Source of the DNA: Rhodothermia bacterium
GTDB taxonomy: Bacteria > Bacteroidota > Rhodothermia > Rhodothermales > JAAAOL01
NCBI GenBank assembly: GCA_030428385.1
Contig: JAUIDY010000012.1
Span: 1-64,000, forward strand
DNA: 64,000 nt
Direction of reading: 5' to 3'
The position numbers and the translations under genes are program-made. This document shows, in pieces, positions 1 through 64,000 of this stretch (position 1 is its first letter; the number at the start of each line of letters is the position of its first letter). Under the pieces are notes generated by a model. It searched no databases and was not told the DNA's origin. It saw only the letters and a program-made list of their open reading frames with translations.

Positions 1-1
1 T

Positions 2-306
2 CGTGATTATGACGCCGCCATCGGCCATGTAGAAGTGGTGCCGCAGGATTTCGGTCGGGTGATCCTGAACCTCGTGGGCAATGCCTTCGACAACGGCCCA
101 GGGATGAGCGATGAAGTGAAAGCAAAAGTCTTCGAGCCGTTTTTTACGACGAAGCCAACGGGCACGGGCACTGGGTTGGGGTTGAGCCTGAGCTATGACA
201 TCATCACGCAGGGGCATAGAGGCACCCTCGCCGTCAAGAGCGAAGCCGGCGAAGGGCAGCGTTTGTGATTACGTTGCCTGCGATAGCTGCCGCACCGGCT
301 GCGTAG
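2..306 (+). pseudogene. Decayed C-terminal remnant of a sensor histidine kinase
   Basis: Reading from base 2, the product matches the ATP-binding (HATPase_c) end of histidine kinases: [17 protein letters not shown] (N box), then NGPGM (G1), EPFFTTK and [14 protein letters not shown] (G2). The closest relative in this window is the intact TPR kinase at 40644-43259. Compared with it, about 33 residues between NAFD and NGPGM are missing, an in-frame deletion of about 99 nt. Near base 255 one base is also missing, so the frame ends at 268 (GEGQRL), while the shifted frame goes on as AFVITLP to the stop at 304-306. Both lesions hit the nucleotide-binding fold, so the protein cannot be a working kinase. 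The 5' part lies outside the window. Confidence 0.75.
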
Positions 307-321
307 CGGCTGCAGAAAGGA

Positions 322-678
322 TCAGGGCTGCGTGGCTTCCTCCCCATGCGGCTGATGATAGCGAAGCCCCCATTGTTGCATTGCCGTCAGCACGGGAATC
401 AGGGTGCGGCCTTCGTTCGTCAGGGAATACTCGGTTTTGGGCGGCACCACGGGGTACACCTCCCGGTGGATCAGTCCGTCGGCCTCCAACTCGCGCAACT
501 GCTGCGAGAGCATCTTGTGGGTCACCTTGGGCAAGGCACGCCGAAGCTCGCTGTAGCGCAGGGTGGCAGTGCGAAGGTGCCACAGAATGAGGATTTTCCA
601 CTTCCCTTGCAGCGTGCCGAGCGTCAACTCGACGGGGCAGGGGTAGGTGCGTTCTTGAAAAACAAAACGTCCAGGCAT
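322..678 (-). CDS. HxlR-family winged-helix transcriptional regulator
   Basis: Product of 118 aa, the usual length for HxlR/DUF24 regulators, which often sense electrophiles or redox stress through a conserved N-terminal Cys. That Cys is present (residue 14, in TYPCPVELTLG), followed by the typical GKWKILILWHL helix, the recognition region SELRRALPKVTHKMLSQQL and the wing HREVYPVVPPKTEYSLT. The gene is divergent from a DJ-1/PfpI-family gene at 806, the classic arrangement for a regulator and its target. The 127-bp gap carries repeats (see 646-760). The family call is firm; the inducer is unknown. Confidence 0.9.
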   Translation of the reverse strand: MPGRFVFQERTYPCPVELTLGTLQGKWKILILWHLRTATLRYSELRRALPKVTHKMLSQQLRELEADGLIHREVYPVVPPKTEYSLTNEGRTLIPVLTAMQQWGLRYHQPHGEEATQP

Positions 679-760
679 CGAATACGGCGTTTTTGGCCAA
701 TTCTTTCAAAAAAGGTAGTACCCTACTTTTGGGTGCGTTCTTGAAAAAAGGAGAGTACAT
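646..760. promoter_or_regulatory. Divergent control region with direct and inverted repeats
   Basis: A 17-bp exact direct repeat (GGTGCGTTCTTGAAAAA) lies at 646-662, inside the first codons of the HxlR gene, and at 732-748. A related TTCTTTCAAAAAAGG lies at 701-715. Between them is an imperfect inverted repeat, AAAAGGTAG-TACC-CTACTTTT (about 712-730), whose right arm includes TACTTTTG, which fits the Bacteroidota -7 consensus TAnnTTTG. HxlR proteins are dimers that commonly bind such repeats. That these are the operators is an inference. Confidence 0.45.
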
Positions 761-805
761 AGAGAACTTCGGGCACGGTTATCACGAAAGCAAGCCTTTT
801 TTATC

Positions 806-1552
806 ATGAGTGCCTCCTTAAACGTTATCGATCCCGAACACCCGAAACGCATCCTGATGGTGGTTGCCAATGCCGCCACCTCGCCGGTCACGGGGTGGCC
901 CGTGGGGTTCTGGTGGGCCGAACTCACCCACCCGTACTGGGTTTTCCACGAACATGGCTACGCGGTGGACATTGTCAGTCCCGACGGCGGCCCGCTCGTG
1001 GCCGATGCCTGGAGCGACCCGCGCGATGCCAGCGGATATTCCGCACACGACCTGCTCTCCCTCGGGTTTATCTCGTCGCCGTCTCATCATGCGCTGGTGG
1101 AGGATACGCCTGCGCTCAGCGCGGTTGAGGTGACGGCCTACGACGCGGTATTTCTGGTGGGCGGGCAATCGCCCATGGTCACGTTCCGCAACAACGAGGC
1201 GGTGCATCAACTGGTGACGGAGGCGTATGAAGCAGGCAAGGTGGTGGCCATTGTGTGCCATGCCACCTGCGTGCTGCTGGAGGCGCGGCATACCGACGGC
1301 ACGTTGCTGGTAGAAGGCAAAACATGGACGGGATTTGCCGACAGCGAGGAGCAGTTTGCCGACGCCTTCGTGGGGCAACGCATCCAGCCGTTCTGGATTG
1401 AGGAAGAGGCCAAAAAGATGACGGGGACTAACTTCATCGTGCAGGGCCGATTTAAGGCCCATGCCGTTCGCGATGGCCGCCTTATTACGGGACAGCAGCA
1501 GTATTCGGGAGCGGCGGCAGCGCAGCAGGTCGTCGCAGCGCTGGGTGTGTAA
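806..1552 (+). CDS. DJ-1/PfpI-family type 1 glutamine amidotransferase-like protein
   Basis: Product of 248 aa with the class I glutamine amidotransferase-like fold of the DJ-1/PfpI/Hsp31 group. The N-terminal strand ILMVVANAA is followed by GFWWAELTHPY and VDIVSPDGGP, then the nucleophile elbow VVAIVCHATCVLLEA, in which the CHA cysteine is the predicted catalytic or redox-sensitive residue. Similar proteins act as glyoxalase III, chaperones or deglycases; which applies here cannot be read from sequence. Divergence from the HxlR gene suggests induction by electrophile or aldehyde stress (inference). No strong Shine-Dalgarno precedes the ATG. Confidence 0.88.
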   Translation: MSASLNVIDPEHPKRILMVVANAATSPVTGWPVGFWWAELTHPYWVFHEHGYAVDIVSPDGGPLVADAWSDPRDASGYSAHDLLSLGFISSPSHHALVEDTPALSAVEVTAYDAVFLVGGQSPMVTFRNNEAVHQLVTEAYEAGKVVAIVCHATCVLLEARHTDGTLLVEGKTWTGFADSEEQFADAFVGQRIQPFWIEEEAKKMTGTNFIVQGRFKAHAVRDGRLITGQQQYSGAAAAQQVVAALGV

Positions 1553-1607
1553 GCCCTCCGTGTATCTTCATCCAAAACAGCAAGGCATCAACACACAACC
1601 AACAGCT

Positions 1608-2219
1608 ATGGATATCGCAATTATTGGAACGGGACGGGTCGGTCGGGTGCTGGGAGAGCGCTGGGCGGCGTTGGGACACCGCGTTTGTTTTGGCACTCGC
1701 ACGCCCGAAGCTGCTGCTGACTGGGTGCAGGAGGCCGGAGCCACGGTAACACAACCCGCTGCCGCTGCGGCTGCGGCCGACGTGGTTGTCCTAGCAGTGC
1801 CCGGGACCGCTGCCGAGGCGGTCGTCGAGACGCTGGGGGATTTGAGCGGGAAGGTGCTGGTCGATTGTACAAACCCGTTGCGCTCTGACCGCACCCCGCT
1901 GCCCGAACAGTCCGCCGCCGAGCGTATCGCCGCGCGGGTGCCCGGTGCCCATGTAGTCAAGGCGTTTAACACCACCGGCTCCCAGAACATGGCAAACCCC
2001 GTGTATCCAGACGGGCGGCTGGTGATGCCCATCTGCGGCGATGCAGCCGACGCCAAAGCGACGGTGGCGGCGCTGGCGGAGGCACTCGGCTTTGTGGTGA
2101 TGGACAACGGTCCGCTGCGGCAGGCCCGCGCCCTCGAAGCGATGGCGTTTGTCTGGATCAACCAGGCGTACGGGCAAGGATGGGGAGCCGACTTTGGCTT
2201 TTCCCTGCTGCGTCGGTAA
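1608..2219 (+). CDS. NADPH-dependent F420-reductase-like Rossmann protein
   Basis: Product of 203 aa starting MDIAIIGTGRVGRVLGERW, a GxGxxG dinucleotide-binding motif, followed by FGTRTPEAA and VVVLAVPGTA, then LVDCTNPL and VKAFNTTGSQNMANP, the signature of the NADP oxidoreductase, coenzyme F420-dependent family (NADPH:F420 reductase/YqeC-like). The ATG at 1608 sits directly at the Rossmann motif; the upstream open frame has no family sequence. It lies 55 nt after the DJ-1 gene on the same strand and may be cotranscribed. Whether it uses F420 or another acceptor is not visible; many bacterial members act in general NADP(H)-linked reductions. Confidence 0.85.
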   Translation: MDIAIIGTGRVGRVLGERWAALGHRVCFGTRTPEAAADWVQEAGATVTQPAAAAAAADVVVLAVPGTAAEAVVETLGDLSGKVLVDCTNPLRSDRTPLPEQSAAERIAARVPGAHVVKAFNTTGSQNMANPVYPDGRLVMPICGDAADAKATVAALAEALGFVVMDNGPLRQARALEAMAFVWINQAYGQGWGADFGFSLLRR

Positions 2220-2236
2220 GAAGCGCCGTGTGGGTG

Positions 2237-3781
2237 TTATCTCGTCAGCAACGTCCGCACATGATCGGAGGTGCGCAGGCTCAGGGCCACCAGCGTGAGG
2301 GTGGGGTTCGGCGCGCCGCTGGTGGCGAAACAGCCCGAACCCGCCACAAACAGATTCGCCAGCCCATGCACCTTGCAGTTGGCATCCACCACGCCCTGCG
2401 CCGGGTCGCTGCTCATGCGTGTGGTGCCCATGTGGTGCCAGCCCGCGTTCGTGTGCTCGGGGAACGTGAGGTCGGTTTCATCCTGTAGCCATTCGTGCAG
2501 CCGGATGCGGCCCACATCGGCAAGGCCCACCTGCTGGCCCAGCACCGTGTAGAGCGTGCGGATGCTGCGCTTGTCCAGCGGCGTCAGTTCCCAGTGCAGG
2601 CGTGCACGCGGCACCCCCAGGGCGTCTTTCTCCGTGTCCAGCGTCACCCGCGAGTTGGGGTTGGGTGCCTGCTCGATGCGGGTGTCAAGTTGAAAGGCGT
2701 GTTCCACACGTTCGTCCTCGTTCAAGGCCCCTTTCTCGATGGCTTCTCCGAAGTTTTGGCGCATGAGGGCACCGCTTTCACGGGCATCCTCGTTCTGCCA
2801 CATGTCGATGCGGGGTTGCCGGTGGCGGCCTTCCTTGAGTGGAATCAGCGAGGCAGTGCCGTTGAGGATCTGATATTCACGCTGCACCTGGGCGGTAAGG
2901 GCCAACTCGGCACGGGCAACCGTCTCGCCATAGGCCCACGCGTAAAGCTGCATGGGGCGCGGCTGCGTCAGCCATAGCTCGGCGGACGTAACCTCCAGAT
3001 GCTCCATAAAATAGCGTCCGACCTGATCATGGTCGTTGCCCAGCCCCTGTGGGGCCTGCCGGTTCGAGGCCAGCAGCAGCCGGGCATTTTGGATCGCGCC
3101 ACCGGCGAGGATAAAGTAGCGGGCCTCCACCGTGTGCGTCTTCCCGGCATGGTTCTTCACGGTCACCGACGTGATGGCATCCACGGCTTCGTTGGCGGTG
3201 AGGTCAACGACGTTGGCGTAGGTGTAGAGGTGGATGTTGCGGGCACGGGTGATGGTGTCGCGGAAGCGGGGGTTAAAACGGCTCGGTGGGCTGAACTGCC
3301 ACATCTTGTTCCACACCACGGCCTCGTCCAGTGGCAGCGGGTGGAGGTCGGGAAGCTGGGTGGTCCAGTAGGCGAGGTCGTACGGATGATCGCCGAGTTC
3401 GAGCTTGCCCTGCGCACGCTGGTAAAACGGCAGAAGGTCGTCCAGCGTGAGGGGCCATCCGCTGTGCGGCACCCAGTCGCGCACCTCAAAGTCAAGCGGG
3501 TCAAACGGGGCACACATGCCCGCCCAATGCCCCGTCGTTCCGCCGAAATAGTGGAGCCGACACGCCTGCAGCGGATAATACCGCTGTCCGGTCGTTTCGC
3601 CGTCGTACAGCTTTTGCATCGCCGCGTCGAATTCAAAGCCGCCGCCTTCGAGCAGCACGACATCAAACGGCGTGTCGATCCAGTCGAGCGCCATGCTGAT
3701 CCCGGCGGCTCCCGCCCCGATGATGCACACGTCGCCCCGGATGGTGGTGTGGTCGTCGAGTTCGCGGGCGTCGATGTGCAT
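2237..3781 (-). CDS. GMC-family oxidoreductase
   Basis: Product of 514 aa of the glucose-methanol-choline oxidoreductase superfamily, FAD enzymes that oxidise alcohols or sugars. The N-terminus has the FAD-binding motif VCIIGAGAAGISMALDW; FGGTTGHWAGMCAPFDPLDF is the typical GMC loop. The C-terminus has AGWHHMGTTRM with the conserved His region and VAGSGCFATSGAPNPTLTL. No signal peptide is seen. It ends a two-gene operon: the partner at 3791-4177 starts upstream and the gap is 9 nt. A second GMC/partner pair lies at 10374-12729. The substrate is not predictable. Confidence 0.9.
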   Translation of the reverse strand: MHIDARELDDHTTIRGDVCIIGAGAAGISMALDWIDTPFDVVLLEGGGFEFDAAMQKLYDGETTGQRYYPLQACRLHYFGGTTGHWAGMCAPFDPLDFEVRDWVPHSGWPLTLDDLLPFYQRAQGKLELGDHPYDLAYWTTQLPDLHPLPLDEAVVWNKMWQFSPPSRFNPRFRDTITRARNIHLYTYANVVDLTANEAVDAITSVTVKNHAGKTHTVEARYFILAGGAIQNARLLLASNRQAPQGLGNDHDQVGRYFMEHLEVTSAELWLTQPRPMQLYAWAYGETVARAELALTAQVQREYQILNGTASLIPLKEGRHRQPRIDMWQNEDARESGALMRQNFGEAIEKGALNEDERVEHAFQLDTRIEQAPNPNSRVTLDTEKDALGVPRARLHWELTPLDKRSIRTLYTVLGQQVGLADVGRIRLHEWLQDETDLTFPEHTNAGWHHMGTTRMSSDPAQGVVDANCKVHGLANLFVAGSGCFATSGAPNPTLTLVALSLRTSDHVRTLLTR

Positions 3782-3790
3782 GGCGCGGGC

Positions 3791-4177
3791 TCAGGCGATG
3801 AGCGAAAACAGGGCGCACTGCCGCGCCTCGGTGACGGAAAGCACCCAGCCACCGAGCATCACCGTGTGTTCGGCTTCATAGTCGCGGTGAATCTTGTGGA
3901 GCAAGAACGTGGCCAGTTGCCCCGGGTCGTCCTTGGTGGGGGGCTGCCCATCTGCATCCCTCAACAAGTGCTCGGCGAGGCGATCTATCGTGGCTTCGTC
4001 GGGGTGATGGGCACGGTACTGCTCGCCCAGGTGCCGCAGGCCGTCGTCGTCAAGAATGGCTGAAAGAGACAGCGGTTGCGCCAGCGGGGCGGGGACGGTT
4101 GGTTCGGGGAGACAGGCCCCAAACGGAAGCAACACGCCGGTGGTGGCAACGAGTTGGAAGAAGGTGCGACGCTGCAT
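3791..4177 (-). CDS. Small Tat/lipoprotein partner of the GMC oxidoreductase
   Basis: Product of about 128 aa starting MQRRTFFQLVATTGVLLPFG, a twin-arginine-like N-terminus with a hydrophobic stretch ending in a lipobox-like FGAC. The mature part is helical, with ILDDDGLRHLGEQYRAHHPDE and FLLHKIHRDYEAEHTV. Small exported helical subunits of this kind (gluconate 2-dehydrogenase subunit 3-like) commonly pair with GMC flavoproteins and carry them across the membrane by hitch-hiking; here the pairing is inferred from the 9-nt spacing. A longer start at 4219 is possible but would put 14 residues before the twin-arginine motif. Confidence 0.65.
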   Translation of the reverse strand: MQRRTFFQLVATTGVLLPFGACLPEPTVPAPLAQPLSLSAILDDDGLRHLGEQYRAHHPDEATIDRLAEHLLRDADGQPPTKDDPGQLATFLLHKIHRDYEAEHTVMLGGWVLSVTEARQCALFSLIA

Positions 4178-4213
4178 AGGCACGGGGGAGGGAAACAAAG
4201 TCTCAACATACGT

Positions 4214-4259
4214 CATCATGCCAGCAAAAGGAACTCGTTCCGTGACATCATGCCAGCAA
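4214..4259. repeat. 14-bp direct repeat in a divergent promoter region
   Basis: CATCATGCCAGCAA occurs at 4214-4227 and again at 4246-4259, in the 152-bp gap between the divergent GMC-partner gene and the acetyltransferase gene. The spacing of 32 bp is about three helical turns, as for a dimeric regulator, but no regulator gene is adjacent. Confidence 0.45.
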
Positions 4260-4329
4260 GGAGTTGCAGTCGCCGGGCCATGGCGCTACTTTAGGTCGTT
4301 CCTGCTGCCTTCCATTTGCGTCGCCGCTT

Positions 4330-5118
4330 ATGCATTCCTTTCAACTCGCCCTTCGGTTGCGGCAGCACGAGGTACGTCAGCGGACGGCTCGGTGGGCGGG
4401 CGCACGGCGTTTCCTGGAGGTGGGCGATGCGTTGGTCGCCATCGATGCGGAGGCGACGGGGGCCGATCTTTTAAGTAACCCCAACCAGGTAGCCTTTCTA
4501 GGGTGTACCCAGCGCGTCGGACCTGCGTCACTCGATCTGGTGGTGCGCACGTTTCGGCGGGCACAGGTGCCCCGTTTCTTTTTCTGGCTCTATCCCTGTC
4601 CCCAGTTTCGGGAGTTGCGCCGCTGGTTGGCGGAGCGCGGGTTCATTCGGGTGGGGGACGGACAGCACCCGCTGCTGGCACGCCGCACCCTCGTTGATGC
4701 GCTGCCTGTTGCCGCCTTCGAGGTGCGCCAGGTGGGGCCGTGGGAGGCGGCTGCCCAGCAGGACCAACTGGGGGCGATGTATGCGGATGATGTCGCCGTG
4801 GCCCGGTTCCGTGACACGGTCGGGCAGCCCGACTTTCACCACTTCATGGCATTCGACGGCGATGAGGCCGTGGGGGCGGCGGTGTTGTGGGTGGGGGAAG
4901 ACCTGGGCTATCTGACCAGCGCGGTCACATTGCCCGACTATCAGAAGCGGGGTGCCCACAGCGCATTGATCCGGGCGCGGGTGAACAAGGCGGCCTGGCT
5001 GCGCTGTTCCTGGGCCGCCGCGGCTCCGCCCGTGAACGCGCAGGGCAACCTTGAGCGGCAGGGCTTTTCAGTGCTGTTCGACCGGGAGCTATACATGTGG
5101 ACCGAAGAAGCTTCCTAG
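4330..5118 (+). CDS. GNAT-family N-acetyltransferase-like protein
   Basis: Product of 262 aa. The C-terminal half has GNAT features: YLTSAVTLPDYQKRGAHSAL corresponds to motif A with the acetyl-CoA pyrophosphate loop (QKRGAHS), and NLERQGFSVLFDRELYMW to the final helix-strand. The N-terminal half (residues about 30-110, with a WLYPCPQFRELRRWLAERGF segment) may be a second, degenerate GNAT repeat. The ATG at 4330 begins the conserved part; the upstream frame lacks family sequence. Substrate unknown. It is divergent from the GMC operon. Confidence 0.72.
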   Translation: MHSFQLALRLRQHEVRQRTARWAGARRFLEVGDALVAIDAEATGADLLSNPNQVAFLGCTQRVGPASLDLVVRTFRRAQVPRFFFWLYPCPQFRELRRWLAERGFIRVGDGQHPLLARRTLVDALPVAAFEVRQVGPWEAAAQQDQLGAMYADDVAVARFRDTVGQPDFHHFMAFDGDEAVGAAVLWVGEDLGYLTSAVTLPDYQKRGAHSALIRARVNKAAWLRCSWAAAAPPVNAQGNLERQGFSVLFDRELYMWTEEAS

Positions 5119-5197
5119 CGGAGAAGCATGGCAGCATGCGCCGCTGCGAAAGAAATCCAGAATCGTTTAGCCGACGGAGCCCTTTTTGTGAGCCGAT

Positions 5198-5255
5198 CCT
5201 TTCGAAAGGTCGTGATGAAGGAAAAGGGCCACGCGCCCATTTTTATCACGACCTT
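5198..5255. promoter_or_regulatory. Perfect 12-bp palindrome overlapping an 11-bp stem
   Basis: CCTTTCGAAAGG at 5198-5209 is a perfect palindrome. Overlapping it, AAGGTCGTGAT (5206-5216) pairs perfectly with ATCACGACCTT (5245-5255), with a GGGC/GCCC mini-stem in the loop. All lie 40-100 bp upstream of the secreted S74 protein. They could be a regulator site, or a leader hairpin that competes with binding. Confidence 0.5.
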
Positions 5256-5294
5256 GTCCATTTCTCTCAACCCTTCTCATTCATGGAGCACATC

Positions 5295-6566
5295 ATGAGA
5301 CCCATTGCGTACCTGTTTGCCTTGTTACTTCTTGGCCTCGTTCACCAGCAAGCCTATGCCCAGGAGGAGCCGACCTTAACCGCTACTCCCGAGGGAAACG
5401 TGGGCATTGGCACCACCACCCCCGAGCAGCGGCTGGATGTTCATGCCGGTTCGGTGCGGATCACCAACGAAGGGCAGACCAATGCGGTGGTGAATCGCCC
5501 GTTTATCTTCCTCAATCAGGTGCGCGATGAAAACATAGAGGACTTTGCCGGAGGACTCATCTGGCAAAAAAACGGCACGCCGCGCTTTGAGATGTTCTAC
5601 AACAACGCGGGCAATGAACTCGTGTTTTGGAATCCCGACTTTGGGTCTATGGCTGCTATCCAGCGGGACGGGGGACGCACCTTGCGGTTGGGCGAAACGG
5701 TCTTTCCCAATGACAACTACATCTGGCTGGCTACGGGCGGCGGCAACGCCTACCGCAGTGGGTTGCAGATGAAGGTGTTTGGCGAGGAGTACGGGTTTAC
5801 CATCGAGCACGACGACCGTGCCGAAACGCTTGGCTTAAACATTCTCCGGCACGACAACAATGTGGAAGGCGAAACCGCCTTGTTTATTCACCGGAATACG
5901 GGCGCTGTGGGGATCGGAACCACCTTTCCGGAAGCGCCGATGCACATCATCAGCAACGGGAGTCCATTTCCTGCTGAAAATGGCCTCTACGTGTATAACC
6001 CCGTTAACGAACCCGGTCAGCACGCCATCGGAAGTTTGCGCGTGGCGGGCGATGGTGGCGGCGACCCGTTCCTCTCGCTGGACATTAATGGCGAGGCCGG
6101 TTGGTCGGTGGGGATGGACAACGACGACGAAAATAAATTCAAGGTTGCTCAGTCATGGGACAATCTAGATGCGGGTACGCGGCTGACGATCGACCTTGAT
6201 GGCAATGTCGGACTTGGAACTACCCAACCCGGTCATCCGCTGGAAATGGCCAGCGGAGCCCACGTGACGGAAGGCGGCGTGTGGACCGACGCCAGCTCGC
6301 GCCAACTCAAGGAAAACATCGAGGACTTGACGGCAGAAGAAGCGCTAGCGGCCCTGCTGGCGCTGAACCCGGTACGCTACAACTACCGCGCGGAACAGGA
6401 TGAAGAATACCTCGGGTTTATCGCCGAAGACGTGCCCGACCTCGTGGCCATGAACGAACGCCGCTCGCTGAGCCCGATGGACATCGTGGCGGTGCTGACG
6501 AAGGTGGTGCAGCAGCAGCAGCAAGAGATCGAAGCGCTGAAGGCGCAGCTTCAGACGGGGCAATAA
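5295..6566 (+). CDS. Secreted tail-fibre-like protein with C-terminal S74 intramolecular chaperone domain
   Basis: Product of 423 aa. It begins with a clear signal peptide (MRPIAYLFALLLLGLVHQQA, cleavage after AYA). Repeated GxGT motifs (NVGIGTTTPEQRLDVH, VGIGTTFPEAPMHI, NVGLGTTQPGHPLEM) are typical of the beta-structured stalks in such proteins. The C-terminal about 100 residues form a peptidase_S74 domain: DASSRQLKENIEDL with the Ser/Lys dyad region, then NPVRYNYR, EYLGFIAEDVPDLV and a terminal coiled coil (KVVQQQQQEIEALKAQ). S74 domains trimerise phage tail spikes and then cut themselves off; in bacteria they occur on secreted fibres. ATG 5283 is an alternative start. A sorting-domain protein follows 49 nt later. 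Confidence 0.85.
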   Translation: MRPIAYLFALLLLGLVHQQAYAQEEPTLTATPEGNVGIGTTTPEQRLDVHAGSVRITNEGQTNAVVNRPFIFLNQVRDENIEDFAGGLIWQKNGTPRFEMFYNNAGNELVFWNPDFGSMAAIQRDGGRTLRLGETVFPNDNYIWLATGGGNAYRSGLQMKVFGEEYGFTIEHDDRAETLGLNILRHDNNVEGETALFIHRNTGAVGIGTTFPEAPMHIISNGSPFPAENGLYVYNPVNEPGQHAIGSLRVAGDGGGDPFLSLDINGEAGWSVGMDNDDENKFKVAQSWDNLDAGTRLTIDLDGNVGLGTTQPGHPLEMASGAHVTEGGVWTDASSRQLKENIEDLTAEEALAALLALNPVRYNYRAEQDEEYLGFIAEDVPDLVAMNERRSLSPMDIVAVLTKVVQQQQQEIEALKAQLQTGQ

Positions 6567-6615
6567 TGCCCCGGCGCTGTTTTTTCGCGAGCACGTCATC
6601 AGAAAGAGAGAAAAT

Positions 6616-7227
6616 ATGTCAACAACGATATCTAAACGAAGAGGTAGGCGGAGGCGCGGTCATGTAAGAAGCGTGGGCGTCGTGCTGCTCGTGTTGGGGT
6701 TGCTGCCGTCTCTGGCGCAGGCCCAGCAAGTCGATATTCAGGGCGTAGCGATCAGCCGGGCCGAGGCGTATGTAGGCGAAACCGTCATTGCCGGTCCCGA
6801 TGTCACGGTTACGTCGACTGGCCACCTCACCATCAACGCCGTCACCTTCCAGGTACGTCCTGCCTTTGTGGTGGAGCGAGGCGGAGCGCTCACGGTGTAT
6901 ACGGGAGATTCGCCGGTAGACATCGAAACCGACGAAGCTGTCATTCCCACCGGCTTTGCGCTGGAGCAAAACTTCCCAAACCCATTCCGGGAGGAGACGG
7001 AAATCGGGTTTGCCCTCACTGCAGGCAGCGCCGTGACTATTCAGGTGTACAACACCCTCGGGCAGCGCGTGCAGACGCTCGTTGATACCGCGTTGCCACC
7101 GGGTTTCCACCGCGTCCGGTGGGATGGCCGCGCACGCGATGGACGGGCGGTGCCCAGCGGCCTGTATTTCTACCAGATCCAAGCAGGCCCGCATCGGGAA
7201 GTCCGCTCGATGAGTCTGGTGCGATAG
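6616..7227 (+). CDS. Small secreted protein with type IX-like C-terminal sorting domain
   Basis: Product of 203 aa. An Arg-rich N-terminus (KRRGRRRRGH) precedes a hydrophobic core and an AQAQ signal-peptidase site. The centre is beta-rich (VTVTSTGHLTINAVTFQVRP), like the short adhesin-type motifs found before such domains. The last about 85 residues are a T9SS type A/FlgD-like sorting domain: LEQNFPNPFREETEIGF, VYNTLGQRVQTLVD, GLYFYQIQA. The start is supported by an AGAAAGAGAG purine run just upstream. It follows the S74 gene on the same strand and is closed by two terminators, so the pair is probably one transcript. Confidence 0.88.
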   Translation: MSTTISKRRGRRRRGHVRSVGVVLLVLGLLPSLAQAQQVDIQGVAISRAEAYVGETVIAGPDVTVTSTGHLTINAVTFQVRPAFVVERGGALTVYTGDSPVDIETDEAVIPTGFALEQNFPNPFREETEIGFALTAGSAVTIQVYNTLGQRVQTLVDTALPPGFHRVRWDGRARDGRAVPSGLYFYQIQAGPHREVRSMSLVR

Positions 7228-7231
7228 GAAC

Positions 7232-7249
7232 GGGCGTCGCGCCCTTTTT
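7232..7249 (+). terminator. Rho-independent terminator (first of two)
   Basis: GGGCG-TCG-CGCCC (7232-7244) followed by TTTTT, four bases after the stop of the sorting-domain gene. Confidence 0.75.
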
Positions 7250-7286
7250 AACCTCGGTGGTGCGTTTGGTGCTGCCGAGGTTTTTT
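7250..7286 (+). terminator. Rho-independent terminator (second of two)
   Basis: AACCTCGG (7250-7257) pairs with CCGAGGTT (7275-7282) and runs into TTTTTT (7281-7286). The A-rich 5' arm could also serve transcripts from the other strand, but no gene on that strand ends here. Confidence 0.8.
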
Positions 7287-7420
7287 ATGGCTGCTGGTTG
7301 GAGGATACGCATCATCTTGTGTGTGCATCGTTAGCGAACAACCCCTACTTTGGCGTGCTTGCATGGCGGAAGCGCATTGGTTTCCTCCTGTGACTTCTCC
7401 TCACCCCAATTTCCCCCGTC

Positions 7421-8785
7421 ATGAGCGACGACGCCCACCGCAACCCCTATCAGCTTACCACCGAAACGATTCTGCCGCCGCCTGCCGGATGGGGCGAGCG
7501 GATGAAATTTCTCGGCCCCGGCTTGATTCTTTCTGCCTCCATCGTGGGCTCCGGTGAACTAATCGCAACGACGCGCCTGGGGGCGGAAGTGGGCTTTACA
7601 ACCCTCTGGATCATTCTGATTAGCTGCTTGGCCAAGGTGGCGGTGCAGCTTGAGTTCGGCAAACGCGCCATCTATTCGGGCGAGTCGACGATGGCGTCGC
7701 TAAATACGCTGCCGGGGCCGCGCCTGGGCAAGGCCAACTGGTCCATCTGGGCGTGGCTGGCGCTGATGAGCGTGAAGCCGCTCCAGGTGGGTGGCATCGT
7801 CGGCGGCACGGCGCTGGTGCTGGCCATTGCCTTTCCGCAGATCCCCGTTGCTGTCTGGTGTTACATCATCGCTGTCGTCGTCTCGCTGATTATCTACAAA
7901 GGCAGCTACGACCCCATCGAAAAAATCTCCATCGTGCTGATCGCGCTGTTTACGCTGTTGACGCTGGTGTCGGTGGCGGCGCTTCAGTTTACCGACCTCG
8001 CCATCACCTTCGATGACTTGTTGAGCGGCCTCAGTTTCCAGCTTCCGGCAGCGTCGGTGGTGGTGGCGCTGGGGGCGTTTGGGCTGACGGGCATCGGCGG
8101 CGACGAGATTATGGCGTACAATTACTGGCTCATCGAAAAGGGGTATGCCTCGTACACCGGCCCGCGCGACGACAGCCCCGCCTGGACCGAACGCGCCCGT
8201 GGCTGGATCCGGGTGATGTACATCGATGCGCTGCTGTCGATGGTGATTTACACACTCATGACGGCGGCGTTTTACCTGCTCGGCGCGGCGATCCTGAACC
8301 GGCAGGGCTTACTCCCCGAAGGCATGGCGCTCGTCGAGACGTTGTCGGAGATGTACACGCAGAGCCTCGGGCCGTGGGCTGGGACGGTGTTCCTCGTCGG
8401 AGCGTTTGTGGTGCTGTTTTCCACGCTGTTCGGCGCGCTGGCGATCTGGACACGCCTCTTCGCCGACGCCTTCGGCCAGATCGGGTGGCTCGACTTTACG
8501 AACACGAAGGAGCGCCACCGGGCCATTGCCATCCTCGCGTGGGTCATCCCGCTGACGTGGGCCACCTCGTTTCTGGTGATGCAGGCTCCCGTTTTTATGA
8601 TCATCATCGGCGGCGTGGCCACGACGGTGATCTTGCTGCTCGTCGTTTTTGCCGCGCTATACTTTCGCTACCGCACCTTGCCGCCTGAGTTGCATCCGGG
8701 GCTGCTGTACGACACCGGCTTCTGGATCAGCGTCCTCGCCATCGCGATGGTGGCGCTGTATGGCGCGTATCGGCTGGTGGAGTAA
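7421..8785 (+). CDS. Divergent Nramp-family membrane transporter
   Basis: Product of 454 aa with about 11-12 hydrophobic helices and the fold signature of the Nramp (natural resistance-associated macrophage protein) family. TM1 keeps GPGLILSASIVGSGELIATT, but the metal-binding DPGN motif of true Mn/Fe transporters is replaced by VGSGE. In TM6 the MPH motif is replaced by GIGGDEIMAYNYW. The substrate is therefore probably not handled as in MntH. The inserted loop SYTGPRDDSPAWTERARGWIR after TM6 is hydrophilic. No Fur/MntR-type gene is adjacent. It stands alone between a double terminator and the first mini-hairpin array. Confidence 0.85.
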   Translation: MSDDAHRNPYQLTTETILPPPAGWGERMKFLGPGLILSASIVGSGELIATTRLGAEVGFTTLWIILISCLAKVAVQLEFGKRAIYSGESTMASLNTLPGPRLGKANWSIWAWLALMSVKPLQVGGIVGGTALVLAIAFPQIPVAVWCYIIAVVVSLIIYKGSYDPIEKISIVLIALFTLLTLVSVAALQFTDLAITFDDLLSGLSFQLPAASVVVALGAFGLTGIGGDEIMAYNYWLIEKGYASYTGPRDDSPAWTERARGWIRVMYIDALLSMVIYTLMTAAFYLLGAAILNRQGLLPEGMALVETLSEMYTQSLGPWAGTVFLVGAFVVLFSTLFGALAIWTRLFADAFGQIGWLDFTNTKERHRAIAILAWVIPLTWATSFLVMQAPVFMIIIGGVATTVILLLVVFAALYFRYRTLPPELHPGLLYDTGFWISVLAIAMVALYGAYRLVE

Positions 8786-9007
8786 TGCGGTCAGGAGCGC
8801 TACGGCGTCATTGGCTACGCGGTCATTTCGCCCCTGCGGGGCCGTCATTTATTGCGCACGTTTGATGGCGGGCAATGACGTGGACGACGTCCGCAAATGA
8901 CGCAGGCGCAGCCTGCTATGACGCACCGGCACGGTGCAAATGACGTGGGCGTAGCCCACAAGTGACGCCCGAAGGGCTTGTGACACAGGCCCTACCTGTA
9001 AATGACC
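8786..9007. repeat. Array A of TGAC-box mini-hairpins with GNA triloops
   Basis: Non-coding stretch between the Nramp-like and TIM-barrel genes. On the + strand TGAC boxes start at 8876, 8898, 8919, 8941, 8963, 8981 and 9003 (steps 22, 21, 22, 22, 18, 22). Each is followed by a small hairpin: GGAC-GAC-GTCC; GCAGGC-GCA-GCCTGC; GCACCG-GCA-CGGTGC; GTGGGC-GTA-GCCCAC; GCCC-GAA-GGGC; ACAGG-CCCTA-CCTGT. To the left, units run the other way (CGTCATT/GGTCATT boxes at about 8806-8850), including GCCCC-TGC-GGGGC (8830-8842), which is a GCA loop on the other strand, and weaker units with GTA loops. Stem sequences differ but pairing is kept. No T-tracts follow, so these are not simple terminators. 9008-9143 holds nothing else recognisable. 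Confidence 0.85.
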
Positions 9008-9143
9008 ACTCCCCCTGTCCCTTGGTGGATTCATGCGCCGTCACACGATATATTGACGTTGCTTTGTGAAAACACCTTGAATGCCCTCAACGCCCCGCCA
9101 CGCGTTGCCTGTGCTTGACCCACTCACCAACGTTGTACCTGTT

Positions 9144-10013
9144 ATGAAACGCACCACTGCCCCTGTTTCCCGGCGGGACTTTCTGAAACTTACCGGCGGC
9201 ACGCTCGCTGTCGCGGGACTGTCTGGGTTTCGTATGCCCCCGCTCGACTCAAAAATTCCCATTGGCACGCAGATGTGGGTGGTGCGCCAGGAGGCCGCCG
9301 AAGATCTGGCGGGTACGCTCAAAGCCCTTGCTGATCTTGGCTACCAGGGCGTTGAGTTTGCCGACGACTACTTCGGGCACGAGATCAAAGACATCCGTAT
9401 GATGCTAGATGACAACGGCCTGGAAGTGATGGGCAACCACATCTTCCTGCAGAGCATGCAAGGCGAGGAGTTGTCCAAGACCCTGGAAGTGAACGAGGCG
9501 CTGGGGGCCAAGAATCTGATCGTCCGCTGGCTGCGCCCCGAGCAGTATGCGAACAAAGACGCCCTGCTGACGCTCTCTGAGGAGATGAATGCAGTCGCTG
9601 CCCAGCTACGTCCGCACGGCATGCGCGTGGGGTATCACAACCACGCCGAGATCTTCGCTGTGCATGACGGCGAGATGGCCTGGAACATCCTCGCCGACAA
9701 CACAGACGACGATGTGATTATGCAACTCGACACCGGCAACGCGATGCACGCGCCGGAGCCGCCCGATGTGGTGGAACTGATGCGCCGCAACGCAGGCCGC
9801 ACCCTCACCGTTCACATCAAGCCGTTCTCCGCAGAAACGCCCGCCGCGTACATCGGCCAGGACGACATTGACTGGAAGTCGTTTATTCAGCTTGCCGAAA
9901 CCGTGGGCGGCACCGAGTGCTACATCATCGAATACGAAATCCCCGGCACGCCGCCTCTCAAAGCGCTGGAGGCCAACATCGCGCTGTTTAAGGAGCAGGT
10001 GAAGGCGGCATAG
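9144..10013 (+). CDS. Tat-exported sugar phosphate isomerase/epimerase-like TIM-barrel protein
   Basis: Product of 289 aa. The start ATG at 9144 places the twin-arginine motif (VSRRDFLKLTGG) and hydrophobic core at the N-terminus; upstream codons would push it inward. The mature part is an AP-endonuclease-2/xylose-isomerase-like TIM barrel: GTQMWVVRQEA, LGYQGVEFADDYFG, MRVGYHNHAEIF with metal-binding His, MQLDTGNAMHAPEPPDV, TVHIKPFS, and the terminal Glu in CYIIEYEIPG. Exported members of this family are common beside GMC oxidoreductases in sugar-degradation loci, and one follows at 10374. Function beyond sugar isomerisation or epimerisation is uncertain. Confidence 0.88.
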   Translation: MKRTTAPVSRRDFLKLTGGTLAVAGLSGFRMPPLDSKIPIGTQMWVVRQEAAEDLAGTLKALADLGYQGVEFADDYFGHEIKDIRMMLDDNGLEVMGNHIFLQSMQGEELSKTLEVNEALGAKNLIVRWLRPEQYANKDALLTLSEEMNAVAAQLRPHGMRVGYHNHAEIFAVHDGEMAWNILADNTDDDVIMQLDTGNAMHAPEPPDVVELMRRNAGRTLTVHIKPFSAETPAAYIGQDDIDWKSFIQLAETVGGTECYIIEYEIPGTPPLKALEANIALFKEQVKAA

Positions 10014-10017
10014 CGGG

Positions 10018-10316
10018 TCACGTGCCCTTCGGGCGTCATGGATGGCCACTAGCGTGCTTCGCCCGCGTCATTTGGTTAAACTACCTTGCAATGATAACGT
10101 GTGATCTCGACAACTGAAAAGGAGGAGACACGAGGGCGAAGCCCGACTGACGCAAGTAAATCTTCCACCTTCAGGGTGAGCGAAACGATAACGTGGGAGA
10201 TCTCTCACATACGTTCGAGATGACAAGAGTGGACGTTTTGCTGAGTTTCCCAACAATCAATGACCCCATGACCGCCCCGCAGGGGCGTAATGACGCCCGA
10301 AGGGCTCATGACACAA
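10018..10316. repeat. Array B of TGAC-box mini-hairpins, downstream of the TIM-barrel gene
   Basis: Non-coding stretch before the GMC gene. Units in reverse orientation: GCCC-TTC-GGGC followed by GTCAT (10024-10039), and a weaker one ending GCGTCATTT (10051-10073). A forward-type hairpin GGGC-GAA-GCCC sits at 10134-10144, followed by TGACG (10148-10152). Forward units: TGACC then CGCCCC-GCA-GGGGCG (10273-10287), and TGACG with GCCC-GAA-GGGC (10291-10305) followed by TCATGACAC. The last unit nearly repeats one in array A (8963-8986). So the TIM-barrel gene is flanked by two arrays of the same family. A second element (10098-10245) is embedded here. Confidence 0.8.
10098..10245. repeat. Dispersed ATCTC/GAGAT element, copy 1, interrupted by a mini-hairpin
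   Basis: Begins CGTGTGATCTCGA and continues to GGAGGAGA (10121-10128); resumes at 10195 with GGGAGATCTCTCAC and ends TTCGAGATGACAAGAG...TTTTGCTG. The same blocks in the same order occur at 49878-49980, where they are nearly contiguous. The extra about 70 bp here holds GGGC-GAA-GCCC and a second GATAACGTG. It may be an insertion into the element or a tandem pair of partial copies. Confidence 0.55.
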
Positions 10317-10373
10317 AGGACGCATCTTTCCTGATGCCGATAACCGAAAGCTGACAGCTAAAAGCCCAATCCT

Positions 10374-12104
10374 ATGCAAATCATCTCGCCAAAAATCTAC
10401 GACGTTGCCATTGTCGGATCCGGTGCGGGCGGGGGCATGACGGCCCATGTGCTCACGCAGGCCGGCGCCGATGTGGTGATGCTGGAAGCGGGGCAACTGT
10501 GGGACGCCAACGAAGACGGTGACATGTTTGCCTGGAGCTACGACTCGCCCCGGCGCGGGGCTTCATCCAGAGAAAAGCCGTTTGGCGAGTTCGACGGCTG
10601 CATTGGCGGGTGGGACATCGACGGCGAGCCGTACACGCGGGCAGCGGGCACCGAGTGGGACTGGTTCCGCGCCCGAATGCTGGGCGGACGTACCAACCAC
10701 TGGGGCCGCATCTCGCTGCGCTTCGGGCCGGACGACTTCCGGGGCCGCAGCCTCGACGGGCTGGGCGACGACTGGCCGATCACGTACGACGACCTCGCGC
10801 CGTATTACGACCGCCTCGATGATCTCGTCGGCATCTTCGGAAACCGCGACGGCTTTCACAACGAGCCCGACGGCAATTTCCTCCCACCGCCCAAGCCGCG
10901 TGTGCACGAACTGCTGGTGATGCAAGGCGCGAAGAAAATCGGCATCCCCGTACTGGCGAACCGCCTGTCGATCCTGACGAGGGCGCACAACGGTCGCCCG
11001 GCCTGTCACTACTGCTCGCAGTGCGGACGTGGCTGCTCCACCAACTCGAATTTCTCCTCGCCGTCGGTATTTATTAATCCGGCGCAACTCACCGGCAACC
11101 TCGAAGTCATTCCGCACGCAATGGTGCGCGAGGTGACCACCGACACCGAAGGCAAAGCAACCGGCGTTTCTTACGTCAACACGCAGGACTTGCAGGAGTA
11201 TCAGGTGCGGGCGCGGGTGGTGGTGCTGGCCGCAAGCGCGTGCTCCACAGCCCGCATCATGCTCAACTCGAAGTCGCCGCGCCACCCGAACGGGCTAGGC
11301 AACTCCAGCGATGTCATCGGGCGCTACCTGATGGACACGACGGGCGCGAGCATCGTAGGCTTTTTCCCGCAGCTTATGAACCGCCCGGCATACAACGAAG
11401 ACGGCGTCGGCGGGGCGCATGTTTACATCCCGTGGTTTGGCTACAACGAGCGCCGCGACTTCGCACGGGGCTACCACTTCGAGGTGTGGGGCGGGCGCGG
11501 CCAGCCGAGCTACGGCTTCGGCGGCGGCATCCACAACCTGAACGGGCTCTTTTCGGAGACCAACACGACGGCCCGTGAGCGCGGCGGCGGTGGCTACGGC
11601 CTTGCGCTGAAAGAAGACTACCGGCAGTTCTTCGGTGCGATCGGCGGCTTCTCCATCCGGGGAGAAATGGTGGCACGGCGCGAAAACCACTGCGACATCG
11701 ACCCGACGGTGGTGGACAAATACGGCATTCCGGTGCTGCGCTTTAACGTGCGCTGGAGCGATCAGGAATACAACCAGGTGCAGCACGGGCAGCTCAAGGC
11801 CCGCGAACTCATCGAGGCGATGGGCGGCGAGGTGCTCTCACGGATGCCGACCCGCGAAGAAGGGTATGGCATCAACAAGCCGGGGCGGATCATCCACGAA
11901 GTAGGCACCGTCCGCATGGGCGACGACCCGCGCACCTCGGCGCTTAATAGCCATTGCCAGTCGCACGACGTGCCGAACGTCTTTGTGGCCGACGCCGCGC
12001 CGTTTGTCTCGCAGGCACACAAAAACACCACCTGGACGCTGATGGCCCTGGCTTGGCGCACCGCCGATCATATCGTCGAATTACGCAACCAGGGACAAGT
12101 CTAA
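10374..12104 (+). CDS. GMC-family oxidoreductase (second copy), probably periplasmic dehydrogenase
   Basis: Product of 576 aa. FAD-binding motif VAIVGSGAGGGMTAHVLTQA at residues about 8-27, then MLGGRTNHWGRISLRF (GMC loop), a Cys-rich segment ACHYCSQCGRGCSTNSN that could bind a metal or Fe-S cluster, and a C-terminus with HEVGTVRMGDDP and VADAAPFVSQAHKNTTWTLM, where His and Asn match the catalytic pair. The next gene, 19 nt downstream, encodes a gluconate 2-dehydrogenase subunit 3-like Tat protein; in known complexes it escorts the flavoprotein through the Tat pathway. Substrate likely a sugar or sugar derivative, given the isomerase-like gene upstream (inference). Confidence 0.92.
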   Translation: MQIISPKIYDVAIVGSGAGGGMTAHVLTQAGADVVMLEAGQLWDANEDGDMFAWSYDSPRRGASSREKPFGEFDGCIGGWDIDGEPYTRAAGTEWDWFRARMLGGRTNHWGRISLRFGPDDFRGRSLDGLGDDWPITYDDLAPYYDRLDDLVGIFGNRDGFHNEPDGNFLPPPKPRVHELLVMQGAKKIGIPVLANRLSILTRAHNGRPACHYCSQCGRGCSTNSNFSSPSVFINPAQLTGNLEVIPHAMVREVTTDTEGKATGVSYVNTQDLQEYQVRARVVVLAASACSTARIMLNSKSPRHPNGLGNSSDVIGRYLMDTTGASIVGFFPQLMNRPAYNEDGVGGAHVYIPWFGYNERRDFARGYHFEVWGGRGQPSYGFGGGIHNLNGLFSETNTTARERGGGGYGLALKEDYRQFFGAIGGFSIRGEMVARRENHCDIDPTVVDKYGIPVLRFNVRWSDQEYNQVQHGQLKARELIEAMGGEVLSRMPTREEGYGINKPGRIIHEVGTVRMGDDPRTSALNSHCQSHDVPNVFVADAAPFVSQAHKNTTWTLMALAWRTADHIVELRNQGQV

Positions 12105-12123
12105 CGCTGAACACATCGATATT

Positions 12124-12729
12124 ATGGATCGCCGAACCTCGTTGAAACTGTTGGCCTTGGCCCCGCTGCCCGTGGTGGCCGGATGTGAATGGTCGTCCTC
12201 GGATGTGCAACACGCGCATGAAAGCACCACCGCCGCCCAGGCCGCAGGCGATGGCACGCTGCAATTCTTCACGGAGCACGAGTTCGAGACCGTCAAGGTG
12301 CTGGCCGATCTGGTAATTCCCGCCGACGACCGTTCGGGCAGCGCGTCGGAACTGGGCGTGCCGCAGTTTATGGACTTCTTCGTCTCCGAGCAGCCGACGA
12401 TGCAAACCCCGATGCGGGGCGGGCTGGCATGGCTGGACATGCACAGCCGACGCCGCTTCGGTCATCCGTTTCTGGAAGCGACCAACGACGAACGCATCCG
12501 CATCCTCGACGAAATCGCCTACCCCAACGACGCCGCCCCCGAGGTGCAGCATGGCGTGGTATTCTTCACCCGCTTCCGCGACCTCACAGCCTCCGGTTTC
12601 TGGACGACAAAGGCCGGGATGGACGACCTGCAATACCTGGGCAACACCTTTGTGCAAACGTGGGAGGGTGCACCGCCGTCCGAGATGGAGCGCCTCGGCC
12701 TCACCTTCGATGATTGGGAAACGATATAG
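12124..12729 (+). CDS. Gluconate 2-dehydrogenase subunit 3-family protein
   Basis: Product of 201 aa. N-terminus MDRRTSLKLLALAPLPVVAG has a twin-arginine-like motif and a lipobox (VVAGC), so it is probably a Tat-exported lipoprotein. The mature part matches the subunit-3 family: FFTEHEFETVKVLADLVIPADDRSGSA, FMDFFVSE, GGLAWLDMHSRRRFG, then FFTRFRDLTASGFWTTKAG. Such subunits are co-exported with GMC dehydrogenases; the GMC gene lies 19 nt upstream. Electron transfer would need a further cytochrome, which is not encoded here. Confidence 0.9.
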   Translation: MDRRTSLKLLALAPLPVVAGCEWSSSDVQHAHESTTAAQAAGDGTLQFFTEHEFETVKVLADLVIPADDRSGSASELGVPQFMDFFVSEQPTMQTPMRGGLAWLDMHSRRRFGHPFLEATNDERIRILDEIAYPNDAAPEVQHGVVFFTRFRDLTASGFWTTKAGMDDLQYLGNTFVQTWEGAPPSEMERLGLTFDDWETI

Positions 12730-12735
12730 TACGCC

Positions 12736-13101
12736 ATGAAAGCGGACACGATTTGGATCATCATAACCGTGGTGTTGCTGGTGGCGCACATCGGGCTGCT
12801 GGTGTGGCGCAAAGGATTCGACCGTTCCTTCGACCCGCTGGTGGTGCTCAACCTGATCATTGCCGTGAGCGTGTGCGGGTATTGGGTGCGGCGATCTATA
12901 CTTATTGACAACGTGTTTATGGACTGGGTGGATTATGTCTGGATCGGTTTTGAAGTGGTGACGCTGGTTGCCGGGCTTGTTTATTTCTTGCAGAAGCCCA
13001 CCATGCAACTGCTGAACGGGATTATTTTCACCGTGCATTTTATCGGCACGCTGCTCTCGCTGGCGCTGTTCCTGCTGGTCGATATTAACCGGTTGACCTG
13101 A
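12736..13101 (+). CDS. Small integral membrane protein of unknown function
   Basis: Product of 121 aa with about four hydrophobic helices (IWIIITVVLLVAHIGLLVW; VLNLIIAVSVCGYW; VWIGFEVVTLVAGLVYFL; IIFTVHFIGTLLSLALFLLV). No recognised motif. It starts six bases after the stop of the subunit-3 gene and so is probably the third gene of the GMC operon. Its position might suggest a membrane anchor, but no haem ligands stand out, and this is only contextual. Confidence 0.7.
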   Translation: MKADTIWIIITVVLLVAHIGLLVWRKGFDRSFDPLVVLNLIIAVSVCGYWVRRSILIDNVFMDWVDYVWIGFEVVTLVAGLVYFLQKPTMQLLNGIIFTVHFIGTLLSLALFLLVDINRLT

Positions 13102-13125
13102 GCAGCGCGTATCGTTTTGTGGCTT

Positions 13126-13164
13126 GGGGAATGCCGTCCGCCACTCGTATCTTGTGCATTCCCC
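13126..13164. other. 9-bp hairpin between two + strand genes
   Basis: GGGGAATGC (13126-13134) pairs perfectly with GCATTCCCC (13156-13164) around a 21-nt loop, in the gap between the membrane-protein gene and the next gene. No T-run follows; it may be a weak terminator or a leader structure. Confidence 0.5.
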
Positions 13165-13189
13165 TTATCAGGTTGACTGTAAACACGAT

Positions 13190-13993
13190 ATGGACCACCG
13201 GTTCACCGAAGAAGACGCCCAGCGTATTTTTGCCCTCGCCGCCGAGCGGCAGAAGGTGGTAGAGACCACCCGCGCCAAAAGCCTCACCCTGACCGAGCTT
13301 GAAGAAGCCGGACTGGCGGCTGGGATCGACCCTGCCTACATCCGGGCTGCCGCTGCCGACTTGCTGCGCCCGGAGCGGGTGCCGGTCAAACGTACCTTTG
13401 CGGGCATTCCGGTGGAGGTCCGAAGCACGCGGCTGTACGATACGCCGTTCGATGAGGACCAATGGACGGCGCTGGTGTTGGAACTGCGCGAATTGTTTGG
13501 GGTGGAGGGTTTTGTGTCGTCGTTGGGCAAGATGCGGCAGTGGCAAAGCATCGCCAATGAGCAGCAAATGCCCATCCGCGTGCGCGTGGAAGAAGAAGCC
13601 GACGGCGCACGCGTGACGGTGGAGCGTAAGTCGTGGGGGGCGGTGCTGGGGCCCGGGCTTGGGATCGGCTCCTTTTTTGTTGCCTGGACCGCCGTGCTCG
13701 TGTCGGCAGCAGTGTCGGGCAATGCCACGGGCACCTGGTTAGGCATCATTCTGATCCTGGCGTCGCTGCTTTTTGGTCTGGGGATCTATCTGGCCATACG
13801 CAAGCAGGGTGACAAGATGATGGATAAGTACAACCGCGTGTTTGCGTTTTTAGACCAACAAGGACACACGTTGGCCCATCCGCCAGAGCTTCTGTCAGCG
13901 GCATCGCCCTCGCCGCTGCTGGATGGTGTAGGCGATGAAGCAGAGGCGCACGCTGACGAGGTCAAGGCAACACGTCCGCAGGTCCGCGATTAA
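13190..13993 (+). CDS. Two-TM membrane protein with N-terminal helical domain, function unknown
   Basis: Product of 267 aa. N-terminal helical region FTEEDAQRIFALAAERQ and LTLTELEEAGLAAGIDPAYI resembles a small-domain architecture seen in many Bacteroidota membrane proteins. Two hydrophobic helices (about residues 150-195: FFVAWTAVLVSAAV and WLGIILILASLLFGLGIYLA) are followed by a short cytosolic tail. The ATG at 13190 begins the helical domain; an upstream alternative at 13124 would sit within a hairpin. No function can be assigned. Confidence 0.7.
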   Translation: MDHRFTEEDAQRIFALAAERQKVVETTRAKSLTLTELEEAGLAAGIDPAYIRAAAADLLRPERVPVKRTFAGIPVEVRSTRLYDTPFDEDQWTALVLELRELFGVEGFVSSLGKMRQWQSIANEQQMPIRVRVEEEADGARVTVERKSWGAVLGPGLGIGSFFVAWTAVLVSAAVSGNATGTWLGIILILASLLFGLGIYLAIRKQGDKMMDKYNRVFAFLDQQGHTLAHPPELLSAASPSPLLDGVGDEAEAHADEVKATRPQVRD

Positions 13994-14065
13994 CGCTTCT
14001 CCGTTTATGATAGCCGGAAGGTGGAACCGTGGGGGCGGGTGAACCTGCACCGCATAGTGGTCTCC

Positions 14066-14929
14066 TTAACCAAAAAGCTGCGCCACGCCCGACATGTTGT
14101 CTGCTCCCCATCCAGCGGCGAGTGCATCGGCAAAAACCGCCTGCACAGCCTGAATCGTCGGCGTCTTCGCGTGGTTTGTTGCGGCGGTGGTGGTGGCATA
14201 CCGCAGGTCTTTTTCAATCAAGGCAATGGGGAATAACGGGGCGAAATTCCGGGCCACCATCTGCCCGATGACGCCTTTCATCGCCGGGCTGGTAAGCGCG
14301 AGGCCGGAGAGGATTTCGGCGGCGTGGTCATAGGCAAGCCCACTTCTCTGCGCGAAACCCAGCAGTTCGCCGAGTGCCGCCACCTGAATGCCGAGAAACG
14401 CATTAACGACGAGCTTCATCGTCGCGCCTGCCCCCACCGGACCAAGGTGATGCACAGCCTGGCTCATCGGGGCAAGAACCGGTTTTACTTCTTCAACAAG
14501 GGCATCCGGGCCGCCCACCAGATAAATCAAGTTGCCTGCTTCGGCTTGCGGGCGCGAGCCGAGAACGGGCGCGTCGAGCAAGGTGGCTCCGTGGGCTTCG
14601 ACGTGGGCGGCAAGCGACCGCACCCACGTCGGGGTCAGGGTGCTGGATTCGAGGGCAATCGCACCGGGCCGCAGGCCATGTAGCGCACCCGTCGTGTCAT
14701 CCAGCCATAGGCTGCGCGAGGCGTCGTCGTCGGTGACGATGCTGATGACGATGTCGGCCTGTTCGGCGGCGGCTCTGGGCGTGTCGGCGCGGGTAGCGCC
14801 TAGTGCTTCAAGCGGCGCAGCACGTTCGGGAGTGCGGTTGTAGACGACGACGGGAAAATCGGCACGGAGCAGGTGGGCGGCCATGCGCGCGCCCATCGCG
14901 CCGAGGCCGAGGAAAGCAATGGTTGGCAT
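14066..14929 (-). CDS. NAD(P)-dependent 3-hydroxyisobutyrate dehydrogenase-family oxidoreductase
   Basis: Product of 287 aa of the beta-hydroxyacid dehydrogenase family, including 3-hydroxyisobutyrate, tartronate semialdehyde and glyoxylate reductases. N-terminal AFLGLGAMGARMAAHLL is the NAD(P) motif, followed by VVYNRTPERA with an Arg in the second strand that favours NADPH. LDAPVLGSRPQAEAGNLIYL is the substrate-binding region, and VGAGATMKLVVNAFLG carries the catalytic Lys. GLYR1-type reductases look similar. The gene stands alone, divergent from none and convergent with the gene at 13190. Confidence 0.9.
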   Translation of the reverse strand: MPTIAFLGLGAMGARMAAHLLRADFPVVVYNRTPERAAPLEALGATRADTPRAAAEQADIVISIVTDDDASRSLWLDDTTGALHGLRPGAIALESSTLTPTWVRSLAAHVEAHGATLLDAPVLGSRPQAEAGNLIYLVGGPDALVEEVKPVLAPMSQAVHHLGPVGAGATMKLVVNAFLGIQVAALGELLGFAQRSGLAYDHAAEILSGLALTSPAMKGVIGQMVARNFAPLFPIALIEKDLRYATTTAATNHAKTPTIQAVQAVFADALAAGWGADNMSGVAQLFG

Positions 14930-14995
14930 AAGTAACGGGGTTGTTGGAAAGAATCGTGGCTTCCAACATACCCCGCCGCTTGTTCGTGCGCCTTA

Positions 14996-15598
14996 TCAAT
15001 TGTTAAGAACCGCCTCGCGTGCCAATGTGCCACGTATCCGCGAAAGCGACACCTCCGTGATGCCCAGGTACGACGCGATGTGGTATTGCGGAATGCGGGC
15101 GGCGAGGTCGGCGTGGTGGCACAGGAACTGCTGGTAGCGCTCGGTGGCGTTGTGCTGGAGCAGGCTGCGGGTGCGGACCTCTTTGTGCATCAGCAGCGAT
15201 TCGGCCAGTTTGCGCCCCAGCCGGTCGAACACGGGATGTACGTCGAACAAGGCCGTAAACGCGTCAAACGGGGCGGCTAGGAGGGTCGTGGGTTCCAGCG
15301 CCTGAATCCCATAGGTCACGGGCAGATCCAGCGCGGCCGCGGCCAGTGGCCCGGCGAAGGCGTTCTCGGCGATAAAGGTTTTGTTGGATTCGGTGCCGTC
15401 CTCGCTGAGGTAATAAAAACGCAGCAATCCGGTGCACACGAACAATACCTCATGCACCTTACTGCCGGGCAGCAGCAGGTGCGCCTGCGCCTCGACCGTG
15501 CGGGGCTGAAAAATGGCTGCCAACTGTTGCCATTCGCGTTCGCTCAAATCGACCCACCCCTGCAAGAACAGCCGCAGTTGGCTCATGCTTTTTGTCAT
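14996..15598 (-). CDS. Crp/Fnr-family regulator (cyclic-nucleotide-binding-like)
   Basis: Product of 200 aa. Residues about 20-120 form a cNMP-binding-like beta roll (VEAQAHLLLPGSKVHEVLFV, GLLRFYYLSEDGTESNKTF). The C-terminal helix-turn-helix is short but readable: FLCHHADLAARIPQYHIASY then LGITEVSLSRIRGTL. Proteins like this are abundant in Bacteroidota and often lack the Arg and Ser needed for cAMP binding, as seems the case here. The gene is divergent from the NTF2-like gene at 15788, a possible target. Confidence 0.85.
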   Translation of the reverse strand: MTKSMSQLRLFLQGWVDLSEREWQQLAAIFQPRTVEAQAHLLLPGSKVHEVLFVCTGLLRFYYLSEDGTESNKTFIAENAFAGPLAAAALDLPVTYGIQALEPTTLLAAPFDAFTALFDVHPVFDRLGRKLAESLLMHKEVRTRSLLQHNATERYQQFLCHHADLAARIPQYHIASYLGITEVSLSRIRGTLAREAVLNN

Positions 15599-15787
15599 AC
15601 TGTTTCTATCACGCTTTCAGGATCATTGCCCTTCCACGCTGCTTGTTCAAGGGCATGTTTGATGAACTGTCTGTCCCACAATAATAGATTACGCATAAAA
15701 GCAGGTATAATAAAAGCCAATAGGTTCTGGCTTGCCGCTGCTACGGCCATCACGTTCCTTGGGAGGCCGTTTTACCAACATAGAACA

Positions 15788-16189
15788 ATGCCCATGAACC
15801 GAGACATTGAGCAGTTCCTTGCGGAGGTAGAAGCATCGTATGACCGCCGCGATGCCCATGCCCTTGCGGCCTTGCATCACTCAAACGCCAGGTATACCAC
15901 CTTGGCCGGCGGTGAAGCGGTTGGTCGCGAGGCGCTTGAGGCGTACTTCCCGATCATTTTCGAAGCATCGCCTGATGACATCGAATCAGAAACGATTTTC
16001 CGACAGATCGAGGAGATCACCCCTGAACTAGCTGTCATCGACACCCGGATCCAGCACTACCGAACGCAGGATAACACACGCGAACCGGTGTCCATCGAAG
16101 GGTTCACCACAGTAGCAACGAAAGAGGACGGACGGTGGGTTATTGCGGCCGTTCGGGGTGCCCTGGTTCCGAAGGAAAGCCCGGTTTAG
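15788..16189 (+). CDS. SnoaL/NTF2-like small protein (DUF4440/SgcJ type)
   Basis: Product of 133 aa. The pattern DIEQFLAEVEASYDRRDAHA, then LHHSNARYTTLAGGEAVGRE, ALEAYFPIIFE and the C-terminal GRWVIAAVRGALVP fits the NTF2-like fold of SgcJ/EcaC/DUF4440 proteins, which bind small ligands or act as isomerase-like enzymes. Start ATG 15788 (a second in-frame ATG follows at 15794). It is divergent from the Crp-like regulator. Function unknown. Confidence 0.8.
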   Translation: MPMNRDIEQFLAEVEASYDRRDAHALAALHHSNARYTTLAGGEAVGREALEAYFPIIFEASPDDIESETIFRQIEEITPELAVIDTRIQHYRTQDNTREPVSIEGFTTVATKEDGRWVIAAVRGALVPKESPV

Positions 16190-16234
16190 TTCGCGGCCTA
16201 TGTTGAGAAGTTGAGCACGGATGCGCCCGCTCCC

Positions 16235-16338
16235 GTCATCGCGAGGAGCCGAAGGCGACGTGGCGATCTCACCCCGTCTTTGATGCAATTTTCTGTCGGG
16301 GTGAGATCGCCGCAGCTCCTTCGGAGCTTCGTGATGAC
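16235..16338. repeat. 104-bp palindromic element with GTCAT/ATGAC tips and GAA triloops
   Basis: Left arm GTCATCGCGAGGAGCCGAAG... and the reverse complement of the right arm GTCATCACGAAGCTCCGAAG... are both 42 nt and agree at most positions, including a shared GGCGATCTCACCCCG end; the loop is about 20 nt. Each arm has an internal hairpin closed by GAA: GCC-GAA-GGC on the left, AGCTCC-GAA-GGAGCT on the right. It lies in the gap between two convergent genes. Related GCGAGGAGC...GCGATCTC palindromes are dispersed in many bacterial genomes. Confidence 0.85.
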
Positions 16339-16373
16339 CATAAAAAGGGCAGGATGCGTACGTCTTGAGGCGC

Positions 16374-18086
16374 TTAATCCAGCGCAGCGCGGGACTCGGC
16401 GCGGGCCTGGGCGAAGGCTTCGCCTTCGTTCCACGAGAGGTCGAGGGTGGAATAGGCCAACTGGTAGCCCATGCGGGCCGCCACGCGGGTTTGCTGCACG
16501 AGGCCGGTGAGCGGCCACGCCGGGTCGTACTCGTCAGCGGGTTGGTGGTAGCGCTGCGCCCGGTATTCCCCCTTGACTTGTCCGGCATATTCTTCGGGTT
16601 GCCCGATGTATGCCGTGCCGGTGTTGACAAACACCGCAGGCACGCCCGCCCGCGCAAAGGCCAACTGGTCGCTGCGGAAGAACAGCCCCTGGTTCGGCTG
16701 CGGATCGGGCGTGACGGTCATGCCTTCCTCGGCAGCGGTGGCGCGCAGCAGCGCCATCATTTCGCTTTTCTCGGCTCCGATGCCCACGATGTCGCTCGTT
16801 TCACCGAGCACGTTGCCGGAGTCTACATTGATGTTGCCCGCAGTCAGTCCCAGTGGCAGGTGCGGGTTGCGGGCGTAATATTGCGCCCCCAGCAGTCCCG
16901 ACTCTTCGGCACTGACGCTCAGGAATACAATCGTCCGCTCGGGCGGCGTGGCGGCCTGGGTGAGCGCCGTCACCAGTTCCAGCAGCATCGACACGCCCGA
17001 GGCGTTGTCCACCGCGCCGTTGTAGATCTGGTCGCCTTCGCCGTCGGCTTGCCCGATACCGAGGTGGTCGTGGTGGGCGGTGTAGATAACGCTTTCATTC
17101 GGGCGCGCCGCGCCCACGATTTTCCCGGCTACGTTGGTGCCTTCAAACGTACGCACCGCGTAGTCCACATCGATGGATGCCGTAACGGGCAGTTCGACGG
17201 GTTGGAAATCGCGGCTGTTGGCCTGGAAGAACCAGTCGTCGAGCGTTGAACCTGCCATTTGGGCCAACTCCTCGGCACGGCCCCGTGTGATCCAGCCTTT
17301 CATCTCCAGCGGGTTCTCGGGCGGCGTGGCGAGTTGTATCTGCTCACCGGAGGCGCTGTTGCTGAGGACGGTGAACGGATATCCCGCCGTCTGCAACGTG
17401 TGAATGAGCAGGACGCCTTTGGCACCGCGTCGCCGCGCTTCTTCCTGCTTGTACGTCCAGCGCCCGTAGTACGTCAGCGTGTCGCCCTGGAAGAGATTGG
17501 GGTCATCTTCTGTGGCAATCGGGTCGTTGACGAACGAGACGAGGATTTTGTCGGTCACGTCCACGTCTTTGAAGCTGTTCCAGTTGTAGCCGGGCGCGTC
17601 GATGCCATAGCCCACAAACACGAGTTCGGCGCTTGTGGAAACCTCCGTCGTTTCGAGGTCGGTGCTGACGATGTAGTCGGTAATAAAGTCCATCTCGATA
17701 GCCGTGCCATCTTCATGCGTCAGGGTGAGCGGTCCTTGCGGTGTAGGCGTGGACCCGAGGAGCGGTACGGCTTGGAAATAGGTACCATTTTCGCCTGCCG
17801 GTTCGAGCCCGGCTTCTTCCATGTGGGCGGCGATGTAGGCCACGGCTTTTTCTTCACCCGGCGTGCCCGTGCCGCGACCTTCCAACTCGTCGCTGCTCAG
17901 GTATTCGATGTGCGCCCGTGCCGAAGCCACGTCGATCGGTGCCAGCACCGCATCGGGCACGTCCATGGCGGTGATGGGACGGACTTGCGCGGGAGCGTCG
18001 GAAGTCGTTGCTGGTTCGGCGGTTTCAGTAGCGGGGGTTTCGCAGGCTGCCAGCAGCAGCACGAGACAGAACGGAAGGTAACGCAT
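16374..18086 (-). CDS. M28-family zinc aminopeptidase-like lipoprotein
   Basis: Product of 570 aa. The start at 18086 gives a lipoprotein signal (MRYLPFCLVLLLAAC). After a Pro/Thr-rich linker comes IEYLSSDELEGRGTGTPGEE, a typical start of M28 enzymes. A PA-type insert (about residues 190-310, GVLLIHTLQTAGYP) precedes the zinc site: AHHDHLGIG (His and Asp), YNGAVDNASGVSML (Asp), SAEESGLLG (Glu-Glu), GNINVDSGN (Asp) and YHQPADEYDP (His). All ligands are present, so it is probably an active outer-membrane or periplasmic aminopeptidase. A longer frame from 18230 has no signal peptide at its start. Confidence 0.92.
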   Translation of the reverse strand: MRYLPFCLVLLLAACETPATETAEPATTSDAPAQVRPITAMDVPDAVLAPIDVASARAHIEYLSSDELEGRGTGTPGEEKAVAYIAAHMEEAGLEPAGENGTYFQAVPLLGSTPTPQGPLTLTHEDGTAIEMDFITDYIVSTDLETTEVSTSAELVFVGYGIDAPGYNWNSFKDVDVTDKILVSFVNDPIATEDDPNLFQGDTLTYYGRWTYKQEEARRRGAKGVLLIHTLQTAGYPFTVLSNSASGEQIQLATPPENPLEMKGWITRGRAEELAQMAGSTLDDWFFQANSRDFQPVELPVTASIDVDYAVRTFEGTNVAGKIVGAARPNESVIYTAHHDHLGIGQADGEGDQIYNGAVDNASGVSMLLELVTALTQAATPPERTIVFLSVSAEESGLLGAQYYARNPHLPLGLTAGNINVDSGNVLGETSDIVGIGAEKSEMMALLRATAAEEGMTVTPDPQPNQGLFFRSDQLAFARAGVPAVFVNTGTAYIGQPEEYAGQVKGEYRAQRYHQPADEYDPAWPLTGLVQQTRVAARMGYQLAYSTLDLSWNEGEAFAQARAESRAALD

Positions 18087-18325
18087 CAGGTCAGCGGTAA
18101 AGTCTTGAGAATAGAACGTGTAAGGTAGGACGCCGCGCAACATCTCGGCAAGTCGATGTTGTGGACGGAGGGAAGGGAGTTGTTGTGTGGGTGTATGGGG
18201 GAAAGGGAGAGAGGGAGTGCGCTTATTCAACGCGTTGGAGCGGGATGCTCCGTGGTTGTCTCGGCCTTTGAAAATCGGCGGATCGCACTCAAAGCGAAGG
18301 AAGCGACGAGTACAGATCCTTTGTT
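18087..18325. other. Leader region of the M28 gene, non-coding
   Basis: 239 bp before the first palindromic element. CAACATC (18138-18144) pairs with GATGTTG (18155-18161), about 50 bp upstream of the M28 start on the minus strand. A purine-rich run (GGGGGAAAGGGAGAGAGGGAG, about 18197-18217) is partly complementary to the pyrimidine-rich run at 18540-18570. No gene recognised. Confidence 0.4.
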
Positions 18326-18406
18326 GTCATGCCGGGCTTGATCCGGCATCTCCCAGGCTAGCAGTTCTGCCAATCTGAGGGATCCCGGCGCGGGGGCCGG
18401 TATGAC
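18326..18406. repeat. 81-bp palindromic element, GTCATGCCGGG type
   Basis: Starts GTCATGCCGGGCTTGATC and ends GGGGGCCGGTATGAC. Each half folds on itself (GCCGG...CCGGC on the left). Tips GTCAT/ATGAC match the other elements here. Such dispersed GTCATGCCGGGCTTGATCCG palindromes are widespread in bacteria as REP/REPIN-like sequences. The following 18407-18578 is non-coding and low-complexity, with a C-rich end before the fabF stop. Confidence 0.75.
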
Positions 18407-18578
18407 GTTTGGGAAAGCGAAACTATAGCGCCAGCGCCAGAACTAAAAGAACGGATGACAGCAACTCATGCTGACGCACCTCAGCTAAAGAAAAGCAGCA
18501 TCAGCGAGGGAGAAAGAGAGCCCCATTCACCCTCACACTCCCAAACACCCACACCCTCAAACTCTTACTTCCTAACGT

Positions 18579-19838
18579 CTAATCCACAAACTTGCGGAAG
18601 ACCACCGACGTGTTGTGCCCGCCGAAGCCAAAGGCGTTGCTCATCCCTACGTTCACGGGGCGCTCCTGCGGCTTGTTGAACGTGTAGTTCAGGTCGCACT
18701 CGGGGTCTGCCGTGAAGAAGTTGATCGTCGGCGGGACGATGTCGTTCTGCACCGCAAGGATGGTGGCAATGGCCTCCACGGCCCCGGCAGCACCCAACAG
18801 GTGGCCCGTCATGCTTTTGGTAGACGACAGGTTCATCTCATAGGCGTGTTCGCCAAAGACCTGTTTGACGGCCTTGGTTTCTGCCACGTCGCCGAGCGGG
18901 GTGGAGGTGCCGTGCATGTTGAGGTAGTCTACCTCTTCGGGTTGCAGGCCCGCGTTTTCCAGCGTGCGACGCATAGCGAGGCTCGCACCGTAGCCTTCCG
19001 GGTGGGGCGCGGTCATGTGGTGCGCGTCGGCGCTCATGCCCAGCCCAATCATTTCGGCATAGATCTTTGCGCCGCGTGCTTTGGCGTGCTCCAGTTCTTC
19101 GAGGTACAGCGCGCCGCCGCCTTCTCCCAGGACAAAACCTTCGCGGCCGGCGTCGAATGGACGGCTGGCGGTGGCAGGGTCGTCGTTGCGGGTCGAGAGT
19201 GCCTTCATGGCCCCGAAGCCGCCTACGCCTAGCTCTGAGACGCTGCCTTCCGAGCCGCCGGTCAGCACGGCGTCAGCGAGACCCGCCTGAATCATCATGT
19301 AGGCGTCGCCGATGTTGTTGTTGCCCGTGGCACAGGCCGAGACAACGCAGTAGTTGGGGCCTCGGAAGCCGTGCTCCATCGAAATCAGCCCCGGTGCCAT
19401 GTCGGGGATGAGCATCGGGATAAAAAACGGCGAGATGCGGCGCGGCCCCGCGCTCATGTAGTTGGCCGTTTGCTCATGGAAAATGTGCATGCCCCCGATG
19501 CCGCTGCCAAAGATCACCCCAATCCGATCTCGTTCATCATCGGAAAGGGTGCTGGTATCCAGGCCCGCGTCATCGATGCATTGCTTCGCTACCGCAAGGG
19601 CATACTTGCAGAACGGATCGAGCCGCCGCGCCTGCTTACGGTCCATGTAGTCATTCGGGTCGAAGCCTTTTAACTCGCAAGCAAACTGGGTATCGAAAGG
19701 TTCGGGATCGAAGTAGGTGATGCGGGCGGCGCCGCTTTCACTGCGGAGCATGGCGTCCCAGTACGCCTCGACCGAAAGGCCAATGGGCGTAAGCGCACCC
19801 ATGCCCGTAACTACTACCCTGCGTTGTGCATTCGGCAT
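18579..19838 (-). CDS. fabF: 3-oxoacyl-[acyl-carrier-protein] synthase II
   Basis: Product of 419 aa, the normal FabF length (about 410-420), when started at MPNAQRRVVVTGMGALTPIG (19838). It elongates acyl-ACP chains by condensing malonyl-ACP. The active site is complete: Cys in CVVSACATGNNNIGDA, His in LNMHGTSTPLGD and His in MTGHLLGAAGAVEA, with Lys in SSTKSMTG. The gene acpP lies upstream on the same strand. A terminator hairpin separates them, so fabF may be fed partly by readthrough or have its own promoter. The open frame extends 37 codons upstream but without family sequence. Confidence 0.97.
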   Translation of the reverse strand: MPNAQRRVVVTGMGALTPIGLSVEAYWDAMLRSESGAARITYFDPEPFDTQFACELKGFDPNDYMDRKQARRLDPFCKYALAVAKQCIDDAGLDTSTLSDDERDRIGVIFGSGIGGMHIFHEQTANYMSAGPRRISPFFIPMLIPDMAPGLISMEHGFRGPNYCVVSACATGNNNIGDAYMMIQAGLADAVLTGGSEGSVSELGVGGFGAMKALSTRNDDPATASRPFDAGREGFVLGEGGGALYLEELEHAKARGAKIYAEMIGLGMSADAHHMTAPHPEGYGASLAMRRTLENAGLQPEEVDYLNMHGTSTPLGDVAETKAVKQVFGEHAYEMNLSSTKSMTGHLLGAAGAVEAIATILAVQNDIVPPTINFFTADPECDLNYTFNKPQERPVNVGMSNAFGFGGHNTSVVFRKFVD

Positions 19839-19990
19839 GTCGTCATATGGAAAAATACACCCTGCCTCGGGCAGCGCGTATTGTCTCACAAAGCAAATGG
19901 TGGGTTCAGAAGCCGCGTGCCCGTTGGGAGGAGACGAGGAGGTGGTCACCCCAAACGGCGCTTGGCGCTAGCTTCTTGCTAGCAGACATA

Positions 19991-20034
19991 AAAAACCCGG
20001 TGGATGCCCTCTCCGTGTTGGACACACACCGGGT
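19991..20034 (-). terminator. Terminator/attenuator between acpP and fabF
   Basis: On the minus strand ACCCGGTG...CACCGGGT (arms 20027-20034 and 19995-20002) is followed by TTTTTT (19990-19995). It lies eight bases after the acpP stop and would end most acpP transcripts before fabF. Confidence 0.8.
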
Positions 20035-20041
20035 GTTACGC

Positions 20042-20281
20042 TTAGGCGCTCTTTTCTGTCAGATAGCTAATGGCGTCGCCAACCGTTGCGATCTGTTCGG
20101 CATCCTCGTCGGGGATGGTGAGGTCAAACTCTTTTTCGAATTCCATGATGAGTTCGACGGTATCGAGCGAGTCGGCACCGAGGTCATTCGTGAACGAGGC
20201 ATCGGCCACAACGTCGGCTTCTTCGACGCCCAGTTTTTCTACGATGATCGCTTTTACTTTTGCTTCAAGGTCGTTCGCCAT
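20042..20281 (-). CDS. acpP: Acyl carrier protein
   Basis: Product of 79 aa, acidic and helical, the standard length. The phosphopantetheine attachment Ser is in [14 protein letters not shown], and the flanks [20 protein letters not shown] and [20 protein letters not shown] are typical. It carries growing acyl chains in fatty acid synthesis and serves the adjacent fabF product. Upstream, metK is divergent. The high need for ACP relative to FabF fits the terminator placed between the two genes. Confidence 0.97.
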
Positions 20282-20589
20282 GATGGTGGTTGTCTGTTGA
20301 AAAGGATGGCGTTTATAGGAGGTTGCAACGCCCGGTTCGGGCTAAAATCGGCGATTTTTTCTGCAAACGTCGCAAACTACGGTAGGAGCACAGCAGAAGC
20401 AACGTTCCGTCCTGTATTGATGGAGACTTTGCATTCTTGGTGCCGGGTGGATGTTTCGGTGTTTCTGGAATATACCGTGAAACATAAATCGATTACAGAA
20501 GACCGCTGGGCATCTTCTAGCACGGTTACGCGTTTAGCCGTACGTTTCACGCTTCCCTATCCTAAGTCCACGCGTCAATTACAGTTTTT
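20282..20589. other. Divergent promoter region acpP/metK, no riboswitch recognised
   Basis: 308 bp. A small hairpin AAATCG-G-CGATTT lies near 20345-20358. I looked for the conserved cores of SAM-I and SAM-II riboswitches upstream of metK and saw none. The two divergent promoters must lie here but no convincing Bacteroidota -33/-7 pair was found. Confidence 0.5.
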
Positions 20590-21759
20590 ATGGCTTATCT
20601 CTTTACGTCGGAGTCGGTGTCGGAAGGGCACCCGGATAAAGTAGCCGATCAGATTTCAGATGCCATCCTGGATGCCCTCTTAACCCAGGACCCCGCGAGC
20701 CGTGTAGCCGTGGAGACGCTGGTGACAACGGGGCTGGTGGTGCTTTCCGGCGAGGTACGCTCGCAGGCGTTTGTGGACGTGCAGGAAATCGCCCGCGACG
20801 TGATCCGAGGCATTGGCTATACCGACCCGCGCTTGCGCTTCGACGCCGAGTCATGCGGCGTGCTGTCGAGCATCCATGAGCAAAGTACCGACATTGCGCA
20901 GGGCGTGGACGAGGGCGAAGCCAAAGAGCAAGGGGCCGGTGACCAAGGCATGATGTTTGGCTTTGCCTGCCGCGAGACGGAGCACCTGATGCCGATGCCG
21001 ATTGACTACGCGCACCAGCTGGTGCAGGAACTGGCGGCCATCCGAAAAACGACGGACCTGATGCCGTACCTGCGCCCCGATGCCAAAAGCCAGGTGACCA
21101 TTGAATACGAAGAAGACCGCGTGACGCCACGCCGCGTGCATACGGTGGTCATCTCCACCCAGCACGACGAAGATGTCGCGCAGGCTAAAATCGCCGACGA
21201 CATCCGCCACATCCTGCTTCCTCGCGTGCTGGATGAAGCGTTGGTGGACGATGATCTGATCCTGCACGTCAACCCCACGGGCCGCTTCGTTATCGGCGGG
21301 CCGCACGGCGACACCGGACTCACTGGACGCAAAATTATCGTGGATACCTACGGCGGACGGGGCGCACACGGGGGCGGCGCCTTCAGCGGCAAAGACCCAT
21401 CGAAGGTGGACCGCTCGGCGGCGTATGCCGCGCGGCACGTCGCCAAAAACATCGTCGCGGCCGGGCTGGCCGACGCGGCTGAGGTACAGGTGGCCTACGC
21501 CATCGGCGTCACCGATCCCGTGTCGATCTATGTTGATACGTTCCGCACGGGCATCATGCCCGACTTCGAGTTGGTCAAGATCGTCCGCGAGATATTCGAC
21601 CTGCGCCCTGCCTCCATCATCCGCGACCTCAAGCTGCTGGAGCCCCCTTTTGCGTACCAGCAGACGGCCGCCTACGGGCACTTCGGGCGTCCCGACTTTG
21701 CGTGGGAGCAACTGAACAAAGTGGACGCGCTGAAACAAGCTGCGAAGGCCGTGGCGTAA
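20590..21759 (+). CDS. metK: S-adenosylmethionine synthase
   Basis: Product of 389 aa, the normal MetK length. It makes SAM from methionine and ATP. Motifs are complete: [18 protein letters not shown] (ATP and methionine site), [13 protein letters not shown] (GxGDQG), [20 protein letters not shown], and [19 protein letters not shown], the P-loop-like signature with Lys and Asp for triphosphate. The start ATG follows directly at [17 protein letters not shown]. It is monocistronic or heads a unit with rnc 154 nt downstream. Confidence 0.98.
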
Positions 21760-21913
21760 CGGCGATTTGCGGTGGGTGATCCACACGGGGCCGTCGGCCG
21801 AACCTGCTTCGTTGCTTCAGGTCGTCGATTCCTCGTTTCAAAGAATCGCCCTTTCCCTCTTCCTCCCCTATGTGCTATATTTACAAGCTGTTTGTCTTGA
21901 CTGCCTAGTTTCC

Positions 21914-22687
21914 GTGCAACCGTCTTTGTTCTCGTCGCTGCATGCGGTTTGGCGGCGGGTGTGGAAGCGCCCGTCGATGCCGTCGCCTATCGATCAGGTG
22001 GCGGTGGAGCGGTTGGTTGGGGTGCGGGTGCAGGACCTCAGCCTGTTTGAGCAAGCCCTGCGGCACCGGTCGCTGTTTCGCGGGCAGCCCGACAGCCATC
22101 TCGACTCCAACGAACGGCTTGAATTCCTCGGCGATGCGGTGCTGGGGGTGGTGGTGGCCGAGCATCTCTACACGCAGTTTCCCGAAAAAACCGAAGGCTT
22201 CCTCACACGTCTCCGGGCGAAGCTGGTCAACGGGCGGCACCTCGCGCAATGTGCCCGCAAGGTGGGCCTCGGCGACCTCGTACTCATCAGCGACAACATG
22301 GAGCAGTCGAACGGACGCGCCAACCAGACCATCCTCGCTGATGCCTTCGAGGCGATGATTGGGGCGTTGTATATGGACCAGGGCATGACGGCGGCGCGGC
22401 TGTTTATCCACCGCACCCTGTTCGACCCTGAAGACCTGACGCAACTGGCGCGCCGCCACGACAACTACAAAAGCCTCCTGCTCGAATTTGCGCAGGCCCG
22501 CAGCTGGGCGCAGCCGCGCTACCGGGTGGTGGACGAAGACGGCCCCAGCCATGCCAAGGTGTTCACGGTGGAAGTGGTGGTCAACGACGAGTCCTACGGG
22601 CAGGGGCAGGCCGGGAGCAAGAAACAAGCCGAGCAACGCGCCGCCCGTGAAGCCTTGCAGCAGTTGGATGCGATTGTGAAAAAGTAG
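21914..22687 (+). CDS. rnc: Ribonuclease III
   Basis: Product of about 257 aa from GTG 21914, or about 236 aa from ATG 21977; the N-terminal LFSSLHAVWRRVWKRPS resembles extensions in related RNase III enzymes, so the GTG is preferred. The catalytic domain has the signature SNERLEFLGDAVLGVVV with Glu and Asp for Mg2+, and the second acidic pair in ILADAFEAMIGALYMDQG. The C-terminal double-stranded RNA-binding domain is NYKSLLLEFAQARSWAQPRY to GSKKQAEQRAAREALQQL. It processes rRNA precursors and structured RNAs in the cytosol. Downstream comes a large structured non-coding block. Confidence 0.96.
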   Translation: MQPSLFSSLHAVWRRVWKRPSMPSPIDQVAVERLVGVRVQDLSLFEQALRHRSLFRGQPDSHLDSNERLEFLGDAVLGVVVAEHLYTQFPEKTEGFLTRLRAKLVNGRHLAQCARKVGLGDLVLISDNMEQSNGRANQTILADAFEAMIGALYMDQGMTAARLFIHRTLFDPEDLTQLARRHDNYKSLLLEFAQARSWAQPRYRVVDEDGPSHAKVFTVEVVVNDESYGQGQAGSKKQAEQRAAREALQQLDAIVKK

Positions 22688-23060
22688 GTCGCGTCCCTTG
22701 CGCAATGGTCATTAATAACCTGGTTCCGGGGCGATGCCTTGGAATGGGCACCTCCCCCCAGAGAAGGAAGCAGGTACCGCATAGTGTGAGCTACGCTACT
22801 ATGTACTCCTTCCAAACGGGTGGGTATTGTACAATCCACGTCGTAGCGTGACAGCGCCATGCTACGAGGGGAGGGCGCTGTGGCACGATGGCTCGGACGG
22901 GGCACCAGCGCCCCATCCCCGGCCTGTGCGAAGGGAGAAGCCCGCGCGTTTAGCCGGTGGGCGAGCAGCACAACGCCTATCGGATAGCGAAGCGGATGCC
23001 GCCCAGCGGGTACAGGCTTGTGTGCCGGACGGGCTTCGTGGGATTGGATGGGACAAGGCG
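22688..23060. ncRNA. Candidate structured non-coding RNA or leader (unclassified)
   Basis: No convincing gene in this stretch, but many stems. A long hairpin runs from GGAAG (22766) to CTTCC (22813) with GTAC, CATAGT/ACTATG and AGC/GCT inside. TCGTAGC (22841-22847) pairs with GCTACGA (22861-22867) and ACAGCGCC (22851-22858) with GGCGCTGT (22874-22881); the two interleave, so they form a pseudoknot or are alternatives. GGGGC/GCCCC sits at 22899-22914. GAAGCCCG (22937-22944) pairs with CGGGCTTC (23030-23037) around a branched interior. It matches none of tmRNA, RNase P, SRP or 6S by core motifs. Whether it is transcribed is unknown. Confidence 0.35.
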
Positions 23061-23064
23061 TTTG

Positions 23065-23409
23065 GTCCTTTCCGCTGTGAAAGGACGAAAAACCAGCAAG
23101 CCTGCCGGTTGCCTACAAGCTTCTTAACGAGCACCTACTTCCGCAATGCCTCGCCAAGGCAACGGCTTGTCCCAAAGGAGTTGATTGTTCTTTCAGGGAC
23201 GAAAGAACCAAAGTCCTGCCACCTCCGAAATCCGCGAACCCCGACCCGACCCCACCTAACCCCGTACCTAGCGGGCACAAAGCCAGCGATACCTCACACG
23301 CCCCGGTGATGCCCATTGGCTAAACGCACCGGGGCTCTACCTACCGCGCCCACGCCACGGAGGCGGCATCGGTGCTCACTTCCATCGCTGCATCAACCGA
23401 TAACCGTTA
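23065..23409. repeat. Interspersed repeat family X, copy A (longest)
   Basis: Starts with the hairpin GTCCTTTC...GAAAGGAC (23065-23086), continues through GACGAAAAACCAGC, then TTGTTCTTTCAGGGACGAAA with an 8-bp hairpin GTTCTTTC/GAAAGAAC, CCAAAGTCCTGCCACCTCCG, and the stem CCCCGGTG (23301-23308)/CACCGGGG (23327-23334), ending ATCAACCGATAACCGTT. Large parts recur at 24675-24790 and 53355-53629. The loop GGCTAAACGC (23318-23327) is perfectly complementary to GCGTTTAGCC at 22946-22955. No open frame with family support. Confidence 0.75.
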
Positions 23410-23445
23410 CATGCTTGTGAGTTGGAGGCATCATTTGTTGTGCCG

Positions 23446-24519
23446 TCACTTTACAAAAACCAGCGGACGAACTTTGGTGGCGTCATCGATTTGGAGCGCA
23501 TACAGGTACAGGCCGCCTGCCAGATCATCGGGTGTAAACGTCGTGCGGTAGTCGCCCGGAAGCTGATACTGATCCACCAGTGTTGCTACCGTCCGGCCCA
23601 ACACGTCATATACCTGCAACCGGACGTGCCCCGGCTGATGCACCGCGTACGCAATCATCGTGCGGTCGCGGAACGGGTTGGGGTGGTTTTGGGCAAGATG
23701 GAACGGCTGCACGGGGAGGTCCTCGGTGGCGGTTCCGGTGGCGCGGGTGATGGTGTAGGCCGCGCTCAGCACCGTGCCCTGGGCGTCCACGATGATGCTG
23801 GCCCCGAGCAAGTCGTTGCTGACGAAGATATAGGCGGTGGTCACCAACTGCGCGTCAGGCGAGTCTGCGTTTTTGACAGCCTGCGTCGGCTGCGTGTGGG
23901 TTTTCTTGAGGCGCAGCACCGGAGCCGATCCCATTGGCGTTACAAGCGTCCCCCAGCCGTCCACCACTTCGTCATCGCTGATCTCTACCGACGAGGTGCT
24001 GCCAAAGCCTTCGGTATTGGAAATAAAGGTCTCGTTCCACGCGCTGCTGGTGGTTAACGGCAGCGCATAGGTTTCATCGGCGGGTTCGAATTGCGTGACG
24101 GACATGCCGCCCGCCGAGGTGAAAACCGAGCCGAGGAGGAAATAGCCGTCGCTGCGGACTTCGTTGTAGACGTAGGAGGCGCTTTGCTCGGAGAAGGTCG
24201 TAATCTGAACGAAGTTGGCGGTGTTCAGGTAGGCATTGCTCGCCCCTGGGGTGCCCGCCGCCGAGCCCTGCACCGTGTAAGAAGCGATGGACGGGAAGTC
24301 GTAGGTGAACGGGGTGAAGTCGTACGTCTGATTTCCGCCCGTGGCGTCGATCAGGGGGCCGAGAGACGAGAAGTGGGCGGCCTGCATGGAATAGACCGTT
24401 GCTGTCACTTGCTGACCGACCAGGGTTTGTAGCAGCGAACCATCGAAGCTGATCTGCCCAGTGGCGGGCAGGAGAGGGGTACCACAGAGCAGGATACCCA
24501 GCAATACGCCGAGACGCAT
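23446..24519 (-). CDS. Secreted protein with type IX-like C-terminal sorting domain
   Basis: Product of 357 aa. ATG 24519 is preferred over the adjacent GTG because GGAGG lies five bases upstream of it. A signal peptide (LGVLLGILLCGTPLLPATGQ) is followed by a beta-rich region of about 250 residues without recognised motif, and a sorting domain: FHLAQNHPNPFRDRTMIAYA, LQVYDVLGRTVATLVD, GGLYLYALQIDDATKVRPLV. It is presumably delivered to the cell surface by type IX secretion. Copies A and B of repeat family X flank the gene in the same orientation. Its own function is unknown. Confidence 0.85.
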   Translation of the reverse strand: MRLGVLLGILLCGTPLLPATGQISFDGSLLQTLVGQQVTATVYSMQAAHFSSLGPLIDATGGNQTYDFTPFTYDFPSIASYTVQGSAAGTPGASNAYLNTANFVQITTFSEQSASYVYNEVRSDGYFLLGSVFTSAGGMSVTQFEPADETYALPLTTSSAWNETFISNTEGFGSTSSVEISDDEVVDGWGTLVTPMGSAPVLRLKKTHTQPTQAVKNADSPDAQLVTTAYIFVSNDLLGASIIVDAQGTVLSAAYTITRATGTATEDLPVQPFHLAQNHPNPFRDRTMIAYAVHQPGHVRLQVYDVLGRTVATLVDQYQLPGDYRTTFTPDDLAGGLYLYALQIDDATKVRPLVFVK

Positions 24520-24532
24520 CACAACCTCCGAA

Positions 24533-24551
24533 CTGCATTAGGCAAATGCAG
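24533..24551. promoter_or_regulatory. Inverted repeat upstream of the sorting-domain gene
   Basis: CTGCAT (24533-24538) and ATGCAG (24546-24551) with a 7-bp spacer, just upstream of the ribosome-binding site of the minus-strand gene. A possible operator or 5' mRNA hairpin. Confidence 0.35.
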
Positions 24552-24674
24552 AAGCAAGGGAAGAAGGGAGGAAAAGAGTAGGATTCACAGTACTATTTTT
24601 CCTCGGACCAAACAAGAGCCTGGGATCTGATTGGCATCTTTTTTTGAGGGGTTGTTTTAGCGAACACCCACGCT

Positions 24675-24790
24675 GCACTTCCCGAAGGCTTCGCTACGGT
24701 AGCGGCTAGTGCCAAAGGAGATGTTGGTTTTTTCAGGGACGAAAGAATCAATGTCCTGCCGCCTCCGAAACGCACAAGCCCCGATCTTTG
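24675..24790. repeat. Interspersed repeat family X, copy B (partial)
   Basis: Shares with copy A the order CTTCCCG..., GTGCCAAAGGAG, TTTTTTCAGGGACGAAAGAA, GTCCTGCCGCCTCCGAAA and CCCCGATC. It lacks the 3' CCCCGGTG/CACCGGGG stem. It has more mismatches than copies A and C, so it is probably older. Confidence 0.65.
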
Positions 24791-24804
24791 CCAAAGCCAA
24801 CCTT

Positions 24805-25356
24805 TCACCAACCCCAGCGCAACACTTCGTAAAGGGGAGGGCGCGGTGGTGACATCAGGAGGCCCCACCTTTCGGGCGTTTCCCCACGTTCATCCACAAA
24901 GGCAAACCGCATCTCTTTGCCCTCGATCTCATAGGCGGCAATCAGGGTGTCGGGCAAGAAGAAAACGGACGAGGGCTCGATGATCAGGTTGTCTTTTTCC
25001 ACCCGGACCTTCGCCATGTAGGTTTTTGCGCGTTTCCGGTCGTAAGGGATCAGCGACCACCAGTCGTACACGTAGGCATGATGGCCGCCGAGCCGCTCCC
25101 AATAGGACCGATACACCAGCACGCCGGTGGTCTCGGTGTCGAAATAAAACTGAAAGTGGTGCCGTTCATCCTGTCCGCATTGGATGGTGTCGAAGGTGCC
25201 TTCCCATACGCCCATTAGCGAATGAGCGGGGCCGCGCACTTTGTCTAGGGAGGTGCGGCCATGTTCATATTGGGCATAGAGCACCCACGTCTTGAGCCGG
25301 GGCAGCGCCACCACCGCCAGCACGCCCCAGGCGAGGATAAGGGCCACTTTGTTCAC
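24805..25356 (-). CDS. Membrane-anchored or exported protein of unknown function
   Basis: Product of about 183 aa from GTG 25356 (VNKVALILAWGVLAVVALPR), or 195 aa from TTG 25392; neither has a clear ribosome-binding site. One N-terminal hydrophobic helix anchors or exports the protein. The remainder is beta-rich with many aromatic residues (FQFYFDTETTGVLVYRSYWE; YVYDWWSLIPYDRKRAKTYM), possibly a lipocalin-like or DUF-type ligand-binding fold. No family recognised with confidence. Confidence 0.6.
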   Translation of the reverse strand: MNKVALILAWGVLAVVALPRLKTWVLYAQYEHGRTSLDKVRGPAHSLMGVWEGTFDTIQCGQDERHHFQFYFDTETTGVLVYRSYWERLGGHHAYVYDWWSLIPYDRKRAKTYMAKVRVEKDNLIIEPSSVFFLPDTLIAAYEIEGKEMRFAFVDERGETPERWGLLMSPPRPPLYEVLRWGW

Positions 25357-25458
25357 GCGATTTCGCTGGGCTGAGTATTCAAGGACCTCCAACGTTGAGA
25401 AGAGGCTGGAAATCGACCAAAGTTGCCCGGCGTGAAGAAACAGGAGCGAGGAGAGTCG

Positions 25459-25995
25459 CTATTCCTTGATTGGCCCGATGAGTTCGACGAAGGTGCCGTC
25501 GGGGTCCTGCACGAGGACGAAGTGACGCTCGCCGAGCGGGATGGGAGTGTCGCCGAGGAAAGGCACGTCGTGTGCCTCAAGGCGCTCGATGAACGGACCC
25601 AGGTCGTTTACCAACAGGGTGATGTACTGCATCCCAGTGTCGTCCTGAATATGGGTGCTGCGTGGAGGGGCAGCTTCCTCTCCAAACGACATCAGCTTCC
25701 ACTCGGCGGCTTGCGGGTGGTCTTCCAGTTTCAGCACCGTCACGGTCACCGGCGTGCCATTCGTGAGTCCCGAGCGTTGCCCAAAGTCAGCGCTGATGTC
25801 GAAGCTGCGCGTAGGCGTCATGCCGATCACGTCGCGGTAAAATGCGAGGGAAGCATCCAGGTCGGAAACTACCACCCCAATACTGATGGCACCGCTGGAA
25901 AAAGCGACGTCGGTGCTGGTTTGGCTCTGCGCTGTAGGCACGACGAGCAGGAGGGCGACAACAAAGCAAACGGAGAGGCGAACGAAGAGGGGCAT
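25459..25995 (-). CDS. Exported VOC-family (glyoxalase/bleomycin-resistance fold) protein
   Basis: Product of 178 aa, with a signal peptide (LFVRLSVCFVVALLLVVPTA) cleaved near AQSQ. The mature part is a vicinal-oxygen-chelate domain of two betaalphabetabetabeta units: ISIGVVVSDLDASLAFYRDV and YITLLVNDLGPFIERLEAHD, ending LVQDPDGTFVELIGPI with the terminal metal-ligand Glu. Typical members are glyoxalases, dioxygenases or binding proteins. Export is unusual for the family. The start at 25995 is preferred because the upstream 48 codons lack a signal peptide. Confidence 0.85.
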   Translation of the reverse strand: MPLFVRLSVCFVVALLLVVPTAQSQTSTDVAFSSGAISIGVVVSDLDASLAFYRDVIGMTPTRSFDISADFGQRSGLTNGTPVTVTVLKLEDHPQAAEWKLMSFGEEAAPPRSTHIQDDTGMQYITLLVNDLGPFIERLEAHDVPFLGDTPIPLGERHFVLVQDPDGTFVELIGPIKE

Positions 25996-26145
25996 CGTAC
26001 CAGCGGGCGGGTGAAGTCCAAACGTGCCGCCAACATACTGATTCCGCTCCTCAGTTTCTGCCTGTTGCCCTTCCCGGTTGTTTATGTGCGCGTTTCGGGT
26101 TTGATTAGGGACCTGATTCTTCTTCCGATACCTCATCAAGCAGAT

Positions 26146-27282
26146 ATGATGACACCTAAAATAGTTATCCTCGGCGCAGGGTTTGGCGGGCTCGAAGCGG
26201 CCACGCTCCTACGGGAACGGCTGCCATCGGCCGAGGTCACCGTGATCGACAAAACCGACCATTTTATCATCGGATTCTCCAAATTCGACGTGATGTTCGG
26301 CCGCCGCACTGCTGAGGCGGTGAAGTCCTATTATGCCGACTTGGCCGCGGGTGTGCATTTTGTGCAGGACACGATCACCCAGATTAACCTGGAGGCGAAG
26401 CAGGTGACTACGGCCACCGCGTCGTTCGCCTACGACTACCTGATCGTGGCGCTGGGCGCCACGTTAGCCCCTGAAGCCACACCGGGGTTTGTCGAAGGCG
26501 GGCATGAGTTCTATTCGCTCGCGGGGGCCGAGCGGCTGCACCCGGTGCTGGAGGCGTTTACGGGCGGGACCATTCTGGTCAGCATTTTGGGCAAGCCGTA
26601 CAAATGCCCGCCTGCGCCCTATGAGGCCGCTTTTCAACTGCACGACTTCTTTGTACAAAAAGGCCTCCGCGACGCCGTAACGATCAAGGTGCTGACTCCG
26701 GCTCCGATGCCACTCCCCGTTGCCAAAGGTGCTTCTGCTGAAATCGAGCGGCGGCTGGCGGAGCGGGAGATTGCCTTGCTTACCCAGCATAAAGTTACCG
26801 CGCTGGATCTTGCAACGCAGACCGCCACCGTAGAGGGCAAAGAACCTGTGGCCTACGATCTGTTTTTAGGCGTGCCCCTTCATGTGCCGCCTGCGGTGGT
26901 ACGGGCGTCGGCGCTGGGTGGTTGGGTGGCTGTGGATCCGCACACCCTGAAGACGAGCTTCGACAACGTCTACGCCGTGGGTGATGTGACCAAGATCCCC
27001 GTGGGCAAGTTTGGGGTGCCCAAGGCAGGGGCCTTCGCCGAGGCCGGGGCACGGGTGGTGGCAAACGACATCATCAACGCCGTGAGCGGAGAAGCCAACC
27101 CCATGCATTTCGACGGCACGGGAACGTGTTTTCTGGAATTCGGGGCCGGGCAGGTTGCCAAGATCAACGCCAATTTTCTCGGCGGGCCGGAGCCGAACGT
27201 AACCCTCGACGGTCCCTCCGACGCGTTTCGGTCTGACAAGGAGCAGTTCGAACAAGAACGCATCGCCCGTTGGTTTGGATAG
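26146..27282 (+). CDS. FAD-dependent NAD(P)/FAD oxidoreductase (SQR/flavocytochrome c-like)
   Basis: Product of 378 aa. N-terminal KIVILGAGFGGLEAATLLRE is the FAD motif; KTDHFIIGF and YDYLIVALGATLAPEATPGF follow; the central KPYKCPPAPYEAAF carries a Cys in the position common to sulfide:quinone reductase-like enzymes; and NVYAVGDVTKIPVGKFGVPK is the C-terminal FAD-binding motif. Only one Cys of the usual redox pair is obvious, so true sulfide oxidation is uncertain. The open frame extends far upstream but conserved sequence begins at 26146/26149. Divergent from the VOC gene. Confidence 0.85.
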   Translation: MMTPKIVILGAGFGGLEAATLLRERLPSAEVTVIDKTDHFIIGFSKFDVMFGRRTAEAVKSYYADLAAGVHFVQDTITQINLEAKQVTTATASFAYDYLIVALGATLAPEATPGFVEGGHEFYSLAGAERLHPVLEAFTGGTILVSILGKPYKCPPAPYEAAFQLHDFFVQKGLRDAVTIKVLTPAPMPLPVAKGASAEIERRLAEREIALLTQHKVTALDLATQTATVEGKEPVAYDLFLGVPLHVPPAVVRASALGGWVAVDPHTLKTSFDNVYAVGDVTKIPVGKFGVPKAGAFAEAGARVVANDIINAVSGEANPMHFDGTGTCFLEFGAGQVAKINANFLGGPEPNVTLDGPSDAFRSDKEQFEQERIARWFG

Positions 27283-27286
27283 GCTT

Positions 27287-27314
27287 GCACCTTGGGTGCC
27301 GATATTCGTCATTA
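27287..27314. repeat. Possible solitary mini-hairpin unit
   Basis: GCACC-TTG-GGTGC (27287-27299), then GATATTCGTCATT. It resembles the array units in having a triloop stem followed by CGTCATT, but the spacing differs and the loop is not G-N-A. Ambiguous. Confidence 0.3.
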
Positions 27315-27410
27315 GAAACAGCAGGACCTACGCACCAAGCCATGCAACAGCCCCCTTGAGGGAGGGGTTTGGTGTTCGTCTTTAACAACCATTCTCATGA
27401 GGACCCGATC

Positions 27411-28139
27411 ATGATGCACGATGATGAACCCGTAGGTCGCCTCCTTTCGCGCCGCGAGGTGTTGGCATTGCTGGGAGCCACGGGCACCGCTTGGCTGGCA
27501 GGCAGCACCTTGATGCCCGGCGTGGCCCGTGCTGATACGCCCCCGTGCGTGGTGCGTCCCGAGCAAACCGAAGGGCCGTATTTTGTGGATGCCCGCCTGA
27601 ACCGTACTGACATCCGTACTGATCCCACCAATGGCGAGGTGAAGTCCGGCGTGCCGCTGGCACTGACGTTTATGGTATCCCAGTTCAGCAACACAGAATG
27701 CACACCGCTGCCGGGCGCGCAGGTGGATGTGTGGCATTGCGATGCGTTGGGCCTCTACTCCGGCGTGCGCGACCGCCGCTTCAACACTGAGGGGCAGCAA
27801 TTCTTGCGGGGACACCAGCTTACCGACACGAGCGGCATGGCGCAGTTTACCACCGTCTATCCCGGTTGGTATCCGGGCCGTGCCGTGCATATCCACTTTA
27901 TGATTCGCACCGATCCCACAGCAACGCGGGGCTACACGTTTACGTCGCAACTCTACTTCGATGATGCGCTGACGGACAACGTGCATGCCCGCGCACCCTA
28001 TGCCGAGAACGGGCAGAACCGCACCCGCAACCAACGCGATGGCATCTTCCGGCGCGGCGGCGATCAACTGCTCCTCACCACCGAGGAAACAGCGGAAGGC
28101 TATGCCGCTTCTTTCGCCATTGGTTTACAGATTCCCTGA
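27411..28139 (+). CDS. Intradiol ring-cleavage dioxygenase-family protein, Tat-exported
   Basis: Product of 242 aa. A twin-arginine motif (LLSRREVLALLGATG) and hydrophobic core precede the domain. The intradiol dioxygenase fold is visible in QTEGPYFVDARLNRTDIR, GAQVDVWHCDALGLYSGV (Tyr ligand) and TVYPGWYPGRAVHIHFMI (Tyr and two His ligands), so the ferric site (2 Tyr, 2 His) is complete. Exported relatives act on catechols, or their role is unknown. ATG 27411 is preferred to the upstream 27369. The gene runs tail to head with the DUF5916 gene. Confidence 0.9.
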   Translation: MMHDDEPVGRLLSRREVLALLGATGTAWLAGSTLMPGVARADTPPCVVRPEQTEGPYFVDARLNRTDIRTDPTNGEVKSGVPLALTFMVSQFSNTECTPLPGAQVDVWHCDALGLYSGVRDRRFNTEGQQFLRGHQLTDTSGMAQFTTVYPGWYPGRAVHIHFMIRTDPTATRGYTFTSQLYFDDALTDNVHARAPYAENGQNRTRNQRDGIFRRGGDQLLLTTEETAEGYAASFAIGLQIP

Positions 28140-28233
28140 TCTGATGGCAGTCCGTTGGCGGGGTGGTGTGCGTGTGCCACAACTCACCCTCTCCTCGTGC
28201 GATTCGTCACACGGACGGAATCCCGTTTTAATA

Positions 28234-28251
28234 TTCCAGCATTCGCTGGAA
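28234..28251. other. Hairpin in the leader of the DUF5916 gene
   Basis: TTCCAGC-ATTC-GCTGGAA, a perfect 7-bp stem 37-54 bp upstream of the GTG start. No T-tract; perhaps a 5' mRNA structure. Confidence 0.4.
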
Positions 28252-28287
28252 GAATCGTTTCCATCCTCCTTACACTATCACCCGCTC

Positions 28288-30882
28288 GTGCGTGTCACTT
28301 CGCTTTTTGTCCCTCTGTGCCGAATACCAACGGGCTGCGTGCCTGGTCTGGTTTTCCTAATGTTCGTGGCGGCTGGCGTGTCGTCGGTACAGGCGCAGGT
28401 CGGCGAGGAGCGCCCGGCCCTGGTGGTACAGGCGGTGCAGGAAGCAGTCACAATCGATGGAAGACTGGATGAGGCGGCCTGGGAGGAAGCCGAGGTGGTT
28501 TCGGCATTCCGCCAGTTTGATCCGCAAGAGGGCGCGCCTGCCTCACAACAGACCGAGGTACAGGTGCTTTATGGGCCAAACAGCCTCTATATCGGGGCCC
28601 GCCTCTATGACGACCAGCCGACACTTATCGAACGGACGCTGGGCCGCCGCGATGAACTCAACCGGGCCGACTGGTTTTTGGTGTCCATTGACTCCTATTT
28701 CGACCGGCGGACGGCCTACGTCTTCGGCATCAACGCCGCCGGGGTGCAGTACGACGCCATCCGCGCAGGCGGTGGAGGGGGAGGCGGACCGCTGCCCGGG
28801 GCCGATCCGTCGTGGGACGCCATCTGGTATGCCAGCGTGCGCGTCATGCCTGATGGGTGGAGCGTCGAAATGCGTATTCCGTACAGCATGCTGCGCTTTT
28901 CCGAGGCGGACGAGCAAACCTGGGGCATCCATTTCATGCGTCGCATCCCGCGCCGGGGCGAGCAGGCAGAGTGGCCGTTGGTGCCGCGCACCGAGCGCTC
29001 GAACCTAGTAGCGCAGTTTGGCTTGCTGACGGGGCTACAACAGGTCGCGCCCCGCCGCAACGTGCAACTGCGCCCGTACACCGTAGCGCAGTTACAATCC
29101 GAGGAAGATGCCAGCGCTCCCAACACCGCCACGCGCAACACCAGCATTGATGCAGGGCTAGACGTGAAGGTGGGACTGGGTCCCAATATCACGCTCGATG
29201 CAACGTTTAACCCCGATTTCGGGCAGGTGGAGTCGGACCCCGCCGTGCTCAACCTGACGGCCTTTGAGACGGTTTTTGAGGAACGCCGCCCGTTCTTCGT
29301 CGAAGGATCGCAGATTTATGCGTTTTCGGCAGGGCCGGGCAACCTGCTCTACACCCGCCGCATCGGGGCCGCCGATCCCATCGTGGGGGCGGCCAAGGTG
29401 TCGGGGCGGACCGGCAGCGGCTTTTCGTTCGGTGTGCTCGGGGCTACCACCGGCGATGACTTTGATCCGTCCCGCCACTACGGTGTGGCGCGGGCAAGCC
29501 AGCAGGTCGGCACCTTTTCGTCCGTGGGCGGCATCCTGACGGCGTTCGATGCCCCCGCCGCCGGGGAAGATGCCCGCCGCCGCAGTATCAGCAGCGGCAC
29601 CGACTGGGACGTTCGATTGCTGAATAACCGCTTCGGCATCGAAGGCTTTGCCGCCGTCACACATCGCCGCTTGCAAGTTGATGACGCAGACGCCGAAACG
29701 GGCTTTGCGGGCAAAGTGTGGGTCCGGCGGCGGCAGGGGGTGTTGACCGGCTTTGTGGGACTCGACGTGTTCGGCGACCAGTTTAACCCGAATGATATGG
29801 GGCTGCTGCGGGAGAACAACTTCGTCGCGGTGCTGAACCAGTTGGCCTATGAAATCAACGGCGGCCAGCCGTTCGGGCCGTTTTTGCGGGCCGGAGCCGA
29901 GGCGTTTACCATTCAGCGCTTTTCTTACGAAGACGGACGCAACCTGGGGTTAAATGTGGACGTGGGGTCGGAGTGGACGCTGCGCGGCTTTCAGCAAGTT
30001 GAAGTGGCCGCGGAAGTGCAGCGGCCGTTCGGGGGATATGACCTGTTCGAGACGCGGGGACTTGGGCCTTGGAACGCCCCCACCACGGTGGATATTGGCG
30101 GCGAATTCGAGACAGACGAGCGGCGCACGTGGCAGGTCGAGCCGGAGGTTAGTTTGGGATTTCAGGAAGGGGGCGGACGTGCCGTGGAGATCGGGGTGCG
30201 TGGAGATTGGAACGTGGGCACCCGGCTTTCGCTCTCGCTCAATGTGGAAGGCGAACGCGAAGACGACGTGCTCGCGTGGTCGTCCAACGAATCCTTCCGG
30301 CAGCAAGAAGCCGGGTGGGACATCGGTCGGGAGAGCCGCTCACCCCGCAGCCTGGGGCCGGAGGGTTTCGTCGCGTTCGACGACGGGGGACAACTGCAGG
30401 CGCTGCTCAGTCGCGTCGATCCGTTTGGGCTTCCAGAGCCGCCAAACGTCTACTTTGTGCCCGTCTTCGGGCGGCGGGACAGCCGAGCGATGGATGCCAC
30501 GCTTCGCAGCACTGTCACGTTTACGCCGGCGCTCTCGCTGCAACTCTACGGACAACTCTTTGTGGCACGGGGGCGCTACGACCAGTTCCAGATCCTGCAA
30601 ACACCGGACGACCTCGCTGCCTTCGACGCGTTTCCCAAGCGCGACGAGTTCGCGTTCAGCAGCGTGCAGGCCAACGTGGTGATGCGCTGGGAATACCGCC
30701 CCGGCTCCACGCTTTTTGTCGTTTGGACCCACAACCGCAATGCCGAAGACACGCTGAACCCGCTGGGGCCGTGGGGCGCGTCGCCCTACGACCGCATGCT
30801 CGACCAGCAGGTCGGTGACACCTTTGACATCTTTCCCAGCAACATCTTCCTCGTTAAGCTGAACTATACGTTCCTGTACTGA
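28288..30882 (+). CDS. DUF5916 protein with N-terminal carbohydrate-binding-like domain
   Basis: Product of 864 aa. The GTG at 28288 yields a signal peptide ending in VSSVQAQVGE; the longer open frame (from 27985) overlaps the dioxygenase gene and has none. The N-terminal region AVTIDGRLDEAAWEEAE with YGPNSLYIGARLYDDQP is a CBM9-like domain. DUF5916 follows, with WGIHFMRRIPRRGEQAEWPL and NITLDATFNPDFGQVESDPA, FEERRPFFVEGSQIYAFSAG, then a C-terminal beta-barrel-like part ending in aromatic LKLNYTFLY, as for outer-membrane proteins. The family is abundant in Bacteroidota and Gemmatimonadota; its role is unknown, perhaps glycan or peptide handling. Confidence 0.9.
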   Translation: MRVTSLFVPLCRIPTGCVPGLVFLMFVAAGVSSVQAQVGEERPALVVQAVQEAVTIDGRLDEAAWEEAEVVSAFRQFDPQEGAPASQQTEVQVLYGPNSLYIGARLYDDQPTLIERTLGRRDELNRADWFLVSIDSYFDRRTAYVFGINAAGVQYDAIRAGGGGGGGPLPGADPSWDAIWYASVRVMPDGWSVEMRIPYSMLRFSEADEQTWGIHFMRRIPRRGEQAEWPLVPRTERSNLVAQFGLLTGLQQVAPRRNVQLRPYTVAQLQSEEDASAPNTATRNTSIDAGLDVKVGLGPNITLDATFNPDFGQVESDPAVLNLTAFETVFEERRPFFVEGSQIYAFSAGPGNLLYTRRIGAADPIVGAAKVSGRTGSGFSFGVLGATTGDDFDPSRHYGVARASQQVGTFSSVGGILTAFDAPAAGEDARRRSISSGTDWDVRLLNNRFGIEGFAAVTHRRLQVDDADAETGFAGKVWVRRRQGVLTGFVGLDVFGDQFNPNDMGLLRENNFVAVLNQLAYEINGGQPFGPFLRAGAEAFTIQRFSYEDGRNLGLNVDVGSEWTLRGFQQVEVAAEVQRPFGGYDLFETRGLGPWNAPTTVDIGGEFETDERRTWQVEPEVSLGFQEGGGRAVEIGVRGDWNVGTRLSLSLNVEGEREDDVLAWSSNESFRQQEAGWDIGRESRSPRSLGPEGFVAFDDGGQLQALLSRVDPFGLPEPPNVYFVPVFGRRDSRAMDATLRSTVTFTPALSLQLYGQLFVARGRYDQFQILQTPDDLAAFDAFPKRDEFAFSSVQANVVMRWEYRPGSTLFVVWTHNRNAEDTLNPLGPWGASPYDRMLDQQVGDTFDIFPSNIFLVKLNYTFLY

Positions 30883-30919
30883 GAAGCGGGGCTTTGGCTG
30901 TAGCGTTGGTGAGTGACTT

Positions 30920-30990
30920 TGAGGGTACCGTTTGGTGGTTGAAACGTAAAACGTGAACTTCTCTCCAAACGGTGGTGCTCAGCACCCTCA
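30920..30990. other. Compound inverted repeat between DUF5916 and PqqB-like genes
   Basis: TGAGGGT (30920-30926) pairs with ACCCTCA (30984-30990), and inside it CCGTTTGG (30928-30935) pairs with CCAAACGG (30965-30972). GAAACGT/ACGT motifs lie in the loop and again just outside (CACGTTTCAC). No T-run. It may be an RNA structure or a regulator site. Confidence 0.5.
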
Positions 30991-31125
30991 CGTTTCACCA
31001 AAGTAGCACAGCCATCAATAGGGGCGCCCCGCGCGATATACGCTTTGAGGGGGTTGCATCAGGCAAGCGGAGATGTTTTTTTGCGGAATGCACCTGCACC
31101 AAGTGAAAAATCCACCGCTGAGCCT

Positions 31126-32112
31126 ATGGACCGCCGACACTTTCTAACCCTGCTGGCGACCAGCGCGGGTCTTTCGCACCCGCTGTTTGATACCCTTGTT
31201 TCACCAGTGGGAAGCCGCTCTGGGTTGGCGGAGGACGTGTATGCGCTTGTGCTGGGCTCGGCGCAGGATGCGGGGTTCCCGCAGGTGGGCTGTTACACCG
31301 AGCGCTGCGATGCAGGGCGGGCGTTGCATGCGGCAGGTAAGGGAAGGTTTGCGTCGTCGCTGGCGCTGGTAGAGCCGCAGGCCGAGCGCTTTTACCTCGT
31401 CGATGCCACGCCCGACATCACCCGCCAACTCGACCTGATCCCGGAGCCTGCGTTCCGCCGCCGTGCATCGGAGCGGCGTCCGTTCGATGGCATCTTCCTC
31501 ACCCACGCGCACATCGGGCATTATGCCGGTCTGGCCGTGCTCGGTAATGAAGGAATGGGCATCCGCGACACCCCGGTCTACTGCACCCCGTCGATGGCGG
31601 ATTTTTTGGCTTCTAACCAGCCGTGGCAGTACCTCGTGGAGCAGGGCCGCATCGAACTGCGCCCTTTGCCTTTCGACACATGGCACCGGCTGGACGAGCA
31701 TCTGGAAGTGCAACTCTGGAAGGTCCCGCACCGCGACGAGTTTGCCGACACGGTGGCTTTTGTCTTCCGGGGTCCGCAGGCAACGCTGCTTTTTCTGCCC
31801 GACATCAACATGTGGAGTCAGTGGGACCGAGGCGTGGTCGAGGCGGTGTCGAGCGTGGACGTAGCCCTGCTCGATGCCACGTTCTGGTCGATCGACGAAC
31901 TGCCGGGCCGCAGCATGGATGATCTTCCGCACCCCCTGATTACACAGACGATGGAGGTGTTGCAGGGCGTCGTTGATGCCGGTACGGCGCGGGTGGTGCT
32001 CACCCACCTCAACAATTCCAACCCGGCGCTGGACGAAGGTGGCCCGCAGCAGGCCGAGGTGCTGGAACGCGGATTTGAGATTGCGCGGGAAGGGATGCGG
32101 TTCGCGCTGTGA
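31126..32112 (+). CDS. PqqB-like MBL-fold hydrolase, exported
   Basis: Product of 328 aa. N-terminus MDRRHFLTLLATSAGLSHPL is twin-arginine-like. The metallo-beta-lactamase fold is seen in VLGSAQDAGFPQVGCYTERC (as in PqqB), LTHAHIGHYAGLAVLGNEGM, LLFLPDINMWSQWD and VLTHLNNSNP. In the first metal motif the usual Asp of HxHxDH is Gly (HAHIGH), as in other members of this PqqB-like clade. No other pqq genes are here, so PQQ synthesis is unlikely; a hydrolase role is more probable. Confidence 0.85.
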   Translation: MDRRHFLTLLATSAGLSHPLFDTLVSPVGSRSGLAEDVYALVLGSAQDAGFPQVGCYTERCDAGRALHAAGKGRFASSLALVEPQAERFYLVDATPDITRQLDLIPEPAFRRRASERRPFDGIFLTHAHIGHYAGLAVLGNEGMGIRDTPVYCTPSMADFLASNQPWQYLVEQGRIELRPLPFDTWHRLDEHLEVQLWKVPHRDEFADTVAFVFRGPQATLLFLPDINMWSQWDRGVVEAVSSVDVALLDATFWSIDELPGRSMDDLPHPLITQTMEVLQGVVDAGTARVVLTHLNNSNPALDEGGPQQAEVLERGFEIAREGMRFAL

Positions 32113-32142
32113 TGTGCGCTGCCGGAGCTTGAAAGCTAGAAG

Positions 32143-33588
32143 TTATGCTTCGGCGCGGCGTTTTAAGGCGCGCAGCATGCCGGGGAAAATGAACAGATGG
32201 GGGATGTAGAAGAGGTACCAGTAGAGCAACCCGAAAAGCCCTTTGGGTTCGAAAAAGGCTGTCTGGGTGAGCAGGGTGCGGGAATCGTCGTGGGGGGCGA
32301 GCTCAAACTGTAGCCAGGCCCGTCCCGGCACCTTCATCTCGGCGCGGAGGCGGAGCAGCCGGTTTGGCTCGATGGCTTCTACGCGCCAGAAGTCGAGGGC
32401 GTCGCCGGCTCGCAGGTGCTGGGCGCTGCGGCGGCTTTTGCGCAGTCCAATCCCACCCACCAACAGGTCGAGGTAGCCGCGTATCTTCCAGAGCATGTTG
32501 GCATAAAGCCAGCCCGTATCACCGCCCAGGCTTTGGATGACGCGGAAAACCGCCTCGGGGGTTGCGCCAACCCGAATGGTGCGGCGCTCCTGAATCATGC
32601 CCTCGGTGTCCTTCAGCACTTCCACCACCTTGGCATCGGGGATGCTCGATGAAAAGGCGCTGTTCCACATCGTCGAGACATCGTCATGGGCAAAACGATC
32701 CAGGGCGAGGCGGACGGCGGCTTCGTAGCTCAGCAATTCGATATCGAACAGGTCGCGGGCCCGGTCGTCGTGCACCACCACCTCGTTGTCGAGCCCTTTG
32801 ATGAGCGGACGGGCGATTTTTCCGTTGAGTGGTGTCACCAGCCCGATCCACAACGACGAAAGCCGGGGCGTGAGGACGGGCACATCCACGAGGAACCGAC
32901 GCAGGCCACGGACACGCGCATAGATGCGAAACATTTCGCCATAGGTCAGCACGTCGTCGCCGCCGATTTCCAGGATTTGACCGGTGCTTTCGGGTACTGC
33001 TAGTGCCTGGGTGAGGTATTGAAGCACGTTGCGGATGGCAATCGGCTGGGTGGGGGTCCGTACCCAGCGCGGCGTGATGAGTACCGGGACGCGCTCGGTC
33101 AGGTAGCGAATCAACTCGAAGGAGAGGCTGCCGGAGCCCACGATCACCGCCGCGCGAAACTCCGTCACGGGCACACCGCCTTTGCGCAGGTAGTCGCCCG
33201 TTTCGATGCGGCTTTTGAGGTGGTCGGACAGGCGGTCGGACTTGGGCTGGATGCCCCCCAGGTAGATCAGGCGTTGGACGCCCGCCTCCGCGGCGGCCCG
33301 GCTGAAGTTTTCGGCGGCCCGGCGGTCCCGCTCTGCAAAAGCGCCTTCTCCAGCTTCTAACGAGTGAATCAGGTAATAGGCGGCGTCGATGCCGTCGAGG
33401 GCGGGCGGAAGCGTGTCGTAGTCGAGCACGTCGCCCTGCACAACCTCTACCTGGCCTTCCCACGGATGCCCCTCCAGGCGTTCCGCGTCGCGCACAAAGC
33501 AGCGCACCCGGTAGCCCTGCTCCAAGAGGCAGGGCACAAGGCGACCGCCGATGTAACCCGTGGCGCCGGTGACCAGAATGTTTTTCAT
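32143..33588 (-). CDS. NAD(P)H-binding SDR with C-terminal DUF2867 domain
   Basis: Product of 481 aa. The N-terminal Rossmann domain of the atypical SDR kind begins KNILVTGATGYIGGRLVPCL, followed by VVQGDVLDYDTLPPALDGID and AVIVGSGSLSFELIRYLTER. From about residue 330 comes DUF2867: PDAKVVEVLKDTEGMIQERR, LGGDTGWLYANMLWKIRGYL and MKVPGRAWLQFEL, a START/SRPBCC-like lipid-binding fold. E. coli YbjT-type proteins are similar. It ends a five-gene operon with folE, an SDR and two small proteins next to a CarH/LitR-like regulator. Start at MKNILV. Confidence 0.88.
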   Translation of the reverse strand: MKNILVTGATGYIGGRLVPCLLEQGYRVRCFVRDAERLEGHPWEGQVEVVQGDVLDYDTLPPALDGIDAAYYLIHSLEAGEGAFAERDRRAAENFSRAAAEAGVQRLIYLGGIQPKSDRLSDHLKSRIETGDYLRKGGVPVTEFRAAVIVGSGSLSFELIRYLTERVPVLITPRWVRTPTQPIAIRNVLQYLTQALAVPESTGQILEIGGDDVLTYGEMFRIYARVRGLRRFLVDVPVLTPRLSSLWIGLVTPLNGKIARPLIKGLDNEVVVHDDRARDLFDIELLSYEAAVRLALDRFAHDDVSTMWNSAFSSSIPDAKVVEVLKDTEGMIQERRTIRVGATPEAVFRVIQSLGGDTGWLYANMLWKIRGYLDLLVGGIGLRKSRRSAQHLRAGDALDFWRVEAIEPNRLLRLRAEMKVPGRAWLQFELAPHDDSRTLLTQTAFFEPKGLFGLLYWYLFYIPHLFIFPGMLRALKRRAEA

Positions 33589-33630
33589 GGGAGGGTTGGG
33601 GAAGCGACCGTCGGAGGGCATCACCTGGCG

Positions 33631-34305
33631 TTAGCGAGGCTGGACGAGGTGCATAAACTCGCTGCGGAGGGCTTCGTCTTCGGCAAAGATACCACTCATC
33701 GCTCGGGTTGTGGTGGTCCCGTTTTGTTTTTCTACCCCGCGCATCACCATGCAGAGGTGCGTGGCTTCGATGACCACCGCGACGCCGAGCGGTTGGAGCA
33801 CGTCCTGGATGACATCGCGGACTTGCTCTGTCAGGCGTTCCTGCACCTGCAAGCGCCGGGCGAAGGCTTCTACCACACGCGGAATCTTGCTCAGTCCCAC
33901 AATCTTCCCGTTGGGGATGTAGGCGACGTGGGCATGTCCAAAAAATGGCAGCATGTGGTGCTCGCATAGCGAAAAGAGATCGATGTTTTTGACCAGCACC
34001 ATGTCCCGGTAGTCTTCTTCGAACAGGGCCTGGGTGAGGATAGCCGCTGGGTCCAGGGTGTAGCCATGCGTGAGGAACTGGTACGCCTTCGCCACCCGTT
34101 CTGGTGTCTTGAGCAGCCCTTCCCGTTCTGGGTCTTCGCCGAGCAAGGTGAGCGTTTCGTGCACCTGATCGGCGAGGCGGTCGGTGGTGACGTCGTCGTA
34201 CTGGTCAACCCGCCGGTAGGGGCGTGACGGAGCAACGGGGAGGGCCGTCGCTGCGCCGTCGCCACTACCTTCAAATGCAGCCGGAAGGTCAGGAAAGTCG
34301 TACAT
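33631..34305 (-). CDS. folE: GTP cyclohydrolase I
   Basis: Product of 224 aa. It turns GTP into dihydroneopterin triphosphate, the first step of folate and pterin synthesis. The core is complete: [38 protein letters not shown] (Zn-binding Cys and catalytic His), [20 protein letters not shown], and [11 protein letters not shown] (second Zn Cys). Start at [10 protein letters not shown] (34305), with a 45-residue acidic and Pro-rich extension before the core. It is the fourth gene of an operon beside a CarH/LitR-like regulator; folE is repeatedly found in light-response clusters, where it may supply folate or pterin cofactor (inference). Confidence 0.96.
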
Positions 34306-34327
34306 GGAGTATGTCTCGGTTAAAAGG

Positions 34328-35086
34328 TTAGGTGGTGCGGGCACGAACCGTGCCCAGGCCGCCGTCGACGCCAATCACTTGCCCGGTGACCCAACCGCTC
34401 TGGGTGGTATCGAGCAGCCAGCGAATGGCGACAGCCACATCGTGGGGGGTGCCCAGGCGGCCCAGGGCATGCATCGCCTCCGACTGTTTCCGGGCGGCGG
34501 CGTGGCTGATGATCGGCGCGCTCTGCGGCGTCTCCACCAGACCCGGCGCCACGCAGTTGACGCGTACGTTCCGGTTGGCGTAGGTGGCTGCCGCAGCACG
34601 GGTCAGCCCCTCGATGCCGCCTTTGGCCGCGGCGATGGCTTCGTGGTTGTTGATGCCGGTGCGGGCTACCGCCGATGAGCACAGCACGATGGAGCCGCCC
34701 TTGCGGGTGAGCATCGGGCGGGCGGCCGCCTTGACCACGTAAAACGCGGTATGCAGGTTCAGCGCCAGCGTCTGGTGGAACTCCTCCAGCGATGTCAGGT
34801 GGGCGGGCTTCAGCAAAATGGAGCCGATGCAGTTCACCACGCCATCGAGGCGACCGTGCTGTTCCACGGTATCGCTGACCAGGCTGTGCACCTGGTCGTA
34901 GTGGGTTGCATCCAGCGAATAGGGCGTCCCGCCCGTTTGTTGTGCCAGGGCGTCGAGCTTGTCGGTGTCCTGTGCGGCCAGCACCAAATGGGCACCGTCG
35001 GCGGCGAGTAGCTCGGAGACGGCCGAGCCGATGCCGCCCGTGGCACCAAGGATGATATAGACCGGCGTGTCGGTTCGATTTTCCAT
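34328..35086 (-). CDS. Short-chain dehydrogenase/reductase lacking the catalytic Tyr
   Basis: Product of 252 aa, typical SDR length. NAD(P) motif [19 protein letters not shown] (TGxxxGIG), the NNAG-like position as [11 protein letters not shown], and the substrate loop [20 protein letters not shown]. The Lys is present ([16 protein letters not shown]), but four residues before it, where YxxxK is expected, there is Ile. The C-terminus [17 protein letters not shown] is the usual DGG end. So the fold and cofactor site look intact while classical Tyr acid-base catalysis is not possible. ATG 35086 is two bases from the stop of the preceding gene. Confidence 0.88.
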
Positions 35087-35087
35087 A

Positions 35088-35513
35088 TCAGGTTTTGCGG
35101 TGTAGCAGCCAGTAGCGCGTGGCGAGCACGGCCAGTAGCAACGATGCCCCGAGGAGCACGCCATAACGGGTGGCACGCCTGGAGGCCAGCGGCCGGACGT
35201 CCACGTCACCCAGACGCAGTACACGAGAGAGCAACCCCGGGGTGGCCGCCTGACCCAGCCGAAGGAGAGGTTTCCCGGCTAGACGGACGTCGGCCGTGAG
35301 ACCGGCCGTGTGGAGCAACTGGTGCGTCCCCTGGAGCCACGTGGCGGGTCGGGTTCGAGACGGTAGGGAGCGCAACAGCGCCGCGCCCGCCCGCAGCGAA
35401 GGAAGCTCGACGACCAGTTGTTCATCGGCTCCCCGTATCCAAACGTCGTGCTCATCAACGGAGAGGCGCAGGTCGGCGGAGACAGCAAGTGGTTTGGTTA
35501 ACGAACCACTCAT
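35088..35513 (-). CDS. Small protein with C-terminal transmembrane helix, unknown function
   Basis: Product of 141 aa. The ATG at 35513 overlaps the stop of the preceding 70-aa gene (ATGA), and its own stop is one base from the SDR start, so translation is coupled. Most of the protein is polar and Leu-rich (SVDEHDVWIRGADEQLVVEL, PATWLQGTHQLLHTAGL); one helix at the C-terminus (YGVLLGASLLLAVLATRYWL) anchors it. No recognised family. Confidence 0.7.
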   Translation of the reverse strand: MSGSLTKPLAVSADLRLSVDEHDVWIRGADEQLVVELPSLRAGAALLRSLPSRTRPATWLQGTHQLLHTAGLTADVRLAGKPLLRLGQAATPGLLSRVLRLGDVDVRPLASRRATRYGVLLGASLLLAVLATRYWLLHRKT

Positions 35514-35722
35514 GAGCCCTCCGTGCGGAGGTCCTGTGTGCGGATCTTCAACTGCCCGCTGACTTTCCACCGCGCATGTTCGGCTTGGGCGCCGGTGCTG
35601 CTCGGCACCAGGACTTCGAAGTCTTCAAAGTCGTAGGTGATCTCGGCATTACGGCCGGTGAGCTTGTCGTAAAGGCTGATGCCCAGTTCGGGCCAGGTGG
35701 TGGTTTCTTGGTTGTTAGCCAT
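35510..35722 (-). CDS. 70-aa protein of unknown function heading the folE operon
   Basis: Sequence MANNQETTTWPELGISLYDK then LTGRNAEITYDFEDFEVLVP, ending KIRTQDLRTEGS; acidic, no signal or membrane segment. The 4-bp overlap with the next gene and the short upstream region with an AGAGGA box 6-11 bases before the ATG support it as a real first gene. Function unknown; small proteins with similar SLYDKLTGRNAEI strings appear to be conserved in related genomes, but that should be checked by search. Confidence 0.65.
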   Translation of the reverse strand: MANNQETTTWPELGISLYDKLTGRNAEITYDFEDFEVLVPSSTGAQAEHARWKVSGQLKIRTQDLRTEGS

Positions 35723-35790
35723 GGTACATCCTCTAGTTTTTTCGGGTGAATGGAAGGGCGTATGTGCCCTTGGATAGGGAGGTGCTGGAA

Positions 35791-35844
35791 GCGTGAAACG
35801 AGAAGCGTTGCGCCCGCGGGAACGAGCCGCCGCTCATTTCACGC
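35791..35844. other. Inverted repeat between the fasciclin gene and the folE operon
   Basis: GCGTGAAA (35791-35798) pairs with TTTCACGC (35837-35844); GCGTGAACCG follows at about 35868. It lies downstream of the fasciclin stop and upstream of the operon, so it could be a terminator for the first (no clear T-run) or a regulator site for the second. Its GTGAA(A/C)CG core resembles the reverse complement of the CGTTCAC repeats at 36467. Confidence 0.4.
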
Positions 35845-35878
35845 CTCCGTCAGCACAGGCCGTTGGCGGCGTGAACCG

Positions 35879-36415
35879 TTAGTTTGTAGCAGGCGGGAGC
35901 AACACGGTGTCGATCACGTGGATGACGCCATTGCTCGCTTCGATGTCGGTGGCCGTCACGGTGGCGTTGTTGATCATCACCGTGCCGTCGGTCACGTCAA
36001 TGTTGATGGCCCCTTCCTGCAGCGTGGTGGCCGATTCCAGATTGACCACATCCGCAGCCTTCACCTTGCCAGGGACGACATGGTAGGTGAGGATGGCGAT
36101 CAACTGGTCTTTGTTCTCCGGCTTCAGCAGGTTATCGATGGTGCCCGCAGGCAGCTTGGCAAAGGCCTCATCCGTCGGAGCAAAAACGGTGAAGGGGCCG
36201 TCGCCCTGCAGCGCCTCGACCAGCCCGGCGGCCTTGACGGCAGCCACAAGGGTGTCGAAGTTGCCAGCAATGGCCGTTTCAACAATGTCTTTTTTGCTGT
36301 GGTGATCTTCCGGGCCTTCCGGCGTAGTCGCCTGCAACTGCGCAGGGGTCAGCACCAAAAGCATCAGGGCCAGCAGGCCGGCGGTGGTCTTGAGAAAACG
36401 GGTAAAAGCAGTCAT
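35879..36415 (-). CDS. Exported fasciclin-domain protein
   Basis: Product of 178 aa. Signal peptide [20 protein letters not shown], then one complete FAS1 domain: [40 protein letters not shown] (H1 motif), [20 protein letters not shown] (YH motif) and [23 protein letters not shown]1 proteins are adhesion or matrix proteins; small bacterial ones are often stress- or light-induced. It is divergent from the CarH/LitR-like regulator with tandem repeats in the shared gap. Confidence 0.93.
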
Positions 36416-36452
36416 GGTCGGTTCTCGGTTGCAAAAGTGAGTAGGTCGATGT

Positions 36453-36506
36453 GGAAACTTCCATATCGTTCACATCGTCCAAAACGTTCAAAACGTTCAA
36501 GTTTCC
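36453..36506. promoter_or_regulatory. Tandem 9-bp repeats inside an inverted repeat (candidate operator)
   Basis: Four tandem 9-mers: CGTTCACAT (36467-36475), CGTCCAAAA (36476-36484), CGTTCAAAA (36485-36493), CGTTCAAGT (36494-36502). They are bracketed by GGAAACTT (36453-36460) and AAGTTTCC (36499-36506). They lie between the divergent fasciclin and regulator genes. MerR-like CarH regulators bind direct repeats as tetramers, so these are good candidates, though the spacing of 9 differs from the 11-bp repeats described for CarH. Confidence 0.6.
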
Positions 36507-36597
36507 AAAAGGGGGGTATGTTACGGGTCGATTACAATGTGGCAGGCCTGCCCACCGCTTTGGCGTTGTCCATGCTTGCCGTATCCGTTTTTGCTGT

Positions 36598-37485
36598 ATG
36601 CCGATGACCGTTTTAGAAACCAAAACCTTGTCACCGAAGGAGTTGGCGCAGGTGGTGGGGGTCAGCGAGTCCTCCATCAAGCGTTGGGTAGATAGTGGCC
36701 TGATCAACGTGCAGCGGACCGCAGGCGGTCACCGGCGCATCTTGCTCCGCGAAGCGTTGCGGTTTATTCGCGGGCGGAGCCTGCCAGTGCTGCGTCCCGA
36801 CGTGTTGGGATTACCCGAGGTCGCAAACCTGCCGGTGGAAGCCCGCACCGAGGGCGTTACCGGCCCGGCGCTTTTGCAACTCCTGCAACAGGGCGATGCC
36901 GAAAAGGTGCGAAGCCTGCTGGCGGCGCACTACATGGACGGGCACAGCGTGGCGCGTCTGTTTGATGGTCCCATGGCTGAGGCGCTGGCGGCGCTGGGCA
37001 CGCTCTGGCAGCAAGGCGAAGAAGGCATCTATCTTGAGCACCTGGCGACCCATATTTGCATCGAGGCGCTGAATCACCTGCGCATTTTGATGCCAAAGCC
37101 TCCACAGAATGCCCCGGTTGCGCTCGGCAGTGCGCCGCCCAACGACCCCTACATCGTGCCCAGCCTGATGGCATCTACCGTGCTGACGGATATGGGGTAT
37201 GAGACGACCAACCTGGGGCCAGATACGCCGTATGCCGCCCTGCTGCACGCGGTGCAGGTACACCAGCCCGCGCTGGTGTGGCTCGCGGTAACATCCCCCC
37301 TGACGGAGAAGGAGGCCACGGCGCTGGCAGAAAAACTACTCCGTCCGCTGAGGACAAAATCCGTAGAGGTGGTGGTAGGCGGGAAACATGTAGCGGCGCT
37401 ATATGCCTATGTTCGCGATGGGGTACACTTCATGAACTCGATGCAGGAGTTGGCGGCCTTTGCCACCGACCGATACACGGTGTGA
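36598..37485 (+). CDS. CarH/LitR-like MerR-type regulator with altered B12-binding domain
   Basis: Product of 295 aa with the full CarH layout: a MerR-type HTH (LSPKELAQVVGVSESSIKRW, RTAGGHRRI), a four-helix bundle and a Rossmann-like cobalamin domain (YETTNLGPDTPYAALL, VEVVVGGKHVA). The W-x9-EH signature that contacts adenosylcobalamin is intact (W137, E147, H148). The lower axial His of the E/DxHxxG motif is missing: the aligned segment reads APPNDPYIVPSL, with Tyr185 near that place. Whether it still senses B12 and light is open. It is divergent from fasciclin and near the folE operon. Start ATG 36598. Confidence 0.88.
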   Translation: MPMTVLETKTLSPKELAQVVGVSESSIKRWVDSGLINVQRTAGGHRRILLREALRFIRGRSLPVLRPDVLGLPEVANLPVEARTEGVTGPALLQLLQQGDAEKVRSLLAAHYMDGHSVARLFDGPMAEALAALGTLWQQGEEGIYLEHLATHICIEALNHLRILMPKPPQNAPVALGSAPPNDPYIVPSLMASTVLTDMGYETTNLGPDTPYAALLHAVQVHQPALVWLAVTSPLTEKEATALAEKLLRPLRTKSVEVVVGGKHVAALYAYVRDGVHFMNSMQELAAFATDRYTV

Positions 37486-37509
37486 CGGCAGGTGGCGGGT
37501 CCACCGTGT
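37475..37509 (+). other. Hairpin spanning the stop codon of the CarH-like gene
   Basis: ACACGGTG (37475-37482) pairs with CACCGTGT (37502-37509), with GGTGG/CCACC as an alternative inside. It covers the stop codon at 37483-37485. No T-run; may protect the mRNA 3' end or weakly terminate. Confidence 0.45.
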
Positions 37510-37606
37510 TTCATAAGTCAATGAAAGGGCTTATCGGCGAAGTGTAACATTCCCGCATGCCGCTTCGTCCTGTTGGAGCATTTCGTTTACCTACGACCCG
37601 CTCCTC

Positions 37607-39976
37607 ATGCTGAAAAACTACGCCAAACTCGCCTACCGCAACCTTATCAAGAACAAGGTTCCGTCGTTTATTAACCTCGTGGGGCTGTCGGTGGCGGTGG
37701 GGTGCGCCATTGTGGTGTACCTGTTTGTGGACCTGCACCTCCACATGGACGACTTCCACGAGGACGGCGAGCGGATCTTTCTGGTCGAGAACATCATCGA
37801 CCGCGATGGCAACCTGCAACTGTGGGGCGATGCGCCGCGCCCGCTAGGGCCCATGATTGAGGCCGATCTGCCGCAGGTGGAAAAAGCCGTGCGTGTGGCC
37901 TACGGCGGCGCCACGTTTCAGGTCGGCGAGACGGTGCTGCGCGACGATATTTGGTACGTGGACGAAGACTTCCTCGTCGTGCTCACCTTTCCGCTACGCT
38001 ACGGCGAACCCACGGCGCTGCAAGATCCCAACGCCGTCATTATCAGCGAGGCGGTGGCGCAGAAATACTTCGGCGAGGCCAACCCCGTGGGGCGTGAGAT
38101 CAACGTGCGGTTCAACGACGACTACGCCGATGTTTTTGTAGTGGGCGGCGTGGCCGAGCCCTTCCCGCACAATGCCAGCTTCCGCTTCGACGCGCTCGTG
38201 CGTTATGACACCCAGCAGCGCCTCGGCGTGGACCTGGAGGACTGGTCGGCGTACACCGGCGCGACGTTTTTGCTGTTGAATGCGCCCGGCGACATCGACG
38301 CGGTGGCGGCGCAGATGAATAAATACCTCCAACTCCAAAACGCCGCCAGCGACGACTGGCCCATCGCCGAGTTTCGGTTTGACAACCTCTACAACCTTTC
38401 GTGGAACTCGTTCAATGTGCAGGGCGACATCTCCGGTGGTTCGCACCCGGCGGCGTTTGTCGTCTTTCCGCTCGTCGGGATTTTTCTGCTGGTGCTCTCG
38501 TGCTTCAACTACATGAACATCGCCATCGCCACGGCGGCGCGGCGGCTCAAGGAAATTGGTGTGCGTAAGGTGGTGGGCAGCAAACGCAGCCAACTCATCA
38601 TTCAATTTCTGAGCGAAAATGTGTTGCTGTGCCTGATTGCGCTAGGCGTGGGCATGGTGCTGGCGTGGGGGCTTTTTGTGCCCGGCTTCAACCAGCTTTT
38701 CCCCGATGGACAGTCGCTGGTGATGGACTTTGGCGACAACCTGCGGCTGTGGGGCTTTCTCGTGGTGCTGGTGGTGCTACTCGGCGTGGTATCCGGGGCA
38801 TATCCGGCGTTCTACATTTCATCATTCATCCCCATCGACATCCTGCGCGGGCAGCAGCAACTGGGCGGCGGGAGCCGGCTCACGCAGGGGCTCCTCACGT
38901 TCCAGTTTGTGCTGGCCTTCCTGACGATGATGCTCGGCGTGGTGCTGACACTTAATGGCCGGTATCAGCAAAGCATCGACTGGGGCTACAACCAGGAGCA
39001 TGTGGTGGGCCTGCGCCTAACCGATCCGTCGCAGTACCCGATGCTGGAGGCCGCCGTCGCGCAAAACCCGCAAGCGTTGGAAGTCGTCGGCTCGCGCAAC
39101 CACATTGGCCGCTCGCGCTACACCGCCGTGTTTGATGTGGAAGGCGAGAAGATGGAGGCCAAAGGTTTTGGCGTTGGCTATGGGTATCTGGAGGCGCTCG
39201 GCGTGCGGTTAAAAGAAGGCCGTTTCTTCGACGAGCAGTTTGGGGCCGACGCCTCGGAATCCATCATCGTGAACGAGCACTTTGTGGCCGCGCGTGGCTG
39301 GGACCAACCCCTCGGGCAGATCATGCGCGATGACACGTTGCAGTATACCGTGGTGGGTGTGGTGGCCGACCTGCACTACGATGATTTCTTCGACGCCATC
39401 GAGCCCGCGTTCTTCCGCATCGCGCCCGAAGACGAGTTTCGCTACCTGAGCGTGCGCACCGAAGCGGGCGGCGGGGTGCAGATGGCGGCATTTCTGGAAG
39501 AGACGTGGAAGCAACTGGTGCCCGACGAAGCATACAACGGCTTTTTCCAGGATCAGGTCTTTGAGAACTTCTACCGGGAGAACGCCAACATCTCCCGTCT
39601 CTTTGGCTTCATCGCGCTCTTGGCACTCATCATCGCCTGCATGGGGCTCTTTGGGTTGGCCGCGCAAAACATTGCCCGGCGTATGAAAGAGATCAGCATC
39701 CGCAAGGTGCTCGGCGCGACGGTGCTGCACGTGACGAGCCTTGTCAACCGCCGCTTTCTGGTGCTGCTGGCCCTGGCTGCCGTCATCGCAACGCCCGTCA
39801 GCTATTTCCTGCTCGACGCACTGCTCGACTCCATCTACCAGTACCGCATGGACCTGAACGTCGCCCCGTTCTTTGTGTCGTATGTGCTGGTGCTGGCGAC
39901 GGCGGCGCTTACCATCAGCCTGCTCATCCGCCGCCTTGCCACGGCCAACCCCGCCGAGGTGCTGCGCAACGAATGA
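37607..39976 (+). CDS. FtsX-like ABC transporter permease (MacB type)
   Basis: Product of 789 aa. An N-terminal helix (FINLVGLSVAVGCAIVVYLF) is followed by a large periplasmic MacB_PCD domain, three helices in the middle with the FtsX signature YMNIAIATAARRLKEIGVRK, a second periplasmic domain and a C-terminal FtsX domain with ARRMKEISIRKVLGATVLHV and ATANPAEVLRNE. So it has two FtsX halves, as is usual for the Bacteroidota family. No ATPase gene is adjacent, so it depends on one elsewhere. Substrates of such permeases are peptides, lipoproteins or toxic compounds. Confidence 0.93.
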   Translation: MLKNYAKLAYRNLIKNKVPSFINLVGLSVAVGCAIVVYLFVDLHLHMDDFHEDGERIFLVENIIDRDGNLQLWGDAPRPLGPMIEADLPQVEKAVRVAYGGATFQVGETVLRDDIWYVDEDFLVVLTFPLRYGEPTALQDPNAVIISEAVAQKYFGEANPVGREINVRFNDDYADVFVVGGVAEPFPHNASFRFDALVRYDTQQRLGVDLEDWSAYTGATFLLLNAPGDIDAVAAQMNKYLQLQNAASDDWPIAEFRFDNLYNLSWNSFNVQGDISGGSHPAAFVVFPLVGIFLLVLSCFNYMNIAIATAARRLKEIGVRKVVGSKRSQLIIQFLSENVLLCLIALGVGMVLAWGLFVPGFNQLFPDGQSLVMDFGDNLRLWGFLVVLVVLLGVVSGAYPAFYISSFIPIDILRGQQQLGGGSRLTQGLLTFQFVLAFLTMMLGVVLTLNGRYQQSIDWGYNQEHVVGLRLTDPSQYPMLEAAVAQNPQALEVVGSRNHIGRSRYTAVFDVEGEKMEAKGFGVGYGYLEALGVRLKEGRFFDEQFGADASESIIVNEHFVAARGWDQPLGQIMRDDTLQYTVVGVVADLHYDDFFDAIEPAFFRIAPEDEFRYLSVRTEAGGGVQMAAFLEETWKQLVPDEAYNGFFQDQVFENFYRENANISRLFGFIALLALIIACMGLFGLAAQNIARRMKEISIRKVLGATVLHVTSLVNRRFLVLLALAAVIATPVSYFLLDALLDSIYQYRMDLNVAPFFVSYVLVLATAALTISLLIRRLATANPAEVLRNE

Positions 39977-40032
39977 GCCGGTAACGATCGGGTTTGCACC
40001 AAGGAGAGGCCCAGCCTATCTTTGCGCAAACC

Positions 40033-40431
40033 ATGAGCGACCATACCCGCATGAAACCGTTTCCCGAGGAGTTGTACCATTTCTTGAAGGCGCACACCCG
40101 GGTGGAGGTGCGGGTCGGCGCAGACCGGGAAACCTTCACCGACATCTGGGTGGTGGCGGTCGACAGGCGCATCTTTGCCCGGAGCTGGAATCGCAGCATG
40201 AACGGCTGGTTTGGGGCCCTCGTCGAAGGGAAGCGTGGAACGCTGCGTTTTGGAGACCGAACACTGGCGATACGGGGTACGCACCTGCCCGCCACGTCGG
40301 ACCTCATGCCCGCCATCGACCAGGCTTACCTGAAGCGGTTCACGCAGCCTGAAAACATCCCATATGCAGAAGGCATCGCGCAGCCTGCGTTCTACCCGTA
40401 CACGGTAGAGATCGTCCCAGACGAAACCTGA
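40033..40431 (+). CDS. DUF2255-family small protein
   Basis: Product of 132 aa from MSDHTRMKPF. VEVRVGADRETFTDIWVVAV, RRIFARSWNRSMNGWFGALV and DQAYLKRF fit the DUF2255 family, a flavin-reductase-like split-barrel group related to nitroreductase-fold F420-binding proteins. It begins 56 nt after the permease gene on the same strand. Function unknown. 40432-40643 downstream is non-coding without recognisable elements. Confidence 0.75.
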   Translation: MSDHTRMKPFPEELYHFLKAHTRVEVRVGADRETFTDIWVVAVDRRIFARSWNRSMNGWFGALVEGKRGTLRFGDRTLAIRGTHLPATSDLMPAIDQAYLKRFTQPENIPYAEGIAQPAFYPYTVEIVPDET

Positions 40432-40643
40432 GCCACCAGCGTCGGCTCGGTGTTGCTGATGCAGTGGGTGTGGGGCGGCATCACATCGCGGCGTTTTTTT
40501 CCAGGGCATTTCCCATCTTGAGGCTACGACGAAATAGGCAACACCCCTCAGAAAAACAGCGGCGGTGAGGCGCGATGAGCCGTATGGTTGCGGAAAGGCG
40601 TGTATATTAGCGACCGTTCCTTCTGTGTCCTTCCTCGCTTGCG

Positions 40644-43259
<2,616 letters not shown>

Positions 43260-43364
43260 TTTTGAGAAGGCGCTGAGAAACTGTTGCGATTCGTGGCAGG
43301 GCGGTTTTATGCCATCAAGCAAGGATGTTATACCGATTTCGAAAAAAGGAAGTGTATCAATCCT

Positions 43365-43445
43365 GTCATCCCGAGCTTGTCGAGGGATCTCGGCGAGTGG
43401 AAATAGCTCCTTACGACGAGATCCCTCGCTGACGTTCGGGATGAC
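43365..43445. repeat. 81-bp palindromic element, GTCATCCCGAGC type
   Basis: Left arm GTCATCCCGAGCTTGTCGAG..., and the reverse complement of the right arm GTCATCCCGAACGTCAGCGA..., both end in GAGGGATCTCG. The arms differ by a few bases and a single-base length difference; the loop is about 24 nt. Tips are GTCAT/ATGAC. Similar palindromes occur in many bacterial genomes. It lies in the 336-bp gap before an alpha/beta hydrolase gene, whose remaining sequence shows nothing else. Confidence 0.85.
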
Positions 43446-43595
43446 GCCCTACTAAACGATGCGCCATGATTTTTCGGATCTGATATCAGATCGCTTTTAA
43501 TTGGAACGTGACCCTGGCGGGGTAACAGGATCGACCTTGTTGCGCTTGGGGAGGGCATTTACTTTCAAGCCTTCGATCTCTGCTCTCGCTTAACC

Positions 43596-44579
43596 ATGAA
43601 CCTCTCCTGCTGGTATCAGCTTGTCCTGTGCATTGTGAGCCTCGCCTATGCCGGCTGCACGGACGGACTTGCTCCGGCAGCGACAAGCAGCGAAGGGTAT
43701 CTGGTAGGCATGGCGGACGCCCGTATTTTCTACCGCGTTGAAGGAAGTGGGCCGGATACGGTCGTTGTGGTACATGGCGGTCCCGGTGCAGGCATGCAGG
43801 CCATACGGCCCGATTTCGGGCCACTGGGAGCGCACCACACGGTGATCTATTACGACCAGCGTGGCGGCGGGCACTCCACACTCCCAATCGACACCACGCA
43901 TCTTGGTCCTGCGTACCACGTTGGTGATCTGGAGGCGCTGCGGCAGTTCTTTGGTCTCGACCGTATGAACGTCGTGGCCCATTCGTTCGGGGCTGTCCTC
44001 ATAGCCGAATATGCCCTCCAGCACCCGGATCGCCTAGCGCGAATCGTTTTTCTCGGAGCAACGGGGCCGAGCCGGGCCGCTGCTGCCGAACTCGCCCAGG
44101 CTTCGTTTGGCAACGCCGATACGACGCTGTTGCAGCAGATGCAGGAGCCTTTGTTTGCTTTGCTTTCCGGGAACGCGGACGACCCGGTTGCAGCCTGCCG
44201 CGCCTATCACGTCGCCCACAACAAGGTGGTGGCCGCCCATCCGTCGAAGGCGCAAGGGAGCGAGTGCCTGATGGAGCCGGATGCCCTCCGTTATTACTTT
44301 CGCTACACCGCCCAGCTAGGGCCAGCGCTGTTTGGAGACTGGGACTACACGTCGCTCCGCCATGCACCGTCTGCTCCGCTGCTCGTAATCTATGGCGACG
44401 ATGAACCGGAGGCCCTGGCGGTTCAGCGCCTGTGGGTAACAGGTCGGCCCGAGGGGCGGCTATTGGTTGTGCCGGAGACCGGAAAGCAGGCGCATGCGGA
44501 TCAGCCCGATGTGGTTTTTTCCGCCATCGATGTGTTTTTCGACGGTCATTGGCCAGAGGGTGCTATGGCCGTTCCGTAA
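43596..44579 (+). CDS. Alpha/beta hydrolase, proline iminopeptidase-like lipoprotein
   Basis: Product of 327 aa. N-terminus SCWYQLVLCIVSLAYAGC carries a lipobox. The fold is that of proline iminopeptidase-type hydrolases: oxyanion motif VVHGGPGAGMQ, YYDQRGGGHS, nucleophile elbow MNVVAHSFGAVLIAEYAL (Ser), acid in LLVIYGDDEPEALA and a C-terminal QAHADQPDVVF with the His. The catalytic triad seems complete. The RDD gene follows after a short gap. Confidence 0.88.
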   Translation: MNLSCWYQLVLCIVSLAYAGCTDGLAPAATSSEGYLVGMADARIFYRVEGSGPDTVVVVHGGPGAGMQAIRPDFGPLGAHHTVIYYDQRGGGHSTLPIDTTHLGPAYHVGDLEALRQFFGLDRMNVVAHSFGAVLIAEYALQHPDRLARIVFLGATGPSRAAAAELAQASFGNADTTLLQQMQEPLFALLSGNADDPVAACRAYHVAHNKVVAAHPSKAQGSECLMEPDALRYYFRYTAQLGPALFGDWDYTSLRHAPSAPLLVIYGDDEPEALAVQRLWVTGRPEGRLLVVPETGKQAHADQPDVVFSAIDVFFDGHWPEGAMAVP

Positions 44580-44609
44580 CTGATGCCCGTGTGCATCGTA
44601 GTACGCCGC

Positions 44610-45149
44610 ATGACTGAAGCCGAAACCACCCTCCGATCTGTGCTGCTCCGGCGCACAGGAGCTTACCTGCTCGACATCGCCGTGCTTTTTCTGGTGCTGG
44701 CCCCTTTGGGTTTTGTCGTGCAGCGCTTGCTCGGTATCTCCCCGCCTGCAACGGCACTGGAAGTCTACGTAACGCTTGTGTTCAACTTCTCGGTGCCTGC
44801 TTGGGCATATTTTACCATTTCCGACCATACCCCGCGAGGTGCAACGCTAGGCAAACGGCTGCTGGGGCTGCGGACGCAAACGCAAAACGGAGAGCGGGTG
44901 GGGCTGGGGCGTGCGTTTGGGCGCACGGCGGTCAAGATGGTGCCGTGGGAAATCGCCCATGCCTCATCTTTTTTGTTTGCCCCAGCGCTGGGAGAATTCA
45001 CGATATGGAACGGAATCGGACTGGGCGTATCCTATGCGCTGTCGTTTGGGTATCTTTTCATGGCCTGGCGCACGCAGGGCCAACGGAGCATGCATGATCG
45101 GGTGGCAGGAACGCGGGTGACACGCCTCCGTTTGGAGGCGGCTACCTAG
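44610..45149 (+). CDS. RDD-family membrane protein
   Basis: Product of 179 aa from MTEAETTLRS (an alternative ATG at 44583 adds nine residues and would sit three bases after the preceding stop). RDD signature: RRTGAYLLDIAVLFLVLAPL (Arg-Asp) and DHTPRGATLGKRLLGLRTQT, with three to four helices and MAWRTQGQRSMHDRVAGTRV at the end. The family is involved in membrane transport or stress; its function here is unknown. Confidence 0.88.
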   Translation: MTEAETTLRSVLLRRTGAYLLDIAVLFLVLAPLGFVVQRLLGISPPATALEVYVTLVFNFSVPAWAYFTISDHTPRGATLGKRLLGLRTQTQNGERVGLGRAFGRTAVKMVPWEIAHASSFLFAPALGEFTIWNGIGLGVSYALSFGYLFMAWRTQGQRSMHDRVAGTRVTRLRLEAAT

Positions 45150-45192
45150 CCGATCCGAAAGCCGTACCTTATTCTCCCCATTTGTCTTCCCC

Positions 45193-46167
45193 ATGAAAGC
45201 CTTCATAGCGACCAAGTATGGCCCGCCCGAGGTCCTGCAACTGCAGAACGTGCCTACGCCTGTTCCCGGCGACACCGACCTGCTCATCAAGATACACGCA
45301 ACGACCGTTACGTCGGGCGATTGGCGCTTGCGCAGTCTTGAGGTGCCGACTGGCTTCGGGTTCATGTCGCGTTTGATATTCGGCTTCTCGAAACCCCGGA
45401 AGCCCATTCTGGGGATGGAACTCGCCGGAACGGTCGAAGCGGTTGGCACGGCGGTTACCACATTTAGTGTGGGCGATGCCGTTTTTGCGTTCAGCGATGC
45501 CCGCATGGGCGCCCACGCCGAGTATATCGTGATGCCTGCGGATGGGGTGGTGGCCCACAAGCCTGTCAACCTGAGTTTTGAAGAAGCGGCGGCGCTTTCG
45601 TTTGGCGGCACCACCGCGTTGCAGTTCTTTCAGCGTGGCAAGTTGCAGCCGGGTGAGCATGTGCTGGTCAATGGGGCGTCAGGTGGTGTAGGAACGGCGG
45701 CGGTGCAGCTGGCTAAACACTTTGGGGCCATAGTGACCGGGGTGTGCAGCACCAGCAACGTCGAGATGGTGAAAGCCATCGGAGCCGATGCGGTGATCGA
45801 CTACACCCAAACGGACGTGACGAAGAGCGGCGAGACGTACGACGTCCTTGTGGATACCGCAGGGACGTTGCCGTTCTCAAGAAGCAAAAACCTGCTCAAG
45901 GAGGGCGGACGGTTGCTGTTGGTGCTCGGCACGCTGCCCAATATGCTTCAGGTGCCGTGGGTGTCGCTGACGACGAACAAAAAAGTCATCGCTGGACCCG
46001 CGTCGGCAAAGGCCGAGGACCTGCGTTTTCTGGCGGAGTTGGCCGAGGCCGGTGCCTTTACGCCGGTCATCGATCGGCGGTATCCGTTTGAGGAACTGAT
46101 CGAAGCCCACCGTTATGTGGACCAGGGGCATAAGAAGGGCAACGTTGTTGTCACCCTGGTGGCGTAA
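45193..46167 (+). CDS. MDR-superfamily NAD(P)-dependent alcohol dehydrogenase/quinone reductase
   Basis: Product of 324 aa. GroES-like domain AFIATKYGPPEVLQLQNVP and ILGMELAGTVEAVGTAVTTF, then the Rossmann domain HVLVNGASGGVGTAAVQLAK (AxxGxxG), ALGADAVIDY-like AIGADAVIDYTQTDV. The zinc ligands of classical ADH are absent, as in quinone oxidoreductases and enoyl reductases. It ends with AHRYVDQGHKKGNVVVTL. It reduces quinones or enals with NADPH (family knowledge). Confidence 0.92.
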   Translation: MKAFIATKYGPPEVLQLQNVPTPVPGDTDLLIKIHATTVTSGDWRLRSLEVPTGFGFMSRLIFGFSKPRKPILGMELAGTVEAVGTAVTTFSVGDAVFAFSDARMGAHAEYIVMPADGVVAHKPVNLSFEEAAALSFGGTTALQFFQRGKLQPGEHVLVNGASGGVGTAAVQLAKHFGAIVTGVCSTSNVEMVKAIGADAVIDYTQTDVTKSGETYDVLVDTAGTLPFSRSKNLLKEGGRLLLVLGTLPNMLQVPWVSLTTNKKVIAGPASAKAEDLRFLAELAEAGAFTPVIDRRYPFEELIEAHRYVDQGHKKGNVVVTLVA

Positions 46168-46241
46168 GGAGCACGTCTACATCAAAGGGTTAATCCGCAA
46201 CAGAAGGGGCGCTTCCGCAGCACCTGTTGCCCATGTGAACG

Positions 46242-46967
46242 ATGAGGTATTTCCTGCTTATCCCTGCCCTGCTGCTGCTGGCTTCCTGCCAGAAGGAGGA
46301 GGCCGTGGTCGAGGCTGAGTCTGCCAACGAGACCGTGGTGCTGCTACACGGACTGGCGCGATCAGCATCATCGATGGATGAGATGGAACAGGCCTTGGCA
46401 GAGGCGGGCTATGCCACCTGTAACATTGCCTATCCCTCTACGCACCATTCCATTGCGGAACTGGCCGAGGCGCATGTGTTGCCCGCTATGCAAGCATGTG
46501 GGCAAGCCGACACCGTGCATGTAGTCACGCACTCGATGGGTGGCATCGTGGTGCGGTATTTACGCGCACAGGGACACCTCGACGCCGTAGGCCGGGTGGT
46601 GATGCTGAGTCCACCCAACCAGGGAAGTGAACTGGTAGATGCGATGGGTGACCTGTGGCTCTTCGGTGCCGTCAATGGCCCGGCAGGGTTCGAGTTGGGC
46701 ACGGATGACGCCAGCGTTCCCGTGCAGTTGGGGCCCGTCGATTTCGAGTTGGGGGTGATCACGGGCGACCGGTCGCTCAATCCATTGTATTCCCATATGA
46801 TTGAGGGACCCGATGATGGAAAGGTGTCCGTGGAGCGGGCGCAAGTAGAAGGCATGCGTGATTTTTTGGTCCTGCCCGCCAGCCATACCTTCATCATGAA
46901 CAAGGAAGAAACGATGCGGCAAAGTCTGTATTTTCTGGCCCACGGCCACTTCGATCAGGCGGAGTAA
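46242..46967 (+). CDS. Lipase-like alpha/beta hydrolase lipoprotein
   Basis: Product of 241 aa. Signal and lipobox MRYFLLIPALLLLASC, then VVLLHGLARSASSMDEME, nucleophile VHVVTHSMGGIVVRYLRAQ (GxSxG variant HSMGG), VVMLSPPNQGSELVD and a C-terminal SHTFIMNKEETMRQSLYFL with the His. It resembles the DUF676/EstA-type lipases and acylglycerol-like hydrolases. The next gene (SelW-like) starts nine bases after its stop. Confidence 0.88.
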   Translation: MRYFLLIPALLLLASCQKEEAVVEAESANETVVLLHGLARSASSMDEMEQALAEAGYATCNIAYPSTHHSIAELAEAHVLPAMQACGQADTVHVVTHSMGGIVVRYLRAQGHLDAVGRVVMLSPPNQGSELVDAMGDLWLFGAVNGPAGFELGTDDASVPVQLGPVDFELGVITGDRSLNPLYSHMIEGPDDGKVSVERAQVEGMRDFLVLPASHTFIMNKEETMRQSLYFLAHGHFDQAE

Positions 46968-46976
46968 AACGAATCT

Positions 46977-47267
46977 ATGGCGCAAAACCGGGGGCACGTC
47001 GATATTTATTACTGTACGCAGTGCCGGTGGCTCTTGCGGGCTGCGTGGATGGCGCAGGAACTGCTGACGACGTTTGAGCAGGAAATAGAAACCCTGACGC
47101 TGCGTCCGGGCACCGGCGGCGTGTTTAAGGTGCGGGCGGACGACACACTCGTCTGGTCGCGCAAGGAAGAAGGCCGTTTCCCCGACATCACCGAGTTAAA
47201 ACAGCGCGTCCGCGATGTGCTGGCCCCGGAAAAAAGCCTCGGGCACGCCGACCGCAAACGCCCCTAG
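46977..47267 (+). CDS. SelW/SelT/SelH-type (Rdx) thioredoxin-like small protein
   Basis: Product of 96 aa. IYYCTQCRWLLRAAWMAQEL contains the CxxC motif of the Rdx family (SelW, SelT, SelH), and GTGGVFKVRADDTLVWSRKE and GRFPDITELKQRVRDVL match its second half. Both redox residues are Cys codons; no in-frame TGA exists. Probably a small thiol oxidoreductase. Cotranscribed with the lipase-like gene. Confidence 0.88.
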   Translation: MAQNRGHVDIYYCTQCRWLLRAAWMAQELLTTFEQEIETLTLRPGTGGVFKVRADDTLVWSRKEEGRFPDITELKQRVRDVLAPEKSLGHADRKRP

Positions 47268-47296
47268 CTGCCTTCCCTCAGCCATCTCTCAACCCC

Positions 47297-47776
47297 ATGT
47301 CTATGCCATCGGATGATCAAGAAGCCCTGCTTGAGCACCTCACGTTTAGTGCCAAGGCAGGCGGGGGGTTTTTTGTATTCATGGCGGCGGTGGTGTTTGT
47401 GTTGCTGTTCTTCATCGATCCATCCGTCGGGGCCCAGGGCACCAGCTTTGGTCTGCTGGGGGTCGCATTTATCGGGTTGGCGGTGTGGCTGCTGGATTAC
47501 AAACGGCGGCTGCGGCCGTGGCTGGTCGCCGCGACCGTGCGCTACGAGGCTACGTTGGTGAAAAAAGAAGGCCCGACCGAACATGGCTGGTGGGCCTTCT
47601 TCAACATCACCGACACGACAGGTACCGTGCGCCAGGGCAAAGAGCATTTTTTGGGCGAACCGCCGTGGGCCATCGGCGAGACGCTGGAGGTGTGTGTGCT
47701 TGCTGATGACCGGCGATTTTTCCCCTGCGACCTGAATCAACGAGCCGACATCGGCAAGATGACGACCGTGACATAA
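47297..47776 (+). CDS. Two-TM membrane protein of unknown function
   Basis: Product of 159 aa. Two helices near the N-terminus (GGFFVFMAAVVFVLLFFI and FGLLGVAFIGLAVWLLDY), then a C-terminal beta-rich domain of the DUF3592-like kind (YEATLVKKEGPTEHGWWAFF; GEPPWAIGETLEVCVLADDR). The latter fits cytoplasmic or periplasmic DUF3592 modules, but only weakly. Confidence 0.65.
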   Translation: MSMPSDDQEALLEHLTFSAKAGGGFFVFMAAVVFVLLFFIDPSVGAQGTSFGLLGVAFIGLAVWLLDYKRRLRPWLVAATVRYEATLVKKEGPTEHGWWAFFNITDTTGTVRQGKEHFLGEPPWAIGETLEVCVLADDRRFFPCDLNQRADIGKMTTVT

Positions 47777-47932
47777 AAGAACCGCCCGTCAGCTACCAGC
47801 AACCGCTCGTCGGACGTGCGTTGCCGTTCGTCCATGCAGCTTGGCGATGTGCGAAGAAATGTAGATGTTGTTGCTTGTTTATGCGCGTCGGCGTTTGTTT
47901 ATGCGGATGCTATCCCTTTCCCCCATCTTCTC

Positions 47933-49021
47933 ATGAACCACACCCCCTTACGTCGTCATTTTCGGTTGCTTTTTGCAATGGTGCTACTGGGATGTGTACT
48001 TGGTAGTGTGGTGGCCTGGCTGGAATTTGGCACGTTGTTTAAGCCCGGTTTTGTATGGTGGGCACCGGGCTTTTTTGGCGTTCTTAACACCGTGGCGATC
48101 TGGAGCAGCATCCTGGCGATGCGGCGTTTATTGCTGCGGTATGTACCCTTGCGGTCGTGGTGGCAGGTCCTGATCCATACCGTAGTGCTGTTATGCACCG
48201 CCGTGGTCATCTTCCTGATGATTGAAGGCATCGATGGGACATTGTGTGTGTGGTTGGATCTTGGCCAGCCCGATCAGGTGGACGCCATGTTTGGCCCGGC
48301 CCTCGTTATTGTGATCCTGGCCACGGTGGTTATCGGGACGCTGACCTACGCCTTCGATTTCTACCGGCAACTCCGTGATGCCCAGCAAAGCATCCTCACC
48401 GCCGAACTGCGGGCGCTGCGGGCGCAGATCAATCCGCATTTTCTGTTCAACACCCTCAACTCCATCGCGGCGCTTATCCGGTCACGTCCGGCTGAAGCAG
48501 AGGGCGTCACGGAGAAGCTGGCCGACCTGTTTCGGTATACACTGCGCGCCTCCGACCACCCCACCGTCACGCTCGCCGAAGACCTCGACGCCACACAGCT
48601 TTACATCGACATTGAGCAGGCGCGTTTTCCGGAGCGACTGCATGTCAGTGTGGAGGTGCCCGCTGAACTGCGTGCGGCGCAGGTGCCCAGCCTATTGCTG
48701 CAACCGCTCGTGGAGAACGCGGTGAAGCACGGTGTGGCAAAAACCGAAGGTCCCTGTGCCGTGCTGGTCCGGGCGGAACGCACAGGCGACACCCTCTGCC
48801 TACAGGTACGCGATACGGGCCCGGGCTTCGCCAGCACCGATCTCGATGCCGTGCTGTGTAACGGCTGCGGCCTCACCAACGTGCGCGACCGCCTGCAACT
48901 GCTCTTCGGCAAGGGAAACACACACCTACTGCTCCTGCCTGACGGCGTGGAACTGCACTTCCCGTATGCACCTGCCGAACAGCGCCTCTCTCGTTCTGCT
49001 TCGCTGGTGGCGGCTTCCTGA
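47933..49021 (+). CDS. LytS-type sensor histidine kinase
   Basis: Product of 362 aa. Four hydrophobic helices (LLFAMVLLGCVLGSVVAWLE, then others to about residue 145), followed by the His_kinase (LytS-like) domain with phospho-acceptor His in ALRAQINPHFLFNTLNSIAA (about residue 168) and a HATPase domain: LLLQPLVENAVKHGV, VRDTGPGF, GCGLTNVRDRLQLLFGKG. Start at 47933 (MNHTPLRRHF). Its stop overlaps the ATG of the response regulator (TGATG), so the two are translationally coupled. Confidence 0.93.
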   Translation: MNHTPLRRHFRLLFAMVLLGCVLGSVVAWLEFGTLFKPGFVWWAPGFFGVLNTVAIWSSILAMRRLLLRYVPLRSWWQVLIHTVVLLCTAVVIFLMIEGIDGTLCVWLDLGQPDQVDAMFGPALVIVILATVVIGTLTYAFDFYRQLRDAQQSILTAELRALRAQINPHFLFNTLNSIAALIRSRPAEAEGVTEKLADLFRYTLRASDHPTVTLAEDLDATQLYIDIEQARFPERLHVSVEVPAELRAAQVPSLLLQPLVENAVKHGVAKTEGPCAVLVRAERTGDTLCLQVRDTGPGFASTDLDAVLCNGCGLTNVRDRLQLLFGKGNTHLLLLPDGVELHFPYAPAEQRLSRSASLVAAS

Positions 49022-49770
49022 TGCGTGTGCTGCTGGTAGACGACGAACCGCTGGCCCGCGAGCGTCTCCGGGCGATGCTGGCCGATTCCTCCGGCGAGAT
49101 TGACATCGTGGGCGAGGCGGAAAACGGACGCCGCGCCGTTCCGATGATTCACACCTTGAAGCCCGACCTAGTGTTTCTGGATATTCAAATGCCAGGGCTC
49201 AATGGCTTCGACGTACTAGATTTGCTAGCTCCGCCCCGCCCTCACATCATCTTCGTTACGGCATACGATGAATACGCGCTGCGGGCCTTTGAAGTCCACG
49301 CGCTCGATTACCTGACCAAGCCCATCACGCAGGAACGGCTGGATACCGCGCTGCGGCATTTTGCCAACCACATGGCCTTGCACGATGCGGGCCGGGGCCT
49401 CGACGCGCTCCGTGCCGAGCGCGCTGCCACCGAGCCGCTCAAACGCCTCACGCTGCACACAGGCCGTCGCCTCCGCATCGTTGACCCCGCCGAGGTGCGC
49501 TACTTCGAGGCCAACGAAAAAGTCGTCTTTGCGCACCTTCGCACGGGCGGCAAACACATCATCGATTTCACGCTGCAAGAACTGGAAAGCCGCCTCGATC
49601 CCGCTGGCTGGATGCGTATCCATCGCGCCTACCTCATCAACATCGATGCCATCCGCGAACTGACGCCGTGGTTTTCGGGCACCTATCAACTCACGCTTGA
49701 TGACAAGACCGTGCTGCCCGTCGCCCGCCGCCGCGCCAAAGACGTAAAAGCCATGCTGCGCGGCGTGTAG
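49021..49770 (+). CDS. LytTR-family response regulator
   Basis: Product of 249 aa. Receiver domain: VLLVDDEPLARERLRAMLAD, phospho-acceptor Asp54 in DLVFLDIQMPGLNGFD, and VTAYDEYALRAFEVHALDYL with the Lys in LTKPI. The C-terminal about 110 residues are a LytTR DNA-binding domain: RLTLHTGRRLRIVDPAEVRY, MRIHRAYLINIDAIRELTPW, KTVLPVARRRAKDVKAML. Partner of the overlapping LytS kinase; such pairs often control surface or stress genes. Confidence 0.96.
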   Translation: MRVLLVDDEPLARERLRAMLADSSGEIDIVGEAENGRRAVPMIHTLKPDLVFLDIQMPGLNGFDVLDLLAPPRPHIIFVTAYDEYALRAFEVHALDYLTKPITQERLDTALRHFANHMALHDAGRGLDALRAERAATEPLKRLTLHTGRRLRIVDPAEVRYFEANEKVVFAHLRTGGKHIIDFTLQELESRLDPAGWMRIHRAYLINIDAIRELTPWFSGTYQLTLDDKTVLPVARRRAKDVKAMLRGV

Positions 49771-49877
49771 CACGTTGGTTCTATATGTCGTGGGCTTCAA
49801 GGAGCAAGCTGCGCCCGGGCATTGATTTCTTGCGTGTGCACTGTTTTTTTAGGCCTCCGCCTTCGTATCCGCCCACC

Positions 49878-49980
49878 GTGTGATCTCGATGACCATCAGG
49901 AGGAGATCTTTCTCACGCTGGCGACTAGCAATCGCAATAAGGAGAGAATTGAGATGACAAGGATGAACATTTGCTGGGCA
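49878..49980. repeat. Dispersed ATCTC/GAGAT element, copy 2
   Basis: CGTGTGATCTCGATGACC...GGAGGAGATCTTTCTCAC (49878-49915) and, after about 30 bp, TTGAGATGACAAGGATG...ATTTGCTG (ending 49978). The same blocks occur at 10098-10245 in the same order. It occupies most of the gap between the LytTR regulator and the methyltransferase. GATCTC/GAGATC form a stem. Confidence 0.55.
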
Positions 49981-50021
49981 CCCAAGGCCTTCGTTTTTCT
50001 TAGCGCAGTTGATACGTTCGC

Positions 50022-50882
50022 ATGAGTCGTGTTAGCAAAGACGTGCGCACTTTTCCAGTTGTATCGCGAAAGGACACGCATCTAGATGCATTAAGGAGGC
50101 ATCCGAATCCGCTTGCCGCCGCCATCGGTCAGAGTATTTATGCTACGCTGAATTATACCGTGACGGAGGAGGAAGAAGGTTGGATCGACCGAATTGAAGC
50201 ACACCGCGCCGAACTGTCGCAGTCGGAAGAACGGGTGGTCTGTATGGATTATGGGGCTGGGAAACGTGACTCGCGCCGCACCGCGCAGGAAATGGCGGTT
50301 GGCGTGGCCGTGGAAAACACGGTGGGGCATTTTTGCCGGGTATCTAGCAAAGGGGCCCGGTGGTGTGTTCTGCTGTTTCGGCTGATCCGGGCGGTGCGCC
50401 CGCATTCGTGTGTAGAAATGGGAGCTGCCGTGGGCATTTCGGCTGCGTATCAGGCGGCGGCCTTGCACCTCAACGCAGCGGGTTCGCTGATCACGATGGA
50501 AGGCGCGGCACCGCTGGCCGCCGTGGCGCGGCAAACCTTGCACCACCTCGGGCTGGATAACGCAACGGTGATGGCGGGAAAATTTATGGATACCCTGCCT
50601 TCCGTCCTAAAACACCAGCCCCCCATCGATTACGTGTTCGTTGATGGGCATCACGACGAAGCGGCGACGCAGGCGTATGCCGAGCAACTCTTCTCTTTTC
50701 TCGCGGATCAGGCCTTGCTTGTCTTCGATGACATCGCGTGGAACCAACCCATGAAGGGGGCTTGGCAGGCCATCGCAAACGACGACCGTATCCACCTTGC
50801 CATCGATTTGGGAACCATAGGAATTGGCCTTGTTGCGCCTACCTATCGCGGACCGCGCTTCGTTTCCTTTCCCCTCGAATAG
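50022..50882 (+). CDS. Class I SAM-dependent methyltransferase (O-methyltransferase-like)
   Basis: Product of 286 aa. SCVEMGAAVGISAAYQAAAL is the SAM motif I (ExGxxxGxSA), SLITMEGAAPLAAVARQTL motif II, and PIDYVFVDGHHDEAATQAYA carries the catalytic-site Asp and His of O-methyltransferase-3/caffeoyl-CoA type enzymes. LLVFDDIAWNQPMKGAWQAI follows. The N-terminal about 100 residues are helical and partly basic (SRRTAQEMAVGV). Substrate unknown. Confidence 0.85.
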   Translation: MSRVSKDVRTFPVVSRKDTHLDALRRHPNPLAAAIGQSIYATLNYTVTEEEEGWIDRIEAHRAELSQSEERVVCMDYGAGKRDSRRTAQEMAVGVAVENTVGHFCRVSSKGARWCVLLFRLIRAVRPHSCVEMGAAVGISAAYQAAALHLNAAGSLITMEGAAPLAAVARQTLHHLGLDNATVMAGKFMDTLPSVLKHQPPIDYVFVDGHHDEAATQAYAEQLFSFLADQALLVFDDIAWNQPMKGAWQAIANDDRIHLAIDLGTIGIGLVAPTYRGPRFVSFPLE

Positions 50883-50921
50883 CAAACCGGGGCCTTTCTT
50901 CCGGAAGCCAATGGCCGAGGT

Positions 50922-51464
50922 TCAAGGTTTTAGCAACAGGGCCAAGTGTTCGGCCTGAAGGCGTTGCCGAAGGGCCTGCGAATCTCGGCGAGAGAGGTTT
51001 TGTTCGGCCACCTGGTAATAATAAACCAGCCGACCCCGCAGTTGCGCCGCATCTTCTTCAAAGCCGAGGTCGCGAAAAATCTGGGCGCACAGTTCCAGCC
51101 GCAGTTCGTCCACTTCGCGTACCTGCACATTCACCCAATCTGTCTGCCGTGCCCACAGCCGCACGGCCACATCGTGGCGGGCATCCTTGGTAGCAATGAA
51201 CTGTAACACCGCCCGCAGACGGTCCGCTGGAGTGTCGAAATGTTCAGCTGCGAACGAGTCAGCAAACGCGTGCTGCTGTTGGGTCCAGTAGTCCAGCGTT
51301 TGGCGCAGCAAATCCTGGCGGTTCTTGAAGTGCCAGTAGAAGCTGCCCTTGGTGACGCCGAGTGTCCGTGCCAGCCGCTCGACTTTGACATTTTCCACGC
51401 CTTGTTCCACGAGGCAATCAAGCGCAGCCACTAGCCAGTCGGTACGTGTCAGAGAAGATGCCAT
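50922..51464 (-). CDS. TetR/AcrR-family transcriptional regulator
   Basis: Product of 180 aa starting MASSLTRTDWLVAALDCLVE, with the typical HTH: VERLARTLGVTKGSFYWHF and KNRQDLLRQTLDYW. The C-terminal ligand domain is variable. It is divergent from the CocE/NonD-type hydrolase gene 109 bp away, and two near-identical palindromes lie in between. It probably represses that gene, itself, or both. Confidence 0.92.
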   Translation of the reverse strand: MASSLTRTDWLVAALDCLVEQGVENVKVERLARTLGVTKGSFYWHFKNRQDLLRQTLDYWTQQQHAFADSFAAEHFDTPADRLRAVLQFIATKDARHDVAVRLWARQTDWVNVQVREVDELRLELCAQIFRDLGFEEDAAQLRGRLVYYYQVAEQNLSRRDSQALRQRLQAEHLALLLKP

Positions 51465-51496
51465 CTTAAATCTTTTGCCGAAGGTGTAACCCCAAA

Positions 51497-51533
51497 CATA
51501 CGGTGGCGTATGGAATCCATACGGTGCCGTACG
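51497..51533. promoter_or_regulatory. Paired TetR-type operators
   Basis: CATACGGTGGCGTATG (51497-51512) and CATACGGTGCCGTACG (51518-51533): two 16-bp sites, each an inverted repeat of CATACG/CGTATG or CGTACG, with centres 21 bp apart (two helical turns). They sit between the divergent TetR and hydrolase genes. Confidence 0.75.
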
Positions 51534-51573
51534 GAAGATACCTTTTTTCACCTTGTTACACCACGATAGAACC

Positions 51574-53235
51574 ATGAAAACCCCACGCTTTCTCTTCGTG
51601 CTCGTTGGCCTCTTCCTGCTGGGAGGGCCTGCCTGTGCTGCTCAGGACGCGCCCCTGCCTACCGTCATGGATGAAGTGCGCGTCCCTATGGCAGACGATG
51701 TCACGCTGCGTACCCTCGTCTTCCGCCCTGAGCAGGCGGGCACCTACCCGGTGGTGCTTTACATCCCGCCGTACGATATCGACAACCCGCATCGGCAGGC
51801 GCTGGGCACGTTCCTCGCCGCACATGGCTATGTGATGGTGATGCAGGCTCCACGGGGCAAGTACGGCTCCGACGGCACCTATCTGCCCTTCATTGATGAG
51901 GTGCCCGACCTGATGGCCACGCTCGAATGGGCGCTGGTGCAGCCGTGGAGCAATGGCGATGTGGGGATTTATGGAAGCTCCTCGTCCAGCTATTCGGGGC
52001 AACTATTGGCGGCAACGCAGCATCCAGCCATCAAGGCGCTGGTGAACAAGTCAGGGCTGACCGACACGCAGGACTTGTTTTTCCCCGGCGGGACGTTTCG
52101 GCTGAACACGCTTTATCCGTGGCTCACCTTTTTCTATCTCGGCGAGCGTTTTCCCTTCGACCAGTGGCCGGCCCGCTTCGAGGCGTGGCCCGTGTCAAGC
52201 GGATTCGGATGGGAGCCGGGCTTGCTCGATCGGATGGCGCAACAGGGCATGGTGGATGTTGCCAAGATCGAGGTGCCCACATTGCATATCACCGGCTGGA
52301 ACGACGTGGTGTATCGCCACACGCTGCGGCTCTTTGAAGGCATTGCCGAGAACAGGGGAGGCACGGTGCCTCAAAAGCTCATAATGGGGCCGTGGATGCA
52401 CAACTACGACGGCGAGCAAACCCAATTTGGCGATGTGGATTATGGCCCCGATAGCCAACTCAGCACCGAAGCGGAGCGGGCGGAGGTGCTGGCATGGTTC
52501 GACCAGCACCTGAAGGGCGAACCGAAAAACAATACCCAAGCCCCGGTGCGTGTGTTTGTGATGGGGGAGAACCAGTGGGTCGAGTCGGAGCAGTGGCCGT
52601 TGGCTGGAACAACGGAGAAGCGCTGGTACCTCGCCCCGAGCGGGACACTTTCGGAAGATGCACCAACGGGCACGGAGCAAATGTCGTTTACTTATGATCC
52701 TGCCCATCCCGTTCCGTCGTATGGGGGCGTCAATTCGCATCTGTTCCCCGAGGACGCAGGCCCCCGTGACCAGGCTCCGTTTGCAGAGCGGAGCGACGTG
52801 CTGGTGTTTACCTCGGCCCCGATAGAAGACACGTATACACTCGCCGGACGAATCCGAATGGTACTGTACGCTGCCACCGATGCGCCCGACACCGACTTCA
52901 CCGCTAAGCTGGTTGTCATCCGCCCCGATGGGTATCAGATGATTGTCGAAGATGGCATCGTGCGGGCGCGCTACCACAACGGCTACCCTGTTGCCACACC
53001 AATCACGCCTGGCGAAGTGTTCCGCTACGAAATAGACCTTGGGTGGACGGCGTTGAGGCTAGAGGCAGGCGAGCGGCTGGGGGTGCATATTTCCAGCAGC
53101 AACTTTCCCAAGTACGCGCGCAACCCCAACACCGGCGACGATCCGCTGCACGCGACCTCCTTTCAGCCCGCTACACAAACCATACATCTGTCGCCCGCCC
53201 AGCCGTCTCACCTGGTACTTACGGTGGTGGATTAG
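51574..53235 (+). CDS. CocE/NonD-family hydrolase (exported)
   Basis: Product of 553 aa. Signal peptide FLFVLVGLFLLGGPACAAQD. The X-Pro dipeptidyl-peptidase (S15) fold is present: VLYIPPYDIDNPHRQALGTF, PRGKYGSDGTYLPF, nucleophile region GDVGIYGSSSSSYSGQLLAA, ITGWNDVVYRHTLR, GPWMHNYDG (His), and the C-terminal jelly-roll (PepX_C) domain from RWYLAPSGTL to LVLTVVD. Such enzymes cleave acyl esters or X-Pro peptides. Regulated by the divergent TetR (inference). Confidence 0.92.
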   Translation: MKTPRFLFVLVGLFLLGGPACAAQDAPLPTVMDEVRVPMADDVTLRTLVFRPEQAGTYPVVLYIPPYDIDNPHRQALGTFLAAHGYVMVMQAPRGKYGSDGTYLPFIDEVPDLMATLEWALVQPWSNGDVGIYGSSSSSYSGQLLAATQHPAIKALVNKSGLTDTQDLFFPGGTFRLNTLYPWLTFFYLGERFPFDQWPARFEAWPVSSGFGWEPGLLDRMAQQGMVDVAKIEVPTLHITGWNDVVYRHTLRLFEGIAENRGGTVPQKLIMGPWMHNYDGEQTQFGDVDYGPDSQLSTEAERAEVLAWFDQHLKGEPKNNTQAPVRVFVMGENQWVESEQWPLAGTTEKRWYLAPSGTLSEDAPTGTEQMSFTYDPAHPVPSYGGVNSHLFPEDAGPRDQAPFAERSDVLVFTSAPIEDTYTLAGRIRMVLYAATDAPDTDFTAKLVVIRPDGYQMIVEDGIVRARYHNGYPVATPITPGEVFRYEIDLGWTALRLEAGERLGVHISSSNFPKYARNPNTGDDPLHATSFQPATQTIHLSPAQPSHLVLTVVD

Positions 53236-53354
53236 GAAAGGGTCGTGGCCTGCGCAAGTGCTCTCGTAGCGATTTTGTTTCCGCCTTATTAGTCCGTCGC
53301 GCGATTGGCGCACGTAAACGTCGTGTCCCACGATGTCCTCTTGATCGCGTCTCG

Positions 53355-53629
53355 TTGTGAAAGGGCGAAAAACCAACACGCTCGCTGGATGCTAATGACA
53401 TTCTTGTTCTTTCAGGGACGAAAGAACCAAAGTCCTGCCGCCTCCGAAACGCACGAACCCCGATCCAACCCCGCCTACTCCGTACCCAACGGGCACAAAA
53501 TACAACGCAATCCCGAATCGCCCCGGTGATGCCCATTGGCTAAACGCACCGGGGTTCCACCCTCCGCGCCCATGCCACGGAGGCGGCATTGGTGCTCGGT
53601 TCCAGTGCCTTATCAACCGATCACCGTTT
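53355..53629. repeat. Interspersed repeat family X, copy C
   Basis: Closely matches copy A: TTGTGAAAGGGCGAAAAACC, then TTGTTCTTTCAGGGACGAAA (hairpin), CCAAAGTCCTGCCGCCTCCG, and the stem CCCCGGTG (53521-53528)/CACCGGGG (53547-53554) with an identical 18-nt loop. It ends ATCAACCGATCACCGTT. The middle of copy A (about 80 bp) is missing. It follows the CocE gene with no other gene in the 512-bp gap. Confidence 0.75.
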
Positions 53630-53636
53630 GAAAGAT

Positions 53637-53686
53637 GCACCGTTGCCAGCGTAGAGCACCGTTGCCAGCGTAGAGCACCGTTGCCA
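53637..53686. repeat. 19-bp tandem repeat, about 2.6 copies
   Basis: GCACCGTTGCCAGCGTAGA repeated at 53637-53655 and 53656-53674, with a partial third (53675-53686). Directly downstream of repeat X copy C. 53687-53747 shows nothing recognisable. Confidence 0.9.
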
Positions 53687-53747
53687 TGAAAAAGGACAAA
53701 ACCAACAAGTACGCAGCAGGCGACAGCGAGGTGTACCTGTACGCTTC

Positions 53748-54572
53748 TTAAAGCGAAGGGGTGGTGCTGTTTACGGCATAGAGATACGCCTCGTTCAACA
53801 GCGCAAAAAGGGTGTCGGATAGGTGCTCGTACTCTTCCTGCACCACTCCCTCAAAGCCATAGTCATTCCAGGATCCCATGCCGCCAAATACCCAGGCCGC
53901 CTGCGCTGCTGCAAGCAGTTGCGCCGCGTCCAACGAGAGCAACCCCGGCGGTGCCAGATCACTCGGTGCCGCGTCGGCGAGATCGGTGGTGTGCAACGCA
54001 CGAAGGCCACGCTGAAATGCCTCAATGAAACCAGACAGGTGGTGGGTATCGGCGAACGTGGAGAGCGTCTCCAGGTTGTTAATCAGGTCCGATTTGATGG
54101 GGGCAGGGGGGCGTGCGTCAAGGGGCGCTGTTTGTTGGTGGCGCAGCAGGCAGCCATAGGTGACCTGCCAAATTAGCCTGTCGGGGTGGTCCTGGTCGCC
54201 GATGTTCCAGCGTGCTTTCCAAAAGTCGCTGCCTGAAGGGTGAATGGCCTCGATAAACCAATGGCCGCCACCGCCGATGAAGGCCACCGTCATGCGGTCG
54301 GAGAAGTCGGTCTGGTCCGACGGTTCATAGACCAACCGTAGCCCATAAACTCCTTCCTGTTGCATCCGCGTCAGCCACGCGACGGGATCATCGGCAAAGC
54401 GGGTTTCGCCCCAGGTGCCGTCCTGAGATTGGAACGCCACAAAGCGCACCCACTCACAGAACATAAAAGCGGGATGGTGGGGATAGAACCCTTCGTCGGC
54501 ATGTCCGCCATCGCGCAGCATCGCATTGCCGTAAAGGGTCAGGGCGATCGCCTGCGAAATGGTTCCTTGCAT
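53748..54572 (-). CDS. Hypothetical protein of 274 aa
   Basis: No signal peptide. Notable segments: YPHHPAFMFCEWVRFVAFQS, IGGGGHWFIEAIHPSGSDFW, GLLSLDAAQLLAAAQAAWVF and DYGFEGVVQEEYEHLSDTLF. No family recognised with certainty. It lies 15 nt upstream of the beta-lactamase-fold gene's end, on the same strand, after a long repeat-rich gap. Confidence 0.65.
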   Translation of the reverse strand: MQGTISQAIALTLYGNAMLRDGGHADEGFYPHHPAFMFCEWVRFVAFQSQDGTWGETRFADDPVAWLTRMQQEGVYGLRLVYEPSDQTDFSDRMTVAFIGGGGHWFIEAIHPSGSDFWKARWNIGDQDHPDRLIWQVTYGCLLRHQQTAPLDARPPAPIKSDLINNLETLSTFADTHHLSGFIEAFQRGLRALHTTDLADAAPSDLAPPGLLSLDAAQLLAAAQAAWVFGGMGSWNDYGFEGVVQEEYEHLSDTLFALLNEAYLYAVNSTTPSL

Positions 54573-54587
54573 CGCGGCGGGTGTTCG

Positions 54588-55898
54588 CTATTCGGTGGAG
54601 GCGATTTCTGCGGAGGCTGTAATCGGTCCATACACGGCGTCGCGGAACGCTTTGTGCAGGCCCACCTGATCGAAGGGCATCAGTTGCACGAATAGCACGG
54701 CGGTGAGGTCGTTCGTCGGGTCAACCCAGAACAGCGTGCTGGCCGCGCCGTCCCAGAAAAACTCACCGACGACGCCGTTATTCTCTTCCGCCGAGGCGGG
54801 CGGACGCAGGCGCACGGCGAAGTCAACTCCGAAGCCGACCTGCCCCTTGCTGGGCAACCACGACCGTTCTTCCACATCGTCGGACAAGTGGCTCGTGGCC
54901 ATCAGTTGCACGGTTTCGGGTTGGAGGATGCGTACGCCGTCGAGTTCGCCTTCGTGGGCGAGCATCTGCGCGAAGCGGCTGTAGTTGTCGATGGTCGCGG
55001 TGAAGCCAAAGCCGCCGGGCGTCAGGGGCCATTCGTTCGTGTTGAAGGAATGGATCGCTTCATCGGGGATGCGGGTGAGGACGGAGTCTTCGCGGCTGCG
55101 GCGGTAGACGGCGGCGAGGCGGTCGCGGTCTTCTTCGGGCACAAAGTAGCGCGTCTCGGTCATGCCGAGCGGGTCGAAGATGTGCTCCTGCACGTATTCA
55201 TCGAACGGTTGGCCGGAGAGCCGCTCCACGAGAAACGCCTGCACATCCACCGACGGCCCGTAGGCCCACCGTTCGCCGGGGTGGAAAAACAGCGGCACGC
55301 TGCCCAGCTTTTCCGCCATCTGCGTCAGGGTGTTGTTGCGGTCCATCGCGTTGGCTTCCTGTGACAGGGTGCGAACAGCTTCCGGCGCGTCGCCCGTGGC
55401 AAAACCAGCGGTGTGGCGCGTGATGTCGCGGATCGTGATCGGGCGGCGGGGCGCTTCGTAGATCGGGTTGCCGTCTGCGTCTTCGCCTGCGTACACGCGC
55501 ATGTTGGCGAACTCGGGCGCATACTGCGACAGCGAATCGTCGAGTTGAAACGCGCCGTCTTCGTACAGCGTCATCAGCGCCACGCCCGTGATGGGCTTCG
55601 TCATAGAGTAGATCTGCACGATGGTGTTGCGGGCCATCGGCACCTCGTTCTCGATGTCGGCCATGCCGAAGGCGTTAAAATAGGCTTCTTCGCCGTCTTC
55701 GTAGATCAGCGTGGAAACGCCAGCGATCATGCCTGCATCGGTCAGGCCGCTGAGGGTGCTGTTGAGGCGTTCAACGGCGGCATCGTCAATGATTTGCGTC
55801 GGTGCCGCGTCGGTGGTGGTTTCGGAGTCGGGGGTTTCGGCAGTGCAAGCGCTCAGCACAAGCAGCGCGAGGAGGAAGGCATGAGGGACGAATCGCAT
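54588..55898 (-). CDS. Serine hydrolase of the beta-lactamase (class C-like) family, lipoprotein
   Basis: Product of 436 aa. Lipobox in LLALLVLSACTAE. The PBP/beta-lactamase fold: SxxK in QIYSMTKPITGVALMTLYED, the Tyr motif as YGPSVDVQAFLVERLSG and the third motif region near FFWDGAASTLFWVDP in place of KTG-like HGG. It probably acts as an esterase or DD-peptidase-like enzyme rather than an antibiotic-resistance enzyme. The ATG at 55898 gives the lipoprotein signal; the longer frame from 56048 does not. Confidence 0.9.
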   Translation of the reverse strand: MRFVPHAFLLALLVLSACTAETPDSETTTDAAPTQIIDDAAVERLNSTLSGLTDAGMIAGVSTLIYEDGEEAYFNAFGMADIENEVPMARNTIVQIYSMTKPITGVALMTLYEDGAFQLDDSLSQYAPEFANMRVYAGEDADGNPIYEAPRRPITIRDITRHTAGFATGDAPEAVRTLSQEANAMDRNNTLTQMAEKLGSVPLFFHPGERWAYGPSVDVQAFLVERLSGQPFDEYVQEHIFDPLGMTETRYFVPEEDRDRLAAVYRRSREDSVLTRIPDEAIHSFNTNEWPLTPGGFGFTATIDNYSRFAQMLAHEGELDGVRILQPETVQLMATSHLSDDVEERSWLPSKGQVGFGVDFAVRLRPPASAEENNGVVGEFFWDGAASTLFWVDPTNDLTAVLFVQLMPFDQVGLHKAFRDAVYGPITASAEIASTE

Positions 55899-56063
55899 AA
55901 TAGCGGTCGGGGGTGAGGTGAGGGGGGTGAGCGGCCCTAGTATACCGCATGGCATCAACCGCTGCAATGTTTGCGAAAAGGAAGGGCAACGGTCTTCCTT
56001 TCGATGGTGTTGGTCAGGGTGGTGTCGTATTTTGCCGCGGTTGCTCATTCAGTTCTCATCGCC

Positions 56064-56717
56064 ATGACCCGTTTTTCGAACCGATTTGCCTGGAGCCTTG
56101 TGCTGATTCTGCTGCTGACGCCCGCGTGCAGCCGCATCTATTACAACACGATGGAAAGCTTCGGCTACCAGAAGCGCGAAATCCTTGTGGACCGGGTGGA
56201 AGACACGCGTGAGAGCCAGGAAGAAGCGAAGGAGCAGTTTCAGACGGCGCTGGAGCGGTTTAGCGAACTGACCAACTTCGACGGCGGCGACCTCGAAAAG
56301 CTCTACAACCGCCTCGAAAAAGAGTTTGAACGCAGCGAGAAACGCGCCGAGGACGTGCGCGATCACATCGATGACGTGGAAGATGTGGCGCAGGCGATGT
56401 TCCGCGAATGGGAGCAGGAGTTGGAGCAGTACAGCGATGCCAACCTGCGCCGCGCCAGCGAAGAGCAACTGGAAACCACGCGGGCCGAATACGACCAACT
56501 GCTGCGGGCCATGCGCCGCGCCGAGGACAAGATGGACCCCGTGCTCGACACGTTCCGCGATCAGGTGCTATTCCTCAAGCACAACCTCAACGCCCGCGCC
56601 ATCAGCTCGCTCGAAAACACGGTGGCGGGACTGGAAACCGACGTGGGTGCGCTCATCGCCGACATGGAAGCCTCCATCGACGAAGCCTCCCGCTTCATCG
56701 ACGGGATGCAGGGGTAA
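56064..56717 (+). CDS. DUF2959-family lipoprotein
   Basis: Product of 217 aa. The signal peptide ends in a lipobox (LILLLTPAC), then YYNTMESFGYQKREILVDRV, the DUF2959 hallmark, and an almost wholly helical body with coiled-coil heptads (FERSEKRAEDVRDHIDDVED; AEYDQLLRAMRRAEDKMDPV) and the C-terminal DVGALIADMEASIDEASRFI. Start at 56064; the open frame from 55971 would bury the signal peptide. Likely an outer-membrane lipoprotein; role unknown. Confidence 0.88.
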   Translation: MTRFSNRFAWSLVLILLLTPACSRIYYNTMESFGYQKREILVDRVEDTRESQEEAKEQFQTALERFSELTNFDGGDLEKLYNRLEKEFERSEKRAEDVRDHIDDVEDVAQAMFREWEQELEQYSDANLRRASEEQLETTRAEYDQLLRAMRRAEDKMDPVLDTFRDQVLFLKHNLNARAISSLENTVAGLETDVGALIADMEASIDEASRFIDGMQG

Positions 56718-56804
56718 CTTTTTGGGCCACCCCCTTGACCGTGGACTATACTCCACCCTTTATCTTCTGCGCCGAACGAACCTTTTCGATCAAACGGTGC
56801 AGTT

Positions 56805-57212
56805 ATGAACAAGCAGAAAGGGAAGCAACAGCAGCCTGGTGTGGCAGCGATTGACGGGTCTTCAACGGTGGAAGAATCCCTGCCGATTGCCTGTAACCTG
56901 GAGGTGCTGCCTGCTGAAGAGCGGGCCATGCATGTGTCTGAAAACATTCGCCTGTTTCAGGCCGTCGAGGCGATTGAAGAAACGACCAGCGGGTACGCGT
57001 TTCGGTTGCCTGCACACGCGGACTTTATTATGCAGGCGGCCCGGTTTATGTCGCTCGAACGGATGTGTTGTCCGTTTTTCCGTTTTCACCTCATCCTCGA
57101 ACCGGCCCACGGTGCAGTATGGCTTCAACTGGAGGGACAGGAAGGCGTGAAGCCGTTTGTTGCGCAGGCCATTCTGCCACAGCTAAGCTCAGAGGTCGCA
57201 GGGAGAGGGTAG
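56805..57212 (+). CDS. Small protein with a CCPF motif, possibly metal-linked
   Basis: Product of 135 aa. SLPIACNLEVLPAEERAMHV, GYAFRLPAHADFIMQAARFM and SLERMCCPFFRFHLILEPAH. The vicinal Cys pair in CCPF is the feature of small proteins found beside MerR-type metal regulators. It converges tail-to-tail with the MerR-type gene (stops at 57212 and 57213, no gap). Function unproven; metal binding is a plausible inference. Confidence 0.7.
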   Translation: MNKQKGKQQQPGVAAIDGSSTVEESLPIACNLEVLPAEERAMHVSENIRLFQAVEAIEETTSGYAFRLPAHADFIMQAARFMSLERMCCPFFRFHLILEPAHGAVWLQLEGQEGVKPFVAQAILPQLSSEVAGRG

Positions 57213-57599
57213 TTACAGGCACAGCGAGGAGACAGAAACGTCCGTGCAGGTGCCGTCGCAGACCGTAAGCACTTTGCGGATCTGTTCCTGATGACGCTGT
57301 AGCTCGGCGATTTGTGCGTCGAGGCGGGTCAGTTTCTCGGTAAGCTGATCGGGAAGGTGCCTGCACGGCGTGGTGCTTTGCTCAAACTGATCGAGCAAGG
57401 CAGTAATTTCCTTAAGGGTAAAGCCGAGCTTTTTGAGGGGCTGGGTATATCGAAGCCGTGTCAGTGCCGCCTCAGGGTAATCCTTGTAGTTGTTGGTTCG
57501 GCGTATCGTGCGGTCGGCGCGAATCAGGCCTACTTTTTCATAAAAGCGGATCGTGTCTCGTGAGAAGCCGCTCCGCCGGGAGAGTTCACCAATAAGCAT
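57213..57599 (-). CDS. MerR-family transcriptional regulator (heavy-metal type)
   Basis: Product of 128 aa. HTH MLIGELSRRSGFSRDTIRFY and NNYKDYPEAALTRLRYTQPL, dimerisation helix LGFTLKEITALLDQFEQSTT, LDAQIAELQRHQEQIRKVL and a C-terminal Cys-containing loop VCDGTCTDVSVSSLCL. Cysteines at about residues 78, 113, 117 and 127 fit metal sensing of the MerR/CueR/ZntR kind, though the exact spacing of none is matched. Converges with the CCPF gene. Confidence 0.88.
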   Translation of the reverse strand: MLIGELSRRSGFSRDTIRFYEKVGLIRADRTIRRTNNYKDYPEAALTRLRYTQPLKKLGFTLKEITALLDQFEQSTTPCRHLPDQLTEKLTRLDAQIAELQRHQEQIRKVLTVCDGTCTDVSVSSLCL

Positions 57600-57701
57600 A
57601 CGGAAGCCGGGCTTTTAAGCAGGAAGACCCGGTCTATATGAAGCGCAGCGCCCCATGTTTCAGGTTGCCTGTTGGTTAGCGAGGAGAGAGGAAGGCAGGG
57701 A

Positions 57702-60257
57702 TTAATGAACATGAATAACCGGTTGGGTGATGGTTTGTCCGTTCGCCTCAGCGCGAAGGACGTACAGTCCGCTCGGAAGCGAATCCGCGTTCCAAGTGAC
57801 CGCGTGCGTGCCCTGCCCAAGCCATCCGTCGTGCAGCAGCGCGACCTGTCGGCCTAGTCCGTCATATATGGCCAGTTGCACGGACTGGGGCGTGTCCAGC
57901 GTAAGGGTGAACTGCGTAGATTCGGCAAACGGATTGGGATACGGTGCGGAGAGTTGATGGTTCGTTGGAACGTCGGGTGCCTCGGCAATACTGACCTGAA
58001 TTGATGGATCGGTGTAGATGGCGAAATTGACCGTTTGGATGCCCGTGTTGGTCTCGGAGAAATCACCACCCACGTACAGGCTGTTGCCACTGGCATCGAA
58101 GGCGTAGACGTCGCCCGTGGTGCCTCGGAGGCTGAGGAGGCCGCCGCCCACGTCGTGCCACATGCCGCCGCTCCACCGGGCGAGGGCATCGGCGTTGGGG
58201 TTGTTGCCTGCGTTGGAAAACACGCCGCCCACGTACAGGTCTTTGCCAATGTCGGCGAGTTCGTAGACGTAAAAGTCAAGCGGCTCGCCGACAGCGTTCC
58301 ATCCCGCGCCGTCCCACCGAGCGAGGTAGCTGGCCCCCGGCGTCCCGCCCGCGTTGAGGAAACGCCCCCCGGCATACAGGTCGCCATTGCTGACGGCCAG
58401 GGCATGCACCGCCCCGCTGAGTCCCGTCCCTACGCTTTGCCACGCTGCGCCATCCCACTGGGCGATGTTGTCCGCCTGGATGTTGCCCCCGGCGTCGAGG
58501 AAGGCGCCGCCCGCCACGAGGGTGCCGCCGTGGAACGCCAGGGCATCCACACGGCCCGTCAGCCCCGTTCCGAGGCTGTGCCACTGGCTACCATCCCACC
58601 GGGCCACATAATCGGCATCGGGCAGGCCGCCGCCATCGACAAAGAAACCGCCCGCGTACAGGTCGTCGCCATCAAAAAGCAGCGCGTTGACGCCCAGAAA
58701 CGCGTCGTTGTTGAGGGGCATGAGGCCGGTGCCCAGGTTGTCCCATTGGCTGCCATCCCAGCGGGCCACGCCATCGGCGTTAGAGAGACCGCCCGCGTTG
58801 AAGAAGGCCCCGCCCACGTACAGGTCGTCGCCCTTAAAGGCCAGCGCATTGACGACCCCATTGAGTCCTTCGCCGACGTTGCGCCACCCAGTGCCGTCCC
58901 AATGCGCGATGCCGCCGAGTCCGGTGGCGTGATTGCCTTCGGGGTTGAGGAAGTCGCCGCCGATATACACATCGTCGCCCTTTACAGCAACCGCATACAC
59001 GGTGCCCGTGACCCCATTGCCTACCGGACGCCATGCTTGGCCTGTCCAGCGCACGAAGTTGGTGTAGTTGAAGTTGAGGCCTCCGCCTTCGTTGAGAATG
59101 GTGCCGCCTGCGTACAGGTCATCGCCGAAGGCGGCAAGGGTGGTGGGAATACCGAGCAGCCCCGCGCCGAGGTCGCGCCATGCGGCACCATCCCACTGGG
59201 CAATGCCGCCCGCGCCGGACGCCACACCGCCTTCCGGGTTGAAGAAGTTGCCGCTCGCATACAAGGCGTCGTTGTACACATGCAGATCATAAACTTCTTC
59301 GGTGATGCCCACGCCCACGTTTTGCCACGCGGCGCCGTCCCACTGGGCAATGTAGTCGGCGTCCGTGTTGCCACCTGCGTCCGTAAAGTCGCCACCGGCA
59401 TACAACGTGCCGTTGTACACTTCGAGGGTGTTCACATTGCGGTTGAGTCCGGTGCCGAGGTTGTGCCACTGGCCGCCATCCCACCGGGCCACGCGGTCGG
59501 CGTCGGTGTTGCCGCCCGCGTCGCGGAATTCGCCCGCCGCGAACAGGTCGTTGCCCATCACCGTCAGCGCCAAGACTTCGCCGTTGAGGCCGGTGCCGAT
59601 GCTGTGCCACTGGCTGCCATCCCACCGGGCGAGGTTGTCGGCGTTGGCATTGCCGCCTGCGTTGTTAAAGAGGCCGCCGATGTACAGATCGCCGCCCAGG
59701 ACCGCGAGGGCATTCACCGTGCCGTTAAACGCCGTGCCCAGGCTTCGCCACTGCTCGCCGTCCCATTGCGCCACCGTGCGGATATTGCCACCCGACAGTT
59801 GGAACGCGCCGCCCACAAACAGGTCGTCGCCGATAAAAGCCAGCGCCAGCACCGTACCCAAAACGGTCTCCGTCCCGATGGTTTCCCACTGCGCCCCATC
59901 CCAGCGGACGAGTCCCTGGAAGCCGCCGACATACAAGTAGCCATCGTGGGCCAGCAAGGCGGTGGGTTGCTGAGCACCGTTCAGGTTCAGGCGGGCGTAG
60001 GCCAGGCCGCTGAATTGGGTATCCCAGCCGTCCTGCTGGTCGGTTTTTACGAAGCGTGGCGTCCCATCGGCATGGGGGTGCAGCGTGTAGCCTGTCACAT
60101 CGAAGCTGCCTTGGGCGTCGGTGCGGAGTGTGCCATCGGCGTTGAGGGCGGTGGCGAGGGCGGGCAACGCAGACAAACCCTGGGGCTGCGGCTGGGCGTT
60201 GGCCATCCGGGAAGGGAGAAACAGGAAGAAGAGCGCAAAAACAACAGTGGCTTTCAT
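57702..60257 (-). CDS. Secreted propeller-repeat protein with type IX-like sorting domain
   Basis: Product of 851 aa. Signal peptide MKATVVFALFFLFLPSRMAN (cleavage after NAQ). Residues about 110-750 hold 13 full repeats of about 47 aa plus a partial one, each with the pattern (L/V)ARWDG..W..(L/I)GTGL.G.V.AL....D(L)Y.GG.F..AGG; 14 blades would fit two seven-bladed beta-propellers. The C-terminus is a sorting domain: HQLSAPYPNPFAESTQFTL, LAIYDGLGRQVALLHDGWLG, PSGLYVLRAEANGQ. Start at 60257. Divergent from the sigma/kinase module. Confidence 0.9.
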   Translation of the reverse strand: MKATVVFALFFLFLPSRMANAQPQPQGLSALPALATALNADGTLRTDAQGSFDVTGYTLHPHADGTPRFVKTDQQDGWDTQFSGLAYARLNLNGAQQPTALLAHDGYLYVGGFQGLVRWDGAQWETIGTETVLGTVLALAFIGDDLFVGGAFQLSGGNIRTVAQWDGEQWRSLGTAFNGTVNALAVLGGDLYIGGLFNNAGGNANADNLARWDGSQWHSIGTGLNGEVLALTVMGNDLFAAGEFRDAGGNTDADRVARWDGGQWHNLGTGLNRNVNTLEVYNGTLYAGGDFTDAGGNTDADYIAQWDGAAWQNVGVGITEEVYDLHVYNDALYASGNFFNPEGGVASGAGGIAQWDGAAWRDLGAGLLGIPTTLAAFGDDLYAGGTILNEGGGLNFNYTNFVRWTGQAWRPVGNGVTGTVYAVAVKGDDVYIGGDFLNPEGNHATGLGGIAHWDGTGWRNVGEGLNGVVNALAFKGDDLYVGGAFFNAGGLSNADGVARWDGSQWDNLGTGLMPLNNDAFLGVNALLFDGDDLYAGGFFVDGGGLPDADYVARWDGSQWHSLGTGLTGRVDALAFHGGTLVAGGAFLDAGGNIQADNIAQWDGAAWQSVGTGLSGAVHALAVSNGDLYAGGRFLNAGGTPGASYLARWDGAGWNAVGEPLDFYVYELADIGKDLYVGGVFSNAGNNPNADALARWSGGMWHDVGGGLLSLRGTTGDVYAFDASGNSLYVGGDFSETNTGIQTVNFAIYTDPSIQVSIAEAPDVPTNHQLSAPYPNPFAESTQFTLTLDTPQSVQLAIYDGLGRQVALLHDGWLGQGTHAVTWNADSLPSGLYVLRAEANGQTITQPVIHVH

Positions 60258-60452
60258 AATGCGACGGAATAGACAAGAAATGATGGAAGCGAGATGGTGC
60301 GTTGCTCCTGCCGGTGCTATTTCGTAAGCTTTCCCATTCGACAAAAAGGGGCGAAGGCGTAGCGCGTGCAAGGACGTACCCTATCTGCGCAAAAGCCGCG
60401 TGTGGGAAGTCATGATCTCCTTTTTTTAGTGTGGCGTGGCAACAGGAAGCGT

Positions 60453-61034
60453 ATGGCGAAGCCAACGGAGACGGTGGAACTATTAAAGCGCCTGCGGGCG
60501 GGTGACCGCGATGCGTTCGAGCGGTTGTATGCGCGGGTGTACGACGACCTCCGCGCCATCGCGCGGCGCAAGCTGGCGCAGGAGCACGACCGCAAAGGGC
60601 TTAGCACCACCGTACTGGTGCATGAAGCCTTCCTGCGCTTCAACGCCACCGACCAACTCGATGTAAAAAACCAGGCCCACTTCAAGGCCGTGGTGGCGCA
60701 GGCCATGCGGCGGGTGCTGTGGGACGTGGCGCGGCGCATCCGGGCGGAAAAACGCGGTGGCAACGCCCCTCATTTTTCGTTTCAGGACGAGTTGCACCTC
60801 GGCCGCCCCGTGCATACCGTCGAGGAAATCATCAACCTGCATCTGTCGCTGGAGCGGTTGGGCAAGCTGGACGAACGCAAGGCCAACGTTGTCACCTGTC
60901 GCTTTTTTGCGGAGATGGAGTACGAAGAAATCGCCGAGGCGCTGAATATCTCGGTCTCCACCGTGCAGCGCGACTGGAACGCCGCGCGGGCGTTGCTCAG
61001 CCGCTGGTTTAACGAAGGCGCCTCTGCGGCATAA
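60453..61034 (+). CDS. ECF-type RNA polymerase sigma factor (TIGR02999-like)
   Basis: Product of 193 aa. Regions 2 and 4 are readable: LLKRLRAGDRDAFERLYARV and TTVLVHEAFLRFNATDQLDV (region 2), FKAVVAQAMRRVLWDVARRI, then EMEYEEIAEALNISVSTVQR and WNAARALLSRWF (region 4). AQEHDRKGLSTTVLVHEAFL is the hallmark of the ECF group that is coupled to Ser/Thr kinases in Planctomycetota, Acidobacteriota and Rhodothermota. An AGGAAG box lies six bases before the ATG at 60453. The Ser/Thr kinase starts 24 nt downstream. Confidence 0.92.
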   Translation: MAKPTETVELLKRLRAGDRDAFERLYARVYDDLRAIARRKLAQEHDRKGLSTTVLVHEAFLRFNATDQLDVKNQAHFKAVVAQAMRRVLWDVARRIRAEKRGGNAPHFSFQDELHLGRPVHTVEEIINLHLSLERLGKLDERKANVVTCRFFAEMEYEEIAEALNISVSTVQRDWNAARALLSRWFNEGASAA

Positions 61035-61057
61035 CGCCTGCTTTGCCACCCGCCAAC

Positions 61058-63700
61058 ATGGAACTCACCCCCGAACGCTGGGCGCAAATCGAGGCGCTTT
61101 TCCACGACGCGCTGGCACTGCCAGCGGATGAACGGCCTGCGTTTCTAGAGCAGCAATGCGATGATGCGGCGTTGCGTACGGAGGTGCTGCTGCTGCTAGA
61201 TGCCCACGCGGAGCCCGCGCCCATCTTCGAGAAAAAAACGGAGACGCTGGCGACGGATCTCGCCGAGGCGGCAGAAATCTCCCACCACCAGCATATCGGG
61301 CCGTACCGCATCCTGCGGTTGTTGGGGCAGGGGGGCATGGGAAGCGTATACCTCGCGCAGCACGAAGAAATGAACGCCGCTGTGGCGCTGAAGGTCGTCC
61401 GCGACGTGTTTGCGGCGCCGCAGCACCTGGCGCGGTTTCGTGCCGAACACCGCCTGTTGGCACGCCTGAATCACCCCGGTATTGCGCGCATCCTTCATGC
61501 GGGCGTCACCGACCAAGGCGTGCCGTATTTCGCGATGGAGTATGTGGAAGGCCGCCCCATCACGGACTATTGCGATGAGCAGCGGCTGTCGGTGCAGGCG
61601 CGGGTGGCGTTGTTTGTAGAGGTGTGTGCGGCGGTGTACGACGCCCACCGCAACCTGATTGTGCACCGCGACCTCAAACCGTCCAACATTCTCGTGACTG
61701 AAGCAGGCGAGGTGAAGCTGCTCGACTTTGGTATTGCCAAGCTGCTGGCGCATGAGTCCAGCGAGGCAGCCGCAAAAACCACCGGCGCGTTGATGACGCC
61801 CGCCTATGCCGCCCCCGAGCAGGTCCGGGGCGAAGACGCCATCCTGGCGACGGATGTGTATGCGCTCGGCGTGTTGCTGCACGAACTGCTGACGGGCCAC
61901 CATCCGTATGCCCACGGCGACCGTTTGCCGCATGAGGTGAGCGAGGCCGTGCTTCATGCCGAGCCGCGCAAGCCCTCTACCCAAACGCTGGAGCCTGCAG
62001 CCGTGGCAAAGCGGGGTGGGACGCAGGCCCACCTGCGTCGCCAACTGCAAGGCGATCTCGACACCATCTGCCTGAAGGCGCTGCACAAGGATGCCCACGC
62101 GCGGTATGCCTCGGCGGGAGAATTGCGGGCCGACCTGGAGCGCTACCTGCAGGGGTTGCCGGTACTGGCCCAGCCCCGCACGGTGCAGTATCACCTGCGG
62201 AAGTTCGTTAGCCGTAACCGGGTGGCGGTGACTGTTGCCAGCCTCGTAGTGCTGGCTTTTCTGGCGACGGTTGGGTTTTACACCGCCCAACTGACACAGC
62301 AGCGCAACCGTGCCCGCCTCGAAGCGCAGAAGGCCCAGCAGGTGAGCGACTATCTGGTGCGGTTGTTTGAGGCCAGCGACCCCTATACCGCCATTCCCGC
62401 TGACAGCCAGCGTGTGGAGACGTTGCTTCAGCAAGGCGTGGCGCGTGTGGACGAACTAGCCGACCAGCCCGACGTGCAGGCGCAGATGCTGCGGGTACTG
62501 GGCGATGTGTATGTGCAGCGCAGCCAGTATGACCGCGCCGAGTTGCTGCTGCGGCAGGCCGTTGTGCTGCATCGGGAGCACGAGAGCGCTGACCTCGAAA
62601 TGGGCGAAAGCCTGGCCAGCCTCGGCGTCTGGTTTTATTACACCGATGCCCTCGATAGCGCGGCGGTGTTGCTGAACGACGCCATCGGGTTTTTCGAACG
62701 CCATCAACCCGAAGCGGCGGCTTCTTTGGCCGACGCGCTGAACCACCTCGGCGTGGTGGTGCGGCAGCAGGGCGACTACGAAGCCGCGATTGCGCACCAT
62801 CGGCGGGCGGTGGCGCTGCGCAAGGCGTTGCACCCGGAGCCGCACCGCGACGTAGCAGAAAGTCTCAACAACCTCGCCGTGAGTCTGTACCAACAGGGCG
62901 ACTATGCCGCCGCCGAGCCGTATTACGCGGAGGCGTTGCAGGTGGATCAAGCCGTTTTTGGGCCGCAGCATCCCAACGTGGCCAACGTACTCGCCAATTT
63001 GGGCAAGCTGTATGAATTACAGGGCGACTATGTGCGGGCCGAGTCGCTGCTCGTCGCAGCCATCCAGATCCGCCGCGACCGTTTGCCCGCGCCACATTAC
63101 GATGTGGCGGTGGGACTGAATCAACTGGCGCAGTTGATGCTTCACGAAGAAGCCTACGACCGTGCGGCCGCCTACGCCGAAGAAAGCCTCGCCATCCGCG
63201 AAGCCCTGTTCGGGCCGCAGCATTCGCGCGTGGCAACGGCGCTGAGCACGCTGGCCATTATTTCCAAGACGCAGGGCGATTATGCCCGTGCCGAAGCACA
63301 AACGCAGCGTACGCTGGACATCTACATCGCCAACCTGGGGCCGCGCCACCATTTCTCCGGCATCATGTATTGCAACCTCGGCGATTTGTACTACCTGCAA
63401 CAGCGCTATGCCGAGGCCGAAGCTGCCTATCAGGAAGGCTTATCGATTCTCGCAGAGGTGCTCCCTGCGGATCACTGGCAACTCGCGTTCAACCGCAGCT
63501 TGTTCGCGCAGGTGTGGATGGCGCAGCATCGCTTCGCCGAGGCCGAACCGCTACTCATGGAGGGCTATACGGTACTGAATAACCAGTTTGGGGCGTCGCA
63601 TGCCCGCAGCCGCGAAGCCCTGGATCGCGTCATTCAGTTGTATGAAGCCTGGGGCAAACCCGCCGCCGCTGAAGCCTATCGGGCCCTTCGGATCCTCTGA
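61058..63700 (+). CDS. TPR-fused serine/threonine protein kinase
   Basis: Product of 880 aa. The N-terminal about 60 residues (LTPERWAQIEALFHDALALP) are typical of the family. The kinase domain follows: GPYRILRLLGQGGMGSVYLA (P-loop, residue about 90), AVALKVVRD, NLIVHRDLKPSNILV (about 203), LLDFGIAKLL (DFG) and YAAPEQVRGED. One helix at about 390-410 (VAVTVASLVVLAFLATVGFY), then about ten TPR repeats, probably extracytoplasmic, to the end. It is coupled to the ECF factor (23-bp gap) and may modulate it by phosphorylation, as in related modules. Confidence 0.93.
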   Translation: MELTPERWAQIEALFHDALALPADERPAFLEQQCDDAALRTEVLLLLDAHAEPAPIFEKKTETLATDLAEAAEISHHQHIGPYRILRLLGQGGMGSVYLAQHEEMNAAVALKVVRDVFAAPQHLARFRAEHRLLARLNHPGIARILHAGVTDQGVPYFAMEYVEGRPITDYCDEQRLSVQARVALFVEVCAAVYDAHRNLIVHRDLKPSNILVTEAGEVKLLDFGIAKLLAHESSEAAAKTTGALMTPAYAAPEQVRGEDAILATDVYALGVLLHELLTGHHPYAHGDRLPHEVSEAVLHAEPRKPSTQTLEPAAVAKRGGTQAHLRRQLQGDLDTICLKALHKDAHARYASAGELRADLERYLQGLPVLAQPRTVQYHLRKFVSRNRVAVTVASLVVLAFLATVGFYTAQLTQQRNRARLEAQKAQQVSDYLVRLFEASDPYTAIPADSQRVETLLQQGVARVDELADQPDVQAQMLRVLGDVYVQRSQYDRAELLLRQAVVLHREHESADLEMGESLASLGVWFYYTDALDSAAVLLNDAIGFFERHQPEAAASLADALNHLGVVVRQQGDYEAAIAHHRRAVALRKALHPEPHRDVAESLNNLAVSLYQQGDYAAAEPYYAEALQVDQAVFGPQHPNVANVLANLGKLYELQGDYVRAESLLVAAIQIRRDRLPAPHYDVAVGLNQLAQLMLHEEAYDRAAAYAEESLAIREALFGPQHSRVATALSTLAIISKTQGDYARAEAQTQRTLDIYIANLGPRHHFSGIMYCNLGDLYYLQQRYAEAEAAYQEGLSILAEVLPADHWQLAFNRSLFAQVWMAQHRFAEAEPLLMEGYTVLNNQFGASHARSREALDRVIQLYEAWGKPAAAEAYRALRIL

Positions 63701-63839
63701 TTTTCTGGTTTTCTTTTGTGGAAGCGCTATTCCTAACCATTGCATAAAGCTTTGATAATCATCCGGTATGGACCGGGGCATAATTTGGCGACAGCTCCCA
63801 TCGGTGTGATTCTTATTCACACACCTGCATACCGCCACC

Positions 63840-64000
63840 ATGCTCTATTCCCTCTTTGTACGCCGCGCCTTTCGGGCGGGGCTGTTTGTGTGCTTGTTAT
63901 CGATGCCGCTGGTTGGACGGGCCCAGGCCGAATGGCCTGACCAATGTCCCAATATTTTGGCTGAGGCCCATGAGCTGCTGGATGCCCATGCCTTTGCCGT
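63840..64000 (+). CDS. Start of a secreted protein, truncated by the window edge
   Basis: ATG 63840 opens a frame of 53 codons to the end of the window without a stop. The N-terminus MLYSLFVRRAFRAGLFVCLL and MPLVGRAQAEWP give a signal peptide with AQA cleavage, followed by QCPNILAEAHELLDAHAFA. It is 139 bp after the kinase gene on the same strand; TPR or CHAT-domain proteins are common there, but nothing in the visible part proves it. Confidence 0.6.
   Translation, partial: MLYSLFVRRAFRAGLFVCLLSMPLVGRAQAEWPDQCPNILAEAHELLDAHAFA

Follow-up and report, generated by a model that had tools for sequence, protein, structure and literature searches.

The window, by which we mean the whole stretch of 64,000 nucleotides (nt) of Rhodothermia DNA analysed here, harbors an array of small tagged hairpins that starts directly 3′ of the stop codon of the gene at 7421-8785 and ends upstream of the gene starting at 9081. 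In the window sequence, seven TGAC tags lie on the plus strand at steps of 22, 21, 22, 22, 18 and 22 nt, of which the first six each carry a hairpin on their 3′ side and the seventh carries none, and four tags lie on the minus strand (Table 1). An earlier note, made from the letters alone, had described seven TGAC boxes at steps of 18-22 with hairpins after six of them, and this was confirmed, with the corrections that one step is 21 and that the sixth loop comprises 5 nt. The note had also described opposite-facing units that meet at about 8850-8880; this was borne out, the two halves diverging from 8848-8875.

Table 1. Tags, hairpin units and arrays in the window.
Feature	Position	Strand	Details
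Minus-strand half of divergent array, four tags	8790-8847	-	tags 8844-8847, 8822-8825, 8807-8810, 8790-8793
Hairpin after tag 8844-8847	8830-8842	-	GCCCC-GCA-GGGGC, 5 bp
Centre of divergent array	8848-8875		28 nt, differing between arrays (not conserved)
Plus-strand half of divergent array, seven tags	8876-9006	+	tags start at 8876, 8898, 8919, 8941, 8963, 8981, 9003
TGAC + hairpin	8876-8894	+	GTGGAC-GAC-GTCCGC, 5/6 pairs, T.G at pair 2
TGAC + hairpin	8898-8916	+	GCAGGC-GCA-GCCTGC, 6 bp; same core at three unrelated loci
TGAC + hairpin	8919-8937	+	GCACCG-GCA-CGGTGC, 6 bp
TGAC + hairpin	8941-8959	+	GTGGGC-GTA-GCCCAC, 6 bp; same core in array L056
TGAC + hairpin	8963-8977	+	GCCC-GAA-GGGC, 4 bp, 18-nt unit
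TGAC + hairpin	8981-8999	+	ACAGG-CCCTA-CCTGT, 5 bp, 5-nt loop
Closing TGAC tag without hairpin	9003-9006	+	
Unit directly 3′ of stop codon of gene 9081-10013	10017-10039	-	ATGAC-GCCC-GAA-GGGC-ACGTGAC
Second array	10268-10312	+	CGCCCC-GCA-GGGGCG, then GCCC-GAA-GGGC

In the window, TGAC is followed seven times by a GNA hairpin with a stem of 4 bp or more, whereas 60 first-order Markov simulations yielded 0.18 such cases on average and at most 2. A loose spaced pattern gave nine matches where 2.3 are expected, and none of 100 shuffles reached nine. Outside the arrays there are decayed mini-hairpins at 10050-10072 and 10130-10152 (GTGCTTCGCCCGC-GTCATT; AGGGCGAAGCCCGACTGACG), which probably are old units. 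The window further contains a perfect 19-nt tandem repeat of 2.6 copies (53637-53686) and a 141-nt repeat of 2.4 copies with 70% matches (59423-59765). Terminators were rejected as candidates, because the handful of matches to the pattern close to the array lack a proper T run.

The earlier note had proposed to look for further units elsewhere in the genome, and these were found. In the host genome (6.19 Mb), a pattern that sets no pairing condition on the arms gave 99 matches (54+45), as opposed to 12 (7+5) with the reversed pattern as control, and a stricter pattern gave 36 versus 0. The dispersed unit comprises about 28 nt and reads AATGAC-arm-GNA-arm-NNATGAC, and in the arrays that were sampled, a complete unit is composed of ATGAC, a 6-nt arm, a 3-nt loop, a 6-nt arm, 2 nt and ATGAC, with a period of 22. 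The stems, of 2-6 bp, start with RC, the loop has 3 (or 4) nt, and the tail is NNA. Adjacent tags are spaced by 22 (49 times), 10 (19), 14 (12), 21 (11) and 18 (5) nt, and spacings of 12, 16 and 20 are scarce (1, 0 and 3, respectively), counts that describe arrays rather than the genome at large, because the loci were taken for containing arrays. The classes of 10, 14, 18 and 22 thus form 4-nt steps, equivalent to stems of 0, 2, 4 and 6 bp, as exemplified by RC-GNA-GY for a spacing of 14 and GCCC-GAA-GGGC for 18. Within the 2-bp form lies d(GCGAAGC), an unusually stable DNA mini-hairpin.

Stems in the host include GCAGGC, GCGGAC, ACGGGC, ACGGAC, GCATCC, AGCCCC, GCGAGC, GTGGGC and GCACCG. Among 46 distinct ATGAC-N17-ATGAC sequences, which were selected irrespective of their arms, pairing is seen at 225 of 276 arm positions, versus 115 ± 8.6 (maximum 149) in 2000 shuffles in which the 3′ arms were dealt out at random. 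A control in which the register was slid gave 19-29% pairing versus 84% in register, for 48 distinct units selected with the arms ignored. Hence, the arms covary well beyond both the shuffled and the slid controls, as the earlier note had supposed. Transitions account for about half of the single mismatches, and G.T is no commoner than A.C (10 versus 16), a profile as expected of a decaying DNA palindrome and unlike that of a maintained RNA helix.

With respect to dispersal, seven cores recur, each in two to four places that are unrelated. Pairwise comparison of loci that share a core gave 95-100% identity between positions -1 and +18, a stretch that begins with the base preceding TGAC and closes with the last base of the hairpin, and 79-84% across the following tag, beyond which the similarity drops to background. 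The array in the window and array L056 have an ordered run of hairpins in common (GTCCGC, GCACC, GTGGGC), with one extra unit in the window, which argues that blocks are copied and that units are gained or lost. Neighbouring units that face in opposite directions are divergent in nine cases and convergent in none (tags 20:6), which supports the symmetric arrangement that the earlier note had proposed, as a divergent one. The units are largely intergenic, namely 37 of 43 as judged by a crude ORF caller that leaves 17% of the bases intergenic, and all nine in a contig of the Bacteroidales genome G114.

A scan of GTDB species genomes returned 60 stretches, most of them with real units, from several phyla. 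Carriers are found among Bacteroidales, other Bacteroidota, Aminicenantes, Verrucomicrobia, Kiritimatiellae, Ignavibacteriales, Chlorobiota, Caldithrix and Desulfobacterales; a few matches in Proteobacteria were discarded as chance, since their arms are unpaired. The same design is present in 27 genomes besides the host, often with tandem GA.GA mismatches. Many units have the form RC-GA-NC-GNA-GN-GA-GY, in which tandem G.A/A.G separates two outer from two inner pairs and the loop is GNA, and the tandem GA.GA occurs in 26 of 50 distinct cores from the 28 genomes. Pair 1 matches in 43 and pair 5 in 44 of these 50 cores, both more than in any of 5000 shuffles; the outer pair 1 alternates between G-C and A-T and the inner pair 5 between G-C, A-T and C-G, with matching partners. 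The G...A loops and the C-G closing pair are no evidence in this set of 28 genomes, because the search pattern demanded both. In the host set, which came from a pattern without a demand on the loop, the dominant loops are still GNA and ANA, closed by a C-G pair. The folding program gives no credit to GA.GA hairpins.

The tag differs from genome to genome, with AATGAC in G114, AATGTC in its relative G139 and AATATC in G153, and it usually is identical on both sides of the hairpin within a genome. Units are present in one of 394 sampled genomes of the phylum. Within the order, a generic-tag pattern found them in the host and its one family relative only, and around G114 two of 26 genomes carry them as judged by the AATGAC-tag pattern. 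The pattern had no match in viral contigs, the array of the window had none in phages, and one Bacteroidales array had none in plasmids. In three Bacteroidales loci, 11-nt tandem repeats that consist of the tag only (AATGAC-YAYYK) are interleaved with hairpin units, and their tags are uniform locally and specific to the array (GAC, GTC, TAC, TTC). Arrays in three Aminicenantes and two other Bacteroidales loci often adjoin simple repeats rich in A+T, of the GGAATTTG / GGGATTTC type.

The earlier note had suggested that the form that matters may be single-stranded DNA rather than RNA, and this is now favoured, by indirect evidence. At the genome level, ten of ten tetraloops are GNYA, i.e., with a pyrimidine at the third position, and none is GNRA; two GNRA loops (GCAA, GTAA) occur in the host. 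GNYA loops belong to the d(cGNNAg) class, which is known to be stable as DNA (Nakano 2002, as cited in PMC8373063), and differ from the GNRA loops of RNA; d(GNA) with a C-G closing pair is covered by the literature on stable hairpins (PMC5815330). The GA.GA mismatches and the GNA loop are present on one strand only, which argues that the recognised form is one single strand, and the lack of a G.U bias together with the GNYA loops favours DNA over RNA. A search of Rfam gave no match at E≤1, and the units show neither the G.U tolerance nor the tetraloops of a structured RNA.

The sole Y1_Tnp gene found in the host (contig C203, 57856-58059) is cut by the contig end, with a single flank visible, and this 3′ flank has a GTAG palindrome, GTAGGGGCAACC..GGTTGCCCC, and no TGAC units. 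The RAYT/TnpA_REP gene that the earlier note had proposed to look for in the genome thus came down to a partial Y1_Tnp gene with a GTAG-type flank. The host contig at 57856-58109 (also covered by L031 and L069, 7700-8110 of the latter) encodes the C-terminal half of a Y1 transposase with the motif YIHNNP, fused to a GGCGGCGTGCGTTCCAACATCA tandem repeat. None of 59 Y1_Tnp/RAYT loci (29 + 30, taken from the order and from unit-bearing genomes) has an adjacent unit with a stem of at least 4 bp. Y1_Tnp genes are present in 26 of 27 unit-bearing genomes, and likewise in 45 of the 58 relatives of G114 (G114 and G139 excluded; G153, which is among this set, has a unit with another tag), such that their presence does not discriminate, the base rate in relatives being too high. 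When 365 ORFs near arrays were clustered, no gene family clearly recurred across genomes beyond a few, and the clusters mostly represent one locus fetched twice. In G114, a long tandem array of units of about 46 nt that end in GGTGCGTAG lies upstream of a Y1_Tnp gene (L178, 900-1440) and is partly N-masked.

The family looks like a mobile repeat, in that its modules have sharp edges, recur as identical copies at unrelated loci, are patchily distributed and exchange their tags. We therefore favour, at roughly an even chance of being correct, a non-autonomous, REP-like family of single-stranded DNA hairpin elements that would be copied in trans by a separate enzyme. It builds on what is observed, namely the anatomy, the arm pairing, the dispersal of identical modules, the divergent arrays, and a tag that varies from one genome to another and matches across the hairpin; the mobilising step is our inference. 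The copied module would comprise about 28 nt, namely an AATNNC tag, a hairpin of 0, 2, 4 or 6 bp that would be closed by C-GNA-G or C-GNYA-G, two to three linker bases and the next tag. A nuclease or strand transferase that processes single-stranded DNA may act in trans and recognise the folded hairpin by its shape, and the tag may serve as both guide and target, in the logic of IS200/IS605 and REP, such that the module would be inserted 3′ of an existing tag. In REP and IS200/IS605 (IS608), the foot tetranucleotide guides the site of cleavage, and a changed guide retargets it (PMC8266576). As each insertion would bring a new tag, arrays would grow outward and head-to-tail, and arm pairing would be retained because copying is restricted to modules that fold, with help from templated correction of one arm by the other. 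Counting against this mechanism, the tag-only tandem repeats of 10-11 nt and the neighbouring simple repeats also fit local slippage, the GA.GA hairpins receive no credit from the folding program, and neither the Y1_Tnp loci nor the gene families near arrays pointed to an enzyme. A further step would set the family apart from REP/RAYT, as mobile single-stranded mini-hairpins that are recognised by their shape (C-GNA-G/C-GNYA-G loop, sheared GA pairs) rather than by the sequence of the stem, carry an exchangeable AATNNC guide/target tag and are moved by an enzyme family so far unconnected with repeats; this we entertain tentatively, as something that may well turn out otherwise.

The main rival is that the arrays are a by-product of replication, in which lagging-strand slippage and template switching generate and spread the units and quasipalindrome correction, by copying one arm from the other, matches their arms, with no dedicated enzyme or function. 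Template switching can indeed create and maintain perfect stems (PMC8794818), the tag-only tandem 10-11-mers are homogeneous locally, and in several genomes the 3′ arm GCGAGC is partnered by a 5′ arm of either GCGAGC or GCTCGC, which is what a one-step rewriting of GA to TC would produce. However, identical, sharp-edged modules at unrelated loci and strand-specific GNA/GNYA loops are unexpected of a universal replication error, the GA.GA mismatches are retained uncorrected in about half of the cores, and the occurrence is rare and patchy, and we thus judge this explanation to be rather improbable, though a serious one.

We hold it for unlikely that the units are regulatory or structural elements of the host, acting as double-stranded DNA or RNA, for instance by ending transcripts, by stabilising mRNA or as a head-to-tail array to which a protein binds at steps of 10-11 bp. 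Their intergenic location, often directly after stop codons (window 8786, 10014), would suit such a role, as would the spacing of 10, 11 and 22 nt, which is near one or two helical turns, and one half-unit appeared terminator-like in the pattern scan. However, both orientations occur inside one array, the mismatches are strand-asymmetric, the Rfam, G.U and tetraloop results do not fit an RNA, and the units are nearly absent from relatives with similar gene content. That they represent GTAG REPs of a divergent branch, moved by a RAYT from their own genome, we regard as quite improbable. The layout of a tag plus a short hairpin is shared, a REP with a 5-bp stem and a 2-nt spacer is known (PMC8266576), RAYTs of subclass 2.6 in Bacteroidetes have "atypical" flanking structures (PMC6006769), and nearly all unit-bearing genomes have Y1_Tnp; set against this are the 59 Y1_Tnp loci without adjacent units with stems of 4 bp or more, the relatives that have Y1_Tnp and no TGAC-tagged unit, and the GTAG palindrome at the visible flank of the host gene.

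In most families of palindromic repeats, one stem sequence is kept, and recognition by sequence therefore is inseparable from recognition by shape. In the TGAC family, the stems vary freely within one genome, and the pairing, loop type and tag are constant, which makes recognition as folded single-stranded DNA testable in bacterial repeats. Furthermore, relatives with a swapped tag and the same hairpin (AATGAC, AATGTC) constitute a natural experiment on guide/target specificity.

Among known systems, CRISPR was rejected, because most "spacers" in the 22-nt units are hairpins and several of them recur at other loci. We found no link to the repeats of Porphyromonas gingivalis (PMC5771137). The open-access literature, including that on Bacteroidetes, gave no description of such repeats, which is weak evidence of novelty, since figures and subscription papers are outside its scope. 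The palindromes of Streptomyces telomeres likewise form series of small single-stranded DNA hairpins, whose loops are GNA (GCA/GGA) and which contain sheared purine pairs (PMC7205883), but they are located at the termini of linear replicons rather than dispersed, whereas TGAC units are internal, intergenic and tagged. The subterminal hairpins of IS200/IS605 resemble the units in that a hairpin and a short guide set the tetranucleotide for cleavage and target, with insertion 3′ of the target. In contrast, the TGAC module has about 28 nt and no transposase gene inside or beside it; similarity stops at the unit edges and no neighbour gene clearly recurs, unlike in an IS200/IS605 or MITE derivative, which would have a transposase or longer terminal inverted repeats around a shared interior.

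CGTC-tagged REPs, whose hosts include Bacteroidetes/Chlorobi and for which no dedicated transposase was found (Di Nocera 2013, PMC3733652), have stems of 8-9 bp that start with AT pairs, loops of 4-5 nt and CCA tails, and are mostly head-head dimers. They share with the TGAC units the lack of an adjacent dedicated transposase, and TGACG read backwards is CGTCA. The base after TGAC is G in some units and A in others, and other genomes have AATGTC or AATATC. The TGAC units differ by stems of 0, 2, 4 or 6 bp, GNA loops and head-to-tail arrays, and thus follow none of the CGTC rules for stem, loop and tail; classical CGTC REPs are absent from the sampled DNA of unit-bearing genomes. The CGTC REPs have been without an enzyme since 2013, and the TGAC family raises the same question with sharper module borders.

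The closest likeness is to GTAG REPs/BIMEs with their RAYT (TnpA-REP), which also are short, dispersed, intergenic palindromes in many copies with a tetranucleotide at the foot, inverted pairs and single-strand recognition. Of the resemblance to REP/RAYT that the earlier note had seen, the layout of tag plus hairpin stands, and the link to RAYT does not. The TGAC units differ by an AATNNC tag on both sides (AATGAC, AATGTC or AATATC in place of GTAG or GT[AG]G at the foot), 22-nt tandem arrays, GNA loops, many unrelated stems per genome, and the lack of a RAYT flanked by the repeat, as judged from the 59 loci and the one visible flank in the host. The TGAC family thus is REP-like in its workings, and probably an as yet unnamed relative of the known mobile palindromic repeats; we file it as a new variant among the tagged palindromic repeats.
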